The notes below the pieces were generated by a model. The model searched no databases and had not been told where the DNA came from. It saw only the letters and a list, made by a program, of their open reading frames with translations. A program made the position numbers and the translations under genes. A DNA stretch of 64,000 nucleotides, taken from positions 577,030 to 641,029 of the forward strand of contig NZ_LR792632.1 of the NCBI RefSeq assembly GCF_902827225.1. Reading direction: 5' to 3'. This document shows, piece by piece, positions 1 to 64,000 of this stretch. Source of the DNA: Methanocaldococcus lauensis (lineage in GTDB: Archaea > AGJL01 > Methanococci > Methanococcales > Methanocaldococcaceae). Each line of letters begins with the position of its first letter. The first letter of the stretch is position 1.

Positions 1-190
1 GAATTAATGCCTCACATAAATCAGACCCAACTCCTGCTATAACTACTAACATAGCACACTCAACTATATCTGTCAATATTAAAGCATGTAAGTCATCTTT
101 TTGTGAACCAATTGCAAATAATGATAAAATACCAATGGTAAATCCAACTAATATCGTTGGATTATAAAAATAAATAACTGGATTCTCCAT
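1..190 (-). CDS. ehaG: EhaG, energy-converting hydrogenase A subunit G (5' part only)
   Basis: The first 63 codons of a membrane subunit of the Eha [NiFe]-hydrogenase, which uses an ion gradient to reduce ferredoxin with H2; the rest lies beyond the window edge. The peptide begins [20 protein letters not shown] and shows two hydrophobic stretches, around residues 13-26 and 43-56. ATG at 190 is preceded by AGGTGAT at good spacing. It is the seventh gene of a tightly packed minus-strand series whose sizes and order match ehaA-G of methanogens. Assignment rests on operon position more than on motifs. Confidence 0.8.
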
Positions 191-199
191 AAATATCAC

Positions 200-661
200 C
201 TAATCCTTATGGAATAAGAGCCAACTGAATATAATAAATGATACTAACAGTATAGTACTCTCAAGAACTGTATCCATTCCTCTCGTATAGTAAAGAATCT
301 CATCCAATATTCCTCCAGGCGTTGAAACTATTGTTGTTCCAAAGTAGTAAGTTTTACTTTTTATCCACTCCGCTATTGGCGTTAAGTAGGCAGTTATCTT
401 TCCAATGTTTGGAGCATATTCAGGATACTGTGCCTTTATCAATGCTGGTTTTTTCAAAGGAATACCTCCTCTGTCGTAAGGAGCTAAAGGAGTTTTTAAT
501 GTTTGGGAGTGTGGAATTGGTTTAGGATAGAGTTGGTTATTATTTAGGTAGTGAGGAGTTAATAATCCAAATATAAATATTAATGCCAAAAATATAGAGA
601 AAATCCTTGGAACTACTTCTGGCTTTGAGAGATAATTCCAAATTTTACCAAGTTTTTTCAT
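200..661 (-). CDS. ehaF: EhaF, energy-converting hydrogenase A subunit F
   Basis: A 153-residue integral membrane subunit of Eha. One hydrophobic segment lies near residues 20-37 and a second at the C-terminus (about 133-151), with a proline-rich, probably extracytoplasmic, stretch between them ([21 protein letters not shown]). No cofactor motif is present, as expected for the small membrane subunits. Start ATG 661 follows AGGTGGAATA. It lies 19 bp after ehaE and 9 bp before ehaG, so it is co-transcribed. Identification is by gene order and length; its individual role in the complex is not known. Confidence 0.8.
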
Positions 662-680
662 TATTCCACCTAAAAATTAA

Positions 681-950
681 TTATTCAATATCAGATTCTT
701 TTTCATATTCCTCATTTTGAATTATTGCCCTAACTAAGATTAAACTTAAAATTGCATTAACTGCTATGAATGTCATTAATGCCAATGCCTCATCATAAGC
801 CAAAAATATAAAACAAACTCCAAAAGTGGCTACTTCTGTATTTAGTAATCTGATTAATCTATCGTTAGATTTAGGTCCAACAATTGCTCCAATGGTTCCA
901 ATAATCAACAATACATAACCAAGATACAGTAAATATTCAATATATTCCAT
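681..950 (-). CDS. ehaE: EhaE, energy-converting hydrogenase A subunit E
   Basis: An 89-residue protein with three predicted membrane helices (about residues 6-24, 38-52 and 56-75) and a short acidic tail. The layout resembles small subunits of Mrp-type antiporters and energy-converting hydrogenases, consistent with membrane-arm packing or ion translocation. Start ATG 950 is preceded by GGGGATAGTT. It sits between ehaD and ehaF with gaps of 12 and 19 bp. No catalytic motif is visible, so the name depends on the conserved order of the operon. Confidence 0.8.
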   Translation of the reverse strand: MEYIEYLLYLGYVLLIIGTIGAIVGPKSNDRLIRLLNTEVATFGVCFIFLAYDEALALMTFIAVNAILSLILVRAIIQNEEYEKESDIE

Positions 951-962
951 AACTATCCCCTT

Positions 963-1241
963 TTATTTAGACAATATTGGCAACTCTCTTCCATATTTTT
1001 TCTTTTTCTTTAATGTTGTTAAGTATTTCATATAACCAAGGAGTAGTATTATGGTTGATATTGGTTCACAGATTGAGGATATTATCGCTATATCCAAATA
1101 GTAAGATGAGACAATCATTCCAATTAAGCCAACATTTAACAGGCCTAACATTATTATCTTGTTTATTGGGTTTGTGTGCAATATAACTCCTAAACCTCCA
1201 AGAATACAACAAACTCCTGAAACAATTAATAAAATTTCCAA
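963..1241 (-). CDS. ehaD: EhaD, energy-converting hydrogenase A subunit D
   Basis: A 92-residue protein with three hydrophobic segments and a basic tail, resembling MnhC/NuoK-like small antiporter subunits in layout. The start appears to be TTG at 1241: GGTGAAAAT lies directly upstream and no in-frame ATG precedes the first helix. It is separated from ehaC by 16 bp and from ehaE by 12 bp. It is expected in the ion-translocating membrane module of Eha. Name by operon order and size. Confidence 0.78.
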   Translation of the reverse strand: MEILLIVSGVCCILGGLGVILHTNPINKIIMLGLLNVGLIGMIVSSYYLDIAIISSICEPISTIILLLGYMKYLTTLKKKKKYGRELPILSK

Positions 1242-1257
1242 ATTTTCACCTTTATTT

Positions 1258-1503
1258 TTATTCTATATCTTTTACTTGCTCTATTGTGTATGCTATGGCA
1301 TTAGATGTCAATGTTGAACATATAAAGTATATTATTGCCACTATTCCCCCCATGGGAGATTTTACATAAAGAGCAATTAATGCAGAGATGCAGAAACTCA
1401 AACAGCATAAATATAACAATTTTCTGGCTCTACTTCTTGTTAAAAATATTCTGAAAACCATTAACAATGCTATAAATCCAATAACTCCTTCTATTATGTC
1501 CAT
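1258..1503 (-). CDS. ehaC: EhaC, energy-converting hydrogenase A subunit C
   Basis: An 81-residue membrane protein with three hydrophobic segments (about 5-20, 29-46, 52-68). Its ATG at 1503 overlaps the TAA of ehaB (TAATG arrangement), which implies translational coupling. Like its neighbours it belongs to the membrane part of the Eha hydrogenase that supplies reduced ferredoxin in hydrogenotrophic methanogens. It has no recognisable motif of its own; the assignment is by position between ehaB and ehaD. Confidence 0.78.
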   Translation of the reverse strand: MDIIEGVIGFIALLMVFRIFLTRSRARKLLYLCCLSFCISALIALYVKSPMGGIVAIIYFICSTLTSNAIAYTIEQVKDIE

Positions 1504-1997
1504 TATTCCCCTCTATTCATCTTTTTAGCAATTTTTCCAAGTAATATAGAGGCATATTTATGCTCAAATCCTTGAATTGAAAATATTGCCAAAATCATTC
1601 CCCCAACAAAATATTTTGCCTCAATTATAGGATTTAGAAGATAGATAATTAAAGTTATAGTTAAAGCACCAGTAGTTCCAGCGTATCCTGGGTCAGCACA
1701 TAGTCTATTTCCTATCCAAACTAATAAGGCAGCTATTAACCCACCTTCAACTCCCATTAGATAGTTCATAATTGAAGCCAACAAAGTTCCTGCCGAAGCA
1801 TCTGGAGAACATACAATATTACCCATAAAGTATCCTCCATTCAGATTTCCACCAATATCTTTAATTTTTTCTCCAATTGTTTTAGCCCCTAAAACTCCAG
1901 GCTTTTCTGGTAGTCCAAAGTAAGTATCAATGAGAACGAAGTTAATCCAGCAGATAATTCCAGCAATTATAAGTTTTATAATATCTAAAATTTCCAT
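1503..1997 (-). CDS. ehaB: EhaB, energy-converting hydrogenase A subunit B
   Basis: A 164-residue membrane protein. An N-terminal helix (about 6-24) is followed by a loop with [20 protein letters not shown] and [18 protein letters not shown], then three further hydrophobic segments. This gene is longer than its small neighbours, as in other eha operons. ATG 1997 overlaps the TAA of ehaA and its own TAA overlaps the ATG of ehaC, so the three are translationally coupled. Function in the complex is inferred to be structural or ion-conducting. Confidence 0.8.
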
Positions 1998-2263
1998 TAT
2001 ACCTCACCAAATAACTTATGAGCATACTTTGACAACAAAGCCCCAAATAAGCCAGCAATAAAAGCTAAATATATATAATTTCCAAACAAATTCCTAAGAA
2101 TTGCCTCAATTCCTAATGCCAATATAGGCGTTGGGAATATTATAGATGTCTCAAAACTAAATCTAATAGGCTTTTTTTTAGGTAATATAGGAACTTTTAA
2201 GAATAATGCCACAACAATTGAAGTTATTAAAGATATTAAATATAAGAAAACTATATTAATCAC
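1997..2263 (-). CDS. ehaA: EhaA, energy-converting hydrogenase A subunit A
   Basis: An 88-residue membrane protein with three hydrophobic segments, the first gene of the eha series. The likely start is GTG at 2263, four bases after the TGA of the upstream HTH gene; the GGTGA used as ribosome binding site lies inside the end of that gene. The regulator-like gene and the hydrogenase operon are therefore almost certainly one transcript. Assignment by order and length. Confidence 0.77.
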
Positions 2264-2267
2264 CTTC

Positions 2268-2906
2268 TCACCAGTAGTGGATTATTATACAATCTTTATT
2301 AGTTGAGTAGATTGGAGGAACTTCATCTTTTGGAAACACTTGAATAATTACTTTTTTTCCAGTTTTTTCCATAAATTTTTTTTCTAATCTTCTAATGTCT
2401 GAACAGTCCAAAATAATTTCAACATTTTTATTGTCTATATGATAGCCAAAAACTTTTATTTTTCCTCTTGATAATCCAATACTTTCTATGCTCATAACTT
2501 TTAATCTATTTCTCATTTCATTTAATAGGGTTTCTCTACTTATAATCAATACTGGATAATTATCTATAATTCTCAAATATCTTTTTTCACCTTTATTTAT
2601 TATCTCGGAGACAAATTCAATAAATGTATCTTCAAATTTTAATAGGGATAGAGTGTCTAAAAGTTCAATTATTGGATTTTCAATATTTTTTGAGGAAAAA
2701 CATTTTAATAAGCCAAGAGTTATTGCAGTTGCTATAAGTTTAGTAGATTGTCTTTTTCCTTTTTCCAACATACTAAGATGAGATTGACTAATACCACTTT
2801 CTTTTGCCAATTTTGATTGAGTAATTTTTAATTTTTCCCTGAATGTTTGAATATATTGAGGATTTAACAATATAGCTCTTTCAATGATTTCTAATTTTTT
2901 ATACAT
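2268..2906 (-). CDS. XRE-family HTH regulator at the head of the eha operon
   Basis: A 212-residue protein with a clear Cro/C1-type helix-turn-helix at about residues 17-68 ([19 protein letters not shown] followed by [13 protein letters not shown]). The remaining 140 residues, including [20 protein letters not shown]-like sequence, match no domain I can name and could be a sensor or oligomerisation part. ATG 2906 is preceded by GTGAGAAT. It is four bases upstream of ehaA on the same strand, so it may autoregulate the eha transcript. The ligand and operator are unknown. The DNA-binding call is firm; the regulatory target is inferred from context. Confidence 0.8.
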
Positions 2907-3076
2907 ATTCTCACTAACATAGAGGAAATTATTTTCCTACATTTTTCATAATTAATCATTACATTATCGCTATCGAATAGTTTTATTCCATAAGAAATAT
3001 ATAAAAGTTATCTACTAAAAACCATATAGAAAATTTTATATAACAAATTGATTAAAAGTTCCCTTAGGTGATAGTT

Positions 3077-3676
3077 ATGGAGAATGTTCAAAATGTTCAG
3101 AGATTGGACTGTCCAGTATGTGGGAGTAAGGGAAGTTTTGTAATTACAACTCATCAAATAGACATTCCATACTTTGGTCCTGTATTGGAGACAACAATGA
3201 TATGTGAAAAATGCAATTTTAGAAGGAGCGATGTGTTTCCATTAGAAGTTAGGGAGCCAAAAAGATATAAATTAAAAATTAAAAGTGAAAAAGATTTAAA
3301 TAAAAGAGTTGTTAGAAGTTCCTCTGCCTATATACAAATTCCTGAATTAGGAGTTGAAATAAAACCTGGCCCATTGGCTGAGGGATTTGTTAGTAATGTA
3401 GAGGGAGTTTTAAATAGAGTTGATAATATCTTACAAACTTTAATTAGATGGGCGGAAACAGAAGAGCAAAAAAAGAAAGCAGAGGAAATTAGAGAGAGAA
3501 TAAAAAAATTAAAAGAAGGAAAAGATGAGGCAACTTTAATACTAATTGACCCATTAGGTCATAGTGCAATTATTGGAGAAGGCGTTGAGGAGGAGATATT
3601 GAGTGAAGAGGAAGTTGAAAAATTAAAAGAAGGAATTGTAATTATGGATTTAGATAAAGAAAAAGAGAAAAAATAA
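3077..3676 (+). CDS. ZPR1-type zinc finger protein
   Basis: A 199-residue archaeal ZPR1-domain protein. Cysteines C12, C15, C43 and C46 form a CxxC...CxxC zinc site (DCPVCGS and ICEKCNFRRSD), followed by the beta-rich region with PGPLAEGFVSNVEGVL that typifies ZPR1 domains, and an acidic/basic coiled C-terminus. Eukaryotic ZPR1 binds or chaperones eEF1A; the archaeal role is not established. ATG 3077 is preferred because GGTGAT lies just upstream; GTG at 3068 would extend it by three residues. It is monocistronic and faces away from the HTH-eha operon. Confidence 0.88.
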   Translation: MENVQNVQRLDCPVCGSKGSFVITTHQIDIPYFGPVLETTMICEKCNFRRSDVFPLEVREPKRYKLKIKSEKDLNKRVVRSSSAYIQIPELGVEIKPGPLAEGFVSNVEGVLNRVDNILQTLIRWAETEEQKKKAEEIRERIKKLKEGKDEATLILIDPLGHSAIIGEGVEEEILSEEEVEKLKEGIVIMDLDKEKEKK

Positions 3677-3737
3677 TGGCTCAGTTCGGGTAAGTCTCAT
3701 CACAGTTCAGATAACCCTCTTTTCATCATAGCCATTA
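3674..3737 (-). ncRNA. C/D box guide sRNA, two guides, probably for 23S rRNA
   Basis: Read on the minus strand this is a complete archaeal C/D sRNA: terminal stem TAATGGCT/AGCCATTA, box C ATGATGA (3723-3729), D' CTGA (3707-3710), C' GTGATGA (3697-3703) and box D CTGA (3681-3684), with 12-nt guides AAAGAGGGTTAT and GACTTACCCGAA. The 12/12 spacing is typical for the class. By recall, the D' guide matches the helix 69 region of 23S rRNA, with the fifth-base rule pointing at C1920 (E. coli numbering), and the D guide matches nearby around G1949. Box geometry is seen directly; the targets are inferred from memory of rRNA. It begins at the stop codon of the ZPR1 gene and is antisense to that transcript's 3' end. 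Confidence 0.88.
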
Positions 3738-3819
3738 ATAATATGGTAAAAGATTTATATCCATAAATTACAAAATAACTAATAAACAAAATCTAAGTAA
3801 AACAATATATGGTGAAAAC

Positions 3820-4257
3820 TTGTATAAAAAAATAGTTGTTCCTACAGATGGGTCAGATGTTTCAATTGAAGCAGCAAAGCACGCAATTGTAATAGCTAAA
3901 AAATTTGATGCTGAAATTTATGCAATATATGTAGTTGATGTCTCTCCATTTGTCGGAATTCCTGCTGAAGGTACTTGGGAGTTAATAAGTGAAGTGTTAA
4001 GAGAAGAAGGGGAAGAGGCATTAAAAAAGATTAAAAAAATGGCAGAAGATAACGATGTAGAGGTTCATACTGAAATGATAGAGGGAGTTCCTGCAAAGGA
4101 AATTGTTGAATATGCTGAAAAAAAAGAGGCAGATTTAATCGTTATGGGAACGACTGGAAAGACTGGATTAGAAAGAATATTATTGGGTAGTGTTGCTGAA
4201 AGAGTTATTAAAAATGCTCATTGTCCTGTTTTAGTAGTTAAAAAGCCAAAAAAATAA
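3820..4257 (+). CDS. Universal stress protein, UspA family, ATP-binding type
   Basis: A 145-residue single-domain Usp. It has the N-terminal VPTDGSDVS strand-loop and the C-terminal nucleotide loop MGTTGKTGLERILLGSVAER, which fits the G-2x-G-9x-G-S/T pattern of ATP-binding members such as MJ0577. The start appears to be TTG at 3820: GGTGA lies five bases upstream and the family begins with MYKKI at this point. A TATA-like sequence (ACAATATATGG) lies just upstream, so the leader would be short. The cellular role is not known beyond stress-linked nucleotide binding. It converges on the reductase gene with a 3-bp gap. Confidence 0.92.
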   Translation: MYKKIVVPTDGSDVSIEAAKHAIVIAKKFDAEIYAIYVVDVSPFVGIPAEGTWELISEVLREEGEEALKKIKKMAEDNDVEVHTEMIEGVPAKEIVEYAEKKEADLIVMGTTGKTGLERILLGSVAERVIKNAHCPVLVVKKPKK

Positions 4258-4260
4258 TAT

Positions 4261-5439
4261 TTATAACAAATCCTTAAAGTATTTTAAAAGGGAAGGTTTT
4301 TTAGTTATTATTCTTTTAACAAATTTTTTCAAATCTATACCATCTAAACTCTCTCCTAAAGCTTCTGCTAAAGCATCTAATTCATCATCACTCATTTTTT
4401 CTAAAATTTTTCTATATTTTAAGTGGTTCATTAAATACTCGTAATGTTTCTCTTTCCATCTATCCTCATATTCCTTTAAAATTTTCTCGCTCCAATCATT
4501 CATTTTTATTGCCTTACTTGCAACTTCTCCAGCTATTAATCCACAATCCATAGCTAAATAAATCCCCCCTCCAGTTAGAGGACTTATTTGCCCAGCAGCA
4601 TCACCAACAACTAAAACTCCGTCAGTGTATGTTTTTTCTATAGGTCCTGAAACTGGCGCTCCTCCTACCTTAAATTCTATAGGTGTTGCTTCTTTTAATC
4701 TATCCTTTGCCATACCATTTTCTATAAAATCTTCTAAGTAATCTATTGCCTTCTTTTTTCTATCTCTCACACCTAAACCAACATTGGCAGTATCTCCTTT
4801 TGGGAATATCCAAACATAACCTCCTGGGGATATTTCATTTCCAAAATAAAATTCCATCATATTTTTGTCTAATAATTTAACATTAGCCATTTCATATTCT
4901 GCACAAGAACAAACTTCCAAAGGTTTCTTTTTTGCTTTCAGTCCAGCATACTCTGCTATATTGCTCTCTACACCATCCGCCGCTATAACAATTTTAGTTT
5001 TTATACAGTATTCCTCTCCCAAAAATTCAACTATAACATTCCAATAATCCCCATCTTTTTCTAATCCTATTGCTGTTGTTTTAACAGATACTTTTGAACC
5101 TGCTTTAGCCGCTCTTATAGCCAAATACTTGTCAAAAATTTTCCTTTCTACGACATATCCTTGTGCTTTATCTTGAGTAACTATAACCTTTTTTCCTGAA
5201 GGAGAAAATAAAATACCTCCTTTAATAATATTTCTTACAAATTCTGGTTTTGGCTTTATACCAAATTCTTCTATTGATGGAATTGCCTCAGCACATCTTA
5301 CTGGTTCTCCAATTTCTTGAGATTTCTCTATTAACAAAGTTTTAGCCCCATTCTTTGCCGAAGCATAACTTGCCATACATCCTCCAGGTCCTGCTCCAAC
5401 TACAACAACATCATAAGTATCGTTTAATTCTCTCATCAT
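4261..5439 (-). CDS. Digeranylgeranylglycerophospholipid reductase (geranylgeranyl reductase family)
   Basis: A 392-residue FAD enzyme that saturates the geranylgeranyl chains of archaeal ether lipids. It shows an N-terminal Rossmann dinucleotide motif (VVVGAGPGG, residues 12-20), the family signature PVRCAEAI, and a second FAD motif [22 protein letters not shown] 5439 is chosen because GAGGGAGA precedes it and the ferredoxin TAA overlaps it (TAATG); an upstream in-frame start would run into the ferredoxin gene. Coupling to a ferredoxin gene is meaningful: in Methanosarcina an adjacently encoded ferredoxin is the reductant for this reaction. Confidence 0.9.
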
Positions 5440-5609
5440 TATTCTCCCTCTAATGCATTTAATGGACATACGATTACACACATATTACAGTTATTACACT
5501 TCTCTATATCAATCTCTATAATATGCTCTATTAAATTAATAGCCAGTTGTTCGCAAACTCCTACACACGCTCCACAGTAGCCACATTTTTTGTAGTTTAT
5601 CTTTACCAT
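5439..5609 (-). CDS. 2[4Fe-4S] ferredoxin paired with geranylgeranyl reductase
   Basis: A 56-residue bacterial-type ferredoxin with two cluster motifs, C9-C12-C15-C19 and C38-C41-C44-C48. The first cluster's last Cys is followed by Glu where Pro is usual (GVCEQ), and the second ends in the standard CP. ATG 5609 follows AGGGAAATT; a GTG four codons upstream is less likely. Its stop overlaps the reductase start by one base, so the two proteins are made together. Probable role: electron donor to the lipid reductase. Confidence 0.9.
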
Positions 5610-5638
5610 AATTTCCCTCACTTAAATATAGTTTTGGT

Positions 5639-6649
5639 TTAAAAAATATCCAAATATTCACTAATAACATTTTTGACTGTATTAACCATTAGTTTAGTAT
5701 CTTCGGAAGGAAATATATATTTGTCTTCTTCTATATTTAATTTCTCATATCCTTCTAAAAAAGATACTGGACCATATTTTAAGCCAATCCCATAACCCCC
5801 TTCTAAAACACTTACAACGCTATATTTACTTAATTTATAGCCAGCAAACTTATAAAATGTTTCAGTTAAATCAATAGATGCTAAGCCATCATTCATATAG
5901 GCATCAAAACCAGAAGAAACTAAAACAATTTTTGGCTTAAAGTATTTTAATATAGGATCTACAATCTCAATCCATGCATATATATAATCAGAATCAGTAG
6001 AATGTGATTTAAATGGAAGATTTATTTTAGTCCCTCTTGCATTATCTCCTCCTAAATCAAATATGTCTCCAGTTCCAGGATATATTCCTTTTTGATGAAA
6101 GTCTATATGAATAATATCTTCATCATTCCAAAAAATTTCTTGTGTGCCATTTCCATGATGAACATCAAAGTCAATTATTATAACTTTTTTCATAAATTTT
6201 TTTAATAAATATGCAGAACCACAAATATTGTTAAAAATACAGAATCCATTTGATGGAGCTCCTAAAGCCCTCCCAGAGATTCCAGCATGATGTCCAGGAG
6301 GTCTTGTTAAAACAAAATATAAATCTTTATTTTTTAAAGATAACTTTACAGCATCTTTGGACATTTTAAATGCTGATAATGCCGCGTCTAATGTGTCTTT
6401 ACATATATAGGTGTCAGTATCATAGTATGTAAAATTTAAATTACTTAGATTAATTATAGTTTCAACATACTCTTTATCGTGAATTTTTAAAATCTCATCA
6501 ATAGTGGATTTTTCAGTCATCAAAATTATATCGTTGTATCCTTTTGATTTCAAATTTTCTAAGATTATTTTAACTCTTTCTGGATTCTCTACATGATAAA
6601 ATTTAGGTTTATGCTTTAAAACTTCTGGATTAAATAATATTTTTGGCAT
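5639..6649 (-). CDS. Histone deacetylase / AcuC-family zinc deacylase
   Basis: A 336-residue arginase/deacetylase-fold hydrolase. The catalytic set is intact: RPPGHHAG (His pair at about 120-121), the zinc ligands in IIDFDVHHGNGTQE (about 159-171), GFDAYMNDGLA, and the active-site glycine/tyrosine motif VLEGGYG. Members remove acyl groups from lysines, polyamines or small molecules. The substrate here is unknown; deacetylation of a chromatin protein or acyl-CoA synthetase would be conjecture. Start ATG 6649 lies 9 bp after the end of korC on the same strand, so it may be co-transcribed with korC. Confidence 0.9.
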   Translation of the reverse strand: MPKILFNPEVLKHKPKFYHVENPERVKIILENLKSKGYNDIILMTEKSTIDEILKIHDKEYVETIINLSNLNFTYYDTDTYICKDTLDAALSAFKMSKDAVKLSLKNKDLYFVLTRPPGHHAGISGRALGAPSNGFCIFNNICGSAYLLKKFMKKVIIIDFDVHHGNGTQEIFWNDEDIIHIDFHQKGIYPGTGDIFDLGGDNARGTKINLPFKSHSTDSDYIYAWIEIVDPILKYFKPKIVLVSSGFDAYMNDGLASIDLTETFYKFAGYKLSKYSVVSVLEGGYGIGLKYGPVSFLEGYEKLNIEEDKYIFPSEDTKLMVNTVKNVISEYLDIF

Positions 6650-6658
6650 TATTCATCC

Positions 6659-7195
6659 CTAAATCAATTTTTCATAGCCAATATTGAATGCCATAAGGTT
6701 TTTTTCTTCAGTTCCTTTTGGAACACTATCTAAAATCGCTTTTTCCATACTCTCCTTTGAGACAATTTTTGTTAATTTAGTTAATGCTCCCAACATAACG
6801 ATATTCGCAACTATTGGAAGTTTTATCTCCTCTGAGGCAATTCTCGTAAATGGAACTTTATAAATTTTTACATCAACTTCTGGTTTTTCAGATGTAGAAA
6901 CTAAATCCTCATCAACTAATAAAATTCCTCCTTCTTTAATGTCGTCTTTATATTTATCATATGCCTGTTGTGACATACATACTAAAATGTCTGGCTTTAT
7001 AACTTTTGGATAATCTATAGGCTCATCACTTATAACTACCTCAGATTTACTTGCTCCTCCTCTTGCTTCTGGTCCATAAGATTGAGTTTGAACTGCCTCC
7101 TTATTATCGTATAAAGATGCGGCTCTACCTAAGATAACTCCTGCTAAAATTATCCCTTGACCACCAAATCCAGACAGTCTTATCTCTTTTCTCAT
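6659..7195 (-). CDS. korC: 2-oxoglutarate ferredoxin oxidoreductase, gamma subunit
   Basis: A 178-residue gamma subunit of the 2-oxoacid:ferredoxin oxidoreductase family. The opening motif LSGFGGQGIILAGVILGRAA and the downstream QSYGPEARGGASKSEVVIS are diagnostic. In methanogens with an incomplete reductive TCA path this enzyme makes 2-oxoglutarate from succinyl-CoA. ATG 7195 follows a purine-rich GGGAGAGGG. It lies 129 bp downstream of korB, with a possible TATA (CGTATAAATAAAC on the minus strand near 7260) between them. The alpha and delta subunits are not in this window. Confidence 0.88.
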   Translation of the reverse strand: MRKEIRLSGFGGQGIILAGVILGRAASLYDNKEAVQTQSYGPEARGGASKSEVVISDEPIDYPKVIKPDILVCMSQQAYDKYKDDIKEGGILLVDEDLVSTSEKPEVDVKIYKVPFTRIASEEIKLPIVANIVMLGALTKLTKIVSKESMEKAILDSVPKGTEEKNLMAFNIGYEKLI

Positions 7196-7324
7196 TCTAA
7201 CCCTCTCCCTTTCAATTTAATTTTTTAATTTGGAAATAATAAATTTTAGAAGATTATTTAAGTTTATTTATACGATAAATTATTCAAATAAATTGCATGC
7301 ATAATTGTTGATTTATTGTTTTTG

Positions 7325-8146
7325 TTATTCTTTATTTTTTTCTTTTAGTCTTTCTATTAATTTATTTAATTCTTCAACAAATTCTGGTTTTTCAATGTCT
7401 AAAAACTCTCCAACTATTATTTTTCCATTTAGTTCTTCTTCACTTAGGTTTTTAGCTCTGTTTATATGAATGGAATTTTCTTTAAAAAATTTAATCATAT
7501 CTGCTGGTCTTCTTGAAATATTAAATCTACCGTAGTATGTTGGACATTGAGAAACTACTTCAATAAAAGAAAATCCTTTTTTCTGAATACCCTTTTTAAT
7601 TGCTCTAACAAGTTGAATTGGATGAGCCGTTGTCCATCTTGCCACATAAGTGGCTCCAGCAGACATAGCCAATTTACATAAATCCATACTATTCTCTATA
7701 AAGCCATAAGGGGCTGTAGTAGCTTTTTTTCCATAAGGAGTTGTTGGAGAAACCTGCCCTCCAGTCATTCCATATATGTTGTTATTTATACAGATAACTG
7801 TTAAATCTATATTTCTCCTACATCCATGAATAAAGTGATTCCCTCCAATAGCTGCTAAATCTCCATCTCCTGTAAATACAACAACATATTTATCTGGCCT
7901 TGCAATTTTTACACCGGTTGCAAATGCTATAGGTCTTCCATGGGTTGTGTGTAAAGAATCACAATACAGATAGCCTGGAATTCTTGATGAACAACCTATT
8001 CCAGAGATAGCTATGTAGTCTTCAGGCTTAATGTTTAATTCTTCAATAGCCTTTAAAAAACAGTTTATAACTATTCCATTACCACAACCAGAACAGAAAA
8101 TATGTGGCAATCTGTCCCTTCTCATATACTTTAAAGAAGGATGCAA
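7325..8146 (-). CDS. korB: 2-oxoglutarate ferredoxin oxidoreductase, beta subunit (TPP-binding)
   Basis: A 273-residue beta subunit. The thiamine-pyrophosphate motif is seen as FTGDGDLAAIGGNH followed by INNNIYGMTGGQ. Cysteines in FCSGCGNG and GIGCSSR are likely ligands of the conserved [4Fe-4S] cluster. With korC it forms part of the enzyme that carboxylates succinyl-CoA using reduced ferredoxin. The KorB rather than PorB or VorB assignment follows the neighbourhood with korC and M. jannaschii synteny by recall. The alpha subunit must be encoded elsewhere. Confidence 0.88.
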   Translation of the reverse strand: MHPSLKYMRRDRLPHIFCSGCGNGIVINCFLKAIEELNIKPEDYIAISGIGCSSRIPGYLYCDSLHTTHGRPIAFATGVKIARPDKYVVVFTGDGDLAAIGGNHFIHGCRRNIDLTVICINNNIYGMTGGQVSPTTPYGKKATTAPYGFIENSMDLCKLAMSAGATYVARWTTAHPIQLVRAIKKGIQKKGFSFIEVVSQCPTYYGRFNISRRPADMIKFFKENSIHINRAKNLSEEELNGKIIVGEFLDIEKPEFVEELNKLIERLKEKNKE

Positions 8147-8169
8147 AATATCACCTCAAAATTTTTATT

Positions 8170-8955
8170 TTATCTCTTTTTCATAGTTACAGTGTGGCTT
8201 AATTCAAACACGGCTCCAGACAACTCATTCCCAATATCTTGAATATCTGCCAAATCTAACTCAATCTCATCTTTTTGAACCGATATTGCAACAGGTAAAT
8301 ATTTATAGGCTATTTCAAACATTTCAAAAGGTTTGCATAATAAGTCAATTCCAATCAATCCATCAAAGTTTTTATCACTGAAATTTTGAGTTTTAATTTT
8401 ATTGATAATTACATTTTCCATATCTAAAGAGGCTATCAAATCCTTTATAACCTCTTCCTCGCTTTTTCCAACACCTTCAAAAACTGCCTTAACCCTTATA
8501 AATCCTTCATCTTCAAAATCAATTATTTCATCTTCGTCATATTTTCCTTTTTTGTATTCTTCTACATTAATCTCTTTCTTTTTTTCTTCATCTATATATA
8601 CGTTAAATCCAACCTTGTAGGTTTCTACAAATGTTTTAAAAAAACTTATAACTAAGGCTAAGACTTCATTTATTTCATTAGATTTGAGCTTTAATTTTGC
8701 TGGCTTTATAACTTCTATATCAGCACCATACTTTAAACAGAAATCTATATAATCTTTAAAACTATTAAACTCTATTTCAAATTCTCCAATTTTTGTATAA
8801 AACTTTAAATTTTCATTTTCTTCTAAATCTTCATCAATATATCTAAGTTTAGCGTTATACTTTTCTTTTAATTCCTTAGATAATTTTTCAAATTCTTTTT
8901 CAACAACATCTTTTACATTTCCTTTAACTTCTTCTAATGCATGTATTTTTATCAT
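8170..8955 (-). CDS. Conserved hypothetical protein, acidic, soluble
   Basis: A 261-residue protein I do not recognise. It is rich in Glu/Lys with no hydrophobic segment and no cysteine cluster. Weakly repeated alpha/beta stretches (IGEFEIEFNSFKDYIDF and IGIDLLCKPFEMFEIAYKY) and a C-terminal VSVQKDEIELDLADIQDI-like stretch suggest a compact cytoplasmic fold. ATG 8955 follows GGTGGTATAA. It sits between the korB and vapC-like genes on the same strand, 23 bp upstream of korB, so co-transcription with korB is possible. It corresponds in position to MJ0538 of M. jannaschii. Confidence 0.75.
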   Translation of the reverse strand: MIKIHALEEVKGNVKDVVEKEFEKLSKELKEKYNAKLRYIDEDLEENENLKFYTKIGEFEIEFNSFKDYIDFCLKYGADIEVIKPAKLKLKSNEINEVLALVISFFKTFVETYKVGFNVYIDEEKKKEINVEEYKKGKYDEDEIIDFEDEGFIRVKAVFEGVGKSEEEVIKDLIASLDMENVIINKIKTQNFSDKNFDGLIGIDLLCKPFEMFEIAYKYLPVAISVQKDEIELDLADIQDIGNELSGAVFELSHTVTMKKR

Positions 8956-8980
8956 TTATACCACCAAAGTAAAAATATAA

Positions 8981-9364
8981 TTATTTAACTCCTATAAGAT
9001 TAATTCCTTCAAATTCACAACACTTCTTAAAATCGCTATCAAGAGATGCTAATGAAAAACCATAAAATTTACAAGTAGCTAAAATTAAAGAATCATTAGG
9101 CAGGAGCTTAAACTTAGTAATATACTTTTCTGCAATCTTAACTACTTCTTCAGTTAAATCAAGCATAATAAAAGAGTTTAAAAAATCAAAAACCTTATTT
9201 AAGTCACCTTTTCCATATTTTATATAAATATACACTACCTCACTAAAAACTATTGGGTTTATTGCAAGTTCATAATTTTCTATATTATGTAACAAACTTA
9301 TAGCTTCATTATTTCCTTTAAGACTCTCAATTATTACAGAACTATCTACAAAAACTCTGCTCAT
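8981..9364 (-). CDS. PIN-domain ribonuclease, VapC-like toxin
   Basis: A 127-residue PIN-domain protein. The acidic residues expected for a metal-dependent RNase are present: D7 in FVDSS, the Glu of FSEVV, the Asp of PNDSLILATC and the Asp of ASLDSDF. The ATG at 9364 lies inside the end of the upstream antitoxin-like gene (23-bp overlap), the usual toxin-antitoxin arrangement. VapC toxins cleave tRNA or rRNA; the target here is unknown. Confidence is high for the PIN fold and lower for a working toxin. Confidence 0.85.
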   Translation of the reverse strand: MSRVFVDSSVIIESLKGNNEAISLLHNIENYELAINPIVFSEVVYIYIKYGKGDLNKVFDFLNSFIMLDLTEEVVKIAEKYITKFKLLPNDSLILATCKFYGFSLASLDSDFKKCCEFEGINLIGVK

Positions 9365-9542
9365 GAGCTTCCACCTTTAAATCCTTCCAAGATTTATCTG
9401 TCTTAATAGATCCTTTTAATTCCTCCAAAAGTTTAAATAAATGATTTTTAGTATTGTAAAATTTTGCAATTTCCTTAACTATCTTTATAAATCTCTCTTC
9501 CATTCCATCTGGAACTTTAACCCTTATTTCTACTACTCCCAT
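9342..9542 (-). CDS. VapB-like antitoxin (small partner of the PIN protein)
   Basis: A 66-residue protein beginning MGVVEIRVKVPDGMEERF, a beta-strand-plus-helix start reminiscent of small archaeal antitoxins, with a C-terminal tail (KSWKDLKVEAHEQ) suited to wrap a PIN toxin. ATG 9542 follows GAGGGATACT; the ATG four codons upstream lacks a site. The last 23 bp overlap the toxin gene. No other function is visible, and the assignment is by gene pairing. Confidence 0.75.
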   Translation of the reverse strand: MGVVEIRVKVPDGMEERFIKIVKEIAKFYNTKNHLFKLLEELKGSIKTDKSWKDLKVEAHEQSFCR

Positions 9543-9612
9543 AGTATCCCTCATAACATAATCTAATAATAATCACTATAAAATTAATTTTGTAAAATCA
9601 AAATATAAAATT

Positions 9613-11205
9613 TTAATCAAATAAGGAATATCTTCTTAATACAAAATCCCTTCCTAAGGTAGCTAAGAAAGAACCCAACTTTGGACCATACTTTTTGCCC
9701 AATAAAATCATATATGACGCTTGGAAAGCATCTCTTGGATTTAAACCAATATCTTTTGCAGTTTGGTATATCAATTCATGCAAAGATAAAGCGTCAAATT
9801 CAGCAGTCTTTAATTTTTCAGCAAAGTATTTAATCCATTCTTTTTGTTTATCCTTCAATTTTTCATATATTTCTTTTGCTTCATTCTCATCAATTATAAT
9901 CAACTTTTCTCCATACTTCAAAGCCCAGTTTCTTGCCATTAGTAATCTATCCTTTAACTTTTTTAAGCTAAATTCATCAATATTTTCCACATTGTAATTA
10001 TTCCTTTTCAAAATTTCAAATACTCTCTCCATATCTACATCATTTTTTTCTTCATTGTATGTTAGTTGAGCAATAATTGAGCAAAATCTGTATGGGACTA
10101 CAAAAGGCTTAGTTTCAGGGATTTTTGGAGTTGATAATTCATAAATTCTTATTTTTTCTAAGTCATCCTCATTTAAGTCATCTTTATCTTTGTTGTTGAA
10201 GTAAAACTCTTCCAATCTATCATATTCATCAACTAAGTCAGGAATTTTCTTTAAATCAAAGTCAATGTGTTTTGTTGGCTTACTTCTCATAATTAAATAT
10301 CTTAAAATCTCTGGGTGAGCTATGTAAGTCCAATCCTTTACAGCAAACACTACACCTTTTGAGGAACTCATTGGAATTGCTTTATTTCCAACCTTTAACT
10401 GAATCCATTCATAAACAACCTTTTTAGGAGGTTCATAATTATAAACTTCTCTTGCTATTAAAACTCCTGTATCATAACTACCTCCAGCGGCGGCGTGGTC
10501 TTTACCCATTGGCTCGATTGTTACATTGAATATGCTCCATCTCGCTGGCCAATCTACTCTCCATGGAAGTTTTGCTCTACCTTTGTAAGGTTTTACAACT
10601 CCCTCAACTCCACAAATCTCACATTTATAATATACTTCTTCTTTCTCACTATAATATTTTAAAACCTTTGTCTTTAATTTTCCACAATTTTCACAAACCA
10701 CATTAATAGGATACCAATCTTCTGGTAATGGAGTAGATCTAAATTTATTTAAAATTTCCATTATTTTTTCTCTATTCTCTAAGGCAATTTTTATTTTCTC
10801 ATCGTAAAGTCCTTCTTTATAAAGTTTGTCTGCCCTATAAGTTGTTATTTCAATTCCTAAGTTATCTAAACTCTCTAAGTATGGTTTTAAAAAGTGTTCA
10901 GCATAACTTTCACAGCAACCTTCTGGACAAGGGATTTCACTTAGAGGCATTCCAATGTATTGTTCAAACTCTTTTGGTAAAAATGGATACAACTTTCTCA
11001 AAGGGTCGTAAGTGTCTGCTATAAATATTAATTCTGCTTTAACATCCATATTTTTTAAACTTTTATAAATTGCATCTGCTGTCAGTGTTTCTCTTGCATT
11101 TCCTATATGAATATGTCCCGAAGGAGTTATTCCAGTAGCCACTACATACTTATCTACTTTTTTCTCTTCAATTAATTTTTTAGCTATTACATCAGCCCAA
11201 TGCAT
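9613..11205 (-). CDS. lysS: Lysyl-tRNA synthetase, class I
   Basis: A 530-residue class I LysRS, the archaeal form unrelated to bacterial class II LysRS. It shows the HIGH-type signature [13 protein letters not shown] (about residues 26-38), a CxxC...CxxC zinc insertion (CENCGKLK and CEICG), and a KMSKS-type loop in [11 protein letters not shown]. The C-terminus is the helical anticodon cage. ATG 11205 is preferred because GAGGGGAATT precedes it; an in-frame TTG upstream lacks a site. It is transcribed away from the array, whose terminal repeat lies 156 bp upstream of the start. Confidence 0.96.
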
Positions 11206-11217
11206 AATTCCCCTCAA

Positions 11218-11360
11218 TAATTTTGTTTTAAAAAACTGGATGGAATTACTTATTTTATTGAACTATATAAAAATTAATGTTGTATTACATATTCTAATAA
11301 TTTATATATTTCTATATATAAATTTTTTATGCTATTAAAAATAAAAAATTTAAATATTCT
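11218..11360. other. Very A+T-rich spacer between lysS and CRISPR array 1
   Basis: About 140 bp of nearly pure A/T holding the probable lysS promoter (minus-strand TATA-like TATATATAGAAATATATAAA around 11305-11325) and nothing else that I can identify. It separates the leader-distal end of the array from lysS. Confidence 0.5.
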
Positions 11361-12877
11361 CATTTCCTTAGAGGTCTGAGTTTTAAACCCATAGGGCTCC
11401 GCCCTATTGGGATACCCGGGATGCATTGCTTCGCTAACGCTCAGCAATGCCTCTTAAATTAAAATCATTTTTCCCTTTGGGGTCTGATTTTAAACAGATA
11501 ATAGCAGTGTTGAAGATAAGAGAGATGTTCCAGAATATCCATCCCCTTAGGGGTCTGATTTTAGACATTATTACTATCTCTCATATGGAAGATTTAGCAC
11601 AAGTGTTTCCATCCCCTTAGGGGTCTGATTTTAGACAAGTATTGAAGATATTACGGAAAATGATTTATTAATTTCTTTCCATCCCCTTAGGGGTCTGATT
11701 TTAGACAATTATTAACGCATTCCTTATAGTCATTCTACTATTTTTTCCATCCCCTTAGGGGTCTGATTTTAGACCAAAACAATACACAACCAAAAACTAA
11801 CAAACCAAAGTGGATAGAGTTTCCATCCCCTTAGGGGTCTGATTTTAGACGATGTTATATATTTAAATACTCTTAAAAATTATATGGTTTCCATCCCCTT
11901 AGGGGTCTGATTTTAGACTATATTGATGAGAATGGAGAGAAGTTTTGGGCTTTAGAAACGTTTCCATCCCCTTAGGGGTCTGATTTTAGACCAGATGATG
12001 AAATGATTGAAATATTCAAAGAAGCAACAATGTTTCCATCCCCTTAGGGGTCTGATTTTAGACGTTAGGTGGCATACATTTGAGATTTGTGGGCATAGAA
12101 TGTTTCCATCCCCTTAGGGGTCTGATTTTAGACTCCCATAACCTAAATTTTTGAAATTTTAAAAAAGTTTCCATCCCCTTAGGGGTCTGATTTTAGACAT
12201 AATAGGTTGGTATTGTGGTTTGATACAACTATGTTTCCATCCCCTTAGGGGTCTGATTTTAGACAGGTTCGTTGGAGACAAGTTAAGGAAAAAAGGAAAA
12301 GGTTTCCATCCCCTTAGGGGTCTGATTTTAGACCTGGATTGGGAGGAAAACCAGCTGCAAGAGAATGGGTTTCCATCCCCTTAGGGGTCTGATTTTAGAC
12401 TTGTGTTGATTGCTTGACTTATGTATGCAGCTAAGGTTTCCATCCCCTTAGGGGTCTGATTTTAGACCATTTTATCCCTCTTTTTTAAAAATTTCAAAAA
12501 TTTGTTTCCATCCCCTTAGGGGTCTGATTTTAGACAAAAAAATTGTAAAATAAAAAAGTTAGTATTTAACTGTGTTTCCATCCCCTTAGGGGTCTGATTT
12601 TAGACAGGAAAACTCATAAAGGTAAGTTAGTTGAATTTGAGTTTCCATCCCCTTAGGGGTCTGATTTTAGACCTTTTTCAATTTTAAGAAAATTTTAGGT
12701 TATGGAAGTAAGTTTCCATCCCCTTAGGGGTCTGATTTTAGACGAAGAATGGCTCAATACAAGAAAAGATGAAGATTTTTGTTTCCATCCCCTTAGGGGT
12801 CTGATTTTAGACACACATTATGCTATGAGATATGACTACGAAACTGTTTCCATCCCCTTAGGGGTCTGATTTTAGAC
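11361..12877 (-). CRISPR. CRISPR array 1: 20 standard repeats plus 2 degenerate distal repeats
   Basis: Twenty 32-bp repeats, first at 11535 and last ending at 12877, read GTTTCCATCCCC then TTAGGGGTCTGATTTTAGAC on the plus strand, with spacers of 33-44 bp. Transcription is on the minus strand: the crRNA repeat has a CCCC-TAA-GGGG hairpin and ends in the 8-nt handle AUGGAAAC, and the leader is at the high-coordinate end. Three distal repeats vary at the first position (ATATCC, CTTTCC, TTTTCC). Two decayed repeats, 11361-11388 and about 11466-11495, end in TTTTAAAC and bracket a 69-bp GC-rich element. The repeat is shared with array 2 next to the type I-D cas genes, so Cas6 of that locus probably processes both. 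Confidence 0.97.
11389..11457 (-). repeat. GC-rich hairpin element at the distal end of array 1 (copy 1 of 2)
   Basis: A 69-bp segment identical to 32927-32995 at the same place in array 2. It lies between two degenerate repeats where a spacer should be. It holds two strong hairpins, ATAGGGC-TCC-GCCCTAT and GCATTGC-14 nt-GCAATGC, with ATACCCGGGAT between them. In the direction of array transcription the CCC-AATAGGGC hairpin comes last, followed by GGGTTTAAAA. GC content is far above the surroundings, as for structured RNA in this type of genome. It may terminate the pre-crRNA, cap its 3' end, or be a small mobile repeat. Confidence 0.85.
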
Positions 12878-13242
12878 AGGGCATAATTTTTTGAGATTAA
12901 GGACTAAAATTACTTTATTATGCTTCTTTGTTGGGGGGTTATAGTTCGGAGGGTCAGTAACCCTTGTTATTTATATACCTCCGAACTTATATATAAACTT
13001 TTCTATTTTTATTTATTAGTTTAAAAATTCTTTAAATTTTTAATATTAACCTAATTGTCGGAGAAAATTAGGTATAAAGACAATTAACTAAAATCTCCTA
13101 AAAATCTCAATAATTTAATAAAACCGAATACTCAAATTAATCAAAATAGACGACCCTCCAAAATTTAATAAAATCCCCTAAAATTTAAAAATATTAAATT
13201 AAAATCCTCTAAATCAAAAAATAAAAATTTTTAGCGAGAGAG
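12878..13242 (-). promoter_or_regulatory. CRISPR leader of array 1
   Basis: About 365 bp homologous to 34369-34733 beside array 2. The stretch next to the first repeat (AGGGCATAATTTTTTGA...) is almost identical in the two. The minus strand carries a TATA box (12987-12997, TTTATATATAA), then an inverted repeat GTTCGGAGG (12978-12986) / CCTCCGAAC (12944-12952) enclosing a second TATA-like TATATAAATAA and GGGTTACTGACCC. The expected start site falls inside this palindrome. A further inverted repeat, TAATTGTC/GACAATTA (13052-13059 / 13079-13086), lies upstream of the promoter. It matches the long repeat described beside M. jannaschii short-repeat arrays. Confidence 0.88.
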
Positions 13243-13284
13243 AATATGTCAAAAAGCATAAATTATTTTACATTATATAGACAG

Positions 13285-13310
13285 ATATAACCAAAGATAT
13301 ATATAAATGA
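13285..13310 (+). promoter_or_regulatory. Probable scpA promoter
   Basis: AAAGATATATATAAATG contains a strong archaeal TATA box (about 13295-13306) some 48-60 bp upstream of the scpA ATG, with a purine run in front that could serve as BRE. It lies outside the conserved CRISPR leader. Position and sequence only; no start-site data. Confidence 0.5.
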
Positions 13311-13353
13311 CTTAAAATACAAAAACAATATAAATTACTGAATTAGGGATAAG

Positions 13354-14043
13354 ATGGTTGATTCTAATTTTGACATATCTCTATGGGTTAAAATGATTAA
13401 GGAAGGAATTGAGAAAAAAAACTTAAATCCTTGGGATGTGAATATTTCTGAAATTGCAGATTACTATATAACTAAAATTAAAGAACTTAAAAAATTTGAT
13501 ATTAGATTATCGGCTGATGTAATTTTAGTAGGAGGAATACTTTTAAGGTTAAAGTCTGAATCTTTATATAATGAATGTAGTATTGAGGAAGATGAAGATT
13601 TTTATGATAATGAAGATGATTATGAAGATTTTTATATTGACGATAACGAGATTAAAGAAAACAATAAGAAAAGTGTAAATAAAGAAAACAATAAAGATAA
13701 AAAAAGTAAAAAAACCATAACTGTAGATGAATTAATTAAAACTATTGAAAAAGAACTTAAAAAAGTAAAAAAGTCTAAAAGAAAAAAGGAAAAAGATATA
13801 AAAGAAGTAGAAGAAATCGTAGAGAAATTATTAGAAGAGGAAGACATTTCTGATATAATAGAAAAACTTTTAGAAGATTTAATGAAAGAAAAAATAATTA
13901 TATATCAGGAAAAGTTTAAAACAAAGGATGAGAGAGTTAAATATCTTTTGCCTTCTTTATACTTGGCTAATGATGGTAAGGTTGAGTTAATTCAGGAAAA
14001 ATTATTTGAAAAATTAATAATAAAATTTATTCAGGAATCTTAG
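13354..14043 (+). CDS. scpA: ScpA-type kleisin, segregation and condensation protein A
   Basis: A 229-residue ScpA homologue. The N-terminal region (WVKMIKEGIEKKNLNPWDVN, then RLSADVILVGGILLRLKSESL) carries the kleisin signature that contacts the SMC neck, and the C-terminus (about 180-229) is winged-helix-like and would bind the SMC head. Between them is an extremely charged linker of Asp/Glu followed by Lys/Glu runs (about 75-165). Start ATG 13354 follows TAGGGATAAG. It overlaps the 3' end of the convergent ubiD-like gene by 17 bp. Role: chromosome condensation and segregation with SMC, which is not in this window. Confidence 0.88.
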   Translation: MVDSNFDISLWVKMIKEGIEKKNLNPWDVNISEIADYYITKIKELKKFDIRLSADVILVGGILLRLKSESLYNECSIEEDEDFYDNEDDYEDFYIDDNEIKENNKKSVNKENNKDKKSKKTITVDELIKTIEKELKKVKKSKRKKEKDIKEVEEIVEKLLEEEDISDIIEKLLEDLMKEKIIIYQEKFKTKDERVKYLLPSLYLANDGKVELIQEKLFEKLIIKFIQES

Positions 14044-15292
14044 CCCTTTCAAAATGCTCCTTTCCTTTAATTAAACTCATTGTTGCATCAATTCCCACCT
14101 TTGTGGTTAATCTATTTTTTAAGTCACTTGAGGGGTCTAATGATGAGCCCTTTACTCCAGGAATTATAATAATATCTTTATCACCTTGAACTCTTGTGGC
14201 AATAGCATACTCAACATCATTTATATCAAATATATTTATATCTTCATCAACAACTACCACATGTTTTAAACTTGGATGTGATGCAAAAGCCGCCAATATA
14301 GCATTTTTTCCATCTCCTTCTGTTCTTTTTTCTATCTGTACTACTGCATGGAGCCAGCAACAACCTCCTTCAGTTAATACAACATTCTTTACAGTTGGAA
14401 CAGTATTTCTAACCCCCTTAAATATTCTTGGTTCTTGAGGCATTCCCATTAATGTCTTATGCTCTATTCCCCCAGGTAATAATGCGTGGAATATAGGTTT
14501 TTCTTTACTATACAATTTTTTTATTTCAATAATTGGTTGTTTTCTAACAATATCGTAAGTTCCAGTTATATCCACAAATGGTCCTTCATCATCTAACCTA
14601 TCAACGATAACTCCCTCAATAATAAATTCTGCTTCAGGAACTAACAAACCGTTATCTAACTCAAAAACCTCTAACGCTCCCCCTAACAATGATGCTGAAA
14701 ATTTAAGTTCGTCAAATGTTATATCTGCTGATGTAGAGCCAGCTAATAAAACTGCTGGATGGACTCCAATAATTATTGCCACATCTAAATAACCTTTTTC
14801 TTTCAATGCCTTTTTATATAAAAAATGTAAATGTCTTTGTTCTACCATTCTTATAACTAAATGATTGTCTTTAACTAAAATTCTATGAATTGATAGATTA
14901 TAGCCATAATCTTCATCATTTACAACAACAACACCACTCGTTATATATGGACCAGCATCTTTTTCATAGTATGTAGGAATTGGCATTTTTTTAATATATT
15001 CTGGCTCTTCTTCAATATAACTCTCTCTTAATTTATTATTTTTAATTAATTTTCCATCTTTTTCTTTTTCCATTGCATCGAGCATAAAAAATATAAAGTC
15101 TTCTTTTTTCACATTGAAAATCTTTGCTAATGTTTCTCTACTACAAATATTACCAACTACTTCAAATCCATCCACATCTTTTATATAAACTGGCTTTCCA
15201 TCATACTCCTTTAAGATTCTTGAAACTTCAAAAATTTTATTTGCCTTTTCTATTACAATTGGATTTAATTTATCAATGATTTCTCTAATCAT
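14027..15292 (-). CDS. UbiD-family decarboxylase, probably anhydromevalonate phosphate decarboxylase
   Basis: A 421-residue UbiD-fold prenyl-FMN decarboxylase. Family features include the DEGPFVDITGTYD segment, MGMPQEPRIFKGV, the LTEGGCCWLHAVVQIEKR stretch and the C-terminal RVQGDKDIIIIPGVKGSSLDPS. Archaea lack ubiquinone; in Aeropyrum a UbiD homologue decarboxylates anhydromevalonate phosphate in the modified mevalonate pathway, and methanogens have the same pathway, so that is the likely role. Start ATG 15292 is preceded by GGTGAAAGT. The UbiX partner that makes the cofactor is elsewhere. Confidence 0.82.
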   Translation of the reverse strand: MIREIIDKLNPIVIEKANKIFEVSRILKEYDGKPVYIKDVDGFEVVGNICSRETLAKIFNVKKEDFIFFMLDAMEKEKDGKLIKNNKLRESYIEEEPEYIKKMPIPTYYEKDAGPYITSGVVVVNDEDYGYNLSIHRILVKDNHLVIRMVEQRHLHFLYKKALKEKGYLDVAIIIGVHPAVLLAGSTSADITFDELKFSASLLGGALEVFELDNGLLVPEAEFIIEGVIVDRLDDEGPFVDITGTYDIVRKQPIIEIKKLYSKEKPIFHALLPGGIEHKTLMGMPQEPRIFKGVRNTVPTVKNVVLTEGGCCWLHAVVQIEKRTEGDGKNAILAAFASHPSLKHVVVVDEDINIFDINDVEYAIATRVQGDKDIIIIPGVKGSSLDPSSDLKNRLTTKVGIDATMSLIKGKEHFERAKIPE

Positions 15293-15392
15293 ACTTTCAC
15301 CAAAATATTATGCTTAATAAAAATATCTTTATAAATCATAAATCTTTTGTTTTTATATATTTATGGTAGTGTCATAATCATACACTAAACCG

Positions 15393-15410
15393 TAATTTTT
15401 ATATATTGGT
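15393..15410 (+). promoter_or_regulatory. TATA box of the initiator tRNA gene
   Basis: TTTTTATATATTGG, about 40 bp before the mature tRNA 5' end, is a strong archaeal TATA box placing transcription start near 15425, shortly upstream of the tRNA. Confidence 0.6.
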
Positions 15411-15443
15411 TACATTATTTATTAATTTTGCATAGGTTGGTGA

Positions 15444-15522
15444 AGCGGGGTAGGGTAGCCAGGTCCATCCCGCCGGGCTCATAACCCGGAGATCGGAGGT
15501 TCAAATCCTCCCCCCGCTACCA
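15444..15522 (+). tRNA. Initiator tRNA-Met (CAU), CCA encoded
   Basis: A complete cloverleaf: acceptor AGCGGGG/CCCCGCT, D arm GGG...CCC, anticodon arm CCGGG-CTCATAA-CCCGG, T arm GGAGG-TTCAAAT-CCTCC, discriminator A, encoded CCA. The A1-U72 acceptor pair and three consecutive G-C pairs above the CAU loop mark it as the initiator, not an elongator. It lies alone in the ubiD/aSelB-like gap with its own TATA box. Confidence 0.97.
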
Positions 15523-15596
15523 TTTTTGTTTTTTTATTTTGGACAATTATATTTATAAATTTAAATATATAAATATTATTTAGTAATAAAAATAAA

Positions 15597-15664
15597 TGTT
15601 CCCCCCGTATCCTACCCTCTCTCATCCATAGCACAGCCTCGTCGAGAGCGTGGGCCTCGGGGGG
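15597..15664 (-). ncRNA. Probable H/ACA guide RNA
   Basis: A strongly GC-rich island in A+T-rich spacer. On the minus strand CCCCCCG (15658-15664) pairs perfectly with CGGGGGG (15601-15607) and is followed, after one base, by ACA (15599-15597), as in archaeal single-hairpin H/ACA RNAs. An upper CTCTC/GAGAG stem leaves a pocket with AGGCCCACG and GGTAGGATA as guide arms, and the apical part contains GACGAGG and GGATGAG, compatible with a kink-turn for L7Ae. By recall the arms resemble the complement of 23S domain V (UAUCCUACC ... UGGGC). The pocket-to-ACA distance is about 17 nt, slightly long. The H/ACA class is likely; the target is tentative. Confidence 0.72.
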
Positions 15665-15700
15665 CAAATTATATTATATTAAATTATAATAAAAATTTTA

Positions 15701-16630
15701 TTATTCTAAGGTTCCCACTCCAACTATTCTAACTTTTGCACTTCCATCTATTAAACATACTTTATCTCCAACATCGTAGGCAATATTTTTTTGTAGTTTT
15801 AATTTAACATTATTTTTACTAACTTCTTCAACAGAGCAAGGAACACTTTGTAGTCCTACAATTATTTGATAATTCTCTCCTTCTTTTACATCTTTCTGTC
15901 TAAAAGGATTCCAATTTATTCTTATATCAATCTCATCAGTTACTTTTAGATCTTTATCAGACAATATATAACCTCTATCTAATTCCTCAGTAGTTATTCC
16001 TTTTAACGCTAAACCTACTCTATTCCCTGCCTTTGCCTCTTTAAAATCATTGTCGTGAATTTGAATGCTTCTAACCATAACAGTTTTGTTGATTGGATAT
16101 ATATTTAAATTATCATGAACTTTCACTGTTCCAGATTCTACTTTACCTAATATCACAGTTCCAACACTTCTAACTGTAAAGTAGTGGTCTATAGGAATTT
16201 TTACATTTCCATCATAATCTCTTTCTACATTTAAATTAACTATTTTCTCTCTAATGTCTATAAAATTCTTCTCTAATATTTCAAAATTTTTCATTGAAGT
16301 TTGTGATATTATATTTTTTAGCATATCAACATCGACATAATCCCCTAAAACAAAAAATCCTTTGTCTATTTCAAACATATCTAAGGCTAAGAGAGTCTCT
16401 CCTAACTCACCAGTAATTTCATCAATAAAAACTAATGGGTAGTCCATCATATTTATTGTATATATTAAGGGATTTATTCTATCTGAATATCTCGTAGGTT
16501 CTACATAACATACTACTTTTTCTCCCTGTTTGTAATTATAAAAAGTTATATCTGTTGATGTTCCTTTTTTTCCCAACTCTTTTCCAACGCCTTCAAAGTG
16601 TCCAAACAATCCTACTGTCAAACCTTCCAT
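15701..16630 (-). CDS. SelB-like elongation-factor homologue with a decayed GTPase site (aSelBL type)
   Basis: A 309-residue protein of the EF-Tu/SelB superfamily. The N-terminal 110 residues resemble a translational GTPase domain, but the P-loop is lost: GLFGHFEGVGKELGKKGTST has no GxxxxGK[ST], and no NKxD motif is seen. Domains II (about 135-220, IPIDHYFTVRSVGTVILGKV) and III (about 225-309) are well kept. It fits the reported archaeal SelB-like family aSelBL, in which GTP-binding residues have been lost. Role unknown; it is not the selenocysteine factor itself. ATG 16630 follows GGTGGTTAA. Confidence 0.68.
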   Translation of the reverse strand: MEGLTVGLFGHFEGVGKELGKKGTSTDITFYNYKQGEKVVCYVEPTRYSDRINPLIYTINMMDYPLVFIDEITGELGETLLALDMFEIDKGFFVLGDYVDVDMLKNIISQTSMKNFEILEKNFIDIREKIVNLNVERDYDGNVKIPIDHYFTVRSVGTVILGKVESGTVKVHDNLNIYPINKTVMVRSIQIHDNDFKEAKAGNRVGLALKGITTEELDRGYILSDKDLKVTDEIDIRINWNPFRQKDVKEGENYQIIVGLQSVPCSVEEVSKNNVKLKLQKNIAYDVGDKVCLIDGSAKVRIVGVGTLE

Positions 16631-16724
16631 TTAACCACCATTCAATTATTTTTTAAACTTTTTATTCAACCTTATTTATATGATTCTACCAACTATATAA
16701 TAATTTCAAACAAAGTTAAAAAAA

Positions 16725-17723
16725 TTAAAAATAGATGTATATTATAACAACTGCAACAATTAAAAGAATACACCAAACCAATATAGAAAAAATCGTTAAT
16801 TTCTTTGCCTCTTCTTTATCCCACAACTTATAAGGAGAAATTCCATATATTGCAAAAATAACACTTGAAGATAAATTTATACAGATTATATTTATTAGAA
16901 ATAACATTAAAATTGGAATAGACTCAATAAAATATCCAGATCCTATGGTTAATCCAAAAACAACTAATGGAGGTAGTAATGCTACTGCAATCATCACGCC
17001 TACAACGACAGAAGGGATGTCAGAAACTACAGACAACGCACCAACGATACCAGCACATAATGCTATTATAATATCCTCAATCCCTAAGTTCATTCTTGAT
17101 ATTATTTGTGGGTTTTTTATAGATATTGGAAGAATATGCCCTAAAAAAACTGATAATATTATTACTAATCCAATACCTAAAATTAAATCTTTTAAAGATT
17201 TTTTTGCTAAATCTCTATCGGCAATTGCCATAGAAAAAGACAATGCCATATTTGGACTTAAAAGAGGAGCGATAATCATAGATGCTATAATAATTGCTAT
17301 ATCATTTTTCCATATCCCTATTACAGCAACAATTGTTGATAATATTAACATCAAATAGTATTCCTTTGGAGAATGTACTATCTCTGACACTTTATTGTAT
17401 ATTTCTTGCCGACTCAATCTTTCTAATTCTTGGACTTTTTCTGAATCTTCTTCATTAGTTTCTTTTTCTTCTTTTTCTATAATCTCGGGAATAGTAGTTT
17501 TTGGCTCAAAAACAATAATTCTGAATTTAGAACCTCCATATTCTTTATTAAGTTTATCTAATATTACTTCAGTGTTTTTCAGTGTTGTTAATATCTTTAT
17601 AACTGTAAAGTTATTTGTCTCTTCTACACTATACCATATAATATCTTCACAGTTCTCTAAAATATTATCCATCCCACTAAAAAGATGTTTTGGAACATAA
17701 CATTCTATATATCTTAATTTCAA
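16725..17723 (-). CDS. DUF389 membrane protein (TIGR00341 family)
   Basis: A 332-residue protein with a soluble N-terminal half (about 1-115, ending in a Glu-rich hinge) and a hydrophobic C-terminal half with six or so helices. The family signature is seen as ASMIIAPLLSPNMALSFSMA and SVVSDIPSVVVGVMIAVALL. Function is unknown; transport has been proposed for the family without proof. The start is probably TTG at 17723, with GGGGAT seven bases upstream and no better ATG. It is monocistronic and lies upstream of aSelBL on the same strand. Confidence 0.85.
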   Translation of the reverse strand: MKLRYIECYVPKHLFSGMDNILENCEDIIWYSVEETNNFTVIKILTTLKNTEVILDKLNKEYGGSKFRIIVFEPKTTIPEIIEKEEKETNEEDSEKVQELERLSRQEIYNKVSEIVHSPKEYYLMLILSTIVAVIGIWKNDIAIIIASMIIAPLLSPNMALSFSMAIADRDLAKKSLKDLILGIGLVIILSVFLGHILPISIKNPQIISRMNLGIEDIIIALCAGIVGALSVVSDIPSVVVGVMIAVALLPPLVVFGLTIGSGYFIESIPILMLFLINIICINLSSSVIFAIYGISPYKLWDKEEAKKLTIFSILVWCILLIVAVVIIYIYF

Positions 17724-17784
17724 AAAAATCCCCTACTTAGAATATTATTAATACTTTTGACACTATAATATATTTAAATAATGC

Positions 17785-17805
17785 AACCGTAAAATATATA
17801 TACTA
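17785..17805 (+). promoter_or_regulatory. TATA box of the tRNA-Ser gene
   Basis: CCGTAAAATATATATACTAA carries a TATA box roughly 45 bp upstream of the mature tRNA 5' end, placing transcription start near 17825. Confidence 0.55.
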
Positions 17806-17843
17806 AATCAGTATATTCTTCAATAGTGCTTAACAGTTTATGA

Positions 17844-17933
17844 GCAGGGGTAGCCAAGCCAGGACTACGGCGCTGGACTTGAGATCCAGTGGGGCTTTGC
17901 CCCGCCTGGGTTCAAATCCCAGCCCCTGCGCCA
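17844..17933 (+). tRNA. tRNA-Ser (UGA), CCA encoded
   Basis: A class II tRNA: acceptor GCAGGGG/CCCCTGC, anticodon arm CTGGA-CTTGAGA-TCCAG with anticodon UGA, a long variable arm GGGGC-TTT-GCCCC, T arm CTGGG-TTCAAAT-CCCAG, discriminator G and encoded CCA. G73 together with the long variable arm supports serine over leucine. No intron is visible. Confidence 0.97.
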
Positions 17934-18090
17934 TTTTTATTTTAGATATTTGTATTAATTAATCTAAATATTTATATAAAAATGAAAGAAGTAGTTTTAT
18001 CATTAAAACATGAAAAAATATAAAAACAGAAGATTGTAGAAGGAAACGAAAATAATAACATCATTTATATTTTATATTTTATATTATTTT

Positions 18091-19200
18091 TTAAGGTAGC
18101 CAAGTACTCTCATCTTTAATTTTTTCTGGTAAGTAAGTATTTACTACATACTTTAAACCATATTTTGCTAAAGATTGTTGTTCTGCTCTTACACCCATAT
18201 CAAGCATTTGTTTTAATGCCTTCTGCCATTCTGGGAAACTTCTTACAAAATCATCATTCTTTAAACCATCTTTTATTCTCTTAATATCTTGCTCCTTTAA
18301 AGGATGAGTTGGCAAATCGTAATCAATAATATCTTGAGGAGTTACACCTATCAATCTTGCCGCAGGAATTGAAAGTTTATCTGCCAAATGTATTGCTTTA
18401 CCACTACCAACTTTTAAAGTTCTATATATGTTTAAATATCCATAAGGGTCTCCATCAGTGAATACTAAAACTGGGAGATCGTGTTCTTCATTAAGCCTTT
18501 TTATAAATCTTCTTGTGGCTCTTGCTGGAACTCCTTTTAAAGAAACCAATATACAGTTATGTTTATCCCAAAATCTTTCAGCGTTTAATCTCGCAAACAT
18601 ACCAGATGTTTCAATAGCTAATACAAAGTCGGCATTGGTTTCAAGATTCAACTTAGTTACATCGTTTGGAATATTATATGCCCCAGTTCCTAATTTTGTA
18701 CAATCTACAACCAATTCTCCCTCTGGAGTTTCTTCAATAATTTTTAAAGGCCCTACGACTGCAGAACCATCCTCCTCTGGAATAAATCCAAGATGTTCTC
18801 TCAATACCCCTAAAGCCGCCTCTAAGTCTTCAATAACATTGTTTGATGCTTGCTGATCATCAAATCTCGCTTCACCCCAGTTTTTTGAAACATAATATGC
18901 CTCTCTTAGAGTAGAAAAATCATCAGATTCTAATAATTGTTTAGCAAATTCTAACATTTTTGCAGTTTGAGCAAAGATTTTTGCCTGATTAACAGTTAAA
19001 GTTCTTGCCTTTTCTTTACCTACTAAAGTAAATGAACCCTTTTTTTTATCAAATACAGCATTAGATAAACTTCTTATTGGCATTGTTATTTTTGGCCTTT
19101 TACCTTTCATTAAGTCATCATACATTTTTTTAGCTAATTCAATAATTTTCTGTTTTGCAATTTCTCTTGGCTTTTTAGAAATAGCAGGAAGTTTTACCAT
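18091..19200 (-). CDS. top6A: DNA topoisomerase VI subunit A
   Basis: A 369-residue Spo11-like subunit that cuts both strands of DNA in the A2B2 type IIB topoisomerase. The catalytic tyrosine lies in LREAYYVSKNW (Y103, matching the M. jannaschii enzyme), and the Toprim metal site is seen as VLAIETSGMF (Glu) and FTDGDPYG (DxD). ATG 19200 is chosen because GGTGATTATT precedes it; the GTG four codons upstream would include the binding site. The B subunit is not adjacent. It diverges from ftsZ across a 206-bp regulatory gap. Confidence 0.96.
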   Translation of the reverse strand: MVKLPAISKKPREIAKQKIIELAKKMYDDLMKGKRPKITMPIRSLSNAVFDKKKGSFTLVGKEKARTLTVNQAKIFAQTAKMLEFAKQLLESDDFSTLREAYYVSKNWGEARFDDQQASNNVIEDLEAALGVLREHLGFIPEEDGSAVVGPLKIIEETPEGELVVDCTKLGTGAYNIPNDVTKLNLETNADFVLAIETSGMFARLNAERFWDKHNCILVSLKGVPARATRRFIKRLNEEHDLPVLVFTDGDPYGYLNIYRTLKVGSGKAIHLADKLSIPAARLIGVTPQDIIDYDLPTHPLKEQDIKRIKDGLKNDDFVRSFPEWQKALKQMLDMGVRAEQQSLAKYGLKYVVNTYLPEKIKDESTWLP

Positions 19201-19306
19201 AATAATCACCAAACACTACAATTTATACCTATATGAATTTAATATAACCAATAGATTTTTATACTAAGTTTTATAATTGAATAATAATTATGATGCACAA
19301 TGCTAT

Positions 19307-19340
19307 AGTATGGTAAACATACTCGTAGGCTATATAAAAT
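19307..19340 (+). promoter_or_regulatory. Palindrome and TATA box in the top6A-ftsZ divergent gap
   Basis: AGTATG-GTAAA-CATACT (19307-19323) is a perfect 6+6 palindrome directly upstream of a TATA box CTATATAAAAT (19330-19340). Distance from the TATA to the chosen ftsZ start (GTG 19407) leaves a leader of about 40 nt. The placement at the BRE/TATA edge suggests an operator for the ftsZ operon, but no regulator is identified. Confidence 0.45.
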
Positions 19341-19406
19341 TATTCATATATAATTATTTAGGTCTTATGAATAAAAATAATGAATAAAAATTATGGAGGT
19401 TATACC

Positions 19407-20501
19407 GTGAAATTTTTGAAAAAAATATTAGATGAAGAAAATAAAGTTGAGGAGTTTGAAGAGTTAGAGCTATCTCCTGAAGATAAGGAGTTGTTAGAAT
19501 ATTTGCAACAAACTAAAGCTAAAATTACTGTGGTAGGTTGTGGAGGAGCTGGAAACAATACAATTACAAGATTAAAATTAGAGGGAATAGAGGGAGCTAA
19601 AACTATAGCAATTAACACAGATGCCCAACAGTTAATAAGGACTAAGGCAGACAAAAAAATATTAATTGGGAAAAAATTAACAAGAGGTTTAGGAGCAGGA
19701 GGTAATCCAAAGATTGGTGAAGAAGCGGCAAAAGAAAGCGCTGAAGAAATTAAAGCGGCAATTCAAGATTCCGATATGGTATTTATAACCTGTGGATTAG
19801 GTGGAGGAACTGGGACAGGATCAGCTCCAGTAGTTGCAGAGATAGCCAAAAAAATTGGAGCATTAACTGTAGCAGTAGTTACTCTACCTTTTGAAATGGA
19901 GGGTAAAATCAGAATGAAAAATGCTATGGAAGGATTAGAAAGATTAAAACAACATACTGATACATTAGTTGTAATACCTAACGAAAAGTTATTTGAAATC
20001 GTTCCAAATATGCCTCTAAAAGTAGCTTTTAAAGTGGCTGATGAAGTTTTAATCAATGCTGTAAAAGGGTTAGTAGAATTAATAACCAAAGAGGGATTAA
20101 TTAATGTGGACTTTGCTGATGTAAAGGCAGTTATGAGCGATGGAGGCTTAGCGATGATTGGAATCGGGGAAAGTGATAGTGAAAAGAGAGCTAAAGAAGC
20201 TATAAATATGGCACTAAACTCCCCACTGTTAGATGTAGATATAGATGGAGCTACAGGGGCTTTAATTCATGTTATGGGTCCAGAGGACTTAACATTGGAA
20301 GAGGCAAAAGAAGTAGTAGCAACAGTGTCTTCAAGATTAGATCCTAACGCTACAATAATTTGGGGAGCTACTATTGACGAAAAATTAGAGAATACAGTTA
20401 AAGTTTTATTAGTAGTTACAGGGGTTCAATCAAGAATTGAGTTTGGAGAGTCTGGAATAAAAAGAAAAAAGACAGAGTTATTGAATATCCCAAAAATTTA
20501 A
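19407..20501 (+). CDS. ftsZ: Cell division protein FtsZ (FtsZ1 type)
   Basis: A 364-residue tubulin-like GTPase forming the division ring. The GTP-binding [10 protein letters not shown] and the tubulin signature [12 protein letters not shown] are intact, as is the T7 region with [11 protein letters not shown]. The start is set at GTG 19407 because GGAGGTTATACC precedes it and the 364-residue length agrees with the M. jannaschii protein; ATG 19380 would add nine residues without a site. It leads a plus-strand run with secE, spt5 and rpl11. Confidence 0.96.
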
Positions 20502-20511
20502 GGGGATAATA

Positions 20512-20742
20512 ATGAATATAGATATTGACATTAATAAAAAAATAGATGAACTAAAGGAGTTTCTTGAAGAGTGTAAAAGAGTTTGGTTAGTAATTAAAAA
20601 ACCTACAATGGAAGAATATATAAATGTTGCTAAAATTACAGCATTGGGAATAACATTATTAGGTGTAATTGGTTACATAATCCATGTCCCTGCGACATAT
20701 ATAAAAAATATAATAAAACCTCCAAGCACTCCAAAAGTATAA
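20512..20742 (+). CDS. secE: Preprotein translocase subunit SecE (Sec61 gamma)
   Basis: A 76-residue protein with an amphipathic N-terminal helix containing FLEECKRVWLVIKKPTMEEY and one transmembrane helix (about 43-64), the Sec61-gamma layout. It clamps the two halves of SecY. ATG 20512 follows GGGGATAAT, 10 bp after ftsZ, so the two are co-transcribed. The secE-spt5-rpl11 order is the ancient transcription/translation cluster. Confidence 0.92.
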   Translation: MNIDIDINKKIDELKEFLEECKRVWLVIKKPTMEEYINVAKITALGITLLGVIGYIIHVPATYIKNIIKPPSTPKV

Positions 20743-20853
20743 AAATAATTTAAAGACTTTTTTATATTATTTTTTATTTAATTTTTTATGCTTTAATTTT
20801 GACTAAATACTAAATGATTTATATTTTTGAATTAAACTATTTAAGGTGATATT

Positions 20854-21297
20854 ATGATTTTTGCTGTAAGAACTATGGTTGGTCAGGAGAAAAATATTGC
20901 TGAATTAATGGCAAGTAGGGCTGAAAAGGAGCAATTAAATGTTTATTCAATATTGGCTACTGAGTCTTTAAAAGGGTATGTTTTAGTTGAGGCAGAAACA
21001 AAAGGGGATGTAGAAGAATTAATAAAAAGAATGCCAAGAGTTAGAGGAATAGTTCCTGGAACTATAGCAATTGAAGAAATTGAACCACTATTAACTCCAA
21101 AGAAAATTATTGAAAATATTGAGAAAGGAGATGTTGTTGAAATTATTGCAGGTCCTTTTAAAGGAGAAAGGGCTAAAGTTATTAGAGTAGATAAAAATAA
21201 AGAGGAAGTTACCTTAGAACTTGAAAATGCTATGGTTCCGATACCAATAACATTATCTGTTGAAGGTGTTAAGATAGTTTCAAAACATAAAGATTAA
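20854..21297 (+). CDS. spt5: Transcription elongation factor Spt5 (NusG homologue)
   Basis: A 147-residue archaeal Spt5: an NGN domain (about 1-85, with MIFAVRTMVGQEKNIAELM) and a KOW domain (about 90-147, with EKGDVVEIIAGPFKGERAKV). It binds the RNA polymerase clamp with Spt4 to raise processivity and can contact the ribosome. ATG 20854 follows AAGGTGATATT. A TATA-like ATTTATATTTTTG lies at about 20818, so it may have its own promoter as well as read-through from secE. Confidence 0.95.
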   Translation: MIFAVRTMVGQEKNIAELMASRAEKEQLNVYSILATESLKGYVLVEAETKGDVEELIKRMPRVRGIVPGTIAIEEIEPLLTPKKIIENIEKGDVVEIIAGPFKGERAKVIRVDKNKEEVTLELENAMVPIPITLSVEGVKIVSKHKD

Positions 21298-21394
21298 TAT
21301 TAGTTAATTAGGAATAACTTTATATATTCCATATATTAATTTTATTTACACATCATAATATAATACCTTATTTTTTTAACTGAGGTGAGACATT

Positions 21395-21901
21395 ATGGCT
21401 AAGGAAGTCGTAGAAGTTTTAATTACTGGAGGTAAGGCTACAGCAGGGCCACCATTAGGACCAGCAATAGGTCCTTTAGGAGTTAATGTTATGCAGGTTG
21501 TTAAAGAGATTAACGAAAAAACTAAAGACTATGAGGGAATGCAAGTTCCAGTTAAAGTTATAGTTGATACTGAAACAAGAAAATTCGAGATTGAAGTTGG
21601 AATCCCTCCAACAACTGCTTTAATTAAAAAAGAGTTAGGTATAGAAACAGCAGCTCACGAACCAAGACACGAAGTTGTTGGTAACTTAACATTAGAGCAA
21701 GTTATTAAAATTGCAAAAATGAAAATGGATTCAATGTTATCATACACTTTAAAGAATGCTGTAAAAGAAGTTTTAGGAACTTGTGGCTCTATGGGAGTAA
21801 CAGTTGAAGGAAAAGATCCTAAAGAAGTTCAAAAAGAAATTGATGCTGGAGTATATGATGAATACTTTAAAGAAGATGAAAAAGCTAAACAAAAAGAATA
21901 A
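21395..21901 (+). CDS. rpl11: Ribosomal protein uL11
   Basis: A 168-residue L11 of the GTPase-associated centre. The N-terminal domain holds [19 protein letters not shown] and the C-terminal RNA-binding domain holds [36 protein letters not shown]-type sequence. The tail is acidic and Lys-rich. ATG 21395 follows GAGGTGAGACATT. It follows spt5 in the standard archaeal order; L1, L10 and L12 genes do not follow here, and the next gene is convergent. Confidence 0.96.
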
Positions 21902-21909
21902 TTTTATTT

Positions 21910-22932
21910 TTAACTTTTCTTTTTTATTTTTCTCCATATATCAATTAATTTTAATCTTTCTATAAATTTTTCTATATTAAGTTTTGTTAAATATCCACAA
22001 AATATTCCAATTATTAAACCACCAATAACATCGAAAGAATAATGAACGCCAACATAAACTCTACTGTAACCTACAAAGATAGCCCAAATTAGAAACAATA
22101 ATCCTATTTTTTTTGAGTAATTTAATAGTAAAGATGTTGCCAATGTAAAGGCATATGTTGTGTGTCCGCTTGGAAAACTTGGTTCATTACCTTCAAAGCA
22201 TAATAAATGGACATTCTCTAAAACTATATAAGGTCTTGGTTCATTTATCAAATACTTCAATGAAAATATAATTAAAACTGCTAAAAATAAACTAAACGCT
22301 AATTTTAATCCCAATTTTCTATTTTTTAAATAGATTAAAGTCGTAGTTATAAAAACTATGGGATACACTGTCTTAGAGATAAGTAGCATAATAATATCTA
22401 ATATATGATTATAGTGGGAATTTATTAAATAAAAGAGATAAATATTAAGGTTGTATAACTTATTTATACTAAAGTTACTTAGTATATTCCCAAAAAATGC
22501 CTCAATTAAAAATCTTGGAGCTCTACCAACAACTGTTGCTATTGTAAATATCAATGCTCTAATTTCAAAGATTCCAGAGAGCCACGCAACAACTTTGTAA
22601 GGAATAGGAGTAAATCCTGCCAAAACTATTCCATAAACCCCATATTTATTAAAAAACTCCTCCCCTTTCTGTAAATACTTCTCTCCAAAAAGTTTTACAA
22701 ATATTGGATGTCCTAATTTGTATCCTAAGTAATAGCCAAATAATCCTCCTAAAGTAGTTCCAATTGAAGCAACAATTGCTGATATTATAGGATTTAATCC
22801 AAAAAAAGGAGCACTTATTATAAAAATGTCTGGAGGAATTGGTTGAATAAATGCCTCTGTAAATGATATTATAAATATTCCAATGTATCCATAATTTTTT
22901 ACCATTTCTGTGGCAACTGCATATAAATCCAC
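21910..22932 (-). CDS. DedA (VTT)-PAP2 fusion membrane protein
   Basis: A protein of about 340 residues fusing two membrane modules. The N-terminal half (about 1-165) is DedA/SNARE-associated, with [16 protein letters not shown] and [17 protein letters not shown]. The C-terminal half (about 180-335) is a PAP2 phosphatase with all three motifs: [19 protein letters not shown] and [16 protein letters not shown]. It is likely to dephosphorylate or recycle polyprenyl or other lipid phosphates. The likely start is GTG 22932, spaced well from GGGTGAT; GTG 22941 would overlap that site. Confidence 0.88.
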
Positions 22933-22954
22933 AAAAATCACCCAACTTTATAAT

Positions 22955-22975
22955 AACTGCGTATTTATATATAGA
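22955..22975 (+). promoter_or_regulatory. Probable cas6 promoter
   Basis: TGCGTATTTATATATAGAAC holds a TATA box at about 22962-22972, 40-50 bp upstream of the cas6 start. This predicts a very short leader on the cas6 mRNA. Confidence 0.5.
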
Positions 22976-23011
22976 ACTTTTGGTAATTAATTTAATATAA
23001 TGAGGGAAAAT

Positions 23012-23728
23012 ATGAGAATGGAGTTGGAATTACAAACAGATAATTTTACAGTTATTCCTTATAATCACCAGTATTATTTAGCGTCAGCAATATACAATAA
23101 AATTCACTCTGCAAATCCAGAATATGCTGAAAGACTACATAATTATCAAAAATTTAAATTTTTTACATTTTCTTTGTTACAAATTAGAAGGAGAGTTATT
23201 AGAAAGGAGGGAATAGAAACAATTGATGGAAAGGCATATCTTTATATTTCCTCACCAAAAAATGAGTTTATAGAGAACTTTGTTGAGGGTTTATTGGAAG
23301 ATGGTGAGTTAAGAGTTGGAAAAATAAACTTTTATGTAAAAAGAGCGAAAATTTTACCAATCCCTAAAAAGTTTAACATACTAAAAACAATATCTCCAAT
23401 ATATTTAAAAACTATAATTCCAACAGAGGACAATAAGTTAAAAACTTATGATTTACATCCTAATAATTCAAAATTCTATGAAAATTTAAAGAATAATTTA
23501 AAGAAAAAATACGAAGCATTTTATAACGAAAAGTGTGATTTAAATTTTGAATTTGAAGTTTTGAAATATAAACCTAAAAGAATGAGAATAAAAGATATTT
23601 ACTGTAGATGCTCTGAAATGGTGTTTAAGGTTTGGGGAGATTATGAACTAATAAAATTTGGTTATGAGTGTGGTTTTGGAGAGAAAAATAGTATGGGTTT
23701 TGGAATGGTTATGAATATTGATAAATAA
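23012..23728 (+). CDS. cas6: Cas6, crRNA-processing endoribonuclease
   Basis: A 238-residue RAMP protein that cuts pre-crRNA in the repeat. The C-terminal glycine-rich loop YECGFGEKNSMGFGMV is the Cas6 hallmark, and the N-terminal NHQYYLASAIYNKIH helix supplies candidate catalytic histidines. ATG 23012 follows AGGGAAAAT; ATG 23000 is an alternative four codons upstream. It ends one base before the convergent csa3 stop. Its substrate is presumably the repeat of both arrays here, leaving an 8-nt 5' handle AUGGAAAC or AUGGAAAU. Confidence 0.92.
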   Translation: MRMELELQTDNFTVIPYNHQYYLASAIYNKIHSANPEYAERLHNYQKFKFFTFSLLQIRRRVIRKEGIETIDGKAYLYISSPKNEFIENFVEGLLEDGELRVGKINFYVKRAKILPIPKKFNILKTISPIYLKTIIPTEDNKLKTYDLHPNNSKFYENLKNNLKKKYEAFYNEKCDLNFEFEVLKYKPKRMRIKDIYCRCSEMVFKVWGDYELIKFGYECGFGEKNSMGFGMVMNIDK

Positions 23729-24334
23729 TTAAATTAATTTAACTATTCTTTTTCTGCCTATTTTTTCAGTTTTTATTAATCCTTTACTTTCTAATGAATT
23801 TACATACTTTATAATTGCTGGTAGAGAAACATTAAACTCTTTTGCCAACTCAGTTATTGTCTTCTCACCCTCATTTAATGATGCTAAAATTTTTCTTTCA
23901 AATTTTGTTAAATTGTATGGATGTGCTATTTTTGGGAGTTCTATAATTCTCTTTTTATGCACATAAACTATTTTGTCTACTTTTTGGAATTCATATAATG
24001 AGGCATAGAGTAAAGATAAAGAGGTTATCTTCCTTCCGCCAGTTATATTTACAATAACTTTATTATCCTCTTTTTTTATAATATCCCTTAATATCTCAAC
24101 ATTTTTCTCAAACTCTATCCCATTTATCTTTACCTCTTCACATTCAATTCCAAGCATATTGCATAACTCTTTTGCTTTTTTTAAGGCCTCATCAACTTTT
24201 TTTAAATCATCTTCTTTTACATATTCTTCTTTATCTTTTGAATATACGAGAATTACTTTTTTAGCCCCATACTCTGCAATTGGTTTATAAATATGCTCAG
24301 CGTGAAACCCTATGTTTATTATGTGCGTTGTCAT
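23729..24334 (-). CDS. csa3: Csa3, CARF-wHTH regulator of CRISPR-Cas
   Basis: A protein of about 202 residues with an N-terminal CARF domain (MTTHIINIGFHAEHIYKPI; the ligand loop VNITGGRKITSLSLLYASLY) and a C-terminal winged helix (LNEGEKTITELAKEFNVS). Sulfolobus Csa3 proteins bind cyclic oligoadenylate and control adaptation and cas transcription. ATG 24334 follows GAGGGAGAAA; ATG 24346 is possible. It is divergent from cas10d across a gap holding GGTTAA-type palindromes, so autoregulation plus control of the cas operon is likely. No type III polymerase is seen nearby to make the ligand. Confidence 0.9.
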   Translation of the reverse strand: MTTHIINIGFHAEHIYKPIAEYGAKKVILVYSKDKEEYVKEDDLKKVDEALKKAKELCNMLGIECEEVKINGIEFEKNVEILRDIIKKEDNKVIVNITGGRKITSLSLLYASLYEFQKVDKIVYVHKKRIIELPKIAHPYNLTKFERKILASLNEGEKTITELAKEFNVSLPAIIKYVNSLESKGLIKTEKIGRKRIVKLI

Positions 24335-24370
24335 TTTCTCCCTCATTTTATAACTACCTTTTTTAAGTTT

Positions 24371-24431
24371 AGTTAAGGTTAATAAATATTTCCAAAATAC
24401 TTAACCAAAAAGGTTAATAGTTAAATTTATA
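24371..24431 (+). promoter_or_regulatory. Candidate Csa3 operator and cas10d promoter
   Basis: The csa3-cas10d gap contains GTTAAGGTTAA (24372-24382) and a perfect palindrome TTAACC-AAAAA-GGTTAA (24401-24417), directly followed by a TATA-like AAATTTATATG (24423-24433). The first GGTTAA sites also overlap the likely csa3 promoter on the other strand. Position at both promoters makes this the natural operator for Csa3; binding is inferred. Confidence 0.6.
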
Positions 24432-24499
24432 TGTCAAAAAATGTAAGAATATAGTGAAGCAACTGATATTATTGGTAAATTATACCCTAAGGTGTAATC

Positions 24500-27064
24500 A
24501 TGGAAATTAAAGTAAAACCCAAAAAAATCTTTAAAACTAAGTTATTCCAAGATGAAACTAAAAACTACTTCAATAAAGTTTTTATCAATCTATTTAAAAA
24601 ATATCGCTTAAAGCCAGCAAAAGGGGGAAAATCTTTTGAGGAAAAAGTTAAAAGTGGAGAGATTGAAGCAAAAGACCTTCCAGATATGAGTTATCCTATG
24701 CACATACTAAATGGAATAATTCCTTCTTTAAAAGTTTTAGAAAATAGATGGCTAAATAAAGGTTTAATAGATGAAAATTATGATGATAACGACATAAGAA
24801 TGCTTTTAAAGTGCCTTTTAATTGCATATACGTTCCACGATATAAATAAGTTGCATAATGAGATTGATTTAAAATCTTCAATAGAAAAATATTTTGAAGA
24901 TGATTTAAAAAATTTAAAAATTGAACTAAGTGAAGAAGAAAAAGATATTGTGAAATATCTTATATTGGCAACAGAGGAGAGGACAAGATATGTTATTCCA
25001 GATGAGAAATTACCAACATGGAGGGGGTTAAATAGATTAATAAAAGATGATTTAATTGAGATTATACACTTAGCAGATAGTATTTCCATACCAATTGAAA
25101 ACTATACTGAAATAGCAAAAATTTGGAAAAAATTGAAAGAGTATGTAGATGTAAATGTATTCTACTTTGACGACATTCCTTATGAAGTTCTATCAAGGTT
25201 TATTGTTGAGAGATTAAGAGAAAATGTAGATTGTTATGTTATATCTCCAAGAGGTTTTATTTACGAGGGTAATTTGGAAATAGATGAGAATTATTTAATA
25301 AAATCATTTGAAGAATTTTTGTATAGAAATATTGAAAAGATGGTTAAGATTGATAGGCAAAAGGCACAACTGGATATATTTAGATTTATTGAGATTTCAG
25401 AAGATAGAATATTAAGATTAATTGATTCATTAGATGACTCTATATTTTATAAAGACATATCCAAAAAGGATGAAAAGGCGAGAGACGTATTTACAAAAAA
25501 GATTGAAGATTTTAGTGAGGAGGAATTTAGAAAATTTAAACTTTTAAAATTGTTATTACAATTAACACCAACGGAAACTAATGAAAAAAGTATTAAAAAA
25601 CTAAAATCTAAGTTTGAAGAAAAATATTTTAAAATAGATAAATATTTCGATTTAGATAAGGACTTTGTTGATAGAGTTAAAAATGCAGATACTGGGTTAA
25701 AAAACTATCTAAAACTTTACATTGCTACAAAAAAAGGATTTAATGAAAAAGAGATAATATCTGACTTAATAACATTGTTAAAAACTAATTACAGTGGCTC
25801 TGAGAGAGTTGATTTAAAAGAGATTATTAATGAACTGTTAGGATACGCCCATTTAAATGGAAAGAAGATAAAAGAAATGAAATTTGAAGACATTGGTTCA
25901 AAAAAGAATATATGCTCATTATGTGGGAGAAAATCATCTATAATAGCAACAGAAAATTTATGCTTTGGATTTAAGCCGAGAGGATTTACAAATAGAACAG
26001 TAGTTTCTTTATCAAATACAAAAAAGAATATTTGCCAATTGTGTTTAACTGAGGTAACATTTAGAAAATTAATATTTGGAAAAAAAGAAAATGTTCAAGC
26101 AGTATATATAGATGCTTACGACTACTTTATTCCAATAATGGACGAAAATTTAACAAAATACATTGAAAGCGTTAGTGAGAATATAGGACTTTGGGATAAA
26201 GATGCTAAGGCATTTATAAAGGCAATTTATGGATTTAATGTAAAAGTGGAAGAGGAATTATTTCCATTCTTAATGACTTTCGTTGATATTTCCAAACAAA
26301 TTGATTTTATAAGATTTTATAGAAAAATTTTAAATTTTGTTTATGAAACTGGCTTTAAGTTTTACTTAACATATCCATTTAATCCAGATAAAGTAAAAAA
26401 AGAGACGATAATCTTTGATTATACAATAAAATCTTTCAAAAAATTAGGATGGGATAAAGTTAGACTCGATGAAATTGAAAAAATTAGAAATGAATTTGAA
26501 TTACTTTGGAAATTAGGATATGCCTTAAAAGGAGGCTCAAAATCTGATAATATAATAGTTTCGTTATTCAATGATTATGCTGACAATCCTATGGCATTTT
26601 ATTTTTATCTCTTCAAATTATCCTATCCACTATCATTTGCTGAAAAATACGACTTAAATATTATAAATCAAAGAATTGGGGTGGAAAAAATGAACATTAT
26701 TGAAAAATTGGCTGACATTGCCTCAGATATAGAGTGGGCTAAGGGTAGTGCATCCTCAAAAACCTCTATGATTAGAGAGTCATTGGAGGTGTTGAAGATC
26801 GGAGTAAAGAGGGGCTACAGAGATGAGGAAATAAAATCCTTAATGGCTGGGATGCTTTATAGGAAATATCCTTATTCAAGTAAGAAAGAAAAAATTGAGG
26901 AATTTTGTGGTGTGTTATATGACGAATTGTTTAAAGGTTTGTGGAAGGGAAAACTTCCTTCAAAAAAAGAACTTAGATATTGGATATATGCATTTGCTTA
27001 TCATTATGATCTAAAATCTAAAGAAAAAAGAAATGCAAAAACTAATCAAGAAGAAAATCAATAA
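24500..27064 (+). CDS. cas10d: Cas10d (Csc3), large subunit of type I-D effector with HD nuclease
   Basis: An 854-residue type I-D large subunit. The N-terminal HD domain shows H68, the H113-D114 pair in AYTFHDINK and H190...D193 in IIHLADS, giving the nuclease that type I-D carries on Cas10d and not on Cas3. A zinc ribbon follows at about 470-515 (ICSLCGRK and ICQLCLTE). No GGDD cyclase motif is present, so no cyclic oligoadenylate is expected from it. The C-terminal 124 residues are helical and correspond to the Cas11-like part. ATG 24500 follows AAGGTGTAATC. It starts the plus-strand cas operon. Confidence 0.93.
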   Translation: MEIKVKPKKIFKTKLFQDETKNYFNKVFINLFKKYRLKPAKGGKSFEEKVKSGEIEAKDLPDMSYPMHILNGIIPSLKVLENRWLNKGLIDENYDDNDIRMLLKCLLIAYTFHDINKLHNEIDLKSSIEKYFEDDLKNLKIELSEEEKDIVKYLILATEERTRYVIPDEKLPTWRGLNRLIKDDLIEIIHLADSISIPIENYTEIAKIWKKLKEYVDVNVFYFDDIPYEVLSRFIVERLRENVDCYVISPRGFIYEGNLEIDENYLIKSFEEFLYRNIEKMVKIDRQKAQLDIFRFIEISEDRILRLIDSLDDSIFYKDISKKDEKARDVFTKKIEDFSEEEFRKFKLLKLLLQLTPTETNEKSIKKLKSKFEEKYFKIDKYFDLDKDFVDRVKNADTGLKNYLKLYIATKKGFNEKEIISDLITLLKTNYSGSERVDLKEIINELLGYAHLNGKKIKEMKFEDIGSKKNICSLCGRKSSIIATENLCFGFKPRGFTNRTVVSLSNTKKNICQLCLTEVTFRKLIFGKKENVQAVYIDAYDYFIPIMDENLTKYIESVSENIGLWDKDAKAFIKAIYGFNVKVEEELFPFLMTFVDISKQIDFIRFYRKILNFVYETGFKFYLTYPFNPDKVKKETIIFDYTIKSFKKLGWDKVRLDEIEKIRNEFELLWKLGYALKGGSKSDNIIVSLFNDYADNPMAFYFYLFKLSYPLSFAEKYDLNIINQRIGVEKMNIIEKLADIASDIEWAKGSASSKTSMIRESLEVLKIGVKRGYRDEEIKSLMAGMLYRKYPYSSKKEKIEEFCGVLYDELFKGLWKGKLPSKKELRYWIYAFAYHYDLKSKEKRNAKTNQEENQ
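26690..27064 (+). CDS. Predicted Cas11d made from an internal start in cas10d
   Basis: In frame inside cas10d, ATG at 26690 (Met 731) is preceded by GGGGTGG and an A-run, an excellent ribosome binding site for this organism in the middle of a coding sequence. Translation from it gives a 124-residue, helix-rich, Lys-rich protein (MNIIEKLADIASDIEWAKGS...), the size and kind of a small subunit. Internal translation of cas10d to make Cas11d has been shown in other type I-D systems. No separate small-subunit gene exists in this operon, which supports the idea. Confidence 0.72.
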   Translation: MNIIEKLADIASDIEWAKGSASSKTSMIRESLEVLKIGVKRGYRDEEIKSLMAGMLYRKYPYSSKKEKIEEFCGVLYDELFKGLWKGKLPSKKELRYWIYAFAYHYDLKSKEKRNAKTNQEENQ

Positions 27065-27079
27065 AATGGGGTGATGACA

Positions 27080-28123
27080 ATGGCAAAGCAAAAGACATTA
27101 TCTGAATATGTATATAAAAAGTATCTTGATTTTGATGACAATGTTGTTAATGAGTTTAGAGAAAAACTCTACTCAATAATTCCAAAAGAGTATTTCCAAG
27201 ATAAGTATGGGAAAAGAACTCCAAATGTGATAAAGGTAGCGACAATAAGAACTACAACTGGCTATTTAATTAATCGTTCAACAGAGCCAGATGAAGTTAT
27301 AAGCACAACAATAGGAAATAAAGACGTTGTAGTAATTCCTTCAAGAAAATTAAAATCAAAAGAAAAATTGACAGGATTAATTTTGTGTAGAAAATTTAAA
27401 GTAGTTCATCCAGAGGTTGAATACAACTTTATAAAAAAATCAGAATATTTAGCAAATCCAAACTCCATAGTGTTTGGAGATAGCGTAACGCAATCAAATG
27501 AAGCCGTTGGATTACCTTCAAGAGTTATTTACGAATGGGCATATTCAATTAGGGATAAAGATGAGATAACTGAGGAACTTACTCACAATGCCTTAAGTGA
27601 AGAGGGAACAATGTGGGATAAAAATGAAGGTTCTCAAAGACAAAGTTTGTTTGAAATTCAATATGTCAAGCCAGGAGTTTATTTCCCACAGTTTATAACA
27701 TTCTATGATATAACGCCAGAAGGATTTATCCACGCTTTAATATCTCATTTAAAAACAACCAGGTATGGAGCACAATCAAATGTTATGGATGCAAATATGA
27801 AAAATGAAATTATAAGTATAGCGTTAGATACCTTTGAACCACCAGTGTCATCCTATCTAATTTCAAAGGAGTTTAATGGAGAAGTAACTTTTGAAAATGT
27901 AAAAGAGTTTGTTAAAAGGAAATTGAGGGAAAATTCGTCAATGTTAATTGAAAATGAGAAATTAGAAGAACTTTTAAAGTTAATTGATGAGTATTTAAAA
28001 GATGAAGAAAAATTAAAGCAACTTTATTTGAGGCATTTAAACGATTGTATAAATTATTTAGTTGAGTGTAAAATCATCAAAGAAAAAGATGTTAAAAAGT
28101 TATTAGAGGATATGGGTGTCTAA
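27080..28123 (+). CDS. csc2: Csc2 (Cas7d), crRNA backbone subunit
   Basis: A 347-residue type I-D Cas7-family protein, which polymerises along the crRNA spacer in Cascade. Recognisable features are the N-terminal TIRTTTGYLINRSTEPDEV region, the GLPSRVIYEWAYSIRDKDEI segment and PEGFIHALISHLKTTRYGAQ. The start is placed at ATG 27080 after GGGGTGATG; two earlier in-frame starts would lie inside that binding site. It follows cas10d by 15 bp and is followed by csc1 with the stop and start nearly touching. Confidence 0.92.
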   Translation: MAKQKTLSEYVYKKYLDFDDNVVNEFREKLYSIIPKEYFQDKYGKRTPNVIKVATIRTTTGYLINRSTEPDEVISTTIGNKDVVVIPSRKLKSKEKLTGLILCRKFKVVHPEVEYNFIKKSEYLANPNSIVFGDSVTQSNEAVGLPSRVIYEWAYSIRDKDEITEELTHNALSEEGTMWDKNEGSQRQSLFEIQYVKPGVYFPQFITFYDITPEGFIHALISHLKTTRYGAQSNVMDANMKNEIISIALDTFEPPVSSYLISKEFNGEVTFENVKEFVKRKLRENSSMLIENEKLEELLKLIDEYLKDEEKLKQLYLRHLNDCINYLVECKIIKEKDVKKLLEDMGV

Positions 28124-28124
28124 T

Positions 28125-28757
28125 ATGCTTAGGCATTATAAAATAACTCTTCTCTCTCCTTTATTTTGTTATAACAAGACAGAGGGTGGGGTTGCATCAA
28201 CAGAGCCATTTATTGGAGATATTTCTTTAGATTATGCATTAAATTTTGCATTGGCAAAGAAAAGAGAATATACTTACCAAATAAAAGATAAGCCAGATTA
28301 TGATGAGATTAAAGAGTTTGGATTTGTTTGGACTATTGGAAGACCAATATATTATGAAAAAACGCCAATATTTGCAAGAAAAACATCAGAAATATCTGAT
28401 TATATGGTCAGAAGAGATATAATTGAACAGATGGGAAAAGGGCTGTTTAAAAATTACTTCCACATTCAAGGAATAAAAGAGGGCTCAATTTTTGAAGCAT
28501 CTTTATTGACATTTGAAGATATAAAACTTCCGAAAACATTTACTTTGAGGATAGGGGTTGGTAGGGAATGTCTTTTATTATTTGAAGAAAAAAAGGAAAA
28601 ACCAGAGGAAATTTGGCTAAATCTCTACACAATTAAGAAAATATTTGGAAAAGATGTAAAATTGAGAGAATCTCAGATGATAAGATTTGTTCTTTCTCAC
28701 TATATTATTGGAACTGGGTTTAAAGTTGAAGATTTAGAACATATCTTTTCTAACTAA
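28125..28757 (+). CDS. csc1: Csc1 (Cas5d-type), crRNA 5'-handle binding subunit
   Basis: A 210-residue RAMP protein of the type I-D Cascade, equivalent to Cas5, expected to cap the 5' handle of the crRNA. The family sequence IGDISLDYALNFALA and the IGRPIYYEKTPIFARKTSE region are present. ATG 28125 is one base after the csc2 stop, with GGGTGT inside the csc2 end as binding site, so translation is coupled. Position between csc2 and cas3' is standard for I-D. Confidence 0.9.
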   Translation: MLRHYKITLLSPLFCYNKTEGGVASTEPFIGDISLDYALNFALAKKREYTYQIKDKPDYDEIKEFGFVWTIGRPIYYEKTPIFARKTSEISDYMVRRDIIEQMGKGLFKNYFHIQGIKEGSIFEASLLTFEDIKLPKTFTLRIGVGRECLLLFEEKKEKPEEIWLNLYTIKKIFGKDVKLRESQMIRFVLSHYIIGTGFKVEDLEHIFSN

Positions 28758-28775
28758 TTTTTTTAGGGGATTTTT

Positions 28776-30767
28776 ATGGAATCTTTGAAATTAAAGGTTT
28801 CAAAAAAATGTTTGCCTTTTGGAGATAAGGTTGTTAGAGGAAAACTTAGGTTGCATAAATTTCAAGAGATATTTTATTCAGATGTTTCTGAATTAAAGAA
28901 CGATGTTTATTTTATTGTTGCCCCAACTGGTGCAGGAAAGACATTTTCTTTTGCTTTTCCTATCTTATATGCAAAGGACAACAATTATTTAACTTCTAAA
29001 AGAGGGTTAATTGTAGTTCCAACAAATGCATTGGCAGAAGATATTGAGAAAACATTAAAAGAGCAAGAAATTAAGGTTGAGGTAATAACTGGAAAAACTT
29101 TAACGAAAAAGGGAAAAGAAAGAGGAGAGGAATTAATAGAAAAATTAAAAAATTGCGAAATTGCTGTAACGAATCCAGACATTCTAAATTATATGATAAA
29201 TAGTGGATACCATTTACCAAGAAAAAATGAAAAATTTAGACATTTAAAAGGATTTTCTGATTGGTTAGAGTTTTTCAATGCATTGGATTATGTTATTTTT
29301 GACGAATATCATTTGTATGACGAGGAGCAAATAGCAAATATTTTACTTTGGTTTTTAATGACAAAAGAGATATTTAAACAGATAAAATGGTTTTTTGTTT
29401 CTGCAACGCCAGAAGAGAATTTAATTGAATTCTTAAATGAAAATAATATTACTCCAGAAATTATTGAACAACCATTGAGTAATGAAGGAAGAGTTATTCA
29501 AGGAGAGATGGAAATTGAGCTTATAAAAATCTCAAGACGCATAGAAAGAAGTTTATTTGGTTATTTGGTTGAAGATGGAAGATTAAAGGAAAATATTAAA
29601 GATATTATAGAGAAAGCAATATCTAACAATGAGAAGATTTTGATTATTTTTAATTCTTTGAGAGATGCTATGAAAATGAAATATATTATTGAGAATGAGA
29701 TTGATGCAGAGGTTTGGGTCAATACAGGATTACAAACAAGAGAAAAAATCTATGAAAATTTGGATGAAATTTTAAACAAAACAGATATCATAATAACAAC
29801 ATCAAAGGCAGAAGTGGGGGTTAATTATCCGGTTTCTCTATGTTTTATGGATTCAGGGTTATATTTTAGGAATTTTATGCAAAGAATTGGAAGAGTTGGG
29901 AGGGGAATGGAGAAATGTAAAATATACTGTACAATAATAACAAAAACCTACAATAACTTAAAGAAACATTTCAATGAAATTAAAAAAGAAGAATTAGGCT
30001 ATTATGAATTTGTAAATTTGATGAAAAAGGCATTTGAGGATAGAGAATTCAAAAAAGACAAAGTTCCTAAGTTTTGTGGTGCAGTCCTTTGGAGTGTTCT
30101 TAACTCTATGAAAGAGTATAATGAAAAATTGACTTATCAAAGAAGAAAAATACTTGAAAATTTAAGGGATAAGTTTCCATATTATTGGGTTTTAAATCAT
30201 CTAAATGAAAAAATAAAGGAAATTGAAGAAGATGAAAATGAGAATATCGTTGATGAAGAAGTAAGAGAAGAATTACTAAAATGGTGGGATACTTTTAAAA
30301 ATTCTTTCAAAAGGTTTAGGGGAGATAGCGTTATTTGGAAGGTTATATATGAAGATGGAAGAGAGACAGAATATGACTTATTGTGGATTTTAGATAATGC
30401 CTTCGTTGAAGTTGATAAAGAAAATAGGACTGTTATTATTAAAGATTTTAGAGAAAAGAGAGAATGTATTGTTAGAGGAATTTTAACTTTTTCTTTGCTT
30501 GATAGGGATTTTCCTTCAACTATTGGCGGAAGTGATATAGGGGAATGGTTTAAATTTTTGTATTCTGATTATATTGGAGATTTATTTCTACAAAAATTAG
30601 AAAGTTGGAAAATTTCAAAAGGAAAATACTTTGAAGACGAAAATTTCTTTGAAGAGTTAGTTAAGGAAATTGAATCACTTTCTCCAATATACTCAAAAAA
30701 GAGAATTGAAATTTATGATTTACTCGTAGATTATGGAGGCATATCCTTAGATGATGAGATTCTTTAA
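28776..30767 (+). CDS. cas3: Cas3' helicase of type I-D (no HD domain)
   Basis: A 663-residue superfamily 2 DEAD/DEAH helicase: Walker A APTGAGKTFSF (about residue 50), DExH box IFDEYHLYD (about 172), motif III VSATPEE and motif VI QRIGRVGRG (about 365). There is no HD nuclease domain; that activity is on Cas10d, as is normal for type I-D. It would unwind target DNA for degradation. ATG 28776 follows TTAGGGGAT. It is 18 bp downstream of csc1. Confidence 0.93.
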   Translation: MESLKLKVSKKCLPFGDKVVRGKLRLHKFQEIFYSDVSELKNDVYFIVAPTGAGKTFSFAFPILYAKDNNYLTSKRGLIVVPTNALAEDIEKTLKEQEIKVEVITGKTLTKKGKERGEELIEKLKNCEIAVTNPDILNYMINSGYHLPRKNEKFRHLKGFSDWLEFFNALDYVIFDEYHLYDEEQIANILLWFLMTKEIFKQIKWFFVSATPEENLIEFLNENNITPEIIEQPLSNEGRVIQGEMEIELIKISRRIERSLFGYLVEDGRLKENIKDIIEKAISNNEKILIIFNSLRDAMKMKYIIENEIDAEVWVNTGLQTREKIYENLDEILNKTDIIITTSKAEVGVNYPVSLCFMDSGLYFRNFMQRIGRVGRGMEKCKIYCTIITKTYNNLKKHFNEIKKEELGYYEFVNLMKKAFEDREFKKDKVPKFCGAVLWSVLNSMKEYNEKLTYQRRKILENLRDKFPYYWVLNHLNEKIKEIEEDENENIVDEEVREELLKWWDTFKNSFKRFRGDSVIWKVIYEDGRETEYDLLWILDNAFVEVDKENRTVIIKDFREKRECIVRGILTFSLLDRDFPSTIGGSDIGEWFKFLYSDYIGDLFLQKLESWKISKGKYFEDENFFEELVKEIESLSPIYSKKRIEIYDLLVDYGGISLDDEIL

Positions 30768-30789
30768 AATTAATTTTTTGGTGTTTTAA

Positions 30790-32543
<1,754 letters not shown>

Positions 32544-32894
32544 TCTCCTTCGCCTTTATCCTTTTTAATGATTATAACACTTCTTTTTTCAAATATTTAA
32601 AATTATCTTATATATTTTTAATACATTTTTAAAATTTATTCATAATAATTAATACATAATTTCGAGATTTTTTCAGTTTAGGTAATAATTATTAATAAAA
32701 AATTTTAATTTTTTTATTATTTATTAAGATTTTAAAAAATTTTAATATTGTCATAATAATTTTTTAGTATTTTCGTTATTTTTTATTATCCTAACTGAAA
32801 TTTTCCTGAGGGTCATTATTACTTTTAAAAATAATATAAATATACAAACCTATGGATTTTTATGGTATTAAAAAATAAAATTAAAAATTTAAAA
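32544..32894. other. A+T-rich gap between cas2 and the distal end of array 2
   Basis: About 350 bp of mostly A/T with no coding potential that I can support. It contains the cas2 promoter on the minus strand (TATA-like TATATAAGATAATTT near 32600) and several TTATTA/AATAAT runs. CTAACTGAAATTTTCC (32783-32798) and TCAGTTTAGG (32672-32681) form an imperfect inverted repeat around the A/T core. No function assigned. Confidence 0.4.
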
Positions 32895-34368
32895 ATATCC
32901 ATCCCCTTAGGGGTCTGATTTTAAACCCATAGGGCTCCGCCCTATTGGGATACCCGGGATGCATTGCTTCGCTAACGCTCAGCAATGCCTCTTAATTTAA
33001 TGTTATTTTCCCCTTAGGGGTCTGATTTTAGACACACAAAAGATGTTAAGAGAACAAATAGAGTTATTAGATTTCCATCCCCTTAGGGGTCTGATTTTAG
33101 ACGATAATAACGGCTGGGGAGTAATAGACACTAATGAAAAATTTCCATCCCCTTAGGGGTCTGATTTTAGACTACGATTTGACAATAAAAAATAGGAGAA
33201 GAGAGAGCAACATTTCCATCCCCTTAGGGGTCTGATTTTAGACTTTTGTTTTTTCGATACTACCAATTTTAATTCTTTCAGCTTTCCATCCCCTTAGGGG
33301 TCTGATTTTAGACTGTTGTTGTGAATGTGAATGTAATTTAATTCATTATATTCAATCTATTTCCATCCCCTTAGGGGTCTGATTTTAGACGGACATTAAT
33401 TGCAGGAGCACCTGTTATTTCAACTGTATTTCCATCCCCTTAGGGGTCTGATTTTAGACATTTCGGTTGGTTGTCCTAATTGTTCTAAAACGGATTTAGA
33501 TTTCCATCCCCTTAGGGGTCTGATTTTAGACAAAAATCATCCGTTTCAGACATCCACATTTATGCGTTATTTCCATCCCCTTAGGGGTCTGATTTTAGAC
33601 GTTGAACTTTTAGAAATTTATCCATATCATTATCAATTTGTTATTTCCATCCCCTTAGGGGTCTGATTTTAGACGATGATGGGCAATGTTATATAGTCTT
33701 TACGAATTTAATTTCCATCCCCTTAGGGGTCTGATTTTAGACAATGTTCATCCTCAATGTATGTCATTAGAGAGTTCGAATTTCCATCCCCTTAGGGGTC
33801 TGATTTTAGACTGAGGAGACTAAAACATTCAAAGCTCTATGTACGTTCCAATTTCCATCCCCTTAGGGGTCTGATTTTAGACGGGTTGGGGTTTTGGGCT
33901 GGCTGGCGGGTGGGTATATTTCCATCCCCTTAGGGGTCTGATTTTAGACTTTAGAAAAAGAGACTGTTGAAGAGGAAGAAAAAAAAAATTTCCATCCCCT
34001 TAGGGGTCTGATTTTAGACAAAATATAGAAAAGTTATGCTGGAAAATTTTAACGACAATTTCCATCCCCTTAGGGGTCTGATTTTAGACCTCCAGGAAGC
34101 TCAAAAAACATCCCTCTGACAGATGCATTTCCATCCCCTTAGGGGTCTGATTTTAGACAAGAAAATTATCCCTGCAAACAGCATTATAACAATAGATATT
34201 TCCATCCCCTTAGGGGTCTGATTTTAGACGTGAAATATGATAATAGCAATATTTGGGGTGGAAAATAATTTCCATCCCCTTAGGGGTCTGATTTTAGACT
34301 TAGCTGCATACATATCACAAGCTATCAACACAAAAGATTTCCATCCCCTTAGGGGTCTGATTTTAGAC
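32895..34368 (-). CRISPR. CRISPR array 2: 19 standard repeats plus 2 variant distal repeats
   Basis: Nineteen 32-bp repeats from 33071 to 34368, the same as in array 1 except that the first plus-strand base is A instead of G in 18 of the 19 (C at 33282), so the crRNA handle reads AUGGAAAU. Spacers are 36-45 bp. Distal variants are at 32895-32926 (ends TTTTAAAC) and about 33002-33033 (5' part altered), and they bracket the 69-bp GC-rich element. The leader is at the high-coordinate end and transcription is on the minus strand, towards cas2. It lies directly beside the type I-D cas genes. Confidence 0.97.
32927..32995 (-). repeat. GC-rich hairpin element at the distal end of array 2 (copy 2 of 2)
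   Basis: Identical over 69 bp to 11389-11457 and in the same place relative to leader, repeats and direction. It starts immediately after the terminal TTTTAAAC of a repeat and ends ...GCCTCTTAA. The tract between it and the next repeat is A/T rich and differs between the copies, as do the adjoining repeats, so the element is better conserved than the repeats around it. It carries the same two hairpins described for copy 1. Confidence 0.85.
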
Positions 34369-34733
34369 AGGGCATAATTTTTTGATATTAAGGACTAAAA
34401 TTACTTTATTATGCTTCTTTGTAGGGGGGTTATAGTTCGAAGGGTCAATAACCCTTGTTATTTATATACCTCCGAACTTATATATAAACTTTTCTATTTT
34501 TATTTATTTGCTTAAAAATCCTTTAAATTTTTATTATTAACTTATTTATCTGGGAAAATTGAAGATAAAAATAAATTACCAAAATCTCCTAAAAATCTCA
34601 ATAATTTAATAAACTTAATTATTCAAATTAATCAAAATAGACGACCCTCCAAAATTTAATAAAATCCCCTAAAATTTAAAAATATTAAATTAAAATCCTC
34701 TAAATCAAAAAATAAAATTTTTTAGCGAGAGAA
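34369..34733 (-). promoter_or_regulatory. CRISPR leader of array 2
   Basis: Homologue of 12878-13242. Blocks next to the first repeat and at the far end (AGACGACCCTCCAAAATTTA through TTTTTTAGCGAGAGA) are nearly identical, and a middle block of about 75 bp has diverged. The minus-strand TATA (34478-34488) is kept. The promoter palindrome has one arm changed (GTTCGAAGG, 34435-34443, against CCTCCGAAC, 34469-34477). In the diverged block the inverted repeat is ATTTAT/ATAAAT (34544-34549 / 34571-34576), at the same offsets as AATTGT/ACAATT in leader 1. Confidence 0.87.
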
Positions 34734-34783
34734 GGAATTATATAAAGTAATTCATTCATAAAGACAAATATATATTCAAAAAT

Positions 34784-36394
34784 TTATTCCACATATCTTG
34801 CTCTCCTTTCAACATCTTTTATCAAATATAAAATAATTTCCCATCTATCATATACGCTTTTATAACCTTCTAAGAATTTATCCCAAATTTCCTGAAACTT
34901 TTCATGGTGTGTTGATAAAATTGCTTTTTTAAAGACAAGTAAATCAACTGCCTTATCTTCATCTAAATTAGAAATTTTACCTAATCCAAAGTCAATAATA
35001 TACAATATCTCTCCGTCATATAAAAAGTTAGATGTCGTTAAATCGTTATGAATTACATTATTTTTGTGTAGTTTTCCTACAATTTCTCCAATTTTATAGG
35101 CAATATTTAAATCATCTTCAATTATGTCCTTAGATAACTTTCCATCAATATAACTCATCATAATCTTTTTATTGTCTAAATCTACATCAAAAATATATGG
35201 AGAGGGAATTCCAAAATCTTTAATCATTGATAGATATTTTGCCTCCTTTGAAGTTCTCCCTTTTCTTATTTTCTCATCTAATTTTGAATCTCTATAACTT
35301 TTTCTAATCCTTTCTTTTATAATAACATCAAAATCTAAGTATTTATCTTTTTTAATATCAGCCTCAGCCCCCTTCCCAATTAAACCTTCTGGAATTTTTC
35401 TCTTTTTTCCTTTTATATCTTTTATCCAATTAACTTCAACCATATCAGCCCTATAATTCGGAATTATTTTTGTTTCCTCTAAACTCATTCTCTTTCCATT
35501 CATATACATTAATAATCCGAGCCACGCTATCATCGCTCCATTATCTCCACAGTATTGCATTTCTGGGACATAAAAATCTACCTTCTGCCCTTTACACATT
35601 TCTTTTAGCATTTCTCTCAATCTATTATTTGCCGCTACTCCTCCAACAAGTAAAACTTCTCCTTTATTTGTATGAGCCAAAGCTCTTTCAGTAATTTCAG
35701 TAAGCATTGAAAATGCATATTCCTGCAAAGAATAACAAATATCTTCCAATTTTTCTCCAGAATCATAAGCCCTCATTGCGGCAGTTAACAAACCAGAAAA
35801 TGCTATATCCATTCCTTTAACAGTATATGGTAGATCTATAAGTTTCTCTCCTTTTTTTGCTAACTCTTCAATATATGGCCCTCCAGGATGTGGTAAATTT
35901 ACATATCTCGCAAATTGATCTAAACAGTTTCCTACGGCAATATCTAAAGTTTCTCCAAAAACTCTATATCTTTTTGAAACATATGCAATAACTTGAGTAT
36001 TTCCACCACTAACATATAGTGTTAGAGGATCCTCAGCATCTGTAGTTAATTTACCAATTTCTATATGACCTATGCAGTGATTAACACCAATTATAGGTTT
36101 TTTTAAAGTTAAAGATAATGTTCTTGCAACTGTTGCAGTAACTCTTAAACTTGGTCCTAATCCAGGGCCTTGAGAGAAGGCTATTAAGTCAATATCTTTT
36201 TTATCTACAACTTCAAAAGCCTCCTCAATTAACTTTGGAAATGTTTCAGCGTGATGATCAGCCGCTTCTCTTGGATTAATTCCCTGTCTTGGAGGTTTAT
36301 ACATAATAGTTTTGTTAAATAATATTTCTCCATCAGATGTAACAATTCCCACACCTGTTTTTTCTGCAGTTCCTTCTAATCCTAAACAAATCAT
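34784..36394 (-). CDS. Kae1-Bud32 fusion, tRNA t6A synthesis (KEOPS) core
   Basis: A 536-residue two-domain protein. Residues 1 to about 325 are Kae1/TsaD, with the metal-binding [11 protein letters not shown] histidines, [10 protein letters not shown] and [14 protein letters not shown]. Residues about 335-536 are the Bud32 kinase, with [12 protein letters not shown], the catalytic loop [12 protein letters not shown] and the DFG-like IDFGLGK. Kae1 transfers the threonylcarbamoyl group to A37 of ANN-decoding tRNAs; Bud32 acts as its ATPase partner. The fusion is known from M. jannaschii. ATG 36394 follows AGGAGTGATACC. Confidence 0.95.
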
Positions 36395-37029
36395 GGTATC
36401 ACTCCTGAATTGGATTATTAATCTTAAATTATTATACTTAGTTTATCTTCCAACTTCGCTAATAAAAAATTATTGACCAAAAGTTCCCAGATGTCTAAAA
36501 ACCTACTGCCAATTAGAGCCGTTTGAAACTGTTTAATTTTTCATAGACAAATATAGACATTAATAGATTTTCATTATCTAAAGATTTAGATATAAGTATG
36601 TATAAGAAATAGAGATTATACTTGACTCAGATGTGGGAGAGAAATGAAGTCCCTAATAGTTATTATCAAATTTAACCAGTGGGAAGATAATAAAAACCTC
36701 GACAGGGGCAGAGACCGAACCTATAGGAGGGGAGGTTGATGATGCCCAAGTCCAATATGGTCATTTGTCTATATTTGTCCATATTAGACAGACCCCGAAC
36801 TCTATATTGTTTGTTTATGAATCCAAATTTTCAAGAAAATTAGTGGTAAAGAGCAATTAAAGATTTAGAAAATAGCGATATAGTGTTTTTCTATTACGAT
36901 TTAAGAAAATACGTCTTTTTAAATAAAAATAGTGAGTAAAGAAAGTGAGAAAATAATACTAAGAGAAAAAAGAATTACAAAGAAGAATTTATCAAACCAA
37001 CTTCAAATAATAAAATTATAATTAATTAT
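36395..37029. other. 635-bp gap without a clear gene; holds a GC-rich structured segment
   Basis: No open frame of convincing length. The centre (about 36695-36800) is much richer in G+C than its surroundings. It folds on paper as GGGCA (36706-36710) with TGCCC (36743-36747) enclosing AACCT (36718-36722) with AGGTT (36733-36737), followed by a hairpin AATATGG/CCATATT (36754-36760 / 36779-36785). A 14-bp inverted repeat GACAAATATAGACA (36546-36559) / TGTCTATATTTGTC (36766-36779) encloses about 205 bp. A 32-codon frame from ATG 36643 has a GGGAGAG in front but matches nothing I know. It could be a non-coding RNA gene or an insertion-element relic. Confidence 0.45.
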
Positions 37030-37236
37030 CTAAATTTTTCCATCTAACACAAGTTTTGCAAAAGTTTCAAAACTTCTATCGTAGGTTTTTTCTATATCTG
37101 GTGGGAAACAGCAAGCAGGTAACTGTCTATTTTTTAAATGATAATGCAAACATTCACAACACATTCCCTTTTTAGAGCATGAAGGATAACTGCAATTACA
37201 TCTTTTTAAGTTTATTTCTTTATTTGGACAATCCAT
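37030..37236 (-). CDS. DUF6485 family, small Cys-rich protein
   Basis: A 68-residue protein with nine cysteines: [29 protein letters not shown], and [16 protein letters not shown]. The sequence closely fits DUF6485, a family of unknown function found in anaerobes. The cysteines suggest bound zinc or an Fe-S cluster. ATG 37236 follows GGTGGTATA; earlier in-frame ATGs have no site. It is 49 bp downstream of the marker-5 gene and probably co-transcribed. Confidence 0.82.
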
Positions 37237-37285
37237 TATACCACCATATTTTTGATTATAGAATATGAAAAAATTAATACATTCT

Positions 37286-37741
37286 TTAATTCTTTTCTTC
37301 ATTTTCTTCTAAACTTTTTAAGAAATTTGCTATTTTATTTACTAAGATTTCTGCCTCTTCTTCATTTGTAGGATATTTAACTTTTAAGGTAGGGATATTC
37401 TTTCTTCTAACTAAATAAAGAGTTAGTTCATTAGTTCTTTGACATCCAATGCATCCAAAGGCAATTGGAGCATCTTCCATTATTATAGCTGCCTCAGCCT
37501 CTTCAATCAAAGGACCAATTAAAGCCATCCTTCCTCTAACACCAGAAGGCACTTCAACAGCGGCATACTTTAAACCTTGCTTAGGAACTTCATCAGTTAT
37601 GTTCATAGGTGGGCTATCTATCTCTGGATTTCTAACTAAATTTCCTATAACTATATTTAAATTCAATGGCTTGTGTCCAAATCTTTCAACTAAATCAGTT
37701 AATATTAAACTATTTGGAGGATATATGAATATTTTCTTCAT
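37286..37741 (-). CDS. Methanogenesis marker protein 5
   Basis: A 151-residue protein of the family restricted to methanogens (and relatives with methyl-coenzyme M reductase). Recognisable stretches are [39 protein letters not shown] and [20 protein letters not shown]. Several marker proteins take part in activating or modifying Mcr, but the role of marker 5 is not settled. A GCIGC motif could bind metal. ATG 37741 follows AAGGTGATGTA. It is in a three-gene minus-strand run with a DUF2111 protein upstream and DUF6485 downstream. Confidence 0.8.
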
Positions 37742-37765
37742 TACATCACCTTAAAATTTTATTAT

Positions 37766-38155
37766 TTATTTTGGAAATGCATCTTCTGGTAAGAATTTAT
37801 ATAGCTCGGGTCTTCTTGCAATGGTTAATATATCTTCAAATATTCCTGCTGTTATATCTACAACTCCTATTGCACCGACTATATTATTTTCATTATCCTT
37901 TATAGGGGTTACTATAACTGGTAAGCCAGCATAAGGTCCTAAAATAGGTGTAGCTTTAATAACATCCCCTTTTTCAATTGCTACCTTTAAAACATATCCT
38001 TCATAGTTTGTATCTACAACTTCCCCTTTTTCTAACCTAACCCCTGGTTTATTTTTACTCCTCATAGCTACTGGAAGTTTATTTACTAACATATGAATAG
38101 ATTTGGCTATTGGAATTAAATCCTTTGCTTCAGAATTTTCAGATATGCATATCAT
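37766..38155 (-). CDS. DUF2111-like protein in the marker-5 operon
   Basis: A 129-residue soluble protein. The sequence (IHMLVNKLPVAMRSKNKPGV, ILGPYAGLPVIVTPIKDNEN, VGAIGVVDITAGIFEDILTI) resembles DUF2111, found in methanogens; the VGAIGVVD part is like a PAS or roadblock-type sensor strand. ATG 38155 follows GGGGAGATATT. It is 24 bp upstream of the marker-5 gene, so a methanogenesis-linked role is likely but undefined. I am sure of the gene and less sure of the family name. Confidence 0.65.
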   Translation of the reverse strand: MICISENSEAKDLIPIAKSIHMLVNKLPVAMRSKNKPGVRLEKGEVVDTNYEGYVLKVAIEKGDVIKATPILGPYAGLPVIVTPIKDNENNIVGAIGVVDITAGIFEDILTIARRPELYKFLPEDAFPK

Positions 38156-38310
38156 AATATCTCCCCTATATAATTTTAAGTTAAACATTTAAGTAATAGT
38201 ATGTTTCTACTAAAATATTAAATTAACTTTATTACATTTTTACATTTTCCAGTTAAAATATATAAATCTTTTTATAATTTTACTTTTGTCAATTTTTAGT
38301 TGGTGATAAA

Positions 38311-39213
38311 ATGGAAAAAATTACTTGTGTTGGTCATACAGCCCTTGACTATATATTTAATGTAGAAAAATTTCCAGAGCCCAATACATCAGTTCAAATA
38401 CCCTCTGCGAGAAAATACTATGGAGGAGCGGCAGCGAATACAGCAGTTGGTATAAAAAAACTTGGAGTAGATTCTGAACTTTTATCCTGTGTTGGGTATG
38501 ATTTTAAAAATAGTGGGTATGAAAGATATTTAAAGAATTTAAAGATAAATATTTCAAAACTTTACTACTCTGATGAGGAAGAAACTCCAAAAGCGTGGAT
38601 ATTTACAGATAAAGATAATAATCAAATTACTTTCTTTTTATGGGGAGCGGCTAAGCATTATAAGGAGATAGATCCTCCTAAATTCAATACAGAAATAGTT
38701 CATATCGCTACAGGAGACCCTGATTTTAATTTAAGATGTGCTAAAAAGGCTTATGGAAATAATTTAATTTCTTTTGACCCTGGTCAAGATCTACCACTAT
38801 ATTCAAAAGAAAGTTTATTAGAAATTATTGAACATACAAACTTTTTGTTTATGAATAAGTATGAATTTGAAAAAGCATCTAAGTTATTAAACTTTGACAT
38901 TGAAGATTATTTGGAAAGAGTAGATATTCTCATAGTTACTAAAGGCTCTAAGGGTAGTGTAATATATACAAAAGATAAAAAAATAGAGATTCCTTGCATT
39001 AAGGCAGAGAAGGTTATAGATCCTACAGGAGCAGGAGACAGTTATAGAGCAGGATTTTTATCTGCATACATTAAAGGATACGATTTAGAAAAATGTGGTT
39101 TAATTGCTTCAGCAACTGCCTCCTTTGTAGTTGAGGCAAAAGGTTGCCAAACGAATTTACCAACTTGGGATATGGTTATCGAAAGATTAAAGAAAAATGG
39201 ATTTAGAATATAA
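38311..39213 (+). CDS. PfkB-family nucleoside kinase (MJ0406-like)
   Basis: A 300-residue ribokinase-fold sugar/nucleoside kinase. It has the first signature YYGGAAANTAVGIKKLG, and the second DPTGAGDSYRAGF, whose Asp is the catalytic base next to the anion hole GAGD. The M. jannaschii orthologue MJ0406 has been characterised as a broad nucleoside kinase. ATG 38311 follows TTGGTGATAAA. It begins a long plus-strand run through hisF. Confidence 0.9.
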   Translation: MEKITCVGHTALDYIFNVEKFPEPNTSVQIPSARKYYGGAAANTAVGIKKLGVDSELLSCVGYDFKNSGYERYLKNLKINISKLYYSDEEETPKAWIFTDKDNNQITFFLWGAAKHYKEIDPPKFNTEIVHIATGDPDFNLRCAKKAYGNNLISFDPGQDLPLYSKESLLEIIEHTNFLFMNKYEFEKASKLLNFDIEDYLERVDILIVTKGSKGSVIYTKDKKIEIPCIKAEKVIDPTGAGDSYRAGFLSAYIKGYDLEKCGLIASATASFVVEAKGCQTNLPTWDMVIERLKKNGFRI

Positions 39214-39226
39214 AAAGAGGGAGATT

Positions 39227-40162
39227 ATGAAAGATAAAGAAGAGATTATAAAAAACATAAATAAATTAAAAGAGGAAAAAAATGCCATAATATTGGCTCA
39301 CAATTATCAACCAAAAGATATTCAAAAAATAGCAGATTTTTTAGGAGATTCTTTAGAGTTATGTATTAAAGCTAAGGAAACTGATGCAGATATTATTGTC
39401 TTTTGTGGCGTAGATTTTATGGCAGAAACTGCAAAAATATTAAATCCTGATAAGAAAGTTTTAATGCCAGAAATTGAAGGAACTCAATGCCCAATGGCTC
39501 ATCAACTACCTCCTGACATCATAAAAGAGTATAGAGAAAAGTATCCAGATGCTCCATTGGTTGTTTATGTAAATACTACCGCTGAAACTAAGGCGTTGGC
39601 AGATATTACATGTACTTCAGCAAATGCAGACAAAGTAGTTAATTCCTTAGATGCAGAGACTGTTTTATTTGGTCCAGATAACAACTTAGCATACTATGTT
39701 CAAAAGAGAACTGATAAAAAAATCATTCCTATCCCAATAGGTGGGGGATGCTATGTTCATAAAAAATTTACTCTTGAAGACTTAAAGAGAGTTAAAGAAA
39801 AATATCCAAATGCTATTGTTTTAATTCATCCAGAATGTAATCCAGAACTGCAAGATAACGCAGATTATATAGCAAGCACGAGTGGTATGTTAAGAATCAT
39901 TATAAATTCTAACGAAAAAGAGTTTATAATTGGAACTGAGGTAGGGATGATAGATAGAATTGAACTCGAACTTGAAAAAATTGGAGAAAAGAAAGTGTTA
40001 ATTCCTTTAAGAGAGGATGCTATATGTAATGAGATGAAAAAAATAACTCTACAAAAGATAGAAAAAAGTTTATTAGAGGAAATATATGAAATAAAATTAG
40101 ATAAAGATATTATAAAGAGGGCAAAAGTAGCAATTGAGAGAATGCTTAATATTAAGGGATAA
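39227..40162 (+). CDS. nadA: Quinolinate synthase NadA
   Basis: A 311-residue Fe-S enzyme condensing iminoaspartate with dihydroxyacetone phosphate for NAD synthesis. The AHNYQPKDIQ start and the three cluster cysteines in VFCGVDFM, ITCTSANAD and HPECNPE are present. ATG 39227 follows AGAGGGAGATT; the upstream in-frame ATG lies inside the kinase gene. It is 13 bp after the kinase and just upstream of mptD. Confidence 0.95.
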   Translation: MKDKEEIIKNINKLKEEKNAIILAHNYQPKDIQKIADFLGDSLELCIKAKETDADIIVFCGVDFMAETAKILNPDKKVLMPEIEGTQCPMAHQLPPDIIKEYREKYPDAPLVVYVNTTAETKALADITCTSANADKVVNSLDAETVLFGPDNNLAYYVQKRTDKKIIPIPIGGGCYVHKKFTLEDLKRVKEKYPNAIVLIHPECNPELQDNADYIASTSGMLRIIINSNEKEFIIGTEVGMIDRIELELEKIGEKKVLIPLREDAICNEMKKITLQKIEKSLLEEIYEIKLDKDIIKRAKVAIERMLNIKG

Positions 40163-40163
40163 A

Positions 40164-40541
40164 ATGAGAGTTGAAAATAGTGAAATATTTGAAAAATATT
40201 TTAAAAATTTATCAGATAGAGAGAGGGCAGTATTTGAAGGAGGTATTACTCTTGGGGCGTTATTTCACCAATTTGTTGGAACTCCTGTAAGTAAAAAAAA
40301 TAAAGAATTATTAGAGAGGGCTATAGAGGAATCTATGAAAAATCAACCTTTTGTATATGACATAAAGGTAAAGATTAAAAATGTAGAAGAGAAATATGTT
40401 TCATTAGATGGGAAAATGTTAAATGTAGATTTAAAAATTAAAGTAAATAATACTATTGCTCACTTAAAACTTGAATATATCCCAGAAATTGACTATCCTT
40501 TAATGTATGTAAAAGATTTTAAAGAAGAATATGACAGGTGA
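40164..40541 (+). CDS. mptD: Archaeal dihydroneopterin aldolase MptD
   Basis: A 125-residue member of the family once called COG2098, shown to be the archaeal 7,8-dihydroneopterin aldolase in methanopterin/folate synthesis. The signature [20 protein letters not shown] is clear. ATG 40164 is one base after the nadA stop, with AAGGGAT inside the nadA end. It overlaps the binding site of the following secreted-protein gene. Methanopterin is the C1 carrier of methanogenesis. Confidence 0.88.
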
Positions 40542-40546
40542 ATAGT

Positions 40547-42676
40547 ATGAAAAAAGTTGCTATAATCTTAATTTTAATGGCTCTCCCAATAGTTACATCT
40601 GTTTATCCTTCAGAGGTTGAATATAAGTATGCAAGTTCTATTCCCATAAATTTTGTTCCTTTATCAGAAATTAAAAGTGTTGAAGAGATTAAATATCTTT
40701 TAAATGATAATAATTCATTAACCATATTTTGTTTAGACAATGATACAATTAATAAAGATATTTTGTATTATTTAGGAATAAAAAAATATACTCCATCAAA
40801 AATCCCAGATTATGGAAATTACACATATGTTAGTAACAATGGAGTTATTATAGTATATCCAAAATACAGTGTTTATAGAGAAAATGGAAGTTTAGTTTAT
40901 TATCCCCCAAAAGAAGAAAATTATAGCAAATATGAATTTGTAAAACCCTATAAAGTAAAAGTTCCAAACATTTCAGAAATCCCTAACTATGATGGTTATG
41001 TTTTAATAAAAAATGCTACCTTTATCTTATATCCAAAAAAATACATCGTTGAAGGAAAGAATGGAGTATACTATAACCCACCAAAAGAACCAGAAGATGA
41101 ATATAGATACGAATATACATATACTTACCCACAAAAGTGTATTCCAGATTATTATGGCTATGTATTCATTGACAACAACAGTAATTTTATAATTTATCCA
41201 AAAAAGTATGTTGTTACTACTAAGGATGGAGCAATTATATTTAATCCCCCAGTTGATGTTAAAGAAATACCTATCTACAAAATTAACTATAAAAAAGTAA
41301 ATGATGGAGTTTATGAACTTAAGAAAAATAAACTTCTCTTCCTATATCCTACAACATTAAATGATAAGAAAACCCTTGACATTATTGGAGAGTATATAGC
41401 AAATAATGGGGGAGTATTTGCATATATAAATAAAGTTCCTCCATACTATAAGCATATACTTGCCACAGGCGTTGCTATAGATAAAATAATTCCAGATGAA
41501 AATGGAGATTACGCAATAGATGTCGCAAAAAGAAAGATTAAAGTTGATATGTTAGACGATGAGATTATTTACAAAAAATTAAATCATATAAATTCTTTAA
41601 GACTCGTAGGAATAAATGTAAGTTATATAGTAACGGGTAATGAAGGAATAAAACTCGTTCAAAAATCTGATGTTAGTGAAGATGAATTGGAATATCTATA
41701 TAAAGATTATTGGTTTAAAAAGTTTTATACAAACTACACTCATATCTACTTTAATCCTGAAAAATTGAGTAGTTTTTTAAAAACTACAGAGGACTTTAAA
41801 TTTGATATATTGGCTTTAAGTTATTATCCTTTAATTTATGTTGATAAAGCCCCAGAAACTTTCCAAAATGACCCAATTGGTGGTTATTATCCAAAAGTAA
41901 TAAGTTATAAAGGAACAGAAGATTATGGTTATTGGGAAAATAGCCCTAAAAGTGAGAACTACTACTATCATTTAGACAACGGCGAGCCATATTGGGATGG
42001 TAATGCTAAAGAGACATCAAAATGGTATTATGAAGGAGAGCCTGTTTCTCCTGAAGAAGATAGTGAAATGTGGGAAAAATATAAATATTTCAATCATTGG
42101 TTTGTAAAAAATTACGCCTATGCTCTTGCAAGTGGTTGTGATGGATTATTCTTAGAAAGTTCAGATAATTACTTAGTAGATGCAATTTTAGGGAAAGAAA
42201 ATGAGGATATTGACTGGAAATTAGACATAAAAGACAAAGTAAAATACTTAGTAATTCCTGGAGAAAAAGGGTTTTATATAGAAAATGGAATTCCAATAAT
42301 TAAGATTCCAACACCTCTAAAAGAGATTTATGGAATAAATGTTGTCTCAACACTATATATACCTCCAAAAGAGGAAAACTTTGGAGTTTATGTTGCAGAT
42401 ATTAGAAACTATAACACTAACTTACTTTTAAATCTAAAAGAAAATGGAACTGATATAGTTTCGTTTGAAGATTTAGCAAAATGGTTAAGTAAATATGTAA
42501 ATAACAGCATATACTATAATGGAACAGATTTAATAATTAAAGACAATAAAGAAATAAAAGTTACAATTTATAAAGGGGATTTCACAATAAATGGCAGTTA
42601 TATTTTTGAAGAGTTAGATAAGGAACATAATAAGTATGTAATTGTGAATCCTCCAAAGAAAATTCCTTTAAATTAA
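40547..42676 (+). CDS. Large secreted protein with a triple internal repeat (MJ0409-like)
   Basis: A 709-residue protein with an N-terminal signal peptide ([17 protein letters not shown]) and no C-terminal anchor. Residues of about 85-245 hold three copies of a unit of 55-70 residues with the pattern PxY.GY...N..[10 protein letters not shown]..K[DN]G....NPP (the YPKYSV, YPKKYIV and YPKKYVV copies). The C-terminal half is rich in Tyr and N-x-S/T sites. A stretch [20 protein letters not shown] and [13 protein letters not shown] suggests a folded domain I cannot name. ATG 40547 follows AGGTGAATAGT. It is co-directional with the MinD-like gene 23 bp downstream. Confidence 0.72.
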
Positions 42677-42699
42677 ATATTTTTAATTTTGGTGATAAA

Positions 42700-43485
42700 A
42701 TGAAAGTAGGATTTTATAATATTCAAGGAGGAACAGGAAAAACAACGATTGCTGCTAATTTTGCTTACATTCTCAGTCAGTCAGTTAAAACTATATTAAT
42801 AGATTGCGATTTATATGGAGGGACTATATCCTTAGTATTTGGTCTTGAAGATATAGACCACAACTTAAATACATACTTGGCAGGAAATTCAGCCATAGAG
42901 GATATAATTTATAATTATGAAGACTTAGCAATTATACCAACAGGAGTGACTTCTGATGTTTTTGGATACAAAACAGACATTGAAAAATTTATAAAATTAG
43001 TTGAAGTGTTAGCTGAGGAATATGATGTTATTGTTTATGATTTTCCACCAAACATTCCTGAAGGTAGTCTTCTTTTAGCTTATGGTAGTGAAGAAAACTT
43101 AGTTAATAAAGTAATTGTGGTTGGAGAAGATAGTATTCCATCGATTGTAAATTCACTAAAAACCATAGACCTTTTAAAAGACTTTGGTATAGGACTTACT
43201 GGAATATTAATTAATAAGTATAGAGGACTTACAGATCTTAGCGAAATATCTGACGATATAATTGGAGTTTTATCCTATGACCCCAATGTAGAAAGACAGT
43301 GGTCAGAGAGTATGCCAATTACGAAAATTAAAACAAAATTTTCAAAGGAGTTAATAAATATTACCCACGATATAGCAAATATATATTTAGAGAAAGATTT
43401 AGCCTCATTAAGAGCTTTAAAGGTAGTAAAAACACTTTCTGGAATTACTACTGAAGAAGAACTTAGAAAAAATGAAGAATTATAA
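42700..43485 (+). CDS. MinD/ParA-family ATPase
   Basis: A 261-residue P-loop ATPase with the deviant Walker A FYNIQGGTGKTTIAANFAY, switch I ILIDCDLYGGT and switch II VIVYDFPPN. No C-terminal amphipathic membrane helix is evident, so it may act on a protein or DNA partner. Its neighbour upstream is a large secreted repeat protein and downstream is hisF; the pairing with the secreted protein also occurs in M. jannaschii (MJ0409-MJ0410) by recall. Specific role unknown. Confidence 0.85.
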   Translation: MKVGFYNIQGGTGKTTIAANFAYILSQSVKTILIDCDLYGGTISLVFGLEDIDHNLNTYLAGNSAIEDIIYNYEDLAIIPTGVTSDVFGYKTDIEKFIKLVEVLAEEYDVIVYDFPPNIPEGSLLLAYGSEENLVNKVIVVGEDSIPSIVNSLKTIDLLKDFGIGLTGILINKYRGLTDLSEISDDIIGVLSYDPNVERQWSESMPITKIKTKFSKELINITHDIANIYLEKDLASLRALKVVKTLSGITTEEELRKNEEL

Positions 43486-43497
43486 TAAGGGATAATA

Positions 43498-44316
43498 ATG
43501 CTAACAAAAAGAATAATTCCATGTTTAGATATTAAAGATGGAAGAGTAGTTAAAGGAACTAAATTTTTAAATTTAAAAGACGCTGGGGATCCTGTTGAAT
43601 TAGCTCAATATTATGATAATGAGGGAGCTGATGAGTTAGTGTTTTTAGATATTACTGCATCAGCGGAGAAAAGAGATATAATTATTGATGTTGTAGAGAG
43701 AACAGCTGAAAAAGTATTTATTCCCTTAACTGTAGGGGGTGGAATTAAATCAATTGATGATTTTAGAAAAATTTTAAGGGCTGGGGCAGATAAAGTTTCA
43801 ATAAACACAGCGGCAGTAAAAAATCCTAATCTAATTAAAGAAGCAAGTGAAATATTTGGCTCTCAGTGTGTAGTTGTAGCAATTGATGCAAAAAGACATT
43901 ATGTCAATGAAGATGAAATAAATTCTATTGATAAAAATGTAGTTAAAGTTGAAGATGGCTACTGCTGGTTTGAAGTTTATATATATGGTGGCAAGAAAGA
44001 GACAGGAATAGATGCAATTGAGTGGGCTAAAAAAGTTGAAAAATTAGGGGCAGGAGAAATACTATTGACGAGTATTGACAAGGATGGAACAAAAAGTGGC
44101 TATGATTTAATATTAACGAGAGAAATATCTAAAAGCGTTAAAATTCCAGTTATAGCTTCAGGAGGAGCAGGAAAACCAGAACATATCTATGAGGCCTTTA
44201 TTTATGGAATGGCAGATGCCGCACTAATGGCTGGAATATTACACTATAGAGAATATACAATAGAGGAAATAAAAAAATATTGTATAGATCGAGGAATTCC
44301 AATAAGAACTTTATAA
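43498..44316 (+). CDS. hisF: Imidazole glycerol phosphate synthase, cyclase subunit HisF
   Basis: A 272-residue beta/alpha barrel making IGP and AICAR from PRFAR with ammonia from HisH. The catalytic Asp residues are in [14 protein letters not shown] (first strand) and [14 protein letters not shown]; phosphate-binding glycines are in VGGGIKS and IASGGAG. ATG 43498 follows AAGGGATAAT. It ends the plus-strand run and converges with the ABC transporter genes. Confidence 0.96.
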
Positions 44317-44320
44317 TTTT

Positions 44321-45100
44321 TTAAATATTTTTAAGTTTTAATGTTTTTAGAACTTCATCTTTTAATATCTCTAAGATCTTTTTTCTATATTCGAGGAATT
44401 CAATACTTGTTCTATCTCTTGGTCTTTCTAAGTCAATTTTAATTATTTCTTTTATTCTTCCAGGTCTCGCTGTTAAAACTACAACTCTATCTGAAAGATA
44501 CACTGCTTCATCTATACTATGTGTTACAAAAAATACAGTCTTTTTCTGTTTTTGCCATATTTTTAATAACTCATTTTGCAAAATATTTCTTGTTTGTGCA
44601 TCTAACGCCGCAAATGGCTCGTCCATCAAAACGATTTCTGGGTCATTTGCCAAAGTTCTTGCTATAGCCACTCTCTGTTGCATACCTCCACTTAGTTGAT
44701 AGGGATATGCATTTTCAAAACCTTCCAATCCTACAAGTTTTATATATTTTTTAGCAATTTCTATCCTTTCTTTTTTTGGAATACCTTTCAACTCTAAACC
44801 AAATGTAACATTTTTTAATACAGTTCTCCAAGGCATTAATGTATATTGCTGAAATACAACTCCTCTATCAGCTCCTGGCCCCTTTACTTCTCTTCCATCT
44901 AATAAAACTCTACCCTCAGTAGGATAATCCAATCCTGCAATAATCCTTAATAGGGTAGTTTTTCCACAACCACTCGGACCCATAACTGTTAAAAATTCAT
45001 TTTCATAAACTTCTAAGTTTATATTATCTAAAGCTTTAACATAGTTTCCATTGAATTCAAAAATTTTTGATAAATTTTCTACTTTCAACTTTACTTTCAT
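44321..45100 (-). CDS. ABC transporter ATPase, nitrate/sulfonate/taurine type
   Basis: A 259-residue ABC ATPase of the TauB/SsuB group. Walker A is [12 protein letters not shown], the Q-loop [14 protein letters not shown], the signature [16 protein letters not shown], Walker [14 protein letters not shown] and the H-loop [10 protein letters not shown]. It pairs with the permease 10 bp upstream. The substrate cannot be read from the sequence; the solute-binding protein is not in this window. Confidence 0.9.
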
Positions 45101-45110
45101 TTTATCACTT

Positions 45111-45887
45111 TTATTTCATCATTTTTCTCCAAATGAAGTATTTATCTTCAATATATCTTAATCCTCTATCTAAGATAAGCCCAATTAATCCAATAATTAT
45201 CATACAAGCAATAACTACATCCATTCTACTTAGAGAATAGGCATACATAATTAGATAACCTAAACCAGCATTACTTGAAGGTAGCATCTCTGCGGCAACA
45301 ACACACATCCAAGCAATTCCAGCCCCTACTCTAAGACCTGTTAAAATACTTGGTGAAGATGCAGGAATAACAACTTTTATTAAAATATCCTTTTCTTTAG
45401 CCCCTAAGGTTAAAGCTGCCTCAATCAACGGTTTAGGAACACTTTTCACTCCAGATATGGTATTTATTAATATTGGAAAGAATGCCCCTATAAAAATAAT
45501 AAATATCATTGACATCTCTCCAAGACCAAACCACGCCAAAGATAGTGGAACCCAAGCCAATGGAGGAATAGGTCTTAACAGCTCTATTAAAGTATCTAAT
45601 AAATTATTTACTAAAGAATAGTATCCCATAAGAATTCCCAAAGGTATTGAGATAATTGACGCTAACAAAAAACCACTTAAAACTCTCTTTATACTAACAA
45701 TAGTATTTTCTATTAAGCTACCAGTACCCAAAATACCATTAAAAGGGTGTAGTAAAACATTAACAACATCTTCAACTCTTGGTAATATAACAGGATTATT
45801 TACATATATAGCCAATATTTCCCATAATATAATAGCACATATTGGAGAAACAATTTTTAATAAGACATCCTTTAGGCTTAACTTCAC
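45111..45887 (-). CDS. ABC transporter permease, SsuC/TauC type
   Basis: A 258-residue permease with six hydrophobic segments and the EAA loop [20 protein letters not shown] that docks to the ATPase. The [18 protein letters not shown] motif is typical of the nitrate/sulfonate family. The start is GTG 45887, spaced well from GGGGATATCT. It is the first gene of a two-gene operon with the ATPase. Confidence 0.9.
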
Positions 45888-46001
45888 AGATATCCCCTTT
45901 TTATTTTATCTCAATAATATAAAGAAACTTAATATTATTACAATTAAACTTTAACTTAGGGTATTTAAGATTTTTTATTTTTTTGATTTTAATTATTGTT
46001 A

Positions 46002-47174
46002 TCATTCCCAGAGTGTTCCATTTAAATAACTAATAATTTTATCATTAGTTTTATTGTATATCTTACCAATTAATACTTTGATTTTTAAACCCTCATCAGT
46101 ATTTATTTTTTTAACATTTTTTATCTTTATAACCATCTTCATCTTCCTCATAAACTCTAAAAATTCCTCCAAATCTTCTTCACTATCAAATATGAGTTCA
46201 AAGTCCTCTGAAACTCTTTCTCCTCTTGCTACTTTCTCAATAGTTTCAATCATTGGGAGCAATATAGATTCTCCTAAGTCTTTAGCCCTTTGTTTTCTCT
46301 CTTCAATAGATTCTCTAAATTCAAAACTCATAAAACCTTCTCTTACAATTCTGCTAAATATAAAATCAACTCCCAAGTCAAAGAAAAATGTAAATGCTGA
46401 CTTTAAATCTTCACATTGCGTATAGTGAGTTGTATATTTTAAAGGAGGAACATCCATATCTGGATCTTTTAAAACTACCCCTTCTCTCCCTTTTTTATCC
46501 AACTCTTTAATAATCTCTTTTATGTAAATATCTGCCTTTTCTTTATTTACAATGGCTAATGGCTTAACATAGGGTAGATTATATTTTTCACAAAGCTCTA
46601 TTCTATCTCTTATTGGGAGGGATTTATTAGTTTCTCTCTCTTTTATGTCAAAAATGTAAAACCCTAAATTTTCATAACCTTTATCAACTTCTTCGTAATA
46701 ATAGGGAGTGTAGGGATTGTTTAATCCAATCATCTCTCCACATAACATATAGTTTGGATAATCATCTAAAATCTCTAAATTTAATAGTTTTTTAGCCTTT
46801 TTTGTAGTGAATGGGCAAATGTATCCACTCCTTGTTAATGCATAAATTTCATTGTCTATTTTCACAATTCTTGTATTATATCCATTTAATTTTTCCTCAA
46901 TAACCACTTTATCTATAAAATGCTTTTTTATCGTAGGATAAAGAGTTAAAGCTCTATAAGTTTTAGGGTAACCTCTAACTATATCAAGATTCTCGTTTAA
47001 GAATATTACAGTCCCTTTTTCTATATGTTTAAAGTTCTTTTTAAATAATAGGGTTCTTGTATCTCTATATTCTCCTTCTCTTAAAATTTTCTTTTTAAAT
47101 GCTTTATTTATATCTTTTAAAGATAATCCAAGTTTTTCAGATATTTTTTTTAAGTCGTATGTTGTAACTTGCAT
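46002..47174 (-). CDS. ATP-dependent RNA ligase, archaeal Rnl3 type
   Basis: A 390-residue nucleotidyltransferase. Motif I is VVIEEKLNGYNTRI with K95 as the adenylated lysine; motif III-like GEMIGLNNPYTP, motif IV EGVVLKDP and motif V PPLKYTTHY follow. The C-terminal 140 residues form the dimerisation domain of the archaeal homodimeric ligases. The natural substrate is uncertain (RNA circularisation or repair). ATG 47174 follows GGGAGCTGATATCT. Confidence 0.88.
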   Translation of the reverse strand: MQVTTYDLKKISEKLGLSLKDINKAFKKKILREGEYRDTRTLLFKKNFKHIEKGTVIFLNENLDIVRGYPKTYRALTLYPTIKKHFIDKVVIEEKLNGYNTRIVKIDNEIYALTRSGYICPFTTKKAKKLLNLEILDDYPNYMLCGEMIGLNNPYTPYYYEEVDKGYENLGFYIFDIKERETNKSLPIRDRIELCEKYNLPYVKPLAIVNKEKADIYIKEIIKELDKKGREGVVLKDPDMDVPPLKYTTHYTQCEDLKSAFTFFFDLGVDFIFSRIVREGFMSFEFRESIEERKQRAKDLGESILLPMIETIEKVARGERVSEDFELIFDSEEDLEEFLEFMRKMKMVIKIKNVKKINTDEGLKIKVLIGKIYNKTNDKIISYLNGTLWE

Positions 47175-47294
47175 AGATATCAGCTCCCTACATTACTATT
47201 TTAATAATCATAGGTAAATCTATTTATAACTGGAAATTACAAAATTTAATAAATAGTTATACTTTAAATAATATTGATAGTAAGTGGGGTTAAA

Positions 47295-47777
47295 ATGAAG
47301 GTATATAGAATATTAACTATAATAATTTTAATATTAACTAGTTTATTAGTAATGTGTGGGTGTGTAATCTTGTTCCCACTAAAATATCCAGACGTTTTGT
47401 ATAAAAATTACAATGTAATAAAGATTGAGAATAGAACTATAAATGGAGTTAAAACGGCAATAGTATATCAAATAAAAACAAATATTAAATATAATGGCTA
47501 TGATTTAGACGCAGATAGTAAAAGGGACATTGGAATAATAACTTACTATGTTTTTAAAAATACAGATGTTGATGAGGTACAAATTATTTGTTACTATGCT
47601 GGAAGGGGACGACTACAACCTTACTATAAGTTTAAAATAAAAAGAAAAGATGCTGAGTTATCTGGACTTTTAAATTTATCTGAAAAGGATCTAAATACAG
47701 GGGTTTTATATTGTTATCCTAAACTTAAATCATTAGGAGATCTTTGGGTAAATGACAAGTTATATGTACAAAAGTAA
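47295..47777 (+). CDS. Small membrane-anchored or lipoprotein-like protein, unknown
   Basis: A 160-residue protein with one N-terminal hydrophobic segment (YRILTIIILILTSLLVMCGC) ending in Cys residues that could be a lipobox, followed by a beta-rich outer domain (KTNIKYNGYDLDADSKRDIG, DEVQIICYYAGRGR). I do not recognise the family. ATG 47295 follows GTGGGGTTAAA. It is probably extracytoplasmic. Confidence 0.65.
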   Translation: MKVYRILTIIILILTSLLVMCGCVILFPLKYPDVLYKNYNVIKIENRTINGVKTAIVYQIKTNIKYNGYDLDADSKRDIGIITYYVFKNTDVDEVQIICYYAGRGRLQPYYKFKIKRKDAELSGLLNLSEKDLNTGVLYCYPKLKSLGDLWVNDKLYVQK

Positions 47778-47830
47778 TATAATGGTATAAATAAAATCTC
47801 AGTAATATATTAAATTTTGTGGTGAAGAGA

Positions 47831-48403
47831 ATGGTTAGAGTAATCCCATTAACTGACGAAGAAAAAATGAGTATAGTTTCAGGATTAAGAAGTACAGTTC
47901 CTGCAACAAAGTTAGTTACCTTAAGAAAATTACAAGATATTGCTGAAAATCGACCAGAGGCTATTGTATATTTAGATGTCTATGATAAAGTAACATTAAA
48001 TGAAATAATTACACTATTAAATCAAATAATGGAATACGATCCTGATGAGATTTTAAGAAGAGAAGCAATGATCACTTTAGAAAAAATTAAAAAGGCATTA
48101 GGTACCAAATTTTCAACATTTATTCCATTATGTACTTCTTGCAACTCTCCAATAGATTTGGGTTGGAATTACTGTACTAACTGCGGAGCTGAAATTAAAA
48201 GTATGGTATTTGAAGAAGAAATAGAAAGATGTAAAAACTGTAACAATTACATTTCAGATTCATGGAAATTTTGTGCGCACTGTGGAACTAAATTAAAAGA
48301 AGAGGAAGAAGAAATTTTAAGATGTCCTAATTGTAAAAGACCTATTCAACCCGATTGGATCGTTTGTCCATACTGTGGTTATAGATTAAAGAAAAAACCA
48401 TAA
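47831..48403 (+). CDS. Triple zinc-ribbon protein with helical N-terminal domain
   Basis: A 190-residue protein. The N-terminal 95 residues are helical and HEAT-like (LRSTVPATKLVTLRKLQDI, LRREAMITLEKI). Three zinc ribbons follow: CTSCNSPIDLGWNYCTNCG, CKNCNNYISDSWKFCAHCG and CPNCKRPIQPDWIVCPYCG. These DZANK-like ribbons usually mediate protein contacts. Function unknown. ATG 47831 follows GGTGAAGAG. Confidence 0.78.
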   Translation: MVRVIPLTDEEKMSIVSGLRSTVPATKLVTLRKLQDIAENRPEAIVYLDVYDKVTLNEIITLLNQIMEYDPDEILRREAMITLEKIKKALGTKFSTFIPLCTSCNSPIDLGWNYCTNCGAEIKSMVFEEEIERCKNCNNYISDSWKFCAHCGTKLKEEEEEILRCPNCKRPIQPDWIVCPYCGYRLKKKP

Positions 48404-48406
48404 TTA

Positions 48407-49120
48407 TTATATATTTAAACGCCTTCTAATCTTTTTTAGAATTTTGCTATACAATGTAATATTATATTTACTTCCCAACGTTCCAAAGTGATATTTTGTT
48501 TTCCAAGGATTTGCATATAAATTAAAGTTAGATTTCAAAAGGTCTTTAGTTTTTTTATTTAATAAATTTAGAAATTCTTTTGGAGAAATATTACTTATAT
48601 CCTCTATATTTATCTCATCAAATATCGTGTATGCGTTGCCAACTTCCCAAATAAAATGAGCATCACTTCCAAAACCTATTGAAAACTTATGTTTTTTAGC
48701 AAATTCTAACGCCTTTATGTTTGGCTCTAAACTACGGCATCTACTATTAAAAACCTCAACAATGTCAATATACTTTAAAAATTCCTTTTCTTCTAAAACT
48801 TTAAATTTAACTAAACTTTTACTTCTATGAATATCAAAAGGATGTGGGATATATATTAAGCCTCCCTGCTCTCTAACTCTATCTAATGCCTCATATAAAT
48901 CTAAATTTGAAGGAATTTCTTCATTTAGAAATAAGCCTATAAATTCCCCTCTATTTGTAGCAATTTCTTCCCCAGGAATTGAAAAATTAGTTTTAGTTAG
49001 TTTATTGTGATCACAAATCGCTGGAAGAATATTTTTCTTTATACACACTTTTTGTAGTAATCTTTTAGGATTTAAAGAACATTTACTTTCTATACTGTGA
49101 ATGTGCAAATCTACTTTCAT
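48407..49120 (-). CDS. PHP-domain metallophosphoesterase
   Basis: A 237-residue PHP protein. Metal ligands are visible in VDLHIHSIESKCS, ICDHN, the IPHPFD segment and GFGSDAHFIWEVG. Members hydrolyse small phosphoesters, such as histidinol phosphate or nucleoside bisphosphates, with three metal ions. The substrate here is not known; hisF some 4 kb away is weak evidence for histidinol phosphatase. ATG 49120 follows a weak site (AAGTGGTTTAA). Confidence 0.82.
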   Translation of the reverse strand: MKVDLHIHSIESKCSLNPKRLLQKVCIKKNILPAICDHNKLTKTNFSIPGEEIATNRGEFIGLFLNEEIPSNLDLYEALDRVREQGGLIYIPHPFDIHRSKSLVKFKVLEEKEFLKYIDIVEVFNSRCRSLEPNIKALEFAKKHKFSIGFGSDAHFIWEVGNAYTIFDEINIEDISNISPKEFLNLLNKKTKDLLKSNFNLYANPWKTKYHFGTLGSKYNITLYSKILKKIRRRLNI

Positions 49121-49239
49121 TTAAACCACTTTAATTATTGTTTAAGTAAATGTGAATGGTTATTTATTTATAGTTATAATATACTAAGCAAAATATTTAC
49201 ATTTTAATAAACTTTTTTAATAATAAATGGTGAAATCTT

Positions 49240-50001
49240 ATGAGAAAATTAGGAATATTAGAAATTGTAGTAATATTGTCAATATTAATAACTGCAGGAG
49301 CTTTAGCATATAAATATTTTACTTTAAGTAATGAAAATAATAAATATGTGTTTGATGGTAGTCAGATGTATAAATGTGCGTGGGTTTGTGAAAACATATT
49401 AAATAAAAATATTCCTTTATATGCTGAAGTTATAGGAAAATGGAGATATGGAAAACCGTTTAATGGAACTATTGAAATTTATAAAGCATCTGGTGGGACA
49501 TTATACGCTATATATCAAAATACAACGATAACTATTGGAGGAGTTAATGCATATAAAGAGGATATTTCTGCAAAGAAGATAATTTTAAAACCGTTAGGTA
49601 ATGCTGTAATTATTTATAAGGTTAATCATACAAATGGAAAATCGTTCAAAGATATTGCCAACTATATTCAAAAACAGATAAACAATAATTTTAAAGATTT
49701 GAATATAACATATGTTTATATAAATGGTATGTTTGGAGCAGACACTAAGGAATATACACCAACTGAGATAGTAAATATTAGAAATAAACTATTTGTTGAT
49801 ATAAATAAAGGTTTATCCATAAATTTTTTAGATAATGGAGTTTTATTAAGTGAAGGAATTAATTTAAAAACCCTAAAAAATCTTGATAAGATTATTAACA
49901 CTTCAAATGTCTCTACTTCCAACTTAGTAGTTTATATCGTAATAAATAATTCAAATATAGATAACATTAGTAATAAATATCCAGTAATTACTTTGGGATA
50001 A
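49240..50001 (+). CDS. DUF4330-like membrane-anchored protein
   Basis: A 253-residue protein with one N-terminal membrane helix (LGILEIVVILSILITAGALAY) and a beta-rich outer domain with several N-x-S/T sites. The N-terminus resembles DUF4330 proteins, often next to polysaccharide genes. It ends one base before the start of the first polymerase-like gene, so a surface-glycan role is likely from context only. Confidence 0.62.
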   Translation: MRKLGILEIVVILSILITAGALAYKYFTLSNENNKYVFDGSQMYKCAWVCENILNKNIPLYAEVIGKWRYGKPFNGTIEIYKASGGTLYAIYQNTTITIGGVNAYKEDISAKKIILKPLGNAVIIYKVNHTNGKSFKDIANYIQKQINNNFKDLNITYVYINGMFGADTKEYTPTEIVNIRNKLFVDINKGLSINFLDNGVLLSEGINLKTLKNLDKIINTSNVSTSNLVVYIVINNSNIDNISNKYPVITLG

Positions 50002-50002
50002 T

Positions 50003-51061
50003 ATGATAGAATTGAACCATTTATTTTTAATATTATGTTGTATTTATCTAATTTTTTCAGATATTTCTTTATATTCATCCTTAGTGTTTTTATTCTCTGC
50101 GATATTTTTTTATATGTCCTTTATAGTTGGCAAAAGATTATATTTTAGGATATTTAATGAAAATAATATAAATGAGGGAATAAATAATTTTAACAAAAAA
50201 AATATTTGGCTTTATATAGGGTTGTTATTTGTGTTTATTGGTTTAATATCGATTTTGGCTGACATAATTTGGATTAATGATATTCCTCTTTTTAATCCAA
50301 TAGTTAGATACCATTTAAATGTTTATTTCACAACCTTATCTCACTTAATATTTATTGGCTGGGCTTTGATTCTATCATACTATAATATAGAAAAAAAGAG
50401 AGTAAAAAAAGTTATACTCTATACTTTAATTTTATCAATTCCTATTGCTTTGTTAGGTTATAGAACAAATGTTTTAGTTCTACTCTTATCAACGATTGCT
50501 GTCTTATACTACAAAAATTTAATAGAAACTAAGGATATTATAAAATACTTTGGAATTATATTCATTTTATTGGTAATAATGTCTATTTTAAGGATGTATT
50601 TCCTTGATGCTGGTGGAAATCCAATACTTTCAAGAATTGAATTAACTATGTCCGTTTATGATATATTATTTAATCATTTTAATGGAGTTTTAGATGGATA
50701 TTTACACTATGCGGCAATATTTTCATATTTTGGGTTATGTAATGGTCCAAGGACTGTTATAGCCAATATATTAGGAATTTATGGAGTGAGTATAACTCCA
50801 ACTATTGTTGGTAGTGTAGTAGCAGATTTTGGAACATTATCTATTATTCCTTACTTTGGTTTTTTAGGGATATATTTAGGATATTTATATATGTTGGCAA
50901 AGCATAAAAGAGGAGTTTATTTAGGTATTTATGGAGTAGTCTTTGCATATACATTGATAGCAGTTGAGAGTGGAATCTTAGATTTAGATGTTATAATCTA
51001 TTATGTCTTTGGTGTATTACTATGTATTTACGCAACATTAAAAAGATTCTTAAAGAGATAG
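50003..51061 (+). CDS. O-antigen-polymerase-like membrane protein 1
   Basis: A 352-residue protein with about ten hydrophobic segments and the C-terminal pattern GVSITPTIVGSVVADFG followed by FGFLGIYLGYLYML, which fits the archaeal DUF70/O-antigen polymerase family (PF01901). It would join oligosaccharide repeat units on a lipid carrier at the outer face of the membrane. ATG 50003 overlaps the stop region of the DUF4330-like gene and is preceded by GGGATAAT. Confidence 0.72.
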   Translation: MIELNHLFLILCCIYLIFSDISLYSSLVFLFSAIFFYMSFIVGKRLYFRIFNENNINEGINNFNKKNIWLYIGLLFVFIGLISILADIIWINDIPLFNPIVRYHLNVYFTTLSHLIFIGWALILSYYNIEKKRVKKVILYTLILSIPIALLGYRTNVLVLLLSTIAVLYYKNLIETKDIIKYFGIIFILLVIMSILRMYFLDAGGNPILSRIELTMSVYDILFNHFNGVLDGYLHYAAIFSYFGLCNGPRTVIANILGIYGVSITPTIVGSVVADFGTLSIIPYFGFLGIYLGYLYMLAKHKRGVYLGIYGVVFAYTLIAVESGILDLDVIIYYVFGVLLCIYATLKRFLKR

Positions 51062-52194
51062 ATTTATTTCATCCAGTTTTTATAGTAGTTTTTGGGCATT
51101 TGGCAATAATTTTATTGGCATTACCATATTTAAATAAAATAGGAATTTACAACTTTTTAAAAATTTTGTTAGTTGTTGGGATTTTTTTAATATCCTTTTC
51201 TTTGCCATTTTTTGTAGATATAAAATTAATAAATATAAATATAAATAAAAATATTATTAAAAATTTATCTTTATTGTCTTTTTTAGTATTATCTGGCTAT
51301 GGTTCTTTTGCTATAACTCACTCAATACTTTTTACACTTATTTATTTAATGATTATAATCTTAATAGTTAAGTTATTTGTAAAATATCAAAATAGTAAGT
51401 TTTTTAATAATTTAGTATTCTTAGGAGGGATTTTATCTTTTATTTTAATTGTTTTAAAATATAAAGGGATTCCATTACTAAATTATAATATAAGGATGGC
51501 TATAAACTCTGAGCCATTGAGATTAATATCAACTGGCTTATTAATATATTCGGGCATTGAAAATATTTTTTATTTTGCAGTAGGTTTTATTTTATTAACT
51601 CTCTTAGGATATAAAGCTGGAATTTTAATGCTCACTGTTTCATATATAATTTACAAATACAAAAATAAAATAAATTTAAAACATCTTATTTTGATATTTT
51701 TAGGGCTATTTTTAATCTTAAATATCGTTGGCTTTATTGTAATTTTAAATTCAAATCAACATTGGAAAATAGGTTTTTTAAATTTATTATGTTATAGAGC
51801 ATACTTTGATTTGACTGTATTTAATAAAATTTTGGATATTAGTTCATTGTTTGGTTTAGGATATAATATAATATTAACTCCTAACGGAGAGAGGTATATA
51901 GGACAAATACTTTTTGGTTATAATCATAATATAACAACATTAATGTTTGGTAGTGTATTCTTAGACTTTGGAATATTTAGTTTTTTATTTGCTATATTTT
52001 TAGGTTATGTTTCAAAGTATATATATAATGGAGATAAAAAACTCTATGCCATTTATGCCTCGATACTATTAACTTACTGTGAAGTAGGAATTAACTATGG
52101 CTTTTTGATTGTTTTACTTTTCTTAATATATTTAAATTCATTAGAGGTGGATTTTGATGGTAAAGTATATAATAAAAACTCAGAGAGGCTTTGA
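51022..52194 (+). CDS. O-antigen-polymerase-like membrane protein 2
   Basis: A 390-residue polytopic protein, tandem to and overlapping the previous gene by 40 bp. It shares the end pattern (NITTLMFGSVFLDFG, then FAIFLGYVSKYIY), so the two are probably distant paralogues. ATG 51022 has GGTG 12 bases upstream; a later start is possible. Two adjacent polymerases could serve two glycans or act together. Its 3' end overlaps the THUMP/SPOUT gene by 38 bp. Confidence 0.68.
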   Translation: MYLRNIKKILKEIDLFHPVFIVVFGHLAIILLALPYLNKIGIYNFLKILLVVGIFLISFSLPFFVDIKLINININKNIIKNLSLLSFLVLSGYGSFAITHSILFTLIYLMIIILIVKLFVKYQNSKFFNNLVFLGGILSFILIVLKYKGIPLLNYNIRMAINSEPLRLISTGLLIYSGIENIFYFAVGFILLTLLGYKAGILMLTVSYIIYKYKNKINLKHLILIFLGLFLILNIVGFIVILNSNQHWKIGFLNLLCYRAYFDLTVFNKILDISSLFGLGYNIILTPNGERYIGQILFGYNHNITTLMFGSVFLDFGIFSFLFAIFLGYVSKYIYNGDKKLYAIYASILLTYCEVGINYGFLIVLLFLIYLNSLEVDFDGKVYNKNSERL

Positions 52195-53209
52195 AAATAT
52201 TGTTGTAAATAGATTAAAAGATTATGTTGAAAACTTTAACTATATTGTGTCACCAGATGGTTATCATGGAGTTGTAATAATTGAAAGTGAGGAAGATATT
52301 GAAGATAAAATTTTACAAATTCCAGAAGTTGAAAGATGTTTAAAGGTTTATTTTGAAACTGAGGCAGAATTTGAAAAAATAGTTAATATGGCTGAAAAAA
52401 TTAAAGATTATATACAAGAAGGAGAAACATTTGCAGTAGAGACTAAAAAAAGAGGAAAACACGATTTTAATTCAATTGATGTAAATATCGTCTTGGGAGC
52501 TAAGATTAAAGATTTAACTAATGCAAGTGTTGATTTAGAGAGACCTGATAAAGTTATTAATGTTGAAATCTTTAAAGATAAGGCATACATCTGTATAACT
52601 AATAAAGATAGATATAAAAAATACACAAAAGATAAAAGAAATGCAAGAGAATTATTTAAAAAAGTTGTTATTGTTCAAATGCCTTATTTAGGAGAAAAGA
52701 TAGTTTGTAAAAGGTTTGGAGAGGCAATAGGTAGAGCCGCTCAAGGATTTGAAGTTAAGGAATTAATTATAGCTCCAAAAGAGAAAGTAGATGCCTACGA
52801 GTTAATGGAATTCATAAAAGGGGTTAAAATTGGGCAACATTCAAGATATGAGATTCAAAAGAGAGCATATCCATTTGAAATTTCTTTAGTTCCTGTAACT
52901 GTTCAGGATCTATATCAAGTTATTAGAGATAAAAAAAGGAATAATAGATTAATAATAATAACTGACCCAAAAGGAGAGGAAATTTCAAAAATAAAAGATA
53001 AATTATCCTATGATTTAAGAAAAAAGAAGGAAATAGTAGTATTTTGTGGTTCAAGAGAGGGAATACCAATAGGATTGTTTAGATTTGCTGATTATGTAAT
53101 TGACTTAGCCCCACATATGACATTTGCTACAGAACATGCCATTCCATCTGCATTAATAGCTTTATGGAGTATATATAGTGGTGAAAAGAGTTCAGAAGAC
53201 GAAGAATAA
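52157..53209 (+). CDS. THUMP-SPOUT RNA methyltransferase-like protein
   Basis: A 350-residue protein. The N-terminal 130 residues form a THUMP-like RNA-binding region (YIIKTQRGFENIVVNRLKDYV, FAVETKKRGKHDFNSIDVN), and the C-terminal 150 residues look like a SPOUT methyltransferase with a trefoil-knot end (VFCGSREGIPIGLF, LAPHMTFATEHAIPSAL). The substrate, rRNA or tRNA, is not known. ATG 52157 follows AGAGGTGG, inside the polymerase-like gene. Confidence 0.82.
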   Translation: MVKYIIKTQRGFENIVVNRLKDYVENFNYIVSPDGYHGVVIIESEEDIEDKILQIPEVERCLKVYFETEAEFEKIVNMAEKIKDYIQEGETFAVETKKRGKHDFNSIDVNIVLGAKIKDLTNASVDLERPDKVINVEIFKDKAYICITNKDRYKKYTKDKRNARELFKKVVIVQMPYLGEKIVCKRFGEAIGRAAQGFEVKELIIAPKEKVDAYELMEFIKGVKIGQHSRYEIQKRAYPFEISLVPVTVQDLYQVIRDKKRNNRLIIITDPKGEEISKIKDKLSYDLRKKKEIVVFCGSREGIPIGLFRFADYVIDLAPHMTFATEHAIPSALIALWSIYSGEKSSEDEE

Positions 53210-53239
53210 GTAATTTTTAAATTTTATAATAAAAAATGC

Positions 53240-53297
53240 ACTGCACCCACTATGGGGTGCAGTTAAAATATACACCCTACCTACTTTGAGGTAGGGT
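53240..53297. terminator. Twin hairpins between convergent genes
   Basis: ACTGCACCC-ACTATG-GGGTGCAGT (53240-53263) and ACCCTACCT-ACTTTG-AGGTAGGGT (53274-53297) are two perfect 9-bp stems with six-base loops, 10 bp apart. They lie 31 bp after the plus-strand THUMP/SPOUT gene and about 70 bp after the minus-strand leuC stop, with T-runs on one side and A-runs on the other. A bidirectional terminator is the simplest reading. The stems are GC-rich and unrelated in sequence. Confidence 0.65.
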
Positions 53298-53369
53298 TAG
53301 AATGATTTTTTATTATTTTATTATTTTTATGTTATGTTCATCTTAACTGTTATTTAATATTTTTGGTCT

Positions 53370-54647
53370 TTATTCTAAATCCCTTGGATCTACTAATTCT
53401 CCTTTAACAGCACAAGCTGCAGCAGTTATTGGTGATGCTAAATAAATCTCTGCCTCTAAGGAACCTTGCCTTCCTCTAAAGTTTCTATTTGATGTTGAAA
53501 CACAAACCTCTCCTGGTCCTAAAACTCCATACAATGAACCCATACATGCAGAGCAAGATGGATTTGTAACTACACAACCATACTTTAAGAATTTCTCAAT
53601 TATTCCCTCTTTTAAAGCTTTTAAATACTCCTCTCTTGATGCAGGGGTAACTATAACTCTAACATCATCTGCTATTCCTCCATGTTTATCAATAATTTCA
53701 ATAGCCATCCTTAAGTCTTCTAATCTTCCATTTGTACAACTTCCTATAAATACTTGATCTATAGGTTTTCCTGCAACTTCTCTTGCTGGTTTAACATTAT
53801 CTACATTGTGTGGGCAAGCAAAAACAGGCTCTATTTTGTCAGCCTCAATCTCATAAACTTCAGCAAATTCTGCATCTTCATCTCCTTTTACAATTTCAAA
53901 GGGTCTTTCAGTTCCATGTTTTTTCATAGCCTCTTTTACATATTGTATTGTTTTTTCATCTGGCTCAATAATTCCAGTTTTACCTCCCATTTCAATAGCC
54001 ATGTTAGTCATGGTCATTCTTGAGGCAATACTCATCTTCTTTACAGTTTCTCCTCCAAACTGACAAGCCTTATATGTAGCTCCATCAACTCCAACTTCTC
54101 CTATAATTGATAAAATAACATCCTTTGAAGTAACGTAAGGTTGTAAATCTCCAGTAATGTTGAAGTAAATTGTTTCAGGAACTTTAAACCATAATTTACC
54201 AGTAGCAAACACATGAGCCATGTCTGTTGAACCTATACCAGTTGCGAAAGCTCCAAAAGCTCCATGTGTGCATGTATGGCTATCAGCACCAACAACAACT
54301 TCTCCAGGGGCTATATGTCCTTTTTCTGGCAATACTTGGTGGCAAACACCTTCTCTTATATCATAGAAGTATTTAATACCTTGTTCTTTAACAAACTTTC
54401 TCATTAATATATGGTTTTCAGCTGCTTTTATACTATCAGCAGGAACTTGGTGGTCAAATAAGATAACAATTTTTTCAGGATTCCAAACTTTCTCAATTCC
54501 ATACTCTTTTAATGTATTGACTGTTAAAGGTCCTGTAATATCATGAACCATTGCCACATCAATGTTTGCCATTACAATATCTCCTGGGCTAACCTCTTTC
54601 TTTCCAGAAGCTTTTGCTAAAATTTTCTCAACAATTGTCATTCCCAT
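53370..54647 (-). CDS. leuC: 3-isopropylmalate/citramalate isomerase large subunit LeuC
   Basis: A 425-residue aconitase-superfamily protein. The [4Fe-4S] cysteines are in [14 protein letters not shown] and [10 protein letters not shown], with [13 protein letters not shown] and [13 protein letters not shown] as substrate-binding regions. The sequence, starting [15 protein letters not shown], looks like the LeuC-type paralogue (MJ0499) and unlike the homoaconitase HacA (MJ1003), by recall of both. It serves leucine and isoleucine synthesis with a LeuD encoded elsewhere. ATG 54647 follows GGTGATAGT. Confidence 0.9.
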
Positions 54648-54794
54648 ACTATCACCTTGTTATCTTAGTAACAATAATTATCTGATTAATTATCATAATC
54701 ATATCTTATCTTAAATATAAAAAGGTTATATCAATATTAATGATATCTTGTTGTTGAAAAATTAAAATAGATTAAAAAGAAAAATTTAGTTAAA

Positions 54795-55127
54795 TTATTC
54801 TTTTTTATTTTCTTCTTCTCTAAGTAATCTATAGAACCAAGGTTCTTCATAATTTTTTAAATCTTTAACATAAGGACAATCTTTTGGGAAAACTCCAGCC
54901 ATAATGCCTTCCATAACTGTTAAACATCCATGTTCAAATCTATTATTATATACTTTGCATAATTTTGTTTTTTTATCAAGGTGTGGGCAGTAGATAAGTT
55001 CTAAACCTTTCTCTGTTTTGTATGCATGTAATATACAACATCTTCCACATCTTTCACATAATTCATCTGGAAACATCTCTTCACTTATCTTTATAACTTT
55101 ATCTTTTTTGAATCTTAATGTTTTCAT
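54795..55127 (-). CDS. YkgJ-type CxxCxxCC cluster protein
   Basis: A 110-residue protein with DELCERCGRCCILHAYK, then YCPHLDKKTKLCKVYNNRFEHGC, the cysteine spacing of the UPF0153/YkgJ family thought to bind zinc or an Fe-S cluster. Function unknown. ATG 55127 follows GGAGAGATACT. It is monocistronic. Confidence 0.82.
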   Translation of the reverse strand: MKTLRFKKDKVIKISEEMFPDELCERCGRCCILHAYKTEKGLELIYCPHLDKKTKLCKVYNNRFEHGCLTVMEGIMAGVFPKDCPYVKDLKNYEEPWFYRLLREEENKKE

Positions 55128-55249
55128 AGTATCTCTCCATGTGAAATATAAATATAGTGTTTTATAAAATAAAGAAAGTTTTAAAAAAGATTTTAATGCC
55201 TATTCGCAAGTATAAAAATTAGGTTAAAATAGCAAGATATAGTATATAA

Positions 55250-55474
55250 ATTTTTTTGTATATTAATTTATGTAAGATAGATATTTGATAATCCATATTT
55301 TTTATTAGTGTATTCAGTAATTTTAGGAATCTTATTAGTTTCTTATTGTTATTATATTAATCTCGAAATCAAATAGGTTAATATATATCAATAGCAGTTT
55401 TAATAGGTATGGTATTATTACTTATTTTAGTTGAAATTTTAGTAATATATGCAATTATTTTTAGAATCCTTTAA
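55250..55474 (+). pseudogene. Possible relic of a hydrophobic proteolipid-like gene
   Basis: The leuC-side spacer upstream of dcd contains broken hydrophobic frames: DNPYFLLVYSVILGILLVSY (from about 55289), then after stop codons and a frame change ISIAVLIGMVLLLILVEILV and IYAIIFRIL up to a TAA at 55472-55474. The second part resembles the last helix of an A-type ATPase c subunit (GMV...VE..xIYxxxxxI), including the Glu. No start with a binding site and no intact frame exist, and its end overlaps the dcd 3' end. This could also be chance in A/T-rich sequence. Confidence 0.25.
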
Positions 55475-56072
55475 AATCATTATGTATCAATGAAGGCATG
55501 ACAGTCTTTTGATATGCATATTTTGAGCCTTTTTTCTCACAATAGCCAATTTCTGCTGGAGTATTTAATTTGAAAAATATTAACTGTCCTATTCTCATTC
55601 CAGAATATAATATAACTGGTTTATCATGAGCTACTATCTCTAAGGTAATCTTTCCTTTAAAACCTGCGTCAATAAATCCAGCAGTTTGATGTGATGTTAA
55701 AAATACCCTTCCTAAGCTACTTCTACCTTGATAAAAAGATGTAATTTCCTTAGGTAGTTCTATATACTCATTTGTAGAGCCCAATATTCCTCCTTTAACT
55801 ACATAATCAACATTATATTTTTCTTTAAAGTATTCTATTTTTTCTTTATTTAGAGTATAATTTATAGGGCAAACTAATATAGATCTTTTTATTTTTATCT
55901 TTTTATATTTTAATTCTTTTGATAAATCATAAATTTCATCATCATATATTATAAATTCATCGCTCAATGTTACATCATAAGATGACGGGCCTAAATACTC
56001 TCTGTTAAAAGGTTCTATAACTAATTTATTTTCATTTATCAACTTAATTATATCTTTATCGCTTAAAATCAT
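55461..56072 (-). CDS. dcd: Bifunctional dCTP deaminase/dUTPase
   Basis: A 203-residue trimeric dUTPase-fold enzyme converting dCTP to dUMP, as shown for the M. jannaschii orthologue MJ0430. Characteristic segments are LGPSSYDVTLSDEF, SFYQGRSSLGRVFLTSHQTAGFIDAGFKG and VILYSGMRIGQLIFFKL. It supplies dUMP for thymidylate synthesis without free dUTP. ATG 56072 follows GGTGATATT. Confidence 0.92.
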   Translation of the reverse strand: MILSDKDIIKLINENKLVIEPFNREYLGPSSYDVTLSDEFIIYDDEIYDLSKELKYKKIKIKRSILVCPINYTLNKEKIEYFKEKYNVDYVVKGGILGSTNEYIELPKEITSFYQGRSSLGRVFLTSHQTAGFIDAGFKGKITLEIVAHDKPVILYSGMRIGQLIFFKLNTPAEIGYCEKKGSKYAYQKTVMPSLIHNDFKGF

Positions 56073-56181
56073 AATATCACCATATGCTTAATCTACTAAT
56101 TTATGTTAATATATAAGGATAACTAAAAATTTAATTTAAAGTTTAAAGTAAATATACGAACTATATAAATTTGGTGATGAG

Positions 56182-56943
56182 ATGGATATTATAACATTAA
56201 CAACTGACTTTGGATTTAGTGAAGGATATGTAGGAGCAATGAAGGGCAGAATTTTAGAAATTTTAAAAAAACATAATAAAGATGCAAAAATAGTTGATAT
56301 CTCTCATGAAGTAAAGCCATTTAATATATATCATGGAGCCTATGTCTTATTAACATCTATCCCTTACTTTCCACCATCAGTTCACGTTGCTGTAATAGAT
56401 CCAACTGTAGGTAGTGAAAGGAATTCAATTGTTGTTGAAACGAAAAATGGTCACTACTTAGTAGGTCCAGACAATGGGTTATTTACTTATGTTGTTGAAA
56501 GATTAGGAATAGAGAGGATTATAAAAATTGATGAAAGTAAATATAACCCGTCTTCAACCTTTCATGGCAGAGATGTATATGCAGTAGTTGGAGCAGAGAT
56601 ATTAATAAATAACGATTATGAGGGAGAGAAATTAAAAAGTATAGTTACATTGGACAATGAAAAAAAGAGAGTTATTCACATAGATAGGTTTGGAAACATA
56701 ATAACAAATATTAAAGCTTCTGAAGTTAAATTTAATATTTATGAGGATGTTTTAATTAAGATAAAAACAAAAAATGGAGATAAAATAATTAAATGCAAAT
56801 TTGTTAAATCATATTTTGAAGGAGGAGATAACTTTATATGTTTAATAAATAGTGAAGGATTCTTAGAAATATCTAAGTTTATGGACAATACCTCAAAATT
56901 ATTGGGCGTAGATTACTTAGATGAGGTAGAGATTATTAATTAA
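56182..56943 (+). CDS. S-adenosyl-L-methionine hydrolase (adenosine-forming), DUF62 family
   Basis: A 253-residue homologue of the fluorinase/chlorinase fold. Conserved features are TTDFGFSEGYVGAMKG (catalytic Asp), IDPTVGSERNSIVVE, VGPDNGLFTYVV and the triad region FHGRDVYAVVGAEI. Such archaeal proteins hydrolyse SAM to adenosine and methionine with an activated water/hydroxide. The purpose in vivo is unclear. ATG 56182 follows GGTGATGAG. Confidence 0.9.
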   Translation: MDIITLTTDFGFSEGYVGAMKGRILEILKKHNKDAKIVDISHEVKPFNIYHGAYVLLTSIPYFPPSVHVAVIDPTVGSERNSIVVETKNGHYLVGPDNGLFTYVVERLGIERIIKIDESKYNPSSTFHGRDVYAVVGAEILINNDYEGEKLKSIVTLDNEKKRVIHIDRFGNIITNIKASEVKFNIYEDVLIKIKTKNGDKIIKCKFVKSYFEGGDNFICLINSEGFLEISKFMDNTSKLLGVDYLDEVEIIN

Positions 56944-56951
56944 AATATTCT

Positions 56952-57542
56952 TTATGGACTACTTTTAGCATATAGAGTTCCAAAGTAATATGCATAAACC
57001 AATTGAATATAAAAGATAAATATTGAACCTAATATCCATCCTATTATTGGTATCAACATTACTATACTTACAATTATATATAAACCTATTATTATTAAAT
57101 AACAAATAACATATTCTCCAAATACGGATTTTATTCTATTAATTATTTCTCCAAATTCAAAAGCGGCTCCAAAACTATCTTTAGCAACGAAATTAGCTAT
57201 AGCCATTGGAATAATAAATCCAAATATCATTGTTAATATAAATCCAATTATCAATCCTGCTATTTTATTCAGGTATAATAACACTAACATAATGATGAAC
57301 GGAATTATTAAATATATCATTGATATTATTATACTTACCAATCCTTTTACAAATTTAGAACCAAAATTATCCCATTCTGGAAGTTTTTCTGTATTATTTA
57401 TAATTAACTTCATAGTCTCCAATGAATAACCAGTGCTTATAAAATTTACAATTGGAATAATATTTAATAAACCTCCAATGAGGACTTTTTTAGTCCAATC
57501 TTTATCATTCATAGGAAATTTTAAACCTTCCATAATGTCCAT
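56952..57542 (-). CDS. DUF4013 membrane protein
   Basis: A 196-residue protein with four or five hydrophobic segments and the N-terminal pattern LKFPMNDKDWTKKVLIGGLLNIIPIVNF typical of DUF4013, a family frequent in archaea with no known function. ATG 57542 follows GGTGAAAAT. It is monocistronic and convergent with the SAM hydrolase, 8 bp away. Confidence 0.8.
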   Translation of the reverse strand: MDIMEGLKFPMNDKDWTKKVLIGGLLNIIPIVNFISTGYSLETMKLIINNTEKLPEWDNFGSKFVKGLVSIIISMIYLIIPFIIMLVLLYLNKIAGLIIGFILTMIFGFIIPMAIANFVAKDSFGAAFEFGEIINRIKSVFGEYVICYLIIIGLYIIVSIVMLIPIIGWILGSIFIFYIQLVYAYYFGTLYAKSSP

Positions 57543-57622
57543 ATTTTCACCAATATAAATCTATTATAAGTATGTTTTTTATTAATTATATATATAGATT
57601 ATTGTAATATTGAGGTGAGATT

Positions 57623-58735
57623 ATGAAAATCAGAGGGATATGTTACAGATGTGGTGCTGAGGATGAACTTATAGATGGACTCTGTCCAATTTGCTATGCT
57701 CAAGAGCATCCACTAATTGAAGTGCCTGAAAGAGTAGAGATTGAAGTTTGTCATATGTGTGGTTCATACAAGAGGAAAATATGGCAAACTCCAAAGAGTG
57801 AAGATGCTTATGAAATATTGTATGAAATTGCATACTATGCTACAAAAGATGCTATTAAAAAGAAAAGTGTTATGGTTGATTTTGAAATATATCCTAAAAT
57901 TACCCAACTTCCTGGAGGTAAGAGAAGTAAGTTAATAATTCCTGTTCATATTGTAGCAAAGGGTAGATTACCTGGAGAAAAAGAAGACAGAACTTATGAA
58001 AAGGATATAGAGGTTCATTTACAAATGGTTCAGTGTCCAAGATGTTCGAGATTTATGTCTAATTATTACGAGGCTACATTGCAAGTTAGGGCTATGAATA
58101 GGTATCTTACTGAAGAAGAAAGAGAAGAATTAGATAATTTTGTTAGGGAAGAGTTAGCTAAAAGATTAAAAAAAGACAGAATGGCTTTTATAGCAAAGTT
58201 TATTCCTCAAAAAGAGGGTTTAGACTATCAACTTGGTTCAGTAGGGGCGGCAAGAAATGTAGCACAAAAAATTAAAGAGAGATATGGAGGAAAAATTACA
58301 GAAACCGCTACATTGGTAGGAGTAGATAGAAACACTGGAAAGGATTTATATAGAGTTACAGTCTCTGTAAGAATTCCTGAATACAAAGTAGGAGATGTCG
58401 TTGAATATAAGGATAGATATTATCAAGTAACAAGTATAACAGAAGATAAAGTATATATGAAATCTATTGACTACAGAAGAGAAAAAATTGGCTTATCTTG
58501 GCATGTGGCAGAGAAAGAAACTAAAATGGTTAAGAAAAATGAAGAGTTAGATACTGCAACTGTTATAGCCACTACGCCAAATATTATGGTTATGGACGAT
58601 AAAAATTATGAAGTTTATGAGTTTGACAACATTGGAGATATTGAAGTAAAAGAGGGTGATAAAGTTAAAATACTTAAAAAAGAAGGAGTTCCTTATTTAG
58701 TAAATAAAGTTAAGGAAGATAAAAATAAAAAGTAA
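57623..58735 (+). CDS. NMD3-like 60S/50S export-adaptor homologue
   Basis: A 370-residue archaeal NMD3. The N-terminal zinc cysteines are [19 protein letters not shown] and CHMCGSYKR, with CPRCSRF further on (about 140). The C-terminus (about 250-365) contains OB/SH3-like beta structure ([20 protein letters not shown]). Eukaryotic Nmd3 binds the large subunit for export; the archaeal role is probably in large-subunit assembly or quality control. ATG 57623 follows GAGGTGAGATT. It leads a run with an RlmI-like gene. Confidence 0.88.
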
Positions 58736-58753
58736 GATAATAAGGTGAATTAA

Positions 58754-59923
58754 ATGATTAAATTAGAAATTGACAAAAGGGCATACAACTCTATAACAAA
58801 AAATTTTTCAAAATTGGTATATACTAAGGCAATAAAAAATTTGGAAGATTTGCCTAAAAAGGAAGAAATTGTTACTCTAACATATAATGGAAAATTTGTT
58901 GCCAAGGCATTATATAATCCAAAATCAGTAATATTAAAAGTTTTAACTACTGAAAATGAGGATATTGATTACAATTTTTTTTATAAAAGAATATTAAAGG
59001 CAAAAATTTATAGAGAGGAAATTTTAAATTACAAAGATACTTACAGATGGATTTACGCTGAAGGAGATAATTTACCAACAATAATATTTGACAAATATAA
59101 TAATATAGGGGCTATGCAGTTAATGTCAAAACTTATTGAGAAGGAGTATTTAAAGGATATTATTGACATTTTATTTGAATTATCTGACTTAGAAACAGTA
59201 TATGTGAAAAGAGGAAAAAAAGGAGAAAAAATTAAAGATAAAATTTTTGGAGAAAAGAAAAAATATGAAACTATTATTAAAGAAGGGGAGGCAAAATTTA
59301 AAGTGAATTTAAAAGGGCATAAAACAGGTTTTTTCTTAGACCAAAGAGAGAATAGATTGGCTATAGAGAAATTTGTAAAAGAGGGGGATAGGGTTTTAGA
59401 TGTCTGTTGCTATACTGGAGGATTTTCAGTCCATTGTGCTATTAAAGGAGCAGAGGTTGTAGGAGTAGATTTATCTAAAAAGGCGTTAAAAGTTGCTGAG
59501 GAAAATATGGAATTAAATAATATTCCTAAGGAGAAATACACTTTTATAGAAGGAAATGCATTTAAAGTTTTAGAGGAGTTTATAGAGGATGGAGAGAAAT
59601 TTGATATTGTTATTTTAGACCCTCCCGCATTTACACAAACTGAAAAAGATATAAAAAATGCTTTAAGGGCTTATTCAACATTAAACTACTTAGGAATAAA
59701 TCTGTGTAAAAGAATATTTGTTACCTGTTCATGTTCTCATCACATAGACAGAGAGTTGTTTAAAAGAACAGTTATATCATCTGCATTTAGAGCAAAAAAG
59801 GAATTAATAATGATTGATTATAAAGGACAATCTCCAGACCATCCAATATCAATAGGAAACAAAAATCTTGAGTATTTAAAATGTATATTTTTTTATGTTA
59901 ATCAATATGGTGAGATAAAATGA
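58754..59923 (+). CDS. RlmI-like class I SAM methyltransferase
   Basis: A 389-residue PUA-plus-methyltransferase protein (COG1092). The PUA-like part is residues 1-80; the SAM site is [27 protein letters not shown]-type (about 213-238), the catalytic region [12 protein letters not shown], and the C-terminal FVTCSCSHH carries the Cys expected for m5C enzymes. Bacterial RlmI makes m5C1962 in 23S rRNA; the archaeal target is not proven. It overlaps the next gene by 4 bp (ATGA). Confidence 0.88.
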
Positions 59924-60870
59924 TATTAAGGCATAGACGACCAAATTTATATGGACTAATGAAAAAAGAAGGAGATAAAGAAGAAGTTGAGATAATTATA
60001 AATGAACTTTTAAATAATGACTATAAAATAATATTTCTACCCTCTGGAAGTTCAGCAGTATTTCTATCAATGTGGATAGCAAAATCTTATAGTAACGAAC
60101 TTTTGATTCCAGATATGGGAGGATGGTATGGATTTTTAAAATTTCCAAAAATTTTAGATATTAAAACTAAAGAAATAAAAACTAATTTAGGAATTATAGA
60201 TATAAAAAATTTAGAAGAAGTAAATAATAAATCATCAATAATTTTAACATCTTTAGCAGGTTATTTAGCCCCTCAACCATTGAAAGACATAAAAAAAGTA
60301 TGTGAAGAAAAAGAAATTCTATTTATTGAAGATATATCTGGCAAAATTGGAGGAGATTGTGGCTATGGAGATATAATTGTATGCTCAACAGGTAGTCCAA
60401 AAATATTGAACTGTGAGTATGGTGGATTTTTAGGAATAAGTTATGAAGTTGAGGAAAAATTAAAAGATATTTTAAATGAAATTAAATTAATCTATAGAAC
60501 ATATAAAACTATAAACTATTTTGGTCTTTTAAAAGAAGAATTATTAAATGCTAAAAAAACTTATAAAAAGTATGTTGAAGTTAATAAAATAATTAAAAAA
60601 AATCTTAAGAATGCTTATTTTAAAGAATACGAAGGAATTTCTACATTTATTGAATGTGAAAATCCAAAAGCTATTTCTAAGGAAATTAACAGCCTAATAA
60701 AATTAGATAATAGGAAGTCAATAACAACTATATGCCCAAATTATGACAGAATTTTAAAAAAAGGAATAGTATTTGAAACAAAAAAAATTGAAATTTCAGA
60801 GTTAAACAGTGAAACTATATATGAAATTGTTGATATATTAAATTCTATTTTAGATAAGATTAAATCATAG
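59920..60870 (+). CDS. Putative PLP-dependent, fold type I protein of unknown function
   Basis: A 316-residue protein resembling DegT/aminotransferase-type PLP enzymes: [19 protein letters not shown] (phosphate-binding loop), [18 protein letters not shown] (Asp for the pyridine nitrogen) and [19 protein letters not shown], whose Lys would be the Schiff base lysine. It is somewhat short for the fold, and the C-terminal domain is small. The reaction is unknown. It is translationally coupled to the RlmI-like gene and converges on the roadblock gene with an 11-bp overlap. Confidence 0.65.
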
Positions 60871-61204
60871 CCTTTATCTTTTCAGCGGCTCTTTTCATGT
60901 TAATTCTAATTAAACCTAAATTAACTTTTGCATCTGTTAAAACGACTAAAATCCCCTCTCCTGCATCAATCATTAAAATTTTTCCATGCTCTCCTTCAAC
61001 CATTGCCTGCTCTAAATTACCCATCCCTATTTCTGATATTGTTCTTTCAGAAGCCCCAAATGCCGCAGATGCCATAGCCCCTACAAGTTCAGCATCGACA
61101 TTTCCTGGCAATTGTGAGGCTATAACTAAACCATCTTTTCCTACAACCATTGAACCTTTAATCCCTTCTGTCTTATTTAATTCTACTAATACTCTATCTA
61201 TCAT
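60860..61204 (-). CDS. Roadblock/LC7 domain protein
   Basis: A 114-residue single-domain roadblock protein ([40 protein letters not shown]-like strand pattern, [20 protein letters not shown]). These homodimerise and bind small Ras-like GTPases in bacteria and archaea; no GTPase gene is adjacent. ATG 61204 is chosen since GGGTGA lies just upstream; GTG 61213 is part of that site. Confidence 0.88.
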
Positions 61205-61353
61205 TTTTTTCACCCATGAGTTATTTGCTTTACTTTTATAAATAGTAATATATAAACTTAACTTTTAGCATAAGGTTTAAAAATAATTAAAACTTAATAT
61301 TTAGAATTATGAAATTTATGTCAAAATTTATATTAATAATATTTAACAAAATT

Positions 61354-62382
61354 TTAATATTCAAATAGTCTTTTTCTACTTCTTTTTATTGCTCCTTCAG
61401 AAGCTTTTTCTCCCATTAATGTTTTTAATTCTTTAACTAAAGACTGTGCTGCTACAAGAGTTGTAGGCTTTATTTCAGCATTTTCACTTTCTTTTCTTAA
61501 TGATTCACCTAAGTTTCTAAGTATTTCTAAAGCTATATCTAAATCCTTCTGTTCGTCACACAATTTCATTGATATAGCACTATTTATCAATAATTCTGGA
61601 TTTAATGCTTTTAATAGACCTTCAATTCCTGAAGTTTCAACGATTGACGACATACATTGTAATGTCATAATTACTTGATGTTCTATCATTTTCTTAGGGG
61701 CATTTATAATTTTTCTACCAACAGTATAGTAATCTAATACACCCCCTAAAGCTACAGCAGTAACTAATGAACCCATATCTGCTACAACTGAAGATACATC
61801 TGCAGGAACTACATAAGGTTTTTTATTAACACTCTTAGTAAGTTCTACAAGTTTATTTATTTGTTCATCGGTTGCTAATTCTTCGCCATCAAGAGTCTTA
61901 CTACTAATTACATAATGTTTATGTTGAGGAGTCCCTGGAACACTTGCAGGGTGCATTGAACTAATTCCTACATCCTTTCTATTAAATCTTAATTCTCGTT
62001 CTAATGATAGATATAAAACTATTGGTGAAACAGTGCAAGTATTACATATAACAGCATTTTTAGGGACATGTTCAATTATATTCTTAACAATATTAAAAGT
62101 TATTTTACCGAATGGAGTGAATAAAATATGGACTTCTCCATGCTTTGCCGCTTCTATATCATCAGTAACAACTTTAACTCCTGCATCTTCAACCTTTTTC
62201 CATAAATCGTCACTCATTATATTTTTATTTGGTTCTGCTAAAACTACATCATGTCCTGCCTCAGCAAATTCCATCGCCATTCTTGAGCCTCCATAAGGAG
62301 GCTCTCCCCCAAATTTTTCTGGCAAATTTAACTGTTCTATATACAACTTCTGATTTCCAGCCCCATATACTGATACTTTCAT
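61354..62382 (-). CDS. Hmd paralogue (HmdII type), [Fe]-hydrogenase-related protein
   Basis: A 342-residue homologue of the H2-forming methylene-H4MPT dehydrogenase. It has the Rossmann start SVYGAGNQKLYIEQLNLPEK, lacks the usual Hmd N-terminus, and has NAVICNTCTVSP, where C116 aligns with the Fe-ligand Cys176 of Hmd, and SSMHPASVPGTPQHKHY in place of HPGCVPE. HmdII binds the FeGP cofactor but has little or no hydrogenase activity; roles in sensing or regulation have been proposed. ATG 62382 follows AAAGAGGTTGAGAAT. The minus-strand TATA is near 62440. Confidence 0.85.
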   Translation of the reverse strand: MKVSVYGAGNQKLYIEQLNLPEKFGGEPPYGGSRMAMEFAEAGHDVVLAEPNKNIMSDDLWKKVEDAGVKVVTDDIEAAKHGEVHILFTPFGKITFNIVKNIIEHVPKNAVICNTCTVSPIVLYLSLERELRFNRKDVGISSMHPASVPGTPQHKHYVISSKTLDGEELATDEQINKLVELTKSVNKKPYVVPADVSSVVADMGSLVTAVALGGVLDYYTVGRKIINAPKKMIEHQVIMTLQCMSSIVETSGIEGLLKALNPELLINSAISMKLCDEQKDLDIALEILRNLGESLRKESENAEIKPTTLVAAQSLVKELKTLMGEKASEGAIKRSRKRLFEY

Positions 62383-62457
62383 ATTCTCAACCTCTTTACA
62401 TCACAAAAAATTTAATTATATATTTATTTTGTGTATCTTACCTTTATATAATTTTCG

Positions 62458-62490
62458 ACTTATTATTACTTATTATTACTTATTATTAGT
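62458..62490. repeat. Short 10-bp direct repeat upstream of the Hmd paralogue
   Basis: ACTTATTATT is repeated three times head to tail (62458-62487, continuing TAGTATGATAAT). It lies just upstream of the likely TATA of the Hmd paralogue, where an activator could bind, but simple-sequence slippage is equally likely. Confidence 0.4.
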
Positions 62491-62549
62491 ATGATAATAT
62501 CACAATCAGAACTTACCATAAAATAGATATTAACTAAAAAAATATATAT

Positions 62550-62567
62550 ACTTTACATATGTAAAGT
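62550..62567. promoter_or_regulatory. Perfect 18-bp palindrome between FIST and Hmd-paralogue genes
   Basis: ACTTTACATATGTAAAGT is a perfect palindrome with A/T-rich flanks, 72 bp after the FIST stop and about 170 bp before the Hmd-paralogue start. It could be an operator for a dimeric regulator of the downstream gene. It is too A/T-rich for a good terminator. Confidence 0.4.
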
Positions 62568-62638
62568 TCCTAATAACTCATAATAAAATATTATTTAACT
62601 ATTCTTATAAAATAAAAATTAAAAAAAGATTTATCGAT

Positions 62639-63874
62639 TTATTGAGATATAGTTTCATTTCCAATTACTAAAATAGTTGATGTCTGATTGTAATGTCCAA
62701 TTGAACCTCCCAATGTTGTCCCCTGTTCCCCATAGGTATTAAATCCAATTACTGGAACATCTCCAATAACTTCCTTTATTATATCAAGGTCGTTATTATT
62801 TAATCTCTCATTCAATAGATGTCTCAATATACAGTTGAATATTATAATTGCCCCTATCCTTTTTGGAGAACCTGCATTAATTATGGCATTATTTAATGCC
62901 TTTTTAAATGCCTCAATAGCGTATTCTCTATTTGTATCCATTACCGTTAAATACTGCCCTTCATTAACCTCAGAATAGAATGTAATACTTCCATCGTCAT
63001 TGGCTTTCATAGCACTTTTTATTGTATATTCTCCAAAGACATCTGAGGATTTAACTCCCATAGGTTTTTGAGCAAATATTTCTGGTGTAAGTTCATCCAC
63101 TTCAAGAAGTTCTTTCATAACCTCAACTGCTGGTCTATGGTTGAGTTCATAAACAGTTCTACCCTCTGATTTTGTAATAATTGCACCTTTTTTCGTTGGG
63201 AAATATGGATGGCTATAACCTACTCCAATTTTTAATGCACTACTTAATGTAGCAACGATTCCTGTATTTGAATATACACCATTGGCAAACTGAAAAGTTT
63301 TCTCAAATTTTAAATCATCCCCTGTGGAACCTCCTACAATAGGAACATTACATCCTACTTCTGAAACTATCCCTCTTAAAAACTCCTCCTCTTTACCAGA
63401 CAAACCATCTGGAATTACTATATTTACAAAAGGTTTCATTCTAATGATGTCTGTACTTTTTTTATTCATAAAAGCAACTGATATTATGGCAGATGCTGTT
63501 GGATTATTTTTTAAAGAAGCATATGCATTATGTATTGCCTCTTTACCACTCTCAAAAGGTTTTTCAGATAAATTTTTTCCAACTCCTACTCCAACCTTTA
63601 AATAGGGACTCTTTAATGTCATAACTGCAACTGTGTTGGTTGTAGGTTTTTCCCTTATATTGGTAATTTCTCCAGCAGTAGTTCCTCCAATTATCGCTGA
63701 ATTACCAACTTCCTCCTTAATTGCATTATAAACTTCCTCTGGATTTAAATTAGAGGAAGAAAAAACTATTGTTAAATCCGGATTACCCCCAGTTTTCTCT
63801 AATGCCATTTTTATTGCCTCTTTTGGGTCTTCCGAATGCCCTACTCCTACTTTTAATACATCTTTAATTGCCAT
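62639..63874 (-). CDS. FIST-domain sensor protein
   Basis: A 411-residue protein with FIST_N (about 30-225: LTIVFSSSNLNPEEVYNAIK, IIGGTTAGEI, VGGSTGDDLKFEKTFQF) and FIST_C (about 235-400: IGVGYSHPYFPTKKGAIITK, PVIGFNTYGEQGT). FIST is a predicted small-ligand, perhaps amino-acid, sensory domain. No output domain is fused, so it must act through a partner or as an enzyme. ATG 63874 follows TAGGAGGGAAATT. Confidence 0.87.
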   Translation of the reverse strand: MAIKDVLKVGVGHSEDPKEAIKMALEKTGGNPDLTIVFSSSNLNPEEVYNAIKEEVGNSAIIGGTTAGEITNIREKPTTNTVAVMTLKSPYLKVGVGVGKNLSEKPFESGKEAIHNAYASLKNNPTASAIISVAFMNKKSTDIIRMKPFVNIVIPDGLSGKEEEFLRGIVSEVGCNVPIVGGSTGDDLKFEKTFQFANGVYSNTGIVATLSSALKIGVGYSHPYFPTKKGAIITKSEGRTVYELNHRPAVEVMKELLEVDELTPEIFAQKPMGVKSSDVFGEYTIKSAMKANDDGSITFYSEVNEGQYLTVMDTNREYAIEAFKKALNNAIINAGSPKRIGAIIIFNCILRHLLNERLNNNDLDIIKEVIGDVPVIGFNTYGEQGTTLGGSIGHYNQTSTILVIGNETISQ

Positions 63875-63910
63875 AATTTCCCTCCTAATTATAGATTTTA
63901 TTCAATATAT

Positions 63911-64000
63911 TTTTAGGTATTTAGTTATATTTATATTTTTAGGTATTTAGTTATATTTATATTTTTAGGTATTTAGTTATATTTATATTTTTAGGTATTT
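63911..64000. repeat. 26-bp tandem repeat running off the window end
   Basis: The unit TTTTAGGTATTTAGTTATAT + TTATAT recurs with a 26-bp period starting at 63911, 63937, 63963 and 63989 without change, and continues past the window. It lies upstream of the FIST gene. Each unit contains a TATA-like TTATATTTATA. It may affect FIST expression or simply be an unstable simple array. Confidence 0.9.

Follow-up and report, generated by a model that had tools for sequence, protein, structure and literature searches.

The double-hairpin element of 69 bp that closes two CRISPR arrays of Methanocaldococcus lauensis is very probably a short, non-autonomous mobile element that is built of two hairpin modules and inserts with a long target duplication, its copies at array tails having been homogenised by gene conversion. 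The window, a stretch of 64,000 nucleotides (contig NZ_LR792632.1 of assembly GCF_902827225.1, positions 577,030 to 641,029 of the forward strand), holds two of these tails, and arrays and copies were read in sequence stretches around matches in the source genome (G000), a second genome of the same species (G041) and related genomes (all other G numbers).

In both arrays the order from the distal end towards the leader is an outermost degenerate repeat (R'), the 69-bp element, a short AT tract, a penultimate degenerate repeat (R'') and the regular repeats, a layout that a sequence-only reading of this DNA had described and that the coordinates confirm. On the minus strand, array 1 comprises R' at 11357..11388, the element at 11389..11457, R'' at 11465..11495, regular repeats at 11535..12877 and the leader at 12879..13200; beyond R' lies an AT-rich trailer (11330..11356, same strand) that is common to other arrays with or without the element. 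The tail of array 2, also on the minus strand, consists of R' (32896..32926), the twin element (32927..32995) and R'' (33003..33033). The minus strand is the pre-crRNA sense, the leader lying at the high-coordinate end and the repeat ending in GATGGAAAC in that sense. The element starts with CCATAGGG, which R' abuts as the left copy of the duplicated target, and ends with CTCTTAA; R'', the right copy, has lost its first bases. Its two modules, listed without strand, are H1 (11389..11417; CCATAGGGC-tcc-GCCCTATTGG plus GATACCC), which carries a family-wide pattern with compensated stem changes, and H2 (11418..11457; GGGATGCATTGCT...AGCAATGCCTCTTAA), whose stem covaries.

The same reading was right that the two copies are identical over all 69 bp (11389-11457 = 32927-32995), that they are rich in GC against their surroundings (57%, compared with 29% in the window and 15% in the adjacent flank) and that both hairpins fold (minimum free energy -31.4 kcal/mol, z = -4.6, with 0 of 200 shuffles folding as well). 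The TTTAAAA that it noted after the last hairpin in the pre-crRNA sense needs another explanation: these letters open the degenerate repeat (GTTTAAAA...) and are no U-run of a terminator, and the element itself yielded no terminator-like site. No Rfam match stood above the gathering score, the returns being only CRISPR repeats, one chance-level family below the gathering score, and tRNAs.

With the tail as BLAST query, the source genome returned 29 matches, and because of these genome-wide copies a chance origin of the tail element is excluded. The exact H1 pattern has 25 copies there, of which 11 belong to main-type arrays or to what remains of them and 7 adjoin repeats of a second type, and family copies also lie away from the main arrays. 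Used as a query, the leader of array 1 gave nine full-length matches in the genome, and in eight of the nine main-type arrays the end away from the leader bears the element or a hairpin variant of it, in one orientation, the exception being array L102 (G000 1272932); in the conspecific genome the element is found at six of nine main-type arrays, always distal and in one orientation. Repeats of the second type (GTTTCCATCCTTGTTTTAATGG...), found in G000 at L022, L023, L102 (754-1000), L155 and L156, survive as very short arrays that also bear family hairpins, the junction of the element lying inside the repeat. One element copy is internal, with 13 repeats on its distal side (L009, G000 1344000-1352000). 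This composite, which looks like two arrays joined, runs from a leader through 8 repeats to a full tail unit, whose element is a variant, and on through the 13 repeats to a second tail. Another locus, L014 of the source genome, is an orphan tail that keeps the element after its array has gone, the orthologous L112 site in G041 holding an array of 29 repeats. At L107 (G041 290000-297000) the tail unit of repeat, element, repeat and spacer is tandemly doubled at a spacing of 182 bp.

Perfect conservation amid drifting repeats had been taken as a sign of either selection or recent gene conversion. When orthologous tails of the source genome and G041 were paired by their distal flank, the elements proved only 91.3-94.2% identical and the flanks 86-97%, whereas paralogous tails within one genome share 97-100% of the element and 54-65% of the flanks. 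The tail elements are thus shown to evolve in concert, and since identity within a genome exceeds that between orthologues, the identity of the two window copies is due to gene conversion or tail exchange, not to purifying selection on the sequence; of the earlier proposal, homogenisation stands and selection on the sequence falls away. The doubled tail unit of L107 and the composite L009 are consistent with an exchange of array ends.

Beyond this species, a 70-bp query found matches in 12 of the 41 genomes searched, namely 10 of 13 genus-level genomes (source included) and two of another genus in the same order. The H1 pattern, CCATAGG-N4-20-CCTATTGGNATACC, is present in 11 of 14 Methanocaldococcus genomes and has one further occurrence elsewhere in the order; its reversed control gave zero matches in the same genus genomes. 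Across 11.3 million contigs of GTDB genomes it was met in Methanocaldococcaceae or Methanococci records only, bar two matches in unrelated genomes that were set aside as chance, and the family is essentially confined to the Methanocaldococcaceae and their order. Three viral matches were considered as carriers of the family and were likewise rejected as chance, having no paired stem. Within the genus most copies sit away from CRISPR arrays, and the family is interspersed in those 11 of 14 genomes. The element is therefore not confined to array tails, many scattered copies being the outcome that the sequence-only reading had itself named as the mark of an ordinary interspersed repeat, and its alternative suggestion of a mobile palindrome is the one that the interspersed copies bear out.

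The modules recombine freely in their arrangement, H1 and H2 occurring alone, together, inverted, or chained with several other hairpins. In G006 (L143-L151) a near-identical core recurs at nine sites, inside multi-hairpin chains of up to about 280 bp, and its sequence points to a recent amplification. In G023, which belongs to another genus of the same order, at least 17 matches were found, nearly all of them the H2 module alone; the copy read at L047 has H2 followed by a different hairpin (GATGAAAC...GTTTC).

Covariation in the stems, a check proposed with the original observation, is strong in both modules. Since the H1 pattern itself fixes parts of both outer arms, information comes from the inner pairs and the outermost one alone; across 170 distinct copies the latter is C-G in 155, G-C in 14 and mismatched in one, and inner pair 4 shows C-G 80 times and G-C 79 times. 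For the H2 stem, 41 full elements have 96.1% of cells paired (82.6% when shuffled), double-sided changes in 8 of 10 pairs and a covariation score of 0.40 against 0.15, and 0 of 500 shuffles reached these values of pairing, double change and covariation. Because the stems covary so strongly, structure is seen to be kept in this family while sequence drifts.

Evidence on how the family moves comes from copies outside arrays, where the left flank up to CCATAGG reappears after the element. Imperfect direct repeats above the 99% level (p<0.01) of a null built from 1104 shuffled flank pairs surround 32 of 93 distinct non-CRISPR copies, about 1 being expected. In these 32 copies the duplication is 31-80 bp long, its left copy ends 0-4 bp from CCATAGG in 29, and its right copy begins about 0-12 nt past the element; the 32 include L083, L188, L232 and L022, which still have CRISPR-like repeats missed by the filter, and the conclusion is the same without them. 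The orthologous sites in relatives are single-copy and empty, and long flanking repeats together with such empty sites therefore mean that insertion duplicates a long stretch of target. The clearest case is L082 in G008, where an exact 35-bp duplication covers the last part of one ORF together with the first part of the following one; both flanking ORFs are open in G008, and in G006 and G001 the site is a single copy without interruption. Gene 3' ends are likewise rescued by duplication at L078 and L091, and at L157/L234 the 3' end of a tRNA is duplicated. About two thirds of the non-CRISPR copies have no significant duplication, and these have either decayed or been inserted otherwise. No within-species empty site outside arrays was seen at the two G041 sites checked, both of which are also filled in G000, though with different hairpin modules. 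At two sites the conspecific genomes have different hairpin modules between the same flanks (L245 vs L160, L244 vs L157), which is a case of rapid module replacement or nested insertion.

The anatomy of the CRISPR tails is that of the gene sites: R' abuts CCATAGGG and, in main-type arrays, runs to the precise end of the repeat, and R'' follows a few nucleotides past the element with its first bases lost. Filled and empty states can be compared here as well, at one orthologous locus (L109 in G041 with the element, L102 in G000 without it) and among G009 arrays with homologous trailers (L085 with it; L115, L119 and L114 without it). L102 and five G009 arrays lack the element and keep a normal first repeat; the pristine first repeat of L102 fits loss by recombination, with loss and never having had the element both possible. 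Sixteen main-type arrays were read in G005, G006, G007, G008, G010 and G012, and an H1 hairpin stands at the tail of none of them; all of these genomes except G010 have the family elsewhere, so that the absence from relatives' arrays that the sequence-only reading had raised as the mark of a one-off duplication is what these six genomes display; in G009 the element is present. In G007 the distal ends of two other arrays hold another family member, made of H1 and a further hairpin; its junction lies inside the repeat, and for one of these arrays a leader is confirmed on the opposite side. Different family hairpins thus stand at the tails of arrays with different repeats in the source genome and G007, and the association with CRISPR tails is real and recurrent. 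Given these other members in G007, it therefore arose more than once, or was inherited and then remodelled.

Two alternatives give the element a role in the array itself. That it functions as a 3' cap or as a terminator of pre-crRNA transcription, selected at array tails, is quite unlikely, even though it sits distally and in one orientation at eight of nine main-type arrays in the source genome and six of nine in the conspecific one, and related elements end other arrays in the source genome and G007. A dedicated cap or terminator, as had been suggested, sits poorly with copies away from arrays, the internal copy of L009, element-free arrays with the same trailer in this species and G009, the 16 arrays of related species without it, the missing U-run and terminator-like site, and a sequence that is not conserved between conspecific orthologous tails. 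Because the main arrays of most other species do without the element and a homologous element-free array exists, the element is neither essential nor a general terminator. An anchor or barrier against repeat recombination and tail loss, also among the earlier ideas, is very unlikely: the element does persist where an array was lost (L014 vs L112), and its flanking repeats are degenerate, but the comparison of L102 with L109, in which the element is missing and the first repeat pristine, is as expected from deletion by repeat recombination, and the tails themselves are swapped between arrays. It is no necessary anchor, for L102 and the five G009 arrays keep a normal first repeat without it.

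Two further alternatives accept insertion and differ on its agent. REP-type palindromes moved by a Y1 transposase (IS200/IS605 or RAYT) would account for short, extragenic, multicopy palindromes in mosaics; no Y1_Tnp match was found in the source genome or most carriers, however, and Y1 transposition would not be expected to produce long target duplications, which leaves this reading very improbable indeed. Least credible of all is integration of hairpin DNA by Cas1-Cas2 as an over-long spacer, the duplicated repeat then being ordinary adaptation. The element does take the place of a spacer, and in main-type arrays the end of R' coincides with that of the repeat, but the same anatomy recurs at genes and tRNAs, normal spacers in these arrays measure roughly 34-45 bp, and Cas1-Cas2 is unlikely because the duplication varies in length (31-80 bp) and junctions fall inside the repeat in two other contexts, G007 and the second repeat type.

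In the mobile-element reading that we favour, insertion takes place beside a target stretch of which about 30-80 bp ends up duplicated, the left copy abutting CCATAGGG; such duplication leaves genes, tRNAs and CRISPR repeats unbroken when the element lies between them or at their ends. In the ancestor of this species and G009, one insertion may have struck a CRISPR repeat and duplicated it. Because new spacers enter at the leader, the insertion would stand at the old end of the array, which growth at the leader end would have left it to mark, and the element could then have spread with array duplication, while gene conversion, or an exchange of the ends of arrays, keeps the tail unit of repeat, element, AT tract and repeat alike from array to array. 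The enzyme behind such moves would work through a staggered cut or a template switch across 30-80 bp. Y1 transposase (PF01797) is absent from G000 and 7 of 9 other family-carrying genus genomes and present in G001 and G011, and reverse transcriptase (PF00078) was found in 0 of 14 genus genomes, the control genomes being positive. An autonomous parent was sought in inverted H1 pairs, but between the two halves of the pairs in G012 (978 bp apart) and in G006 (5.2 kb apart) lie only ordinary host genes, one of which we take to be HisA-like, and no transposase was seen, so that these pairs are not transposons. A function may be hinted at by the constant orientation and distal placement of the elements in three kinds of array. 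A bolder reading, possible but doubtful, is that an undescribed mechanism, duplicating 30-80 bp of target, moves the family and lets it land harmlessly in CRISPR repeats and in the dense gene boundaries of a small archaeal genome, and that its repeated one-orientation presence at tails has been co-opted for array maintenance or transcription.

Several known systems share traits with this family. REP, BIME and REPIN sequences (RAYT/TnpA-REP) are likewise short, multicopy, extragenic hairpins that form mosaics and keep structure over sequence; the present family differs in lacking a Y1/RAYT gene in the source genome and most carriers, in having no GTAG/CGTC-type tag that was noticed, and in its long flanking target duplications. 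Archaeal MITEs are also non-autonomous and multicopy and show target-site duplication, usually of a few to 15 bp. The 31-80 bp found here is far longer, no parent IS was found for the hairpin family, and the 69-bp form, with its CCATAGGG start and CTCTTAA end, has no terminal inverted repeats, although inverted ends are present in composites that join H1 to a second, inverted H1. Long, variable target duplications are known from IS elements of the IS1634/IS1549 type, and the likeness lies in that trait. Small inserts of two or chained hairpins, apparently mobile and non-coding, occur in mitochondria as the double-hairpin or repetitive hairpin-forming elements of Allomyces and sponges (PMC2800124); those of Allomyces have no flanking duplications (PMC2800124), in contrast to the 31-80 bp of the archaeal family. 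As far as the RepRanger bulk lists were consulted (PMC12306157), they count many extragenic palindromes in M. bathoardescens and M. vulcanius and contain no element family, insertion signature or CRISPR-tail association. The open-licence literature searched held no description of the hairpin family, its long duplications or its placement at CRISPR tails; within that literature the family and its insertion signature are undescribed, in keeping with the original remark that no element of this type was known.

Few mobile DNAs are as poorly understood as small palindromic elements, and the present family offers a clean, testable insertion signature, long target duplications that empty sites confirm, although its hosts have no obvious enzyme that would produce it. 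Such insertion explains why dozens of inserts can be borne by the compact genome of a hyperthermophile, accounts simply for a conserved CRISPR-tail element with no CRISPR function assumed, and makes of the tails a record of array ends exchanged or homogenised between CRISPR loci. A separate repetitive feature, AT-rich tandem repeats with a 26-bp period, lies at the very end of the window (63906-64000).
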